Origin: a virus
DNA: 28,360 nt
Strand: one strand, 5' to 3'
IMG/VR virus record: IMGVR_UViG_3300050120_000186
Span: 1 to 28,360 of that record
The notes under the pieces were generated by a model. That model made no database searches. It was given only the letters and a program-made list of their open reading frames with translations, and was not told where the DNA came from. Below are positions 1 through 28,360 of this stretch, in pieces. Position 1 is the first letter of the stretch; each line of letters opens with the position of its first letter. The position numbers and the translations under genes are program-made.

Positions 1-735
1 AAAGAAGATGTTCTGGTTCACATTCCAATACGTTATGGCATGGGTAATGCTTACGAAAAAATCGCTCAAGATGATGCCGGACGTGAGGGCGGAAAAGTCC
101 GGATGGTGGTCCCGGCAATGGAATTTCATCTTAAGGATTTGGATTACGCTCCGGATAGAGCAACCAGTCCCTGGAATAGGGTTCAAAGGTCTATTCCGAA
201 TACTGACCAAACGGTAAACAATCAGTTCAACCGCGTCCCGTATAACTTTAACTATACCCTGATGGCTAGAACTAAAACATTAGATGAAATGTTTAATGTT
301 ATTGAACAGATCGTAGTCACATTCAATCCTAGCGTAACTTTCAAAATGAAAGATATCTCTGACAAAGATATGGATGTTGAACATGATGTCAAGGTATTTT
401 TAGATAATTTTCAATTAAATGATAATGCCCAAGAACAAGAAACCACACGGGTAATTGATTGTACGTTTAATTTCACCCTTCAGGGCTATCTCTATACTCA
501 GACATTAGTTAATTCGACTATCAATGAAATCATCATTATTGCGAATGTCGCAGATGCTGATCCGTTCACCCTGGCTACCTATTTCGAAAAAGATTATCAG
601 GATGCTTTACAGTTGAATAGTGAACATTATCAGATAGTTGATATTGATTTAAAGAAAACAACCAATATGGGTGCCGTGGAATCGTTGACAGGAAACACGC
701 CAGACCCAAAAAGAAATAGTAAATTGAATAATTAA
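1..735 (+). CDS. 15: Tail sheath stabiliser / tail completion protein, gp15-like (5' partial)
   Basis: This is the 3' part of a gene that starts before the window: the frame is open from base 1 and the first visible residues (KEDVLVHIPIRYG) already resemble the T4 gp15 segment around VPITY, so the ATG at 40 is internal. In T4, gp15 forms the hexameric ring that caps the tail tube and sheath and joins the tail to the head. The visible part has the alternating beta segments of this family, with an FNYTLMARTKTLDEMFNVIE stretch similar to the T4 region before 'MFQIVEQILP'. It lies directly upstream of the terminase genes, as in T4. Identification rests on synteny plus patchy similarity. Confidence 0.85.
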   Translation, partial: KEDVLVHIPIRYGMGNAYEKIAQDDAGREGGKVRMVVPAMEFHLKDLDYAPDRATSPWNRVQRSIPNTDQTVNNQFNRVPYNFNYTLMARTKTLDEMFNVIEQIVVTFNPSVTFKMKDISDKDMDVEHDVKVFLDNFQLNDNAQEQETTRVIDCTFNFTLQGYLYTQTLVNSTINEIIIIANVADADPFTLATYFEKDYQDALQLNSEHYQIVDIDLKKTTNMGAVESLTGNTPDPKRNSKLNN

Positions 736-742
736 GGCAGTT

Positions 743-1279
743 ATGACATCAATTGATGAAAGATTAAGACAGGAATTGCAATTGGATGGGGTTATCCCTC
801 AGTTCGATACGGAAGGTAATCTCGTTGAATTCGAACCTCTTGCGCCTGCTGTCTTGGAAATAACAGAAAAACCGTCTTCCCTGGATAAACTAAACCTGGA
901 AACAGATATTGTTCAAGATTATAAGGCGGCACGAAATTTGAACTATACCCTCATGAAATTGATGGGGGATGCGCTCGCGGGTGCCGTTCGCATGGCTAAT
1001 GTGGATAATCATCCTAATTCCTACAAGGTGGTCAATGATATTGCCATGACCATGATCGATCTATCAAAAGAACTGGTTGGACTTCAAAAAACTTTTAAGG
1101 AAGTTATTAAGGATAAACCGGAATACGTTCCGCCTGTTGGTAATGTCACCAATAATACCACTAATAATGTGACCAATTTTACCGGAACCACGGCTGACAT
1201 CATTGCTCAGGTGGAACAGGCCGAACTTGCCCGTGAAGATCAATTACGACAATTAGAAGATAAAACAATAGATGCGTAA
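743..1279 (+). CDS. 16: Terminase small subunit, gp16-like
   Basis: A 178-aa protein (T4 gp16 is 164 aa) between genes 15 and 17, the T4 position of the small terminase. That protein recognises DNA and regulates the packaging motor at the portal. The middle is predicted helical and likely coiled coil (about residues 55-120). It is followed by an Asn/Thr-rich linker (VTNNTTNNVTNF, about 135-146) and a charged helical C-terminus (VEQAELAREDQLRQLEDK). An AAGGCAG ribosome-binding site precedes the ATG. The last 8 bases overlap the start of gene 17, suggesting translational coupling of the two packaging subunits. Small terminases diverge quickly, so position is the main evidence. Confidence 0.85.
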   Translation: MTSIDERLRQELQLDGVIPQFDTEGNLVEFEPLAPAVLEITEKPSSLDKLNLETDIVQDYKAARNLNYTLMKLMGDALAGAVRMANVDNHPNSYKVVNDIAMTMIDLSKELVGLQKTFKEVIKDKPEYVPPVGNVTNNTTNNVTNFTGTTADIIAQVEQAELAREDQLRQLEDKTIDA

Positions 1280-3005
1280 AAGTGATTTTCTCCCGTTAAA
1301 AACGGGTGGAAAATATCCATTTCCTGTTACTGATGTTCCGTTGCAATACCAAGATTGTTTCAAAAACAATGGAATGGTCAAATCGGCGGGGGTTTCGCTT
1401 AATCTATCTTTAGAGCATGTCCAGGAAATAATTAAATGTCGTAAAGATGTTGTTTATTTCTTTAGAAAATACCTGAGAATTTCCTCTATTGATAAGGGAT
1501 TAGTTCCTTTTGATCTACGGGATTACCAGGAAGAAATGTTGGATTTGTTCGCAAATAACAACTTTTCCCTGGCCGTTACCTCACGACAAGCCGGAAAAAC
1601 TCAGACAGTAGCAGGGTTTATCCTTCATTTTGCGATGTTTAGCACTGAACCCAAGGACGTGGCTATCCTGGCAAACAAGGGTTCCCAGGCCCAGGAAGTT
1701 CTGCATCGTGTCAGAAGTATGTTCGAAGAACTGCCTTACTTCCTGCAAGTGGGCGTAACTACCTGGAACAAGCAGGCTATCGAATTTGAAACCGGCTCGC
1801 GGGTATTTTCTGCGGCTACTTCATCTTCATCCATTCGGGGTAAATCGGTTGCATTTTTGTATATTGATGAAGCTGCCTTTATTGAAAAAGACTGGGAATT
1901 CTACGAGTCCACCTATCCGGTAATTACTTCTGGTGATTCATCCCGTGTAATTATGACTTCTACACCTAAAGGCAAGCGTGGAGTCTTCCATAATCTATAT
2001 GAAAAATCCCTGGCTGGCGTCAGTGAATATAAAAGTATCATGGTCAAATGGGATCGAATCCCCGGTAAAGATGCTGCTTGGAAAGCCAAAACCATATCAA
2101 ATACCTCACTTTCCCAGTTTATGCAGGAATTTGAGTGTGTCTTTGCGGGATCGTCTGGTTCCCTGATTTCCCCTGATTATCTCCAAAAGATGTTCTTTAT
2201 TAATCCTATTAATGAAGTCAAGGAAGATCAACTTCAGGTTTATTACGCTTATATTCCGGGCAATAAATATGTAGCAGTAGTTGATTGTGCGGGTGGTGTT
2301 GGTAAAGATTACTCAGTGGTATCTGTCTTTGACGTAACCTTTATTCCCTACAAAACCGTTGCCGTCTATAGAAATAATACCATTTCTCCACAAATTCTAC
2401 CCTATACCATTGTAGCTATTTGTACTGCTTTTGGGGAATGTCCGGTTCTGGTTGAAACAAATAATGATGTAGGGGCCACGGTTATTAATACCCTTTATCA
2501 GGATTTGGAATATGAAGGGGTAATTTTAACTGGCTATGATACCAAGAGAAAAGAACATCAAGTGGGTATCAATGCGGCTATTCCAGGTATCAAAACAACC
2601 GCCCGAGTCAAAGCCATTGGCTGTTCCAATTTAAAAACTTTCATTGAAAACGGAAAATTGGAAGTTAATGACGCAACGATGATCGATGAATTAGGAACAT
2701 TTGTTGCAAAAGGTAAGTCTTATGAAGCCGATTCCGGTGCCCATGATGACACGGTAATGACATTGGTTCTCTTTTCCTGGTTAATCAAACAAGAATTTTT
2801 CAAAGATTATAGCGGAAATAACATTCAAAAATCCCTTTATGAAACTAATAGGGAAATGTTAATGAGCGAACTGACGCCGGTTGGCTTCATGCCGACCCAT
2901 GCGGATACTCCTAATCCTATACAAGTAGAAGAAATTTACTCAGATATATTCGGAATGGTAAATGTAACATATGGTGGATCATTCGAAGATTTCATGAAGC
3001 GATGA
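1272..3005 (+). CDS. 17: Terminase large subunit (packaging ATPase/nuclease), gp17-like
   Basis: A 577-aa protein (T4 gp17, 610 aa) that pumps DNA into the prohead and cuts the concatemer. The N-terminal ATPase shows Walker A SRQAGKT (residues 104-110), Walker B FLYIDE (195-200) with the catalytic Glu, and the coupling motif TSTPKG (229-234). The C-terminal RNase H-like nuclease shows its acidic triad in context: D338 in VAVVDCAGGVGKDY, E395 in PVLVETNND, and D492/D493 in SGAHDDT. All key residues of an active enzyme are present. It overlaps gene 16 by 8 bp and is followed by a candidate late promoter for gene 18. Confidence 0.98.
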   Translation: MRKSDFLPLKTGGKYPFPVTDVPLQYQDCFKNNGMVKSAGVSLNLSLEHVQEIIKCRKDVVYFFRKYLRISSIDKGLVPFDLRDYQEEMLDLFANNNFSLAVTSRQAGKTQTVAGFILHFAMFSTEPKDVAILANKGSQAQEVLHRVRSMFEELPYFLQVGVTTWNKQAIEFETGSRVFSAATSSSSIRGKSVAFLYIDEAAFIEKDWEFYESTYPVITSGDSSRVIMTSTPKGKRGVFHNLYEKSLAGVSEYKSIMVKWDRIPGKDAAWKAKTISNTSLSQFMQEFECVFAGSSGSLISPDYLQKMFFINPINEVKEDQLQVYYAYIPGNKYVAVVDCAGGVGKDYSVVSVFDVTFIPYKTVAVYRNNTISPQILPYTIVAICTAFGECPVLVETNNDVGATVINTLYQDLEYEGVILTGYDTKRKEHQVGINAAIPGIKTTARVKAIGCSNLKTFIENGKLEVNDATMIDELGTFVAKGKSYEADSGAHDDTVMTLVLFSWLIKQEFFKDYSGNNIQKSLYETNREMLMSELTPVGFMPTHADTPNPIQVEEIYSDIFGMVNVTYGGSFEDFMKR

Positions 3006-3017
3006 AAAAGGCTTTTC

Positions 3018-3025
3018 ACTAAGTA
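3018..3025 (+). promoter_or_regulatory. Candidate late promoter for gene 18 (ACTAAGTA)
   Basis: ACTAAGTA lies 49 nt before the sheath start codon, in the only sizeable gap between genes 17 and 18. The identical octamer precedes genes 67, 23 and the Hoc-like gene. It differs from the T4 late box TATAAATA, recognised by the gp55 sigma factor, at three positions. The promoter role is inferred from repetition and position. Confidence 0.6.
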
Positions 3026-3074
3026 ATACAAAGAATACGTTTATTTTTAAAGAATAATTACAAGGAACACATTT

Positions 3075-5543
3075 ATGCCTTTTACACTCTCTCCCTCGGT
3101 TACGGTGACTGAGGATGATCAAACACTATATCCGCAAGAAATTGCAGATAATATCGGAGCATTTGCTGGCGTGTTTCAATGGGGACCAGTTGATGAACCG
3201 ACCCTTGTGACTGGCGGTGAAGCTGAATTGGTTCAACGGTTTTTCAAACCTAATGATCAAACTTATCTGCCTTTCATGGTAGGTGCTGACTTCATGAGCT
3301 ACGCGTCACAAGCATACGTTACTCGCGTTGTGGGTGCTAATGCCAGAAACGCTGTGCCGACCAATCAAACCGCCGTTGTCATCAAAAATCAAGATGATTA
3401 TGATGCCTACAATACAGTTGGATATCAATTTTTTGCCAAGTACCCTGGTGCTATTGGTAATGGATTGACCGTTTCCATTGCCGATGTAAATTCATTCCCT
3501 ACATGGGAATTCAAAAGTGCTTTCAATTATCCTCCGCTTGCTGGTGAATTTTCAGTAGCCGTGGTTGATGGATCGGGCCTGTTCACGGGTGCCGGTGCCG
3601 CAAGCCAAGTTGAAAGACTTTCTATCGTTGGAACGGCTGTCGGTGGCGTTCAACAAATCCAAACCATGACCTTTTCTGGCACGGTTGCCGGTGGTATCAA
3701 ACAACAAGAAAAATTGACTGTTTTAGGTACGGCTACTGGAACAACCATCACGGTTGCCGGTGTGGCTGTGACTCTGGTTACGGGCGATTCGCAAGTCGAA
3801 GTGGCAACCAAGATCGCTACTGCATTGGCTGCAAATGCCGCGTTTTCGGCTGCTTACGCATCGAATAACTCTGTTTACGTGACCTATACTGCTTTCGGAC
3901 CACAAACCCCAGTTGCTTCGGCATCGGCTAATGGAATTTCGGTATCAAGTGTTGTAACAGTAACTGGTAACGGAAACTTTTCAATTAACCTTTATGGCGA
4001 AACGGTCAATCTGGTTAATGGTCAATCATCTACTGATGCCTTGGCTCGTATTGTTTCGGTGTTTTCGAACAGTACTGCATTCAAAAATGTTACTTCAACC
4101 TCGTCTACCCTGACGGTGACTTATGTCGCTTACGGTCCACAAACGGTTGTTGCTACCCAAACTCTGGGTGGTCTGACTATTGCCACGGCTGCTGGAACGG
4201 CAGGTTCCGCTACTTTCAATGTGACTGTATTCGGTCAAACCGTTGCCATTTTAAATGGTGACACATCAACTGTTATCGCTGGAAAAGTGGCTACCGCTTT
4301 GACTGCGGCTGCTGGTGCCTTGGGTATTGCGAACGTTACTACCGCCAAAAACACGGTAACTTATGGTTATCCTTCGATTGGTGTTCAAACTACTCAAGCA
4401 ATTCCTGCAAACCAAGGTTCATTAGTATTCGATGTTCAAGTTCTGACCCCTGGAAAATCCGGCACGTTGCTTGAAAAATATGAATTGCTTAACACAACCA
4501 AGGGTTCGAAAGCTGCTGATGGTACGACACAATATATTGTGGATGCCCTGAATGCTTCTGCCTATATCTGGTATGGAGACAGTACTTTAGTCGTTGCTGC
4601 GGGTAATACCGTTCTTGCCGGTGGTGTGGATGATAACGTTGGTGTTGATACCACGGCTGCATGGCAACTATATCTGAATGCAGAAGACCTAAGCGTCAAC
4701 TACATTTTCGATACAGGAAGCACAACTCAAATTCAAAAGGCTATTGCTCAAGTTGCTGATACGCGTAAAGATTGTTTCGCTTTCCTTTCACCACAAATGT
4801 CCGATGTTGTAAACAACAAAGGTAATGAAATGGTTGATGTTCTGGAATGGAAACAGATTGAAACGAATTTCGAATCCAGCTATCTAATCAATGACTGTAA
4901 CTGGGGTCTGGTATACGACAAATACAATGATGTAAATCGTTGGATTCCTTGTTCTGGTGGAACGGCTGGTCTTAAAGCCCGTACCGATGCCGCCTACTAC
5001 CCATGGATTTCTCCGGCTGGCTATGAAAATGGTCAATATAACAACTATATCAAAGTGGCATGGAGTCCTAACCAAGGTCAACGTGATCAACTGTACCCGG
5101 CTGCTGTTAACCCAATCGTTAACTTCAAGGGTGATGGAATCATTCTGTACGGTGACAATACATCATTGACCCGTCCGTCTGCTTTCCAAGGTATTACTGT
5201 CCGTTCAGCTTTCATTGTTGCAGAACAATCTTTGGCTAATTTCTCCAAATATTATCTGTTCAAACTGAATGACACCAATACGCGTGCCCAGTTCACTAAT
5301 GCATGCCGTCCTTTCCTACGCCAAATGGTTGCCCAGGAAGCGTTTGAGGATGTTCTGTTTGTAGCTGATGAAACAAACAATACCGCTGCCGTTAGACAGG
5401 CTCGCGCCATGGTTGCTAACATTTACTGCAAACCTCTGTATAGCATTAATTATATTCAGTTGGCTTTCAGTGCTGTCGGATCGGATGTTTCGTTCAAAGA
5501 AAGTGAAACGTCTGGTGGTCTAACCGGGTTGCCAAACAACTAA
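3075..5543 (+). CDS. 18: Contractile tail sheath protein, gp18-like, enlarged by a repeat insertion
   Basis: An 822-aa sheath subunit (T4 gp18, 659 aa). Copies wrap the tail tube and contract on infection. The N-terminus (LSPSVTVTEDD, GAFAGVFQWGPVDEP) and C-terminus (ETNNTAAVRQARAMVANIY, ending in a YIQLAFSA segment) are typical of T4-type sheaths. The family-conserved C-terminal domain supplies the subunit contacts. The extra length comes from about residues 178-455, which hold three short GTAxGG-type units and then three tandem beta-rich repeats of about 78 aa (annotated separately), probably exposed on the tail surface. A strong AAGGA site precedes the ATG. A GGGGA/TCCCC hairpin follows the stop. 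Confidence 0.95.
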   Translation: MPFTLSPSVTVTEDDQTLYPQEIADNIGAFAGVFQWGPVDEPTLVTGGEAELVQRFFKPNDQTYLPFMVGADFMSYASQAYVTRVVGANARNAVPTNQTAVVIKNQDDYDAYNTVGYQFFAKYPGAIGNGLTVSIADVNSFPTWEFKSAFNYPPLAGEFSVAVVDGSGLFTGAGAASQVERLSIVGTAVGGVQQIQTMTFSGTVAGGIKQQEKLTVLGTATGTTITVAGVAVTLVTGDSQVEVATKIATALAANAAFSAAYASNNSVYVTYTAFGPQTPVASASANGISVSSVVTVTGNGNFSINLYGETVNLVNGQSSTDALARIVSVFSNSTAFKNVTSTSSTLTVTYVAYGPQTVVATQTLGGLTIATAAGTAGSATFNVTVFGQTVAILNGDTSTVIAGKVATALTAAAGALGIANVTTAKNTVTYGYPSIGVQTTQAIPANQGSLVFDVQVLTPGKSGTLLEKYELLNTTKGSKAADGTTQYIVDALNASAYIWYGDSTLVVAAGNTVLAGGVDDNVGVDTTAAWQLYLNAEDLSVNYIFDTGSTTQIQKAIAQVADTRKDCFAFLSPQMSDVVNNKGNEMVDVLEWKQIETNFESSYLINDCNWGLVYDKYNDVNRWIPCSGGTAGLKARTDAAYYPWISPAGYENGQYNNYIKVAWSPNQGQRDQLYPAAVNPIVNFKGDGIILYGDNTSLTRPSAFQGITVRSAFIVAEQSLANFSKYYLFKLNDTNTRAQFTNACRPFLRQMVAQEAFEDVLFVADETNNTAAVRQARAMVANIYCKPLYSINYIQLAFSAVGSDVSFKESETSGGLTGLPNN
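3741..4445 (+). repeat. Three tandem ~78-aa repeats inside the tail sheath gene
   Basis: Sheath residues about 223-300, 301-379 and 380-457 follow one pattern: a beta strand and turn (TVAGVAVTLVTGD / NLYGETVNLVNGQ / TVFGQTVAILNGD), then S/T plus an A/K-rich helix (ATKIATALAA / LARIVSVFSN / AGKVATALTA), then VTYxxxGPQT-like (VTYTAFGPQT, VTYVAYGPQT, VTYGYPSIGVQT). Upstream, residues about 178-222 hold three 15-residue units ending in GTAVGG, GTVAGG and GTATGT. The repeats are divergent in sequence, so they are old duplications rather than recent slippage. Confidence 0.85.
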
Positions 5544-5548
5544 AAGGT

Positions 5549-5572
5549 CAAAGGGGATTAATTTCCCCTTTG
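5549..5572 (+). terminator. Hairpin after the sheath gene
   Basis: A perfect 9-bp stem, CAAAGGGGA with TCCCCTTTG, around loop TTAATT, 5 bases after the gene 18 stop. Outer GGTC (5546-5549) and GACC (5577-5580) could extend it. There is no run of T after the stem, so it is either a weak terminator or a 3'-end stabiliser for the abundant sheath mRNA. Confidence 0.6.
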
Positions 5573-5579
5573 CTTAGAC

Positions 5580-5587
5580 CATAAGTA
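5580..5587 (+). promoter_or_regulatory. Candidate late promoter for gene 19 (CATAAGTA)
   Basis: CATAAGTA ends 24 nt before the gene 19 ATG, immediately after the sheath hairpin. It differs from T4 TATAAATA at two positions and shares the TAAGTA core with the other candidate late boxes here. Confidence 0.6.
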
Positions 5588-5611
5588 TGATTAATAAGGA
5601 ATAATTTAAAA

Positions 5612-6160
5612 ATGACAGCTATTTCAGAATTTAAAGGTGCCCTATCATCTGGCGTATTGCGCAATAACAGATGGCAAGTGGTATTGAATTTTCCGGGTGG
5701 AACCCTCGGAACTACTACGGAATCGACCAATTCAACCCTGTTGGCTAGAACGACTAATGTTCCTTCAAGCACATTGGGATCGTTAGATTTCATCTATGAG
5801 GGCCGCAAGGTTCAAATCCCTGGCGACCGTACATTCGAAGATTTCGTGGTTGATTTCATTGGTGTTCAGGACTACAAGATTCGCAATGCGTTTGAATCGT
5901 GGTCTGAATTGATCAATGGTAATGAATCGAACGTGGGTATTATTGATTTTACCTCGTATGAACAGGATATTACCCTGAATTTGCTTGATACTGGCGACAA
6001 TATCATCAAATCTTATATTCTAGTTGATGCGTGGCCGCGTATCGTTAGCTCATCGGCTTTGGATAAAGGGGCTACAGACGGTTTTGTTACGTTTTCAGTG
6101 ACCTTTGCCTACAACTATTTCACCAGTGATGGTGTTACTTCGAGCATTGTTGCAAGTTAA
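5612..6160 (+). CDS. 19: Tail tube protein, gp19-like
   Basis: A 182-aa protein (T4 gp19, 163 aa) that stacks as hexamers to form the inner tail tube. Family signatures are the N-terminal FKGALSSGVLRNNRWQVVLNF segment, VQIPGDRTFEDFVVDFI (compare INVAGDRTFDDWTVTVM in T4) and the C-terminal strands (VTFSVTFAYNYF). It lies between the sheath and portal genes as in T4, with its own candidate late promoter and an AAGGA site 12-18 bases before the ATG. A rho-independent-like hairpin follows the gene. Confidence 0.95.
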   Translation: MTAISEFKGALSSGVLRNNRWQVVLNFPGGTLGTTTESTNSTLLARTTNVPSSTLGSLDFIYEGRKVQIPGDRTFEDFVVDFIGVQDYKIRNAFESWSELINGNESNVGIIDFTSYEQDITLNLLDTGDNIIKSYILVDAWPRIVSSSALDKGATDGFVTFSVTFAYNYFTSDGVTSSIVAS

Positions 6161-6210
6161 TAAAAAGAAAGTTCCTCTTTAAAGGAATCGAATAAAAACG
6201 TAGTTTTTGA

Positions 6211-6237
6211 AAGGGGACATTATAGTCCCCTTCTTTT
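6211..6237 (+). terminator. Terminator after the tail tube gene
   Basis: The stem AAGGGGAC / GTCCCCTT (8 bp) with loop ATTATA (6219-6224) is followed by CTTTTTG. It has the form of an intrinsic terminator separating gene 19 from gene 20, and lies just before the gene 20 late box. Confidence 0.75.
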
Positions 6238-6240
6238 TGT

Positions 6241-6248
6241 TATAAGTA
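6241..6248 (+). promoter_or_regulatory. Candidate late promoter for gene 20 (TATAAGTA)
   Basis: TATAAGTA differs from the T4 late consensus TATAAATA at one position. It ends 24 nt before the portal ATG and directly follows the gene 19 terminator, so gene 20 needs a promoter here. Confidence 0.65.
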
Positions 6249-6272
6249 TAAGAAAGATAATGGAATTTAACG

Positions 6273-8036
6273 ATGCCTAGTTTTGGATTCGGTGGACTTT
6301 TTAATACGGAAGGATGGAAATTTAAACGTTCCAAAGAACTCGTAGACGAAGAAAAAAAGATCGCCCAGAGAGAGTTTATTGAAGTAGAGAATGATGACGC
6401 TGCTGAAGTCATTGATTCGGCATTTGTCAATCGTTCTTTGGTGGGTACGGAACAAGGTTTCCAGAACCAAAGCGAGTATATAAACGAATATCGGGCAATG
6501 AGTTTACATCCCGAAGTTTATAATGCTGTGGATGATATTGTCAATCAGACTATTTCTTGTGATGATAATGAAGTCCCTGTAAAGGTAGACCTGAGTAATG
6601 TCGATTATCCAGATGGACTGAAGTCCAAAATCAATGACGAATTTGAGACTGTCTGTCGGTTGATGAAGTTAAATGTCACGGCATACGAAAAATTCAAGCA
6701 ATTTTATGTAGATGGTCGTCTGGTTTATCAGGTGATTATTGACACAGACAAACCCAAAGACGGGATCAAAAAGCTAGTTTTACTTGACCCGCGTTCGGTC
6801 AAAAAGGTTAAAGCGGTTACGCGTGAACCTGACCCCGTTACCAGAATTGAAAAGATTATTGGTGTAGAAGAATATTACATTTATAACGGTCAATTTTCCT
6901 TTGATAATACTGAAAATCGCAGTGCTTCTGGAATTGGTAGACCCGTCAATATGACTGCTGGCCGTGTGGCCCAACAGATCAAAATTCCTGTGGATAACCT
7001 TGTATTGGTTCATTCTGGGATTGTGTCGCCTGAAAACAACATCATCATGTCTCATTTGGAAATGGCCCGTAAAGCCCTAACCAATCTGAAACAGATGGAA
7101 GACGCCATGGTGATCTATCGTATCACTCGCGCCCCCGAAAGACGTGTATTCATGATTGACGTGGGTAATTTACCTGCTAAGGCCAGTGCCCAATACGTTC
7201 AAGGTTTGATGAACCAATACCGTAAAAAGTTAACCTATGATCCGAATACAGGAAAAATGGGTGGTCAAGGTCATCAAATGTCCATCATGGAAGACTTCTG
7301 GTTACCCCGTAAGGATGGTGCTCGTGGAACTGAAATCACGACACTGCCCGCTGGACAGAATCTAGATCAAATTGATGACGTATTGTACTTCAGAAAGAAC
7401 CTTTACCGTTCATTGAACGTTCCTATTTCTCGCCTGGAAAACAGTGGTGCTGCCCTGATTTTCGGTGGTCAACAAGGCCAAACCCCAGAAGAATGGAAGT
7501 TTCAGTTATTCATTAACAAGTGCCGTCGCCGTTTTAATGGTGTGTTTAATGAACTATTGAAACGTCAGTTGATATTGAAAAATATCTGTACGGAACAGGA
7601 CTGGATTGAAACGATTGAACCATTCCTGAACTATATCTATTCGGCAGATGGACGCCTGAAAAAGAAAGAAGAAACCCAGGAATTCATTGACCAAGCTGCC
7701 GCATTGAATGGCGTTAAAGAATTGGAAGGTAAATACTTTTCACGTAAAACCATCATGCAGAAACTGTTCAATATGTCTGAAGAGGATATGAAGGAAGAAA
7801 AAGAACAAATTGAAAAAGAAGTCACTGAAGGTCTGTATCCCGATCCTAATATTGCCCGCGATCCTACTGGATTGCCGATAACGGACGAAAACGGTACGCC
7901 TTTGGACATCAATACGGTTCCGAAACTACCTAAGTTGCCTGTATTACCCTCAGATAAGTCTCAAAAGGATGATGACGAGGATGATACTCCGGCCACCAAA
8001 AAGACCACTACAACCCCAAATAAGCAAGATAACTAA
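6273..8036 (+). CDS. 20: Portal vertex protein, gp20-like
   Basis: A 587-aa protein (T4 gp20, 524 aa). Twelve copies form the portal at one capsid vertex, nucleate head assembly and serve as the DNA channel to which the terminase docks. Family-typical segments include SEYINEYRAMSLHPEVYNAVDDIVN (about residues 67-91), VYRITRAPERRVFMIDVGNLP (with an IYRI variant, about 280-300) and LNVPISRLE with the following FGGQ. The C-terminus is an acidic and Thr/Lys-rich tail (DDDEDDTPATKKTTTT) that looks disordered. The ribosome-binding site is weak (TGGAA). The stop codon overlaps the candidate late box of gene 67. Confidence 0.96.
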   Translation: MPSFGFGGLFNTEGWKFKRSKELVDEEKKIAQREFIEVENDDAAEVIDSAFVNRSLVGTEQGFQNQSEYINEYRAMSLHPEVYNAVDDIVNQTISCDDNEVPVKVDLSNVDYPDGLKSKINDEFETVCRLMKLNVTAYEKFKQFYVDGRLVYQVIIDTDKPKDGIKKLVLLDPRSVKKVKAVTREPDPVTRIEKIIGVEEYYIYNGQFSFDNTENRSASGIGRPVNMTAGRVAQQIKIPVDNLVLVHSGIVSPENNIIMSHLEMARKALTNLKQMEDAMVIYRITRAPERRVFMIDVGNLPAKASAQYVQGLMNQYRKKLTYDPNTGKMGGQGHQMSIMEDFWLPRKDGARGTEITTLPAGQNLDQIDDVLYFRKNLYRSLNVPISRLENSGAALIFGGQQGQTPEEWKFQLFINKCRRRFNGVFNELLKRQLILKNICTEQDWIETIEPFLNYIYSADGRLKKKEETQEFIDQAAALNGVKELEGKYFSRKTIMQKLFNMSEEDMKEEKEQIEKEVTEGLYPDPNIARDPTGLPITDENGTPLDINTVPKLPKLPVLPSDKSQKDDDEDDTPATKKTTTTPNKQDN

Positions 8037-8039
8037 GTA
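8032..8039 (+). promoter_or_regulatory. Candidate late promoter for gene 67 (ACTAAGTA)
   Basis: ACTAAGTA spans the gene 20 stop codon and ends 19 nt before the gene 67 ATG. It is identical to the boxes before genes 18 and 23. Because it overlaps coding sequence, this instance is less certain. Confidence 0.5.
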
Positions 8040-8058
8040 ATTAAAAGGTTTAAATATC

Positions 8059-8367
8059 ATGGACTTAAAACAAATTGTAACTACCATTGTCAATGGTAAA
8101 GCAAACGAAAAAACGGCTAATGCTATTAGAGCCAATCTTACTGAACGTAAGGATGCCCTGATTCAATCAGGCAAGAGAGCTATGTTCGCTTCGATCTTTG
8201 AAGCCGATGGCGATGATGATGGATCGTGGTTTGCCGTGAAAGATGGCAATGCTACGCAAGGTCCATTTGACAGCAAATCGGACGCAGATGATGCCTGTGG
8301 CGACGATGAAAAATCGGCCTATGGAACCAAGGACAGTGACGGTAAATTTACTGCTTCTGGTACATAA
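8059..8367 (+). CDS. 67: Prohead core protein, gp67-like
   Basis: A 102-aa acidic protein between the portal and protease genes, where T4 has gene 67 (80 aa). In T4, gp67 is an internal prohead core component, essential for correct head shape and degraded by gp21. The N-terminal half is a helix of mixed charge (ERKDALIQSGKRAMFASIFE), similar in pattern to T4 'TIDLIKEEKIAIARNFLIE'. The C-terminal half is Asp-rich (DGDDDG, DADDACGDDE) like the T4 acidic tail. An AAAAGG site precedes the ATG. Assigned by position and composition. Confidence 0.8.
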   Translation: MDLKQIVTTIVNGKANEKTANAIRANLTERKDALIQSGKRAMFASIFEADGDDDGSWFAVKDGNATQGPFDSKSDADDACGDDEKSAYGTKDSDGKFTASGT

Positions 8368-8370
8368 ATC

Positions 8371-8586
8371 ATGATTAGTTTCATGGATTACATTCTCCTA
8401 GAGTCATATCTAGACAAGCTTAAATATCGGCCTAAGAAGAAAGTGGTCTGGAAATCCTTTAATGAAAGCGTTTCCAAATCAGGAAAACATGTCAAGGCTA
8501 AGGGATTTGCTTTATTTGCCAAAAGCGATAAGTCCAAGAAAAGAAATAAAACAGTGAGATTTACAAAATCCACTAAAAAGGACTAA
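8371..8586 (+). CDS. 68: Prohead core protein, gp68-like
   Basis: A 71-aa, strongly basic protein (Lys/Arg-rich after residue 16, ending TKSTKKD) that begins MISFMDYILLESYLDKL. It lies 3 bases after gene 67 and 2 bases before gene 21, the slot of T4 gene 68, a minor prohead core protein needed for normal head length. It is about half as long as T4 gp68. Sequence similarity is too weak to prove orthology, so the call rests on position, size class and charge. The basic protein next to the acidic gp67 suggests the two interact in the core. Confidence 0.65.
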   Translation: MISFMDYILLESYLDKLKYRPKKKVVWKSFNESVSKSGKHVKAKGFALFAKSDKSKKRNKTVRFTKSTKKD

Positions 8587-8588
8587 GA

Positions 8589-9212
8589 ATGAAACTGTTA
8601 ATTGAAAGAATGGACCAAATTGAAACTTTGGTTGAAAACGATGCCTCTGGGAAAAGAACCTATATTACTGGTCCATTCCTACAGGCGGTAGACAAGAATA
8701 GAAATAACCGGGTTTATCCAAGACAAGTTCTGGAAGAATCGGTTGATCAATATAAAACAGACTACGTTAATGAAAGACGGGCTTTGGGTGAATTAGATCA
8801 TCCGCCACGTCCAAACGTTGTTACATCTGAAGCGGCTATTTTAATCGAAAGTCTGGATTGGAACAAGAATCTTGTTATGGGTAAAGCCCAGGTTCTTGAC
8901 ACCCCAAAAGGCCAGATTGTCAAAGCCCTTTTAGAAGCCAAGTTTAACCTAGGTGTTTCATCCCGTGGTCTGGGAACAATTACTGAAAAGAATGGAACCT
9001 CTTATGTCAATAAGTACCTTCTTTCAGCTATCGATGCGGTTGACCGTCCTAGTGCACAGGTTGCTTATGTAAACATGGTCAATGAGTCTATGGAAGCTGA
9101 ATGGATCAATGAAAATGGTATCTGGGTTGAAAAAAAGGTTCTTAATATCAAGATGTTGGAAAACAACATTGATAGGTTAATTGAACTCAGAAAAAAGCAA
9201 AACACTAAATAA
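8589..9212 (+). CDS. 21: Prohead maturation protease, gp21-like
   Basis: A 207-aa serine protease of the T4 prohead protease family (T4 gp21, 212 aa). It sits in the core and cleaves scaffold and capsid proteins before DNA packaging. Visible motifs are the N-terminal TYITGPFLQAVDKNRNNRVYP, the likely catalytic His in ELDHP (H71) and the likely nucleophile in LGVSSRGLG (S124 or S125). The IDAVDRPSA segment is also family-typical. Its start lies 2 bases after gene 68, indicating co-translation. Its stop codon overlaps an ACTAAATA sequence before gene 22. Confidence 0.95.
   Translation: MKLLIERMDQIETLVENDASGKRTYITGPFLQAVDKNRNNRVYPRQVLEESVDQYKTDYVNERRALGELDHPPRPNVVTSEAAILIESLDWNKNLVMGKAQVLDTPKGQIVKALLEAKFNLGVSSRGLGTITEKNGTSYVNKYLLSAIDAVDRPSAQVAYVNMVNESMEAEWINENGIWVEKKVLNIKMLENNIDRLIELRKKQNTK
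9204..9211 (+). promoter_or_regulatory. Possible late promoter for gene 22 (ACTAAATA)
   Basis: ACTAAATA lies 28 nt before the gene 22 ATG and fits the local late box if R replaces G at position 6. It overlaps the gene 21 stop. The same octamer occurs once inside gene 22 (10013-10020), so specificity is lower than for the TAAGTA form. T4 also has a late promoter before gene 22. Confidence 0.35.
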
Positions 9213-9239
9213 GAATAGATTTAACAAAAAGGGTTAAAA

Positions 9240-10100
9240 ATGAAAATTTATGAACAAATGTTTGAGGGCATTCCTGGGGCTGAAACCCTTTTGGTTAAAG
9301 CCGAAACACTGATCGAAGCTGAAATTAACGAAAGAGTAGCAGACAGAGAAAAAGCCATTGTGGCCGATCTAGATAAAGCATTTGCTGCCCGTCAAGACGC
9401 GTTTGTAACAGAATCGACTGAAAATATTTCCAAGTTCCTGGACGTTATTGTTCTGGAATGGGCAAAAACGAATGCTCCGGCTATCGATACCGTCATCAAG
9501 GCCGATCTTTCGACCACGCTGATTCAAGGTATGAAATCGGTATTCGAAACTGCAAATATCGCTTTGCCTACGGAAGGTAACAAAAACCTAGTGGCTGAAG
9601 TTCAAGCCAAACTGGATGAAGTTACTGCCGAAAACAAAGATTTGAGAGGCAAATTTGCTGAATTGAACGAAAAAGAATTCAAGCGCGAACGTCAAGCGTT
9701 GGTTGCTCAGGCTGTTAAAGGTCTGGCTGATACCAAAGCTGCACGTATTTCGAAGCTGGTTGAAAGTCTTTCATTCAAGAATGCTGAAGAATTCAAGGAA
9801 AAATTGGCAATTATCGTTGAAGCCATGGGCGCTGACGGTGTTGATGATGGAGCCAAGAAAGGCGACGACACCCCAATCGATCCTACGACATCGAACCCTG
9901 CTGACCCGGTTGACCCCGTTGTCAAAGTGGTAGATACCCCAGTGGATAGCTCGAATGCAGGAACAGATAGCGAAGGTGAAGTTGTCGCTACTGTCGATGA
10001 AAACGGTAAACCACTAAATAAAGTAGTCGGTAAACAAGTCAATGAATCTGAAATGACTTTGGCTCAACAAACTCTAAGGCTCATTAAGGGTCGGAAATAA
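9240..10100 (+). CDS. 22: Prohead scaffold (main core) protein, gp22-like
   Basis: A 286-aa, largely alpha-helical and highly charged protein (T4 gp22, 269 aa) immediately before the major capsid gene. The scaffold guides capsid shell assembly and is then digested by gp21. Residues about 110-155 look like a coiled coil (AEVQAKLDEVTAENKDLRGKF). The region about 196-250 is acidic and Pro/Val/Asp-rich with DPTTSNPADPVDPVV, probably a flexible linker. The final helix (LAQQTLRLIKGRK) is basic. An AAAGGG site lies upstream. Confidence 0.92.
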   Translation: MKIYEQMFEGIPGAETLLVKAETLIEAEINERVADREKAIVADLDKAFAARQDAFVTESTENISKFLDVIVLEWAKTNAPAIDTVIKADLSTTLIQGMKSVFETANIALPTEGNKNLVAEVQAKLDEVTAENKDLRGKFAELNEKEFKRERQALVAQAVKGLADTKAARISKLVESLSFKNAEEFKEKLAIIVEAMGADGVDDGAKKGDDTPIDPTTSNPADPVDPVVKVVDTPVDSSNAGTDSEGEVVATVDENGKPLNKVVGKQVNESEMTLAQQTLRLIKGRK

Positions 10101-10131
10101 GTTCAACGATTCAATAGAAAAATTGAAAGTT

Positions 10132-10139
10132 ACTAAGTA
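10132..10139 (+). promoter_or_regulatory. Candidate late promoter for gene 23 (ACTAAGTA)
   Basis: ACTAAGTA ends 25 nt before the capsid ATG, followed by AAAGGA as the ribosome-binding site. A small inverted repeat, TTCAAT / ATTGAA (10110-10127), lies directly upstream. It is identical to the boxes of genes 18, 67 and the Hoc-like gene, and T4 has its strongest late promoter at this position. Confidence 0.65.
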
Positions 10140-10164
10140 ATAAAAACAAAGGAAATTACAAATT

Positions 10165-11460
10165 ATGTCTACACTCATCACTGAATCGATGCGCGAAGAA
10201 TGGAAGGATATGATCGCAGAACCCCAAGGTTCGCGTGATGGTCTGACCCGCGCTGACATCATGACCCGCCTGTTCGAAAACCAAAAGTTTTGGAACGAAA
10301 CCAATGCCAAGCAATTGACAATGGAATCTGCTGTTCCTGGTAACGCTACTGGTGCTGCTATTGCAACATGGTCGCCTGTTCTAATCAAAATGGTCAAGCG
10401 CGTTGTTCCTAACCTAGTCGCTATGGACTTCTTTGGTGTTCAACCTCTGTCAACCCCCGATGGTCTAGTTTTCGCAATGCGTGTTCGTTATGGTACGCAA
10501 TCCGGAAGCGAAGCTTTCTACGCCGAACCTGATTCAAGCTTTTCAGGTACAGGTACACAAACCGGATCGTCTGATGGTCTAACGACTTCAACCTTCGGTA
10601 CGGGTATGGCTACTGCTTCGGCTGAAGACCTGGGTGCTACCACTTCATGGGGCAAAATGGCAATTTCGATTGAAAAACAATCGGTTACTGCCAAATCCCG
10701 TGGTCTGTATGCTGATTACTCACACGAATTGCGTCAAGACATGATGGCCGTTCACGGTGAAGATGTTGACGCAATCTTGTCGGACGTTCTGGTAACAGAA
10801 ATTCAAGCCGAACAAAACCGCGAATTCATCCGCACGATGAACACTGCCGCAAAACTTGGTGGAAAGAAAACCTCTGCCGGTATCATCGGAACAGGCACAT
10901 TTGACCTGGAAAATGACACTGACGGTCGCTGGTTCCTAGAACGTCTGAAGTACTTCATGTTCCAACTGGAACTGGATGCTAACGACATTGCCAAAGACAC
11001 ACGTCGCGGTAAAGGTAATCGTATCATCTGTTCCGCTAACGTGGCTTCAGGGCTGTGCATGGCTGGAATGTTGGATTACAACAATTCGAACCTTGATGGA
11101 CAAAAAGGTCTGTCGTCTGATGTAACTGGTCAAACCTTTGCTGGTGTTCTAAGCAACGGAATGAGCGTTTTCATCGATCCTTATGCCGCTATTGAATATT
11201 ACAATATCGCTTACAAAGGTCCGACTGAACTCGACGCTGGAATTTTCTTTTCACCTTACACGCCGTTGGAATTATACCGTGGCCAAGGTGAAGAAACGTT
11301 TAACCCGAAGATCGGATTTAAAACGAGATATGCCATTTCCGCAAATCCGTTTTATCGCCAAGATGCAAGCGGTACTGTTGCTACGGGTAATGGTCTTGCT
11401 CGCGGTGAAAACGGTTACTTCCGTATTTCTGCTGTGACTGGTCTGGTTTCACTTAGCTAA
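10165..11460 (+). CDS. 23: Major capsid protein, gp23-like
   Basis: A 431-aa HK97-fold capsid protein (T4 gp23, 521 aa before cleavage). The segment VVPNLVAMDFFGVQPLSTPDGLVFAM aligns with the T4 IPNLIAFDICGVQPMNSPTG region. Later IEKQSVTAKSRGLYADYSHELRQDM and RYAISANPFYRQ are equally characteristic. T4 gp23 is cut by gp21 after Glu65; here the likely site is LTME|SAVPG after E54, leaving a 377-residue mature subunit. That site is inferred from alignment and does not perfectly fit the I/L-x-E consensus. It is shorter than T4, consistent with loss of insertion loops. Two hairpins follow the stop. Confidence 0.98.
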   Translation: MSTLITESMREEWKDMIAEPQGSRDGLTRADIMTRLFENQKFWNETNAKQLTMESAVPGNATGAAIATWSPVLIKMVKRVVPNLVAMDFFGVQPLSTPDGLVFAMRVRYGTQSGSEAFYAEPDSSFSGTGTQTGSSDGLTTSTFGTGMATASAEDLGATTSWGKMAISIEKQSVTAKSRGLYADYSHELRQDMMAVHGEDVDAILSDVLVTEIQAEQNREFIRTMNTAAKLGGKKTSAGIIGTGTFDLENDTDGRWFLERLKYFMFQLELDANDIAKDTRRGKGNRIICSANVASGLCMAGMLDYNNSNLDGQKGLSSDVTGQTFAGVLSNGMSVFIDPYAAIEYYNIAYKGPTELDAGIFFSPYTPLELYRGQGEETFNPKIGFKTRYAISANPFYRQDASGTVATGNGLARGENGYFRISAVTGLVSLS

Positions 11461-11466
11461 ACCAAT

Positions 11467-11485
11467 AGGGGACTAATAATCCCCT
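11467..11485 (+). terminator. GGGGA/TCCCC hairpin after the capsid gene
   Basis: The stem AGGGGA / TCCCCT with loop CTAATAA begins 6 bases after the gene 23 stop. It resembles the hairpins after genes 18 and 19 (AGGGGA...TCCCCTT) and, like the gene 18 one, has no T-run. It may be a 3' mRNA stabiliser or part of a tandem terminator with the next hairpin. Confidence 0.55.
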
Positions 11486-11495
11486 TGTCGTAAAT

Positions 11496-11525
11496 AAAAA
11501 GCCTAGATTTCGGTCTAGGCTTTTT
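11496..11525. terminator. Bidirectional intrinsic terminator between gene 23 and the homing endonuclease
   Basis: A perfect 12-bp stem, AAAAAGCCTAGA with TCTAGGCTTTTT, around loop TTTCGG. The A-run on one side and T-run on the other allow termination of rightward gene 23 transcripts and of the leftward endonuclease transcript, whose stop is 3 bases away. Confidence 0.9.
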
Positions 11526-11528
11526 GCA

Positions 11529-13193
11529 TTACTTCATTCCAAACACTAAGTTTCCGCAGTCAAATATCTTATTAAAACCTGCTATAAACATATTTTCACT
11601 TTCTGACATTTCGGAATTATATGAATTTCCAAGTAGTTCAGGCAGTTTATGTTTCTGTGCAGCTAATCGACCGACAACTTTAGAACCTTTGACATATTCA
11701 TAGTTGGGGACACTTGACCCCATTGCTTCAAATCCAAGCATTTTATATAGATTTCCGTCACTAAACCTACGATTCGCATAAGTGATAATATTGTCAATTC
11801 CTGATTTTCTGGCGTGTGAAAGTAATTTCGACGCACCACCAATCACGGTAAACCCTAGCTTATTGCAAAATCTATACAATTCATGACTGAAATTTTTATT
11901 AAAACGTGGCGTGAGGAAAGTCATAAGGCAAACCAATTCATCGTCTAGGTATAATCCATAGCGATCTTTCCCCAGGACACCCGCACCTTGAATGTGATTC
12001 TTCAATAAGAATTGTCTAGCTTCATCGGCAGCTACATTTTTGACGATAGTTTTTCTGGCGTAAATTCTTTGATTTACACCTATACGCGAAAGAATCATTG
12101 ATTTGACAATTTCGGGCTTTTCATATATTTCGGTATCCCAAAAATGCAATAGAGTAATCCCAAGTTCTTGGGCTTTTAATGTCTTCTTAAGATGATACTG
12201 GTCGGTTTTATTCTTCCTACCGTCATGGTGCCAATAGACACCATTGATTTCAATTCCAAGCTTTCTGTCTGGAATATAGATATCAATTTCTTGACCATCC
12301 AAAATTCTGGTGTTTTTCTCTATTGAATAACCTTCTAACCAATCCGATACTTCCTTTTCTATCATGCTAAATTTTGCTTTTTGACATCCTGGGCAGGCTC
12401 TATTTCCATTGACAATCCAATTCGGTTTAATCGAAAAATCTAAATCATGGATGTTGCAATGAAACAACGCTGGTTGACTAACTCCATTCCAGGTTGATTC
12501 AATCAGTGAAAATTCAGGTTTGTTTTCCTTAAGGAATACCATGAACCGCTCAAGTGATCCATCCAAAATCACTTTTTGAATTTCCGCAAATCGAATCTTA
12601 TATTCTTCAGATTCCTTACCCAAACGCATGTTCTGTTGAACTGAGGGAACCTGGGTGATATGATCCACCCCGTACTTTTCCTGTATGGTGGCTAAACGCT
12701 TTTCTTCTCGACTGGCAAGCGCATCCCCGGTCAAGGGATTGGCTTTCCTGATGTCGGATATCTTCTGGGCTATTCCGGGCGCGTGACTAACGTTTTCTAC
12801 CCCATAGCGTTCTAGATTGGTTTGCTTTTTCTTGGCTTCCCGCTGCTTCATGACTTCAGGGTCTTTTAACCGGGCTTGCATAGCTTTAGACCCGGCATCC
12901 TTATTAGGACGTTGGGCGCGGCATTGGACGGAACAATAGGCATTAAACATCCCACCAATCTTGGCTTGAAGGTTGATCTTGGATGGTTTTCCACAAATAC
13001 CACAAGCTAAATGTTCAGTAACATCCAGGCGTAATGCAGCAAGTCTTTGGGGGAATGTTGGGTTTACCAAGAAAGACGTTTCATCCAGAATATCCGTATA
13101 GACAGATGGAAATCTGTTCTGAACGAATTTCTCTGATATCCCTTTTGGGGTATCATGGTTCGCAATGAATTGCTTAATGGATTGTCTGCTCAT
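11529..13193 (-). CDS. Free-standing homing endonuclease, Vsr-like EDxHD type
   Basis: A 554-aa protein. The nuclease core is at residues about 300-360: EIDIYIPDRKLGIEINGVYW followed by HHD, then LLHFWDTEI. This is the Vsr-like fold with the EDxHD-type arrangement known from phage homing enzymes such as I-Bth0305I (D304, E315, H322-D324 are candidate catalytic residues). The N-terminus has a zinc-finger-like CxxC...CxxxC (C64, C67, C87, C91), a second CPGC (267-270) and two ERYGVEN/EKYGVDH repeats (about 128-180) that often bind DNA in such enzymes. The gene is not in an intron: it lies between genes in reverse orientation, with its own promoter and with terminators at both ends. The start codon is about where the promoter predicts transcription to begin. 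Confidence 0.88.
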   Translation of the reverse strand: MSRQSIKQFIANHDTPKGISEKFVQNRFPSVYTDILDETSFLVNPTFPQRLAALRLDVTEHLACGICGKPSKINLQAKIGGMFNAYCSVQCRAQRPNKDAGSKAMQARLKDPEVMKQREAKKKQTNLERYGVENVSHAPGIAQKISDIRKANPLTGDALASREEKRLATIQEKYGVDHITQVPSVQQNMRLGKESEEYKIRFAEIQKVILDGSLERFMVFLKENKPEFSLIESTWNGVSQPALFHCNIHDLDFSIKPNWIVNGNRACPGCQKAKFSMIEKEVSDWLEGYSIEKNTRILDGQEIDIYIPDRKLGIEINGVYWHHDGRKNKTDQYHLKKTLKAQELGITLLHFWDTEIYEKPEIVKSMILSRIGVNQRIYARKTIVKNVAADEARQFLLKNHIQGAGVLGKDRYGLYLDDELVCLMTFLTPRFNKNFSHELYRFCNKLGFTVIGGASKLLSHARKSGIDNIITYANRRFSDGNLYKMLGFEAMGSSVPNYEYVKGSKVVGRLAAQKHKLPELLGNSYNSEMSESENMFIAGFNKIFDCGNLVFGMK

Positions 13194-13199
13194 TGATTA

Positions 13200-13228
13200 A
13201 TTATAGAGCAAGACTTTTCAATAGTCAA
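13200..13228 (-). promoter_or_regulatory. Sigma70-type promoter of the homing endonuclease
   Basis: On the - strand, TTGACT (13228-13223), a 17-bp spacer and TATAAT (13205-13200): a near-consensus host promoter. Only six bases separate the -10 box from the ATG, so transcription should begin at or next to the start codon. Confidence 0.8.
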
Positions 13229-13230
13229 AT

Positions 13231-13258
13231 AAAAAGCCCGGAATGATCCAGGCTTTTT
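13231..13258. terminator. Bidirectional terminator upstream of the endonuclease cassette
   Basis: AAAAAGCC-C-GGA pairs with TCC-A-GGCTTTTT around loop ATGA, with one C/A mismatch. On the - strand it ends transcription of the 149-aa gene upstream. Its arms resemble the terminator at 11496-11525 (AAAAAGCC / GGCTTTTT), so the endonuclease is bracketed by two similar hairpins. Confidence 0.8.
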
Positions 13259-13284
13259 GTATTGCTATTCAATAATCACTGGAA

Positions 13285-13734
13285 TCAGGTGTTTTGTTTC
13301 CTGACTTCATCAAAGGCACGACGCAATTGTCCGCCTGCTGATTTTACCGACCAACTGGCAGTTTCACATCCTTTCTTGGATTTACCATAATCATAGATTG
13401 CATTCGCTGTGGCTTGATCGACATTACGAAGTTCCATAATCTTGGCGATGGGTTCGGCACGTTCACCATTACTGCGTTGCGATTTGACTACATCGCGTGC
13501 CCAGTTCATGACTCGTTTCGTGGCGCTTTCCGATTCGGTGTTGACTTTTACCGGAATGGATTTGATGGGGGTTGTTATGTCATCATTGGAAATGCCGTTG
13601 TAGATTTCCATGAATGTTTCTGGGTCTTTTTCCAGAAGTTTCTTGCCGACACTACGCGTAATCTGATCGAATTGTTTGGGATTATCAATCAAACTAAGCA
13701 CAAACTGCATGGGTGTAAGATTTTGGTTGTCCAT
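13285..13734 (-). CDS. Hypothetical protein (149 aa)
   Basis: Not recognised. A soluble, mostly helical, charged protein. The N-terminal half (SLIDNPKQFDQITRSVGKKLL) and C-terminal half (NVDQATANAIYDYGKSKKG, then SAGGQLRRAFDEVRKQ) are separated by a polar linker at about residues 58-70. One Cys, no signal peptide and no membrane segment. It is a single-gene unit: a candidate promoter lies about 50 bases before the ATG and a terminator lies about 27 bases after the stop. The opposite strand has an open frame of similar length over the same bases, but its composition (Phe/Cys-rich) argues against it. Confidence 0.75.
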   Translation of the reverse strand: MDNQNLTPMQFVLSLIDNPKQFDQITRSVGKKLLEKDPETFMEIYNGISNDDITTPIKSIPVKVNTESESATKRVMNWARDVVKSQRSNGERAEPIAKIMELRNVDQATANAIYDYGKSKKGCETASWSVKSAGGQLRRAFDEVRKQNT

Positions 13735-13785
13735 GTGGATTCCAATATAAGGTTAATTCAAAGGTTAAGATGTAACTCGGATAAC

Positions 13786-13814
13786 ACCATATCAACTACT
13801 GTACAGCTTTTCAA
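13786..13814 (-). promoter_or_regulatory. Candidate promoter of the 149-aa gene
   Basis: On the - strand, TTGAAA (13814-13809), a 17-bp spacer and TATGGT (13791-13786). The -35 box overlaps a 16-base sequence (13810-13825) that is also found before gene 23. Confidence 0.5.
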
Positions 13815-13832
13815 TAGAAAAATTGTAAATCT

Positions 13833-14213
13833 TTATTCGTAATCATACCTGAGCATGATAGTTTTCCCGTCATATTCCACTTCAAAGAAATTGGTCGGAT
13901 CGTCCCTTGAGGCAATGAATAAACAGAAAACCAGGGCGCGTTCTTGAGTATCTAGACCAATTGTACTTTTAGACAGGATTTGTAGTCCAGGAAGTTTGGT
14001 CATAAAATGTGAATGAAGTTTATCCTTAAATCTATCAACATTCAATTGATTCAAGGGTTCCCCAGTAAAACTGTTGTATATTTGCGATATTTCTCCTACG
14101 ACACGAATCATTGATTTTTCCAGGGCTTTGTTTAGAAAATACAGTTGAAGTCGATCAAACAACGAATCGGTTATCATCCAAGAAAGAACGAGGGCTAGTA
14201 ATAAATCAACCAT
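13833..14213 (-). CDS. Hypothetical protein with N-terminal membrane segment (126 aa)
   Basis: Not recognised. It begins with a hydrophobic stretch (VDLLLALVLSWMI, residues 2-14) that could be a short membrane anchor. The rest is soluble and mixed helix/strand, including QERALVFCLFIASRDD and a C-terminal EVEYDGKTIMLRYDYE hairpin. The start overlaps the Nudix gene by 8 bases, so it is translated with it and is the last gene of that transcript. The 98-base gap after it holds the next promoter. Confidence 0.7.
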   Translation of the reverse strand: MVDLLLALVLSWMITDSLFDRLQLYFLNKALEKSMIRVVGEISQIYNSFTGEPLNQLNVDRFKDKLHSHFMTKLPGLQILSKSTIGLDTQERALVFCLFIASRDDPTNFFEVEYDGKTIMLRYDYE

Positions 14214-14646
14214 GATAGGTCAACCTGAATTGATCCATCTTACTTTGTCCTTCGATTTTATTCAAGCACAATTGAACCAATGTCGGAACGTTCGGTAAAG
14301 TATGAATCTTCCGTCCAATGACATCCGACACAAAGAACGTATCCACGATTTCATCGGTGATGGACGCAAAACCTGAAAGGTCTGTTTCGGTGGCAAAGAC
14401 TTCAACATTGGCTGATGTTCCTTCCATCACCCCTACATATTGCCAGAATGCTCCGGGTATAAACAATCCCGTTTCTTCTGTAAATTCCCTGACGCAGCAC
14501 TGAAGCCCTGATTCTCCGGCTTCCACATGTCCGCCAACTCCATTTAAAAAGCCTTTTTGCCATGCCGGTCGATTCTTTTCAATCAATAACACTTCCTTCA
14601 AATCCCAGGAAAAGGCGAATCCCAGGGCGTATTTGGTTACATCCAT
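14206..14646 (-). CDS. Nudix hydrolase
   Basis: A 146-aa Nudix-family pyrophosphohydrolase. The Nudix box is complete at residues 39-61: G-x5-E-x7-REFTEETGL, with both metal-binding Glu pairs. Family substrates are nucleoside diphosphates linked to another group: oxidised or non-canonical NTPs, ADP-ribose, NAD(H) or capped RNA ends. In phages such enzymes clean the nucleotide pool or act on host RNA caps and NAD, but substrate cannot be read from the motif. An AGGA site lies 6 bases before the ATG. It sits 14 bases after the thioredoxin gene in the same - strand run. Confidence 0.93.
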   Translation of the reverse strand: MDVTKYALGFAFSWDLKEVLLIEKNRPAWQKGFLNGVGGHVEAGESGLQCCVREFTEETGLFIPGAFWQYVGVMEGTSANVEVFATETDLSGFASITDEIVDTFFVSDVIGRKIHTLPNVPTLVQLCLNKIEGQSKMDQFRLTYHG

Positions 14647-14660
14647 TGTAATTCCTATTA

Positions 14661-14984
14661 TTATTTTAAATTGTCTTCAATGTAATTCTTGATTTTATCT
14701 AGGTTCAGAAAGCCATGTAGGGCCACTGAATCGCGCACGCCTTTGTTATAAAAGAGTAGGGTAGGCAATCCCTTGACTCCAACACGAAAGGCTGTTTCGA
14801 CCTCATTATCTGCATTGATACGGGCTATCTTTAACTTATCCCCGTATTCCTGATCCAATAATTCTAAAAGCGGAGCCACGGTCTTGCAGGGGGAACACCA
14901 TTCGGCCCAGAAGTCCAATAGAACAGGTATTTCGCATTCCAAGACCGCTTCATCAAACGTCTTATCCGTCACATCCACAATCAT
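14661..14984 (-). CDS. Thioredoxin
   Basis: A 107-aa full-length thioredoxin-fold protein with active site WCSPC (residues 29-33) in FWAEWCSPCK, the conserved Asp before the active site (VLLDFWAEW) and the cis-proline (GLPTLLFY, P75). Ser replaces the usual Gly of WCGPC, which can shift redox potential. There is no signal peptide, so it acts in the cytoplasm, plausibly reducing a phage or host ribonucleotide reductase. The start overlaps the stop of the upstream 62-aa gene by ATGA, with an AGGAG site 9-13 bases upstream. Confidence 0.95.
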   Translation of the reverse strand: MIVDVTDKTFDEAVLECEIPVLLDFWAEWCSPCKTVAPLLELLDQEYGDKLKIARINADNEVETAFRVGVKGLPTLLFYNKGVRDSVALHGFLNLDKIKNYIEDNLK

Positions 14985-15169
14985 TGTTGTGTACTCCTAG
15001 GGAAGGCCACTGTTGGAGCTAAGGCAGCTTCCATGGCGGGATTCCCTTTGGTCTGTTCATGAATTTCGGCAATGAGTTTCCTCATCGCATTCCACTGTTC
15101 AAAGTTTGAGGGTAGGTCGGCACAATCCTTGACCATGTTGTATAACTCATGAATTTTGTCATTCATCAT
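14981..15169 (-). CDS. Hypothetical protein (62 aa)
   Basis: Not recognised. A small, helical, soluble protein (HELYNMVKDCADLPSNFEQW, then MRKLIAEIHEQTKG), first gene after the terminator at 15190-15213 and coupled by a 4-base overlap to the thioredoxin gene. Two adjacent ATGs (15169 and 15166) are possible starts. A good ribosome-binding site is not obvious (GAG only). Strand, tight packing and overlap support it as a gene. Confidence 0.65.
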   Translation of the reverse strand: MMNDKIHELYNMVKDCADLPSNFEQWNAMRKLIAEIHEQTKGNPAMEAALAPTVAFPRSTQQ

Positions 15170-15183
15170 TTCGTACTCTATAA

Positions 15184-15213
15184 AAAGAAAGAACCATCAT
15201 TATAGATGGTTCT
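15184..15213 (-). terminator. Intrinsic terminator on the - strand
   Basis: A perfect 9-bp stem, AGAACCATC / GATGGTTCT, with loop ATTATA (15199-15204). Read on the - strand it is followed by TTCTTTTT. It closes the YqeY-containing operon. Read-through must supply the thioredoxin-Nudix group, because no clear promoter lies between the hairpin and 15169. Confidence 0.8.
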
Positions 15214-15242
15214 AAGGGTCATACATTAATTTTCAATTAACT

Positions 15243-15521
15243 TTATGGACTTTCAAATATTTCATTAAGGATGTCAGATAACTGTTGATATGCAATAGGT
15301 TTGCGGGAGAAATACTCTTTGGCTTCCGTCGCCTCTCCGGCTGCACACTGCCAGAATGACCCGTCCAAATCATAGTGACTGTCCTGGAAATAGCCCGCTT
15401 CTATCAATTGAATGATAGGTTCCTTGGCTCGTACCTTATGGTCATCATCATAGGTAAATCGAAACCCGTTATCATATTCCATATTGTCTAACAGGCAACG
15501 GAAGACGTTATCCCATGTCAT
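15243..15521 (-). CDS. Hypothetical acidic protein (92 aa)
   Basis: Not recognised. A small soluble acidic protein rich in aromatic residues (FRFTYDDDHKVRAKEPIIQLIEAGYF), with one Cys in FWQCAAGEATEAKEYF. No membrane segment. Its start overlaps the YqeY-like gene stop by 4 bases, so it is translationally coupled, and it is the last gene before the terminator at 15213-15184. Confidence 0.7.
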   Translation of the reverse strand: MTWDNVFRCLLDNMEYDNGFRFTYDDDHKVRAKEPIIQLIEAGYFQDSHYDLDGSFWQCAAGEATEAKEYFSRKPIAYQQLSDILNEIFESP

Positions 15522-15979
15522 GATAGTTTGCTCTTAATGATCCTGGACACTTCGCCCATATCGGCTGTACCTGCGACGATGGATTTCTTGACTTCTGACA
15601 CCACTCGACCCATATCCTTCATGGACAGGGGAGCATCTTGACGGCTTTGGATCACGGCAATGGATTCATCAATTAAATCTTCCAGGGAATCGGTATCCAT
15701 TTGCTGTGGCAGCAACTTCATGATGATCTGATATTCATCAAATTCCAACTCGTAACGATCTTTTTGGCCCGCGTCGTAATAGGCATTCATGGATTCTTTA
15801 CGTTGTTTGGCTTGTTTTTCCAGGACACCAATGACTTCGATTTCAGTCAATTCCCTAAGCAATTCCTTTTCCCGTAGCTGGATGGCGTTGATTAGTGACC
15901 GTAGAGTCACAACCAGGGACATATTCTGTGCTTTTTGAGCAACAATTACGTCTGCCCGTAGTTTTTCTTTCGTATTCAT
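15518..15979 (-). CDS. YqeY-like (GatB/YqeY domain) protein
   Basis: A 153-aa protein spanning the whole YqeY family. The pattern is VTLRSLINAIQLREKE near residue 25, then EIEVIGVLEKQAKQRKESMNAYYDAGQKDR (about 46-76), ELEFDEYQIIMKLLPQQM (about 77-94) and a C-terminal MGRVVSEVKKSIVAGTADMGEVSRIIKSKL, each matching a conserved family block. YqeY resembles the tRNA-binding tail of GatB, a subunit of Glu-tRNA(Gln)/Asp-tRNA(Asn) amidotransferase. The function of free YqeY is uncertain; a role in tRNA handling during infection is inference. It overlaps both neighbours by 4 bases. Confidence 0.9.
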   Translation of the reverse strand: MNTKEKLRADVIVAQKAQNMSLVVTLRSLINAIQLREKELLRELTEIEVIGVLEKQAKQRKESMNAYYDAGQKDRYELEFDEYQIIMKLLPQQMDTDSLEDLIDESIAVIQSRQDAPLSMKDMGRVVSEVKKSIVAGTADMGEVSRIIKSKLS

Positions 15980-16179
15980 ATTAGTCCACGTTTCGTTAAA
16001 AATTTATCATGATTGACCAATGCCTTGGTGTATCGCTTTAATTCGATACGATTCAGCAATTCTTCAGGTGCATACTGATTATAGTTCCTGACCTTTTCGG
16101 AATCCATCAAACAGATGCGTAGAATAGCCAAAGCCTGAAGGCGGTAGATGAAATAGTCTTTCTTATCCATAATGACCAT
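15976..16179 (-). CDS. Hypothetical protein (67 aa; start uncertain)
   Basis: Not recognised. A helical basic protein (DYFIYRLQALAILRICLMDSEKVRNYN, then ELLNRIELKRYTKALVNHDKF). Possible starts are ATGs at 16227, 16179 and 16170. The first would overlap the upstream zinc-ribbon-like gene by 65 bases, the others by 17 or 8, so a downstream start is preferred. None has a clear ribosome-binding site. The stop overlaps the YqeY-like ATG by 4 bases. Confidence 0.6.
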   Translation of the reverse strand: MVIMDKKDYFIYRLQALAILRICLMDSEKVRNYNQYAPEELLNRIELKRYTKALVNHDKFLTKRGLI

Positions 16180-16438
16180 GTGATTTTTCAGTTTTCGGAC
16201 CCGTCGCACCACATATAGGGCATTCATTCCAGTAGGTTGTACACGCCATATTCAGGTATCCTCCCGGATTATAGGATTCCCGTCTGATAACATTAGGATG
16301 GTCGCAGATGGATTTGATGTATTTCATCTGATTTATCATCTGCTTACTGATGTCGGCCACTTGATCATGTAGTGGTTTTCGTCTTTCCGCTAGAACCTCA
16401 TACTTGCGAACTGCCGCTTTCAATTCCGGCTTCATCAT
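16163..16438 (-). CDS. Hypothetical protein with C-terminal zinc-ribbon-like motif (91 aa)
   Basis: Function not recognised. The N-terminal half is a charged helix, probably coiled coil (LKAAVRKYEVLAERRKPLHDQVADISKQM). The C-terminal half carries CDHPN, a further Cys (MAC) and CPICG, spacing compatible with one zinc bound by Cys/His. Its start lies inside the end of a 48-aa upstream gene, preceded by an AAAGGA site (ACGAAAGGAATATG). Confidence 0.7.
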   Translation of the reverse strand: MMKPELKAAVRKYEVLAERRKPLHDQVADISKQMINQMKYIKSICDHPNVIRRESYNPGGYLNMACTTYWNECPICGATGPKTEKSHGHYG

Positions 16439-16544
16439 ATTCCTTTCGTGTGATCGTGATTCGTTCTACCGGAATGTCATTCCCGCTGGTGAACTTTTCC
16501 TTGATAAGTTTCAGGAAACGTTCTAAATTTTCCGATTCATCCAT
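16398..16544 (-). CDS. Small hypothetical protein (48 aa)
   Basis: A short frame, starting MDESENLERFLKLIKEKF and ending SGSSQV, that is the first gene of the leftward transcript. An AAGGA site lies 8 bases before the ATG and a 17-bp-spaced promoter lies further upstream. It overlaps the next gene by 41 bases in another frame. It is acidic at the N-terminus and helical. It has a good start context, but its small size and long overlap leave some doubt. Confidence 0.5.
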   Translation of the reverse strand: MDESENLERFLKLIKEKFTSGNDIPVERITITRKEYDEAGIESGSSQV

Positions 16545-16574
16545 TTTGAATGTCCTTTTCCACGTATAACAAGG

Positions 16575-16603
16575 ATGTTAATAGACTATCTAATTGGGGT
16601 CAA
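16575..16603 (-). promoter_or_regulatory. Leftward promoter of the small-gene/YqeY operon
   Basis: On the - strand, TTGACC (16603-16598), a 17-bp spacer and TAACAT (16580-16575), about 30 bases before the 48-aa gene start. It lies back to back with rightward promoter elements at 16640-16673. Confidence 0.55.
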
Positions 16604-16639
16604 TCAGTAAAATGTAACTAGAAATTTACAAATGGATAA

Positions 16640-16673
16640 TAGAATCCTTTAAATTTTTCAATTAAAATATAGT
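16640..16673 (+). promoter_or_regulatory. Rightward promoter region of the accessory cluster
   Basis: Candidate boxes are TAGAAT (16640-16645) with TAAAAT (16663-16668) at 17-bp spacing, or TATAGT (16668-16673). The region contains the recurring element ATTTTTCAATT at 16653-16663. AAAAGGA follows as the ribosome-binding site of the 71-aa gene. Which -10 is used cannot be decided by eye. Confidence 0.5.
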
Positions 16674-16696
16674 TTAACTCTAAAAGGATACCTGTA

Positions 16697-16912
16697 ATGA
16701 ATCTCGAAACCTATCACGCGTTTGCTTATACCCTGCTGGTTCTTTCTGTCATTCGAATCGGTTGGTTTGGGTATCGCATCTATCAGTTTAGTGAAATCCC
16801 TACACCTATTCGCAATGCTCTCGCTGTTCGTGGTGTGGACCCATTCCCTAAACTTCATCTTATCTGGGTACTCTTTTTCCTTGGGTCTATCATCTACCTT
16901 GTTACAAATTAA
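16697..16912 (+). CDS. Small membrane protein (71 aa)
   Basis: Not recognised. Two predicted membrane segments: residues about 9-27 (FAYTLLVLSVIRIGWFGY) and about 54-69 (LIWVLFFLGSIIYLV), joined by a polar loop of about 25 residues with several prolines. No signal cleavage site. AAAAGGA lies 8 bases before the ATG. It is the first gene of the rightward accessory run, so it is probably made early and inserted in the host inner membrane. Confidence 0.7.
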   Translation: MNLETYHAFAYTLLVLSVIRIGWFGYRIYQFSEIPTPIRNALAVRGVDPFPKLHLIWVLFFLGSIIYLVTN

Positions 16913-16915
16913 GGT

Positions 16916-16944
16916 TTGAAAGATTTTTCAATTAACACTACAAT
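16916..16944 (+). promoter_or_regulatory. Promoter of the 132-aa gene
   Basis: TTGAAA (16916-16921), a 17-bp spacer and TACAAT (16939-16944). An inverted repeat, TTGAAA-N4-TTTCAA, overlaps the -35 box and includes ATTTTTCAATT (16923-16933). The downstream leader AAGTCTGTCGATTGAAA is nearly repeated at 19151-19168. Confidence 0.65.
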
Positions 16945-16980
16945 TAAGTCTGTCGATTGAAACCCTTTTAGGAATCTGAA

Positions 16981-17379
16981 ATGTCCCTCTCGAATCAAGA
17001 AATCTTCGCTGCTGCCAGCAATGCCGCGATCAAAGCCTACCGTGAAGCTGAGCCGGTTCCGATGATTGTGGGTGAAGCTGCCAGTCTCTTTGGTAATGAA
17101 CTCAAACCCGGTGGAAAGCAGTACTATGTTGCTGATGGAGTCTGTGGTTTCGCCTGGGTTAAAATCAGTCCTGCCCGTGGTCCCTTTGTGTCCTACCTGA
17201 AAAAGGAAGGAATTGGTAGCAAGGATAGTTACGAGGGTGGGTATCGCCTCTCGTCCTATGACTGTGTTCCGGGTGATCATGGACAGTCCATGCAACGCAA
17301 GGAAGCCGCCTGTTCTGCCTTTGTTGCTGTTTTGAAGGACAATGGTATCAACGCCTATATGGGTTCGAGGATGGATTGA
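16981..17379 (+). CDS. Conserved-looking phage hypothetical protein (132 aa)
   Basis: Function unknown. A soluble protein with a central beta-rich core (YYVADGVCGFAWVKISPARGPFVSYLKK) and a C-terminal helix (QRKEAACSAFVAVLKDNGINAYMGSRMD). The QS-x-x-RKEAA...AYxxSRxD ending is a pattern I associate with an uncharacterised family of phage proteins; that link is memory-based. Own promoter upstream and a TTTTAGGA ribosome-binding site. The stop is 2 bases before the next ATG. Confidence 0.75.
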   Translation: MSLSNQEIFAAASNAAIKAYREAEPVPMIVGEAASLFGNELKPGGKQYYVADGVCGFAWVKISPARGPFVSYLKKEGIGSKDSYEGGYRLSSYDCVPGDHGQSMQRKEAACSAFVAVLKDNGINAYMGSRMD

Positions 17380-17381
17380 TC

Positions 17382-17675
17382 ATGAAACTTGTTATGTCCT
17401 ATGTTGCTGTCATGACCGATGGTTTTCCTATTATGGATGTAGCATTTAATTACAGTTCAAAGGAAGATTTTCTACGAGATTTTGAAAAAGCTGCCCGTCA
17501 AGCCTATGATAATTTTGATGATAATAAAATAAGAACCCATTCTTTTATTTTTGAGAATCATTTTTGTCCTGTTTTAGATTTTGTGTATGCAGATGATGAC
17601 GGGACTATCATTTTCAAACCTCCTTTTACCTTGTTTGAACTTGAAGAATGGTTCGAATGGAATACACAGGATTGA
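17382..17675 (+). CDS. Hypothetical protein (97 aa)
   Basis: Not recognised. A soluble acidic protein (VAFNYSSKEDFLRDFEKAARQAYDNF, then VYADDDGTIIFKPPFTLFELEEWFEW) with a high proportion of aromatic residues. The ATG at 17382 is preferred over the upstream TTG at 17376; AGGA lies 10 bases before it. It follows the 132-aa gene by 2 bases and precedes the next gene by 7, so all three are one transcript. Confidence 0.7.
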   Translation: MKLVMSYVAVMTDGFPIMDVAFNYSSKEDFLRDFEKAARQAYDNFDDNKIRTHSFIFENHFCPVLDFVYADDDGTIIFKPPFTLFELEEWFEWNTQD

Positions 17676-17682
17676 AATAATC

Positions 17683-17934
17683 ATGGAAATCATACAAGAA
17701 AGCCCGATCTACTGGTATGTCATCGGTGTGATCATAGCACTCATAGGAATTCGAATTGCTTATGTGTCCTATTTTGGTCCTTCCGGTGAAGATCGTTCCC
17801 GTGGTTTCAATAGAAGTCATGGAAAGTATCGGGTCATCTATAATGAAGGGGGACGTTCCGAACCCATGTGTCGGGATGTAGCTCATGATTATGCTGAAAT
17901 TTTCGGTGGTGTGGTTCAAAGAATTGAAAAATAA
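17683..17934 (+). CDS. Small membrane-anchored hypothetical protein (83 aa)
   Basis: Not recognised. One predicted membrane segment near the N-terminus (YVIGVIIALIGIRIAYVSYF, residues about 11-31) followed by a soluble tail (SHGKYRVIYNEGGRSEPMCRDVAHDYAEIFGGVVQRIEK). The ATG at 17683 has AGGA 11 bases upstream; the longer frame from 17581 would overlap the previous gene by 95 bases and is rejected. The stop codon overlaps the left arm of an 11-bp inverted repeat (17922-17952). Confidence 0.7.
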   Translation: MEIIQESPIYWYVIGVIIALIGIRIAYVSYFGPSGEDRSRGFNRSHGKYRVIYNEGGRSEPMCRDVAHDYAEIFGGVVQRIEK

Positions 17935-17952
17935 TTCTTGAATTTTTCAATT
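17922..17952. repeat. 11-bp perfect inverted repeat AATTGAAAAAT / ATTTTTCAATT
   Basis: AATTGAAAAAT at 17922-17932 and ATTTTTCAATT at 17942-17952 face each other across 9 bases. The right arm lies in the spacer of the next promoter. It could be a protein-binding operator or a hairpin at the end of the upstream transcript. Confidence 0.8.
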
Positions 17953-17966
17953 GATGGTTATATAAT
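17938..17966 (+). promoter_or_regulatory. Strong sigma70-type promoter of the FGKYKG/OB-like gene
   Basis: TTGAAT (17938-17943), exactly 17 bp, then a consensus TATAAT (17961-17966), 31 bases before the ATG. It contains ATTTTTCAATT in its spacer and is followed by a GTCAATTGAAAA leader sequence. Confidence 0.75.
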
Positions 17967-17997
17967 TAATTGTCAATTGAAAACAACGGGAACAAAA

Positions 17998-18795
17998 ATG
18001 TCTTTCATTCCTCATCTGTTTGTTGGTATTGGTGAAACCCAAGCTTTCTTCACCTTGCGGGAAACCTACCTACATACCTATTTCATTGGTGAGCGTCGGT
18101 GTACGGAAGTCCGGTCCTTTCATCACCAGAATCTTGCCCAAGACCCGGATGAAGCCTTTGCCAAAGCTGAGGAACTTGCCGAAAAGCTAGGATTGCCCCT
18201 GACTTCGACTCGGGAAAGCATGGTCGAGGAAATGCGGGACATCAAGCGTGCCGATGCTGCTGAAAAGGAACGTCGCGCCCAAGCCTATAAAATCCAACAA
18301 GAACAATGGGAACTACAACGTTTGGAGCGTGAATATGCGCTTCAAAAGCTGATCGATGAAGGGAAATTCCCCTACGGGAAATGGATACAACAGGAATTTT
18401 TGTGTGCTGGTCGCAGCTATCTGAACTGGTTAGTCAAGTCTATTGACAAATTTGATGAGGGTAGCCTACTGCGCCGCACTGCCCTACGTGTCCAAGAATT
18501 GCATGCCGATATCATCTATCCGGACCCTAGCCAGGAATTGATTGGACAGGAAAAACAGCGCCTTGAAATGGATGTCCTGGTGACCCGCGTATGGAGACAT
18601 GAGGGGTATTATGGTGTGACCTACATCACGACCATGATAGAAAAGGAAACCAAAGCATGTGTGGTTTCTATGAGCGGTGCTTTCAATCCTGAAGAGGGTG
18701 CTAACCTTCGCATCAAAGCCACGGTCAAGTGTCACGACGACTATAAGGGTCAGATGCAAACCCGGATTCAACGTGTCTCTGTTATTAATAAGTGA
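17998..18795 (+). CDS. Hypothetical protein with FGKYKG-like and OB-like segments (265 aa)
   Basis: Exact function not known. Residues about 75-118 form a long charged helix (AEKERRAQAYKIQQEQWELQ). Residues about 121-150 (EGKFPYGKWIQ...GRSYLNWLVKSID) resemble the 'FGKYKG...YLxWL' motif of DUF3820-like phage and bacterial proteins. The C-terminal part (about 190-260), ending LRIKATVKCHDDYKGQMQTRIQRVSV, matches a beta-rich 'kATVKkHdeykGxxqTxxxRV' pattern common in phage proteins and probably OB-like. The combination suggests nucleic-acid binding, as inference. The ATG at 17998 is chosen because the longer frame from 17938 runs through the promoter. Confidence 0.75.
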   Translation: MSFIPHLFVGIGETQAFFTLRETYLHTYFIGERRCTEVRSFHHQNLAQDPDEAFAKAEELAEKLGLPLTSTRESMVEEMRDIKRADAAEKERRAQAYKIQQEQWELQRLEREYALQKLIDEGKFPYGKWIQQEFLCAGRSYLNWLVKSIDKFDEGSLLRRTALRVQELHADIIYPDPSQELIGQEKQRLEMDVLVTRVWRHEGYYGVTYITTMIEKETKACVVSMSGAFNPEEGANLRIKATVKCHDDYKGQMQTRIQRVSVINK

Positions 18796-18803
18796 GTAAA
18801 ATT

Positions 18804-19133
18804 ATGAAAAAATTTATTCTGCTGGTTCTGGTGTCTCTGTTTCCTATCGTGGGTCATGCCATGAGTGGATTGCAATTGAATCGAATCCAAGCTGATTGCA
18901 AGGTCGAAGCAGACCTATTAAAAGCCTTTGCTGATTTGAGGGACGTTGGTCTATCTTACGATAACCTGAAAGGTGTGGTCGATACCGCCGATCAAAGCAT
19001 GAAACCAAATTCCAGTGATTATAAACTTGAAATGAAGATGATTCGAATGGTTTCGAACCATCCTGAGTACACGGGTAATCAATTTGCCATTGGGTATATG
19101 GAAGAATGTTTAAAAGATAAGTTGAATAATTGA
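18804..19133 (+). CDS. Small secreted (periplasmic) protein (109 aa)
   Basis: Function unknown. It starts with a typical signal peptide, MKKFILLVLVSLFPIVGHA, so cleavage is expected after HA. The mature part is helical and has only two Cys (QADCKVE near the start, MEECLKD near the end), suggesting one disulfide formed in the periplasm. The ATG at 18804 is chosen for the signal-peptide context and AAGTGAG upstream; a GTG at 18792 overlapping the previous stop is the alternative. The gene's 3' end contains the -35 box of the next promoter. Confidence 0.75.
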   Translation: MKKFILLVLVSLFPIVGHAMSGLQLNRIQADCKVEADLLKAFADLRDVGLSYDNLKGVVDTADQSMKPNSSDYKLEMKMIRMVSNHPEYTGNQFAIGYMEECLKDKLNN

Positions 19134-19150
19134 AAAATTTTTGATAGAAT
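19122..19150 (+). promoter_or_regulatory. Promoter of the 59-aa gene
   Basis: TTGAAT (19122-19127), 17 bp, TAGAAT (19145-19150). The -35 box lies within the end of the previous gene. AATTGAAAAAT (the inverse of ATTTTTCAATT) fills the spacer. The following AAGTCTGTTGATTGAAA differs at one base from the leader at 16947-16963. Confidence 0.65.
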
Positions 19151-19181
19151 GAAGTCTGTTGATTGAAAAACCAGGAAAATC

Positions 19182-19361
19182 ATGAACGGATATGTTTGTT
19201 TCTATAATCGGAAACGGATCGAAATTTATGCCGAAAGCCTCTACGCTGCCAAGCTGGATGCGGTCAAGCAGTTCAAGCCTCGTAAATCGCAAGAACATAT
19301 GGTGTCTGTAGTTCTTGCTGAAGTCGCCGGTAAGCCTGTTGTTCATCACGCCGATTTCTAA
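19182..19361 (+). CDS. Small hypothetical protein (59 aa)
   Basis: A frame with its own promoter and a CAGGA site 7 bases before the ATG. The protein (MNGYVCFYNRKRIEIYAES, LYAAKLDAVKQFKPRKSQE, then MVSVVLAEVAGKPVVHHADF) has the pattern 'YxGKRxEVYAxtsYaAqxxAxxxFkxkKxxxVxVxLAE' that I associate with a small protein family frequent in phage genomes, of unknown function. It is basic and has a likely beta-alpha-beta fold. Confidence 0.75.
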   Translation: MNGYVCFYNRKRIEIYAESLYAAKLDAVKQFKPRKSQEHMVSVVLAEVAGKPVVHHADF

Positions 19362-19403
19362 AGAAACTATCGCGTATTTCAAACACGGAAAGGTTGCATA
19401 AAA

Positions 19404-20027
19404 ATGATGAAACAAATTTTCCAAGCTGTCGCTTTTGCCATGTTTTTGTTCAGTTTGAGCAATGCTCATGCTGCACCAGACAAAAATATGGACAATTGCG
19501 TTGTAGTTCCGATCCTAGGGTTTCCCTGTATGCATGTCACGCCAAGTCCACGGGAGACTAATTCGGAATCGATGACAAATAGTGCATCCAGCGATACTAC
19601 CCCAGTCCAAACCCAAAATTTCAGTTTTAATTCCTTTTCCCAAAACACTTGCGAATATGATGAAGTTACGAAATCCGTTTCACGAGAATGTGAATATCAT
19701 GATCGTGACGGAAATGTAACAGAAATGGTTATTAATGGTGGAACGTCATCAAACCATGAGAATTATTCCGCAAAGGACTATGAAACCAAAATTCAATCCC
19801 AGAAGGAAAATATTGCCAGTCTGAAAGCTGCCAATGCTCTATTGATGATGGTTAATGGTGATTATGAACATATTCTATCGAATTTGTCTGATCGTCCCGT
19901 ATACAAAGAACACCATTACATAGATAATTCGTTTTCGGGAGTTGCTTTCTTTGTCGGTATCTTACTGGGTTTGTTAGCTTGTCTAATGTTTCAATTTATT
20001 AATAGGTACGTAAATGGAAAAAATTGA
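19404..20027 (+). CDS. Exported protein with signal peptide and C-terminal membrane anchor (207 aa)
   Basis: Function unknown. Residues 1-23 are a signal peptide (ending SNAHA before APDKN). Four Cys follow in the exported part (DNCVVV, FPCMHV, NTCEYD, RECEYH), probably two disulfides. A Ser/Thr/Asn-rich region (about 50-80) precedes a likely coiled coil (KIQSQKENIASLKAANALLM, about 130-150). Residues about 177-199 (FSGVAFFVGILLGLLACLMFQFI) are a membrane segment with a short basic cytoplasmic end. The topology is therefore N-out, C-in in the inner membrane. GAAAGG serves as the ribosome-binding site. Envelope exposure makes superinfection exclusion or envelope modification possible, but nothing here proves it. 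Confidence 0.75.
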   Translation: MMKQIFQAVAFAMFLFSLSNAHAAPDKNMDNCVVVPILGFPCMHVTPSPRETNSESMTNSASSDTTPVQTQNFSFNSFSQNTCEYDEVTKSVSRECEYHDRDGNVTEMVINGGTSSNHENYSAKDYETKIQSQKENIASLKAANALLMMVNGDYEHILSNLSDRPVYKEHHYIDNSFSGVAFFVGILLGLLACLMFQFINRYVNGKN

Positions 20028-20148
20028 TCCCTATCAGCAAGGTCGTGATGCTTATTGGGGATTAGAATCGAATCCTTATCCTCAACCATTGTGTTTCCTC
20101 CAGAACTACTTGAGAGATTGCGCCAGCACAAGGAAAAATGATTATTAA
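20014..20148 (+). CDS. Very small hypothetical protein (44 aa)
   Basis: A short frame overlapping the 207-aa gene by 14 bases and the next gene by 11, the tight packing typical of this cluster. The N-terminal half, DPYQQGRDAYWGLESNPYP, has the 'YxxGxxAxxxGxxxNPY' look of small ribosome-modulation-factor-like proteins; the second half is FLQNYLRDCASTRKNDY. The ribosome-binding site is weak (TAGGT). The match is to a short pattern only, so function is not assigned. Confidence 0.5.
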   Translation: MEKIDPYQQGRDAYWGLESNPYPQPLCFLQNYLRDCASTRKNDY

Positions 20149-20416
20149 TAAACTTCCCAACAACCAGGAATATCAAAGGTTTCTGAATGATATTCTATCC
20201 AAGATAGCATTGGATCGGTTACGAGAATGTCACACCAATTTCAAATTTGGGCGAACTGATATCTGGATACGCAATTTCGATCCTTCTGTAATTGCTCAGG
20301 AAATGTCTAGTGTTCAACCAATGGGTGAATGTGCTGGTAGTATTTTCAATATTCGTTATATTCATCCAAAATGGTATGTTCGACTATACCGGAAAATTAA
20401 AAGGTTCTTTAGATAG
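20138..20416 (+). CDS. Hypothetical protein with basic C-terminus (92 aa)
   Basis: Not recognised. A soluble protein, helical at the N-terminus (YQRFLNDILSKIALDRLRECH), with a central WIRNFDPSVIAQEMSS and a strongly basic end (YVRLYRKIKRFFR) that might touch membrane or nucleic acid. Two Cys. AAGGAAAA precedes the ATG. It is the last gene of the rightward accessory run; the terminator at 20419-20442 begins 2 bases after the stop. Confidence 0.7.
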   Translation: MIINKLPNNQEYQRFLNDILSKIALDRLRECHTNFKFGRTDIWIRNFDPSVIAQEMSSVQPMGECAGSIFNIRYIHPKWYVRLYRKIKRFFR

Positions 20417-20418
20417 AC

Positions 20419-20442
20419 AAAAGCCCCAATTAAGGGGCTTTT
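20419..20442. terminator. Bidirectional terminator between the accessory run and DNA polymerase
   Basis: A perfect 9-bp stem, AAAAGCCCC / GGGGCTTTT, with loop AATTAA, followed by CTTTT. It serves both the rightward accessory genes and the leftward polymerase gene, which ends 3 bases away. Confidence 0.9.
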
Positions 20443-20445
20443 CTT

Positions 20446-23133
20446 TTAGCTGAAGAAATCCATGATACTTGCCTGTGCCTCTGGATACCAGTTCAAGGTT
20501 TGAAGTAGGTTATTCAATGGCTCAATAAAGTTAGCATCCCAGTTACTGTCATAGTCCACAAACTTATGAAGGTTGAATTCCTTGGGCATGAAGGTTTGAA
20601 ATCCAATGACATCAATACCATAGGGATTGTTTTTCTTCAAACCTATCAGCATGATCTTTTCCCCTGAATTGATGGCAGGGACATCCATCATTCCTAGGTT
20701 CTTGATTAATAGATTATGATATAGCGCCGCTTTGACTTGTCGCGGTGCACCTTTGATATAGACAGTTCGGTCATCATGATACTGCTGAAGCTTATTGCAC
20801 GTCATGATCTTAGCAATTTCTTCTGCATCCAGGGAATAAAACTCTTTCTTTTTTTCCTTGACAAATGCCTGTAATGCCTTTTCGTCCTTGGTCAAAGCAA
20901 TCTTATAGCAGTCCTTTAACCACTCACGGGAACGCTTTGGAACGGTTCCTTTGATCGCATCAAGGCCAGTAATCTTTAGCTTGGGTTCCTTGTATCGTAC
21001 CCCTTCAGAATCGGTCACCAGCATGGTATAGCGTTTCTTGGCGGTCCAGATGGCTGCGGGTGCGATGTTTTCCCGCTTCATGAACATCCGGTTTTCATGA
21101 GCATTGACGTACTCGGCCAGTTCGGCAGTAGCCTCATTGATGACAGCTTGAATTTTTTCCTTGAATACTTTATCCAAAAACTCAGTCACTTCCCAGATGT
21201 CTGGGTCTTTACCGAATAGTTTTTCAACCAGTCCTTCAACCTTAATATAGACTGAATCCGTATCGGAATAGACGATGTAGGACGTACCTGTTACCATGAC
21301 ATCTACCTTACCATCGGGACCAATCCCATAGCGATGGGTGACCGTTCCAGTTCCTAGAATGGAATTCATCCATTCGTCCAGTTTGCGGCCAACCCAGGTG
21401 ATCGCCAACTGTCCAGATAGGGTAATCCCTTCCGCAATGCGTTTATCATAAAACTCAGTGAACCAACGATTACACAACGCGCCATAGCCTGCATTCAGAA
21501 CTACTTTCAATGAATTCTGTTTGGCATTCATGGATGAAATGATTGCCTTGTAAATGGTCTTTTGGGTTAAAACAACACAGTCAATTTCCTGTTGTTCGAC
21601 CTTTTTCATTTCTCCCTTGACTGCTTTCCGTCCCGAATAGATTTTTCTGGTAATCTCATTCAGGCAGGATATCTTATTCCGTCTGAAAAACTGACGATTA
21701 GCTGACATACAGACATCGTACTTTTTCAATAGGGACAGATCAACCCGTTTATTCAATAGATCATCTATTGTGAAGTTAGGTATTGCTCTTAACTCTGCCG
21801 GGATTTCCTCTGGTTCCAGGATCGTTTCTGGACCCATATTGTATTGTTGTTCGACGTGCGGATAGAGACTGTCATAGTCACCATTGACAACCCATAGATG
21901 TTTACCTAAAATAGGGGACTTAACAAATCCACCAGAAATGGATGCTGTCTCCGGTTGTGGTGCTTTGATTTCCACAAAAGTATTTTTGTTCTTTAGGAAG
22001 TCATATAACAAACTCGACCAGGGCGCAACCGTTCCTACCGTATCCTCATAGTTTGATTTGGTCAAATAGGCAATCGTGTAGGTCAATAACATGAATTGCT
22101 TCATGTCATCTAATCGCTTTACCAGATTCGCATCGATGATGTTATAGTTGATAAAGTGTTTAAAATCAGTGATATACAGCGTATTCAAGCCGCCTGCATC
22201 GTCGTAGGATAGCTTTTCTTCATCTAGAATCAACTGAGCCACAGTATTCAATTTCCAGTTTTCAGGCTGGATAAATCCATGTTTTTCAAAGATCATTTTC
22301 ATGTCAAGGGCCGCAATACCCATGACATCATAGTATTTGATTTCCCCACCAAATTTGTCTTTTTCGGTTCTGGGATATATAATTCCCCATGGGGACAGTT
22401 CTTTAGCCCGATCTTCGCCCAATTGATTCTTGATACGATTGACCATATAGGTCATGTCAAAGTCGGTAGAATTCCAACCAGAATACCAATCAAGCTGTTT
22501 GGCCGACCAAAATTGAATGAATGCGTTCAATAGATCAAACTCAGTATCAAATCCATGATACTTGATTTCCAATCCATCTAGACGCGGACCACCATCGGCA
22601 CGGGACCATGTGCCAATCTTTTTGTCCTTGAAGGTTTCTAAGGCAAATGTATGAAAGATACCATCATCGGTCGTGTACGCGGTGATCGCATTGATAGGGT
22701 AGTTGGCTTGTTCTGCATGAGGAAACGGGCCAGCAATGGGCTTTCCGTCTTCGCTGATGTCGCCTGAAAAGACTTCGATATCTAGGAATGTGCCCCGAAT
22801 AAGGCTAGGATCATATTCAATATCACCCTCAAAAAACTCTGAAATGAATTGATAGACAGGCTTTTTCATGCCATAGAACTTAAATCCTAGAACTTCCTTG
22901 TATCGCTCCATGAATTCATCCATGTCCTTCATGTTGTCAAAATTCATCTTTGACAATGGAATGCCTTTAATGGATGTGGCATCCGGTTCATGACCGTCAG
23001 GGGTATGAACATAAAGATAGGGTTGATAGGGGATTTTTTTCTGAATTTGACGCTTTGATTCAGTATCGTATCCGCGCAACAGAATTGAATTGCCTCTCTT
23101 GGCAATATTCGTGTAGAAAACGGTGTTTGACAT
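20446..23133 (-). CDS. 43: DNA polymerase, family B, gp43-like
   Basis: An 895-aa replicative polymerase (T4 gp43, 898 aa) with an intact proofreading exonuclease: ExoI LDIEVF (D118, E120), ExoII GWNSTDFD (D226) and ExoIII YNIID (D334). Polymerase motif A is GDYDSLYPH (D419), motif B KVVLNAGYG (K543, Y550), motif C YSDTDS (D624, D626), plus the KKRY block (AKKRYTMLVTD). The C-terminus ASIMDFFS resembles the T4 tail ASLFDMFDF that binds the sliding clamp gp45. Motif A has Tyr where T4/RB69 have Leu412, and motif B has NAG where they have NSL. It is encoded opposite to all neighbouring + strand genes. Confidence 0.98.
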   Translation of the reverse strand: MSNTVFYTNIAKRGNSILLRGYDTESKRQIQKKIPYQPYLYVHTPDGHEPDATSIKGIPLSKMNFDNMKDMDEFMERYKEVLGFKFYGMKKPVYQFISEFFEGDIEYDPSLIRGTFLDIEVFSGDISEDGKPIAGPFPHAEQANYPINAITAYTTDDGIFHTFALETFKDKKIGTWSRADGGPRLDGLEIKYHGFDTEFDLLNAFIQFWSAKQLDWYSGWNSTDFDMTYMVNRIKNQLGEDRAKELSPWGIIYPRTEKDKFGGEIKYYDVMGIAALDMKMIFEKHGFIQPENWKLNTVAQLILDEEKLSYDDAGGLNTLYITDFKHFINYNIIDANLVKRLDDMKQFMLLTYTIAYLTKSNYEDTVGTVAPWSSLLYDFLKNKNTFVEIKAPQPETASISGGFVKSPILGKHLWVVNGDYDSLYPHVEQQYNMGPETILEPEEIPAELRAIPNFTIDDLLNKRVDLSLLKKYDVCMSANRQFFRRNKISCLNEITRKIYSGRKAVKGEMKKVEQQEIDCVVLTQKTIYKAIISSMNAKQNSLKVVLNAGYGALCNRWFTEFYDKRIAEGITLSGQLAITWVGRKLDEWMNSILGTGTVTHRYGIGPDGKVDVMVTGTSYIVYSDTDSVYIKVEGLVEKLFGKDPDIWEVTEFLDKVFKEKIQAVINEATAELAEYVNAHENRMFMKRENIAPAAIWTAKKRYTMLVTDSEGVRYKEPKLKITGLDAIKGTVPKRSREWLKDCYKIALTKDEKALQAFVKEKKKEFYSLDAEEIAKIMTCNKLQQYHDDRTVYIKGAPRQVKAALYHNLLIKNLGMMDVPAINSGEKIMLIGLKKNNPYGIDVIGFQTFMPKEFNLHKFVDYDSNWDANFIEPLNNLLQTLNWYPEAQASIMDFFS

Positions 23134-23150
23134 ACTTTAGTTTTACCTTT

Positions 23151-23158
23151 GATAAATA
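23151..23158 (+). promoter_or_regulatory. Possible late promoter for the tail-tube-fold gene (GATAAATA)
   Basis: GATAAATA differs from T4 TATAAATA at one base and ends 33 nt before the ATG at 23192, in the 58-base gap between divergent genes. It has A where the other boxes here have G, so confidence is moderate. Confidence 0.45.
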
Positions 23159-23191
23159 AGGGGAATGAAATATAACATGAGAAATTAGGAT

Positions 23192-23674
23192 ATGACGGAT
23201 ACCTTTAACGACAATACCAACATTGCGCAATCCAATCATTGGTATGCCCATATAGCCGGGTTTGATAATCTGTCCTATCAGATTAAGAATCTAACCATCC
23301 CATCGGTTTCATCTGGTGAAACAAATATGGGGACAGGTGGCTCTGGAACCACCCTGTACTTACCTGGGGATTCGATTGTTTATGATACCCTGCCGATGGA
23401 AATATTCTTATTGTCTGACTATTCCAATCACAATCAGATTGTCAAGTGGATGAAAAAGAATATCCGTGATCCTAAAGACTACAAGGACATTGTAATTCAC
23501 CTTATAGACGGTAACGGAAACATTTCAATTGAGAATTCCTTGCTTTTTAAGGAAGCATTCCCTATCAGTATTTCTGGTATACTATTGGATTCGGTGAATA
23601 CAAGCCCCAATATGTATTTTAATGTTACATTCCGATTTCTGGAATTTGACTATTTGAGTAACGAATTTAAATGA
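23192..23674 (+). CDS. Tail-tube-fold structural protein (160 aa)
   Basis: A virion protein, probably a relative of gp19. The sequence HWYAHIAGFDNLSYQIKNLTIPSV followed by LPGDSIVYDTLPMEIFLLSDYSNHNQIVKWMKK has the strand order and the 'L-D-x-N-x-x-IxxWM' segment of single-domain tail-tube proteins. The C-terminus (ISGILLDSVNTSPNMYFNVTFRFLEFDY) matches their final strands. T4 uses such folds in gp19 and in the tube-initiating baseplate proteins gp48 and gp54, but this protein is the size of gp19, not of gp54 (320 aa). It overlaps uvsY by 4 bases, so it is translated with recombination genes. Confidence 0.7.
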   Translation: MTDTFNDNTNIAQSNHWYAHIAGFDNLSYQIKNLTIPSVSSGETNMGTGGSGTTLYLPGDSIVYDTLPMEIFLLSDYSNHNQIVKWMKKNIRDPKDYKDIVIHLIDGNGNISIENSLLFKEAFPISISGILLDSVNTSPNMYFNVTFRFLEFDYLSNEFK

Positions 23675-24105
23675 CAACAGAATATTTTGAACAAATTGCG
23701 GCGGAAGTCAATGATCTAATGAAGATCAACTTCGAAGACTTAGACGCTGAAGCCTTACGCGGGACCGACATCTTCATCAAATTGAATATTGTATATAACC
23801 GCGAAGCAGCAAAATTGAAAGTCCTGGCATCCAAACTGGCTAAGACAGAACTATTACGCTGGCGATTCTATACAGGAAAGGCTGATCCAAAGGAATATGC
23901 CAATAATCGCTTTGTGGAATCCATCACCAAGACTGATGTTGACAAGTATCTGAAAGCCGATGAAATCCTGACTGAAGCCAAGGATGAATTTGAATCCCAG
24001 GACAGAGTAGTCAAGATGGTAGAGGATAGTATAAAAGCCAGTCGTAATCGACAATTTGACATAAAAAATGCAATCGAATGGCGTAAATTCCAATCTGGGG
24101 TTTAA
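23671..24105 (+). CDS. uvsY: Recombination mediator UvsY
   Basis: A 144-aa protein (T4 UvsY, 137 aa). UvsY displaces the single-strand-binding protein gp32 and loads the recombinase UvsX, which drives recombination-dependent replication. Two blocks align with T4: WRFYTGKADPKEYANNRF (T4 LDYYSGRGDGDEFSMDRY) and the C-terminal VEDSIKASRNRQFDIKNAIEWRKFQSG (T4 ALDAIKSRGFAIKHIQDMRAFEAG). The ATG overlaps the previous stop. It is followed within 3 bases by the nuclease gene and then uvsW, a recombination block like T4's uvsW-uvsY neighbourhood but in a different order. Confidence 0.9.
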   Translation: MTTEYFEQIAAEVNDLMKINFEDLDAEALRGTDIFIKLNIVYNREAAKLKVLASKLAKTELLRWRFYTGKADPKEYANNRFVESITKTDVDKYLKADEILTEAKDEFESQDRVVKMVEDSIKASRNRQFDIKNAIEWRKFQSGV

Positions 24106-24108
24106 CCC

Positions 24109-24804
24109 ATGGTTAGCCTCACTGCATTGAAACCAAAGGTCTTTACCTTTGATGTAGGAAATTTTCCTGAATGTGAAGTTATTCAGACTGAATCCGATGG
24201 ACGCAGGTATATTACACCGCAAGGAAATGTATACGATTCGACCACTACCTTCCTGAACAAGCATATGGATAAGTCAGGCATTGAAAAATGGCGTGACTGG
24301 AAAGGCCATGAAAAGGCCGATGCTATACGGGATCGTGCTGCGGATCGCGGAACCCAACTCCATGGCAACCTGGAACGAATGTTAAAGGGTGAACCCCTGG
24401 AAGCCAGCGCCTATTTCAGACTCCTAAAACGCTTTGAACCGACCCTAAAAGCCAACCTCGGAACCATCAAAGCAATTGAAAATTGCCTGTATTCTGATCA
24501 TATGAAGCTGGCTGGTCGTGTGGACTTGATGGGTCTGTGGAAGAATGAATTCGCTACCATTGATTTTAAGGGCGCGGATCGGATCAAAAAAGAAGTCAAT
24601 ATCACAAGCTATTTCCTACAGACGACCATCTATAGCCTGATGCATTATGATATGACAGACATCATGCCGACCAAAATTGTACTATTGATCTGTCCGGAAA
24701 AGGAAACCTACCTACAGGTGTTTGAAAAATCGCCGTTGGATTACGTCGAACAGGTTGAAAAATTCCTAGGTTTCAAGACCAAATGGAGTTTGGACAACCC
24801 CTAA
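24109..24804 (+). CDS. PD-(D/E)XK exonuclease, RecB/MGME1-like
   Basis: A 231-aa nuclease of the PD-(D/E)XK superfamily. Visible motifs are GTQLHGNLERML (H85), a possible Glu at 124, LAGRVDLMG (D139), ATIDFKGADR (D152 and K154 as the D-x-K pair) and a QxxxY motif (Q171, QTTIYSLM). This order (H, E, GRxD, IDFK, Qxx-Y) is that of RecB-type domains and the mitochondrial exonuclease MGME1, which degrade single-stranded ends. Between uvsY and uvsW it probably trims ends or flaps during recombination-dependent replication (inference). No clear ribosome-binding site, so it may be translated by coupling to uvsY. Confidence 0.88.
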   Translation: MVSLTALKPKVFTFDVGNFPECEVIQTESDGRRYITPQGNVYDSTTTFLNKHMDKSGIEKWRDWKGHEKADAIRDRAADRGTQLHGNLERMLKGEPLEASAYFRLLKRFEPTLKANLGTIKAIENCLYSDHMKLAGRVDLMGLWKNEFATIDFKGADRIKKEVNITSYFLQTTIYSLMHYDMTDIMPTKIVLLICPEKETYLQVFEKSPLDYVEQVEKFLGFKTKWSLDNP

Positions 24805-24806
24805 AC

Positions 24807-24814
24807 CCTAAGTA
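24807..24814 (+). promoter_or_regulatory. Candidate late promoter for uvsW (CCTAAGTA)
   Basis: CCTAAGTA ends 29 nt before the uvsW ATG. Its last three bases form the start of an inverted repeat. By T4 spacing (box at -13 to -6) transcription would begin at A24820, almost at the end of the repeat's left arm. Confidence 0.55.
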
Positions 24815-24843
24815 CGTCTATAGAAGCCAACATATAGACGTAC
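24812..24843 (+). promoter_or_regulatory. Hairpin abutting the uvsW start codon
   Basis: An 11-bp perfect inverted repeat, GTACGTCTATA (24812-24822) and TATAGACGTAC (24833-24843), with loop GAAGCCAACA. The right arm ends on the base before ATG, so in a transcript that includes both arms the translation start region is in a helix. A transcript from the overlapping late box would lose all but the last three bases of the left arm. Confidence 0.75.
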
Positions 24844-26343
24844 ATGCCGGATATTATAATTGAAAAGATCAACGCTTCATTTCTGAAACTGCATGCCGAT
24901 GAAGGGGTATCACGCCACCTTTATGAGGCATTCAGATACAACAAACCCAAATTTCAGAAAAATCCCTATACCAAATGGGATGGTGTTGTCAGATTGTTCA
25001 ACCTGAAAACTAAACGTTTCCCAACAGGATTGTTAGGGGAACTGCTAAAGTTCTGCTCTGAACATAATTATAGCTTCGAAGTAGACCCAACTCTGAAAGA
25101 AGATATTATTTCGATTGATAAATCGGATGTAGATGAGTGGGCACTTTCCTTGGACGTTCATTCCAAGGGCGAACCCATCATCCCCTATGAGTACCAATTA
25201 GAAGCCCTGCATCTATCGGTCACCTATGGGCGTCTTTTACTCTTAGCCGCAACGTCTGCTGGCAAATCCCTGATTACCTATTACCTTGCCCGTTGGTATG
25301 GTGAAATTGGCTATGAATCAGGAAAAACCCTCATTATAGTTCCTTCCATTGGATTAGTCAGTCAACTTTACAAAGACTTTCAAGACTATTCCAGTGCTAA
25401 TGGATGGGATGTCCAAGGGGAAGTTCACTGCATTTCTGAAGGGGCAGAACGCCAATCCAACAAAAACATCTTCATTTCCACATGGCAATCACTTCTAAAG
25501 CAGGATGATGACTATTTCCTACAGTTTGCTCGGATCATTATCGATGAAGCCCATTTGGCATCTGGCGATTCCATTACCCATGTCTGTAACAAATCCATTT
25601 TTGCTGACAAGCGAATTGGAATGACCGGAACCTTGAATGGAACTGAAATGCATGAAATGCAGGTTACCAGTCTGACTGGACTTCCGGTTCGCATCGTGAC
25701 CACTAAACAGCTACAGGACAAAGGACGCGCAGCTAAGACATTGGTCACATTCTTGAACCTGGACTATCCGACACAAGATAGAAGAACCGTTTACGTGGGC
25801 AGCTACCAGGATGAAATTGAATTTCTGGTTAATCACCCTTATCGGAATAAGGTTATTAAGACTTTGGCAATGTCTCTGACAGGTAATAGCCTTTTATTAT
25901 TCGGGCGTCGTGATACCCATTGCGTCAAGCTATTTGATGAACTGGTCGCCATGAATTTACCCGGAAAGAAATTTCATCTGATCGTTGGCGGTGTTGATGC
26001 GGATGAACGGGACGATATTCGGTTTTCCTTGGAAAGTTCGGAAGACGGAATTGACCATATCATCTTTGCCACGGCCAAATCGGCTTCGACTGGGATGTCA
26101 ATCAAGAAATTGCATAATTTGGTGATTTGTCACCCTAATAAGTCATTAGTACAGACCCTGCAATCGTTGGGAAGAATGCTCAGATTACACGATTCCAAGG
26201 ATGTCGCTCACATCTTTGACATTATTGATGACCTAGAACATATGAATAAAGCAAATAAAACTTTGGAACACGGGACAGAACGGTACGGTTTTTACCATGC
26301 AGAAGGGCATACAATACAGGTACAAAAATATAAAGTCAATTGA
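24844..26343 (+). CDS. uvsW: DNA/RNA helicase UvsW
   Basis: A 499-aa superfamily-2 helicase (T4 UvsW about 500 aa) that unwinds R-loops and branched DNA and switches T4 from origin to recombination-dependent replication. The N-terminal domain aligns with T4 (TKWDGVVRLFNLKTKRFPTG; T4 NWDGRIRLLDYNRLLPFG), which fixes the start. Helicase motifs are ATSAGKS (136-142), DEAH (234-237), MTGTL (260-264) and the C-terminal QSLGRMLR. No Shine-Dalgarno sequence is visible before the ATG; a hairpin with an embedded late box is there instead. The stop is 3 bases before the deaminase start. Confidence 0.96.
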   Translation: MPDIIIEKINASFLKLHADEGVSRHLYEAFRYNKPKFQKNPYTKWDGVVRLFNLKTKRFPTGLLGELLKFCSEHNYSFEVDPTLKEDIISIDKSDVDEWALSLDVHSKGEPIIPYEYQLEALHLSVTYGRLLLLAATSAGKSLITYYLARWYGEIGYESGKTLIIVPSIGLVSQLYKDFQDYSSANGWDVQGEVHCISEGAERQSNKNIFISTWQSLLKQDDDYFLQFARIIIDEAHLASGDSITHVCNKSIFADKRIGMTGTLNGTEMHEMQVTSLTGLPVRIVTTKQLQDKGRAAKTLVTFLNLDYPTQDRRTVYVGSYQDEIEFLVNHPYRNKVIKTLAMSLTGNSLLLFGRRDTHCVKLFDELVAMNLPGKKFHLIVGGVDADERDDIRFSLESSEDGIDHIIFATAKSASTGMSIKKLHNLVICHPNKSLVQTLQSLGRMLRLHDSKDVAHIFDIIDDLEHMNKANKTLEHGTERYGFYHAEGHTIQVQKYKVN

Positions 26344-26346
26344 AAA

Positions 26347-26841
26347 ATGAAAATAAAGTATGCAATCGCCTTTTCAGATATGGCGGAACGATTTGGTCAA
26401 ACCAGTGCAGCAAAACGACTTAAGGTAGGTGCCCTGATTGTCAAGAATGATTCAATCATAGCCCTTGGCATTAATGGAATGCCCCCAGGCTGGCCTACAG
26501 AACACTGTGAGGATGATGACAATAAGACCTTGCCGGAAGTCAGGCATGCGGAACTGGCAGCTTTACAGAAGCTTTGGAATAGCTCGGAAACGGCATCAGG
26601 GGCATCCATGTTTGTTTCCCACTGTCCCTGTATGAACTGTGCCATTGATCTAGTCACGGCAGGAATCAAAAACGTTGTCTTCAAACATGAATTCAGAAGT
26701 AGCGAAGGGATGTATCATCTATTAAAATACGGAGTAAATGTCTATAGAATCAATGACTTAAACCAAATTGTTAAATTGAATTATAACGAAAATACTACAT
26801 TTATTGAATATATCTTGATTCACGATAAATTAATTTTCTAA
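26347..26841 (+). CDS. cd: dCMP deaminase
   Basis: A 164-aa zinc-dependent deoxycytidylate deaminase (T4 Cd, 193 aa) that turns dCMP into dUMP for thymidylate synthesis. The catalytic HAE (H67-E69 in VRHAELAAL) and the PCMNC zinc Cys pair (C95, C98) are intact. An EHCEDDDN segment (about 52-59) is in the place of the extra metal and allosteric loop of phage enzymes. It has no obvious ribosome-binding site and begins 3 bases after uvsW, so coupling is likely. Its start overlaps one copy of AATTGAAAAAT (26338-26348). Confidence 0.95.
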   Translation: MKIKYAIAFSDMAERFGQTSAAKRLKVGALIVKNDSIIALGINGMPPGWPTEHCEDDDNKTLPEVRHAELAALQKLWNSSETASGASMFVSHCPCMNCAIDLVTAGIKNVVFKHEFRSSEGMYHLLKYGVNVYRINDLNQIVKLNYNENTTFIEYILIHDKLIF

Positions 26842-26863
26842 CAAAAACAATAGGCTAGAAGCA

Positions 26864-27625
26864 ATGCCGCGTACAACCAAAACCCAAAGAAAGACCATCA
26901 ACGTCCAAAAAGTAGAGGAACAAAAGAATTATCGTTTACCCACATTTCAACCAAAATCGAATAAACAAAGACAGCTATTCAACGCTTGTCGTAATAGTCC
27001 CCTGGTATTTGCCCTAGGACCGGCAGGAACAGGAAAATCTTATGTTGGTGCTTACGCGGCCTGCCAACTCCTAAATGAAGGTGAAATAGATAAGATTATC
27101 ATTACCCGCAATCCATTACCTATGGGTAGAAGTCTGGGATTTTTTGCTGGCTCGGAAGCCGAAAAGATGGCGGTTTGGCTTGGGCCGATTATCGGAACCA
27201 TCAAGAAAATCCTGTCCCAAAACTCCGGCAATGATGGATGGTTCAATTATCTGGTGGAAAACAAGAAAATTGTCTATGTTCCCATGGAAACGTGTAAAGG
27301 ATTGTCGGTAGATGATTCCTTTATCCTGGTCGAAGAGGCTCAGGAATGTACTCTGGAACAATTAAAAACGCTGACAACCCGTGTAGGCGATGGATCAACC
27401 ATCTTTCTGAATGGTGATATCAGACAATCAAATAGTCTATTGACCGGAAAAGGATTCAAGGATTTCCTGGACGCGGTAGAAAACGAGAATAAGTACTTCA
27501 CAACTAAGGCAGAGGAAGACTGGGATAAGATTCACATTCCCGTCTTTCAATTCGAAAATGGGGACATAGTAAGATCGGGAATAACCCGTAAGATCGTAAC
27601 TATGTTCGACCGTCAAAGCCTATAA
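26864..27625 (+). CDS. phoH: PhoH-like P-loop ATPase
   Basis: A 253-aa PhoH-family protein. The Walker A motif GPAGTGKS lies at residues 52-59. The family sequences IIITRNPLPMGRSLGFFAGS and a Walker B-like FILVEEAQE are present, as are FLNGDIRQSN and a C-terminal DIVRSGITRKIV. PhoH proteins are predicted ATPases with RNA-helicase-like or nuclease roles; many T4-like marine and freshwater phages carry one, with unproven function. AGAAG lies 6 bases before the ATG. It is the last gene before the Hoc-like gene with its hairpin and late box. Confidence 0.93.
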   Translation: MPRTTKTQRKTINVQKVEEQKNYRLPTFQPKSNKQRQLFNACRNSPLVFALGPAGTGKSYVGAYAACQLLNEGEIDKIIITRNPLPMGRSLGFFAGSEAEKMAVWLGPIIGTIKKILSQNSGNDGWFNYLVENKKIVYVPMETCKGLSVDDSFILVEEAQECTLEQLKTLTTRVGDGSTIFLNGDIRQSNSLLTGKGFKDFLDAVENENKYFTTKAEEDWDKIHIPVFQFENGDIVRSGITRKIVTMFDRQSL

Positions 27626-27632
27626 AGAGACA

Positions 27633-27673
27633 TTGAAGCTTTAATTCCACTAAGTAAAGGGATAAAGCTTCAA
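27633..27673 (+). promoter_or_regulatory. Inverted repeat with embedded late box before the Ig-repeat gene
   Basis: An 11-bp perfect inverted repeat, TTGAAGCTTTA (27633-27643) and TAAAGCTTCAA (27663-27673), extended inward by TCC/GGA (27646-27648, 27660-27662). The loop contains ACTAAGTA at 27649-27656. With T4 spacing a late transcript would start near A27662 and lack the left arm. The ribosome-binding site AAGGA (27682-27686) is outside the stem. Confidence 0.7.
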
Positions 27674-27692
27674 ATTATAACAAGGAATAATA

Positions 27693-28360
27693 ATGGCCGT
27701 AACTTTTAAATCCCCTGCTGCGCGTGCGGCTGTGAAACTGTACCCTGATGCGTATGTAACGAGCAAGGGTATTGTTCACGATCTACCTTTTCATGATTTA
27801 CCTGAATTGCTGGTTTCTTTCATTGGAACCCCGACCCAATCAGGCTCAGGTGTAATTCCTGCTAATACCGTTGTGCCTGTGATTTCCGGCACGGTTGCTG
27901 TGGGTCAAGAATTGTCAGTCACCCATGGTACTTGGACGGGTAGCCCTGCTCCACATATCACCTTCCAATGGAAAGCGGGTGGTGTTGCTATTACGGGCGC
28001 GACAAGCGATACCTATATTCTTACTACGGCAGAAAAGAACAAGGCCATTACGGTCACTGCCACGGGAACGAATGCTACGGGTAATGTGAGTGTCACGACA
28101 ACGGCAACTGCCTTGGTTCCTGCCGCCCCGGTTAATACCGCTATTCCTGCAATCACGGGAACTGCTAAAGTTGGTCAAACATTGACCACTTCAAATGGTA
28201 GCTGGACTGGTTCACCCACTCCGACCTACACCTATCAATGGATGTCAGGTGCAACGGTTATTGCTGGTGCTACTGCCGGAACCTATGTTCCTGTGACTGG
28301 CGATATTGGTGCCTTGATTACCGTAGTTGTTAAAGCTACTAACTCTGCTGGTAACGCGTC
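27693..28360 (+). CDS. Ig-like repeat protein, Hoc-like capsid decoration candidate (3' partial)
   Basis: An open frame of 222 codons that runs off the window. After a 45-residue non-repeat N-terminus (MAVTFKSPAARAAVKLYPDA, then a GIVHDLPFHDLPELLVSF segment) come Ig-like domains. The first is about residues 55-145: VPVISGTVAVGQELSVTHGTW, FQWKAGG and then ITVTATGTNATGN. The second starts at about 150: IPAITGTAKVGQTLTTSNGSW, YQWMSG and then ITVVVKATNSAGN. These are typical bacterial/phage Ig-type domains used for surface adhesion. T4 Hoc has such domains and its gene is also near uvsW, so a head decoration protein is likely; a tail or fibre protein is possible. AAGGA precedes the ATG. Confidence 0.8.
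   Translation, partial: MAVTFKSPAARAAVKLYPDAYVTSKGIVHDLPFHDLPELLVSFIGTPTQSGSGVIPANTVVPVISGTVAVGQELSVTHGTWTGSPAPHITFQWKAGGVAITGATSDTYILTTAEKNKAITVTATGTNATGNVSVTTTATALVPAAPVNTAIPAITGTAKVGQTLTTSNGSWTGSPTPTYTYQWMSGATVIAGATAGTYVPVTGDIGALITVVVKATNSAGNA

Follow-up and report, generated by a model that had tools for sequence, protein, structure and literature searches.

The uvsW locus analyzed here raises the question of what function a perfect inverted repeat could have that runs up to a start codon and overlaps a late-promoter box. The window, i.e. the whole stretch of DNA under study, is a virus record of 28,360 bases with T4-like genes. On its plus strand uvsY (23671-24105) is followed by a putative exonuclease gene (exo, 24109-24804) and directly downstream by uvsW (24844-26343), which encodes a helicase of 499 amino acids. 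The latter was assigned by similarity to phage UvsW/helicase proteins, being 44-45% identical to its counterparts in Delftia phage PhiW-14 (UvsW) and Pseudomonas phage Cygsa01 (helicase). In alignments, the homologues match from residue 1 onward, and a stop codon (TAG) lies three in-frame codons before ATG 24844. Thus, ATG 24844 is likely the uvsW start. The exo stop codon at 24804 leaves a gap of 39 nt which holds both the late box and the inverted repeat. A scan of the plus strand between exo and uvsW revealed no terminator-like site, and matches to sigma-70 promoters near uvsW were found at chance level only. The genes uvsY and exo, which precede uvsW on the same strand and for which early/middle timing is presumed, are the presumed source of read-through RNA.

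Inverted-repeat search and RNA folding placed the left arm GTACGTCTATA at positions 24812-24822 and a 10-nt loop GAAGCCAACA at 24823-24832, both on the plus strand. The right arm TATAGACGTAC (24833-24843, plus strand) corresponds to uvsW positions -11 to -1. The arms are complementary at 11 of 11 positions and the last base directly precedes ATG 24844, which confirms the perfect 11-bp repeat reported in the preliminary description. When the 101-nt uvsW leader region was dinucleotide-shuffled 3000 times, a perfect arm of at least 11 bp (loop 3-20) appeared twice. Perfect repeats of at least 11 bp were also detected at four further sites in the 28-kb window. Thus, it is the position of the uvsW repeat, not its existence, that is striking.

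The late-promoter box CCTAAGTA is located at 24807-24814 (plus strand) and overlaps the beginning of the left arm by three bases. In T4 the late box spans -13 to -6 relative to the transcription start (PMC1524935). According to this rule late transcription of uvsW is predicted to start at position 24820 on the plus strand (box end + 6), and most of the left arm would be missing from the late mRNA. In the whole window TAAGTA is not enriched overall (10 found, 10 expected). Seven of the ten copies are located 25-55 nt upstream of a same-strand gene start, namely 55, 30, 30, 25, 31, 35 and 43 nt before genes 18, 19, 20, the gene at 8059, gene 23, uvsW and the gene at 27694, respectively. The longer motif CTAAGTA is enriched, with five copies in the window, all on the plus strand, a number reached in 1 of 100 shuffles. 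As for T4-like late promoters, where TATAAATA-type boxes stand upstream of structural genes, CTAAGTA or ATAAGTA precedes genes 18, 19, 20 and 23; the gene 23 box CTAAGTA (10133-10139, plus strand) was used for box validation. In relatives CTAAATA or CTAAGTA boxes were found ahead of genes 18-23, and the late box of Aeh1 is CTAAATA (PMC1524935). This placement agrees with the earlier view that the sequence overlapping the left arm is of the local late-box type.

RNA folding of 24807-24843 yielded -13.4 kcal/mol (z -6.6). For a long RNA starting at or before 24812 the computed unpaired probability of bases -11 to -1 was 0.00. It was about 0.56 for RNAs starting at or after 24818, including the expected +1 at 24820, and its mean exceeded 0.5 for starts from 24817 on. 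The box ends at 24814. A late RNA beginning at 24820 would lack most of the 5' arm, would be unable to form the stem and would have an open start region, as had been proposed from the position of the box. The uvsW AUG lies outside the stem and is mostly unpaired in both RNAs, with a value of about 80% for the long RNA. Therefore, the proposal that the long RNA hides the start holds for the fully paired bases -11 to -1 and not for the AUG itself. No Shine-Dalgarno sequence is visible in the leader either, in agreement with the preliminary description, the only candidate being GAAG about 18 nt upstream; the other late genes in the window, unlike uvsW, possess AAGGA-type Shine-Dalgarno sites. The stem thus hides the bases just before the start codon and not a Shine-Dalgarno sequence. 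A stem abutting the AUG is within the 30S footprint and should therefore inhibit initiation. The late uvsW mRNA, being devoid of a Shine-Dalgarno sequence, may itself be translated poorly.

The folding difference was quantified as the cost of opening positions -15 to +6 in the long RNA minus that in the RNA starting at box end + 6. The median difference was 4.4 kcal/mol for 33 uvsW leaders with a candidate box versus 1.3 kcal/mol for 68 other late-gene leaders (Mann-Whitney p 7e-9, uncorrected for relatedness). In a swap test each upstream part was replaced by those of 62 other late-gene leaders. A value of p ≤ 0.05 was reached by 16 of 33 uvsW leaders versus 3 of 68 controls. The positive controls T4 e, 49 and I-TevII scored 0/62 with differences of 11-14 kcal/mol, and soc was weaker. 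The uvsW leader of the window, with 5.2 kcal/mol, 3/62 swaps and 8/150 shuffles, is borderline alone and weaker than T4 e, 49 and I-TevII. Shuffling of the upstream part gave p values of mostly 0.01-0.11 for lineages with exo upstream, and 4 of 68 controls were at 0.05. In all these tests related leaders, which represent roughly ten independent lineages, were counted separately, so that the p values across phages are optimistic. Genes 18-23 showed no excess in the opening-energy, swap and shuffle tests. Hence, the hairpin was rejected as a general late-gene feature.

Other leaders and repeats in the window were also inspected. The leader of the gp3-like gene (23120-23230; ATG 23192; GATAAATA box just upstream), with which the gp3-uvsY-exo-uvsW run begins, likewise forms a fold over its start region; its scores were 0/62 (swap test) and 1/60 (shuffle test). 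It was rejected as a second general case of the switch because most gp3 leaders of relatives lack a fold covering the start. The late box CTAAGTA (27650-27656) that separates phoH from the gene at 27694 is flanked by another perfect 11-bp inverted repeat (27633-27673). The downstream Shine-Dalgarno sequence AAGGAA stays free, so this is not the same switch. A perfect 12-bp inverted repeat (AAAAAGCCTAGA/TCTAGGCTTTTT, 11496-11525) is located between the convergent gene 23 and a minus-strand ORF of 554 amino acids (11529-13193). This repeat has the appearance of a bidirectional terminator, and a homing endonuclease may be encoded by the ORF.

The preliminary description had made retention of the repeat in close relatives a test of its proposal. 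A blastn search of the uvsW region against the phage collection gave no match, and a search for relatives suited to base-pair covariation yielded none with more than 50% UvsW identity. Relatives, of which L060 is the nearest complete one (UvsW 48%, gene 23 67% identity), have lost the literal repeat. What occurs at uvsW, where exo precedes it on the same strand, are differently built hairpins overlapping a late box. In L060 the late box is at the same place, and AATGTCCGC before the box pairs with GCGGACATT in codons 2-4 and the start of the far side of the leader. The stem of Vibrio phage GR28A is GTTACTTCAT/ATGGAGTAAC; its left arm is overlapped by CTAAGTT and its right arm contains the Shine-Dalgarno sequence. 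The corresponding stems are CTTCTGT/ACAGGGG in Erwinia phage Bue1 and CACTAAATA/TATTTAGTG in the environmental contig L117. In L117 and in a second environmental contig, L164, the late box itself pairs with its complement near the uvsW start. Composite stems are found in several genera of Vi01-like phages: one part joins CTAA of the box to UUAG, or a close variant of it, immediately preceding the AUG, and the other is formed between the Shine-Dalgarno sequence and a C-rich stretch downstream of the box. In the ten aligned Vi01-like leaders the promoter dictates the left arm and thereby leaves little room for covariation. The partner arm in relatives thus lies on the Shine-Dalgarno sequence, the AUG or codons 2-5; the stems are unrelated in sequence and share the same arrangement. 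A clear stem of 7-8 bp is present in the uvsW leaders of Vibrio phages D506 and K475, but their CTATATA sequence is only a candidate box and they did not pass the shuffle test. Cyanophage-like uvsW genes begin at the stop codon of uvsY, lack a late box and are uninformative for this comparison.

Some peculiarities of uvsW itself were observed among the relatives. The gene is split in two pieces around residue 400 in Dickeya phage LIMEstone1 and is annotated as two helicase ORFs in D506 and K475. In L175, L176, L177 and L178 a TATAAATA- or ATAAATA-like sequence is placed so close to the uvsW ATG (about 8 nt upstream) that late uvsW mRNAs would be nearly leaderless.

Gene order provided a natural control. 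All 16 leaders with a same-strand exo gene directly upstream and the late box in the gap (Ackermannviridae and relatives) scored 8/62 or less in the swap test, a level also reached by 5 of the 17 remaining uvsW leaders; several of the "boxes" among these 17 are probably not promoters. Delftia phage PhiW-14 carries uvsY and exo on the opposite strand, so that read-through from them is impossible; here the late box is kept, no such hairpin is present and the score is 18/62. T4 uvsW likewise has no comparable hairpin at its start, and the nearest box found is located about 100 nt upstream inside segE. Thus, the leader structure tracks the risk of read-through as a translational switch predicts, an association that was noticed post hoc.

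These data bear on other explanations of the hairpin. It might serve the exo message as a 3'-end or processing element (a stabilizer, RNase site or weak terminator) and adjoin uvsW only incidentally. The hairpin indeed begins 8 nt after the exo stop codon, and GC-rich stems are found just upstream of other late boxes of the window, e.g. at 5549-5572 before gene 19. However, an intrinsic terminator consists of a G+C-rich stem and a subsequent T-run, and here the right arm is followed by ATGCCGG. Together with the negative plus-strand scan this led us to reject the terminator reading. Furthermore, the stem stops precisely where the ATG begins and shares bases with the late box, and the positions of the partner arms in relatives are not needed for 3' ends. 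We therefore consider a 3'-end element unlikely. That the repeat arose by chance and has no function is very unlikely: the four further repeats in the window and the modest significance of its own leader would fit, but it occupies the exact start-codon position over a real late box, was matched in only 2 of 3000 shuffles and recurs at uvsW and not at genes 18-23. Least probable is a protein-bound DNA or RNA operator controlling the late promoter or translation (e.g. autorepression or RegA-like binding), for which the perfect dyad symmetry over the promoter and the autorepression of T4 I-TevI at its own late promoter (PMC2988022) speak, since relatives share the pairing at the same place and not the repeat sequence, which points to RNA folding.

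Folding and comparative data instead support the interpretation already offered in the preliminary description, and the uvsW element probably acts as a cis-acting translational early-off/late-on switch of the T4 e/49/I-TevI kind. Early in infection, polymerase would read through uvsY and exo, and in the resulting long RNA the uvsW leader would form the 11-bp stem flush against the AUG. Binding of the 30S subunit would be blocked and no UvsW produced. Late in infection, a gp55-type polymerase would start at CCTAAGTA. The late RNA, beginning at about 24820 and devoid of most of the left arm, would leave the start region open, and UvsW could be made. In this arrangement the late promoter would contribute part of the left arm, i.e. 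promoter and RNA switch would share bases. The chances are about even that in Ackermannviridae and relatives with an exo-uvsW unit such a leader hairpin was built repeatedly from unrelated sequence, often with the late box as one arm, driven by strong selection for keeping UvsW off early, and that T4 with its other gene order has no need of it.

Early T4 origins are primed by R-loops, which UvsW unwinds, and T4 uvsW is expressed from a late promoter (PMC3016281). UvsW made too early should consequently damage replication start-up, and an early lock on the gene makes biological sense. If the switch operates as proposed, the early-to-late replication switch would have two safeguards, promoter choice and RNA folding. 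Several members of the phage family concerned (Vi01-like phages) can be grown in the laboratory.

Switches of this kind are well described elsewhere. Early-off/late-on leader hairpins are found in T4 e, soc and 49 (PMC3014915) and in I-TevI to III, segB and mobE (PMC2988022), and these reports, together with the late expression of T4 uvsW (PMC3016281), agree with the precedents named in the preliminary description. For uvsW no prior description was found in the open-access papers searched, as had been supposed. As in T4 e, 49 and soc, the late promoter is located in or beside the left arm, and the long early RNA is predicted to fold over the initiation region while the late RNA cannot (PMC3014915). 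In those T4 genes the stem covers the Shine-Dalgarno sequence and/or the AUG, whereas here it covers -11 to -1 in the absence of a Shine-Dalgarno sequence; uvsW codes for a recombination helicase, and a smaller effect is predicted for it. T4 uvsW, known for the R-loop shut-off at oriF and oriG, is the same gene and is expressed late (PMC3016281), but it lacks a comparable start hairpin. T4 I-TevI, I-TevII, I-TevIII and segB and Aeh1 mobE resemble the arrangement proposed here in that a late gene lies within earlier transcription units and its late RNA loses the inhibitory arm (PMC2988022). These genes are mobile elements inside or beside other genes, whereas uvsW is a core gene. The proposed switch would thus bring a textbook mechanism of T4 to a different phage family and to a core gene of recombination.
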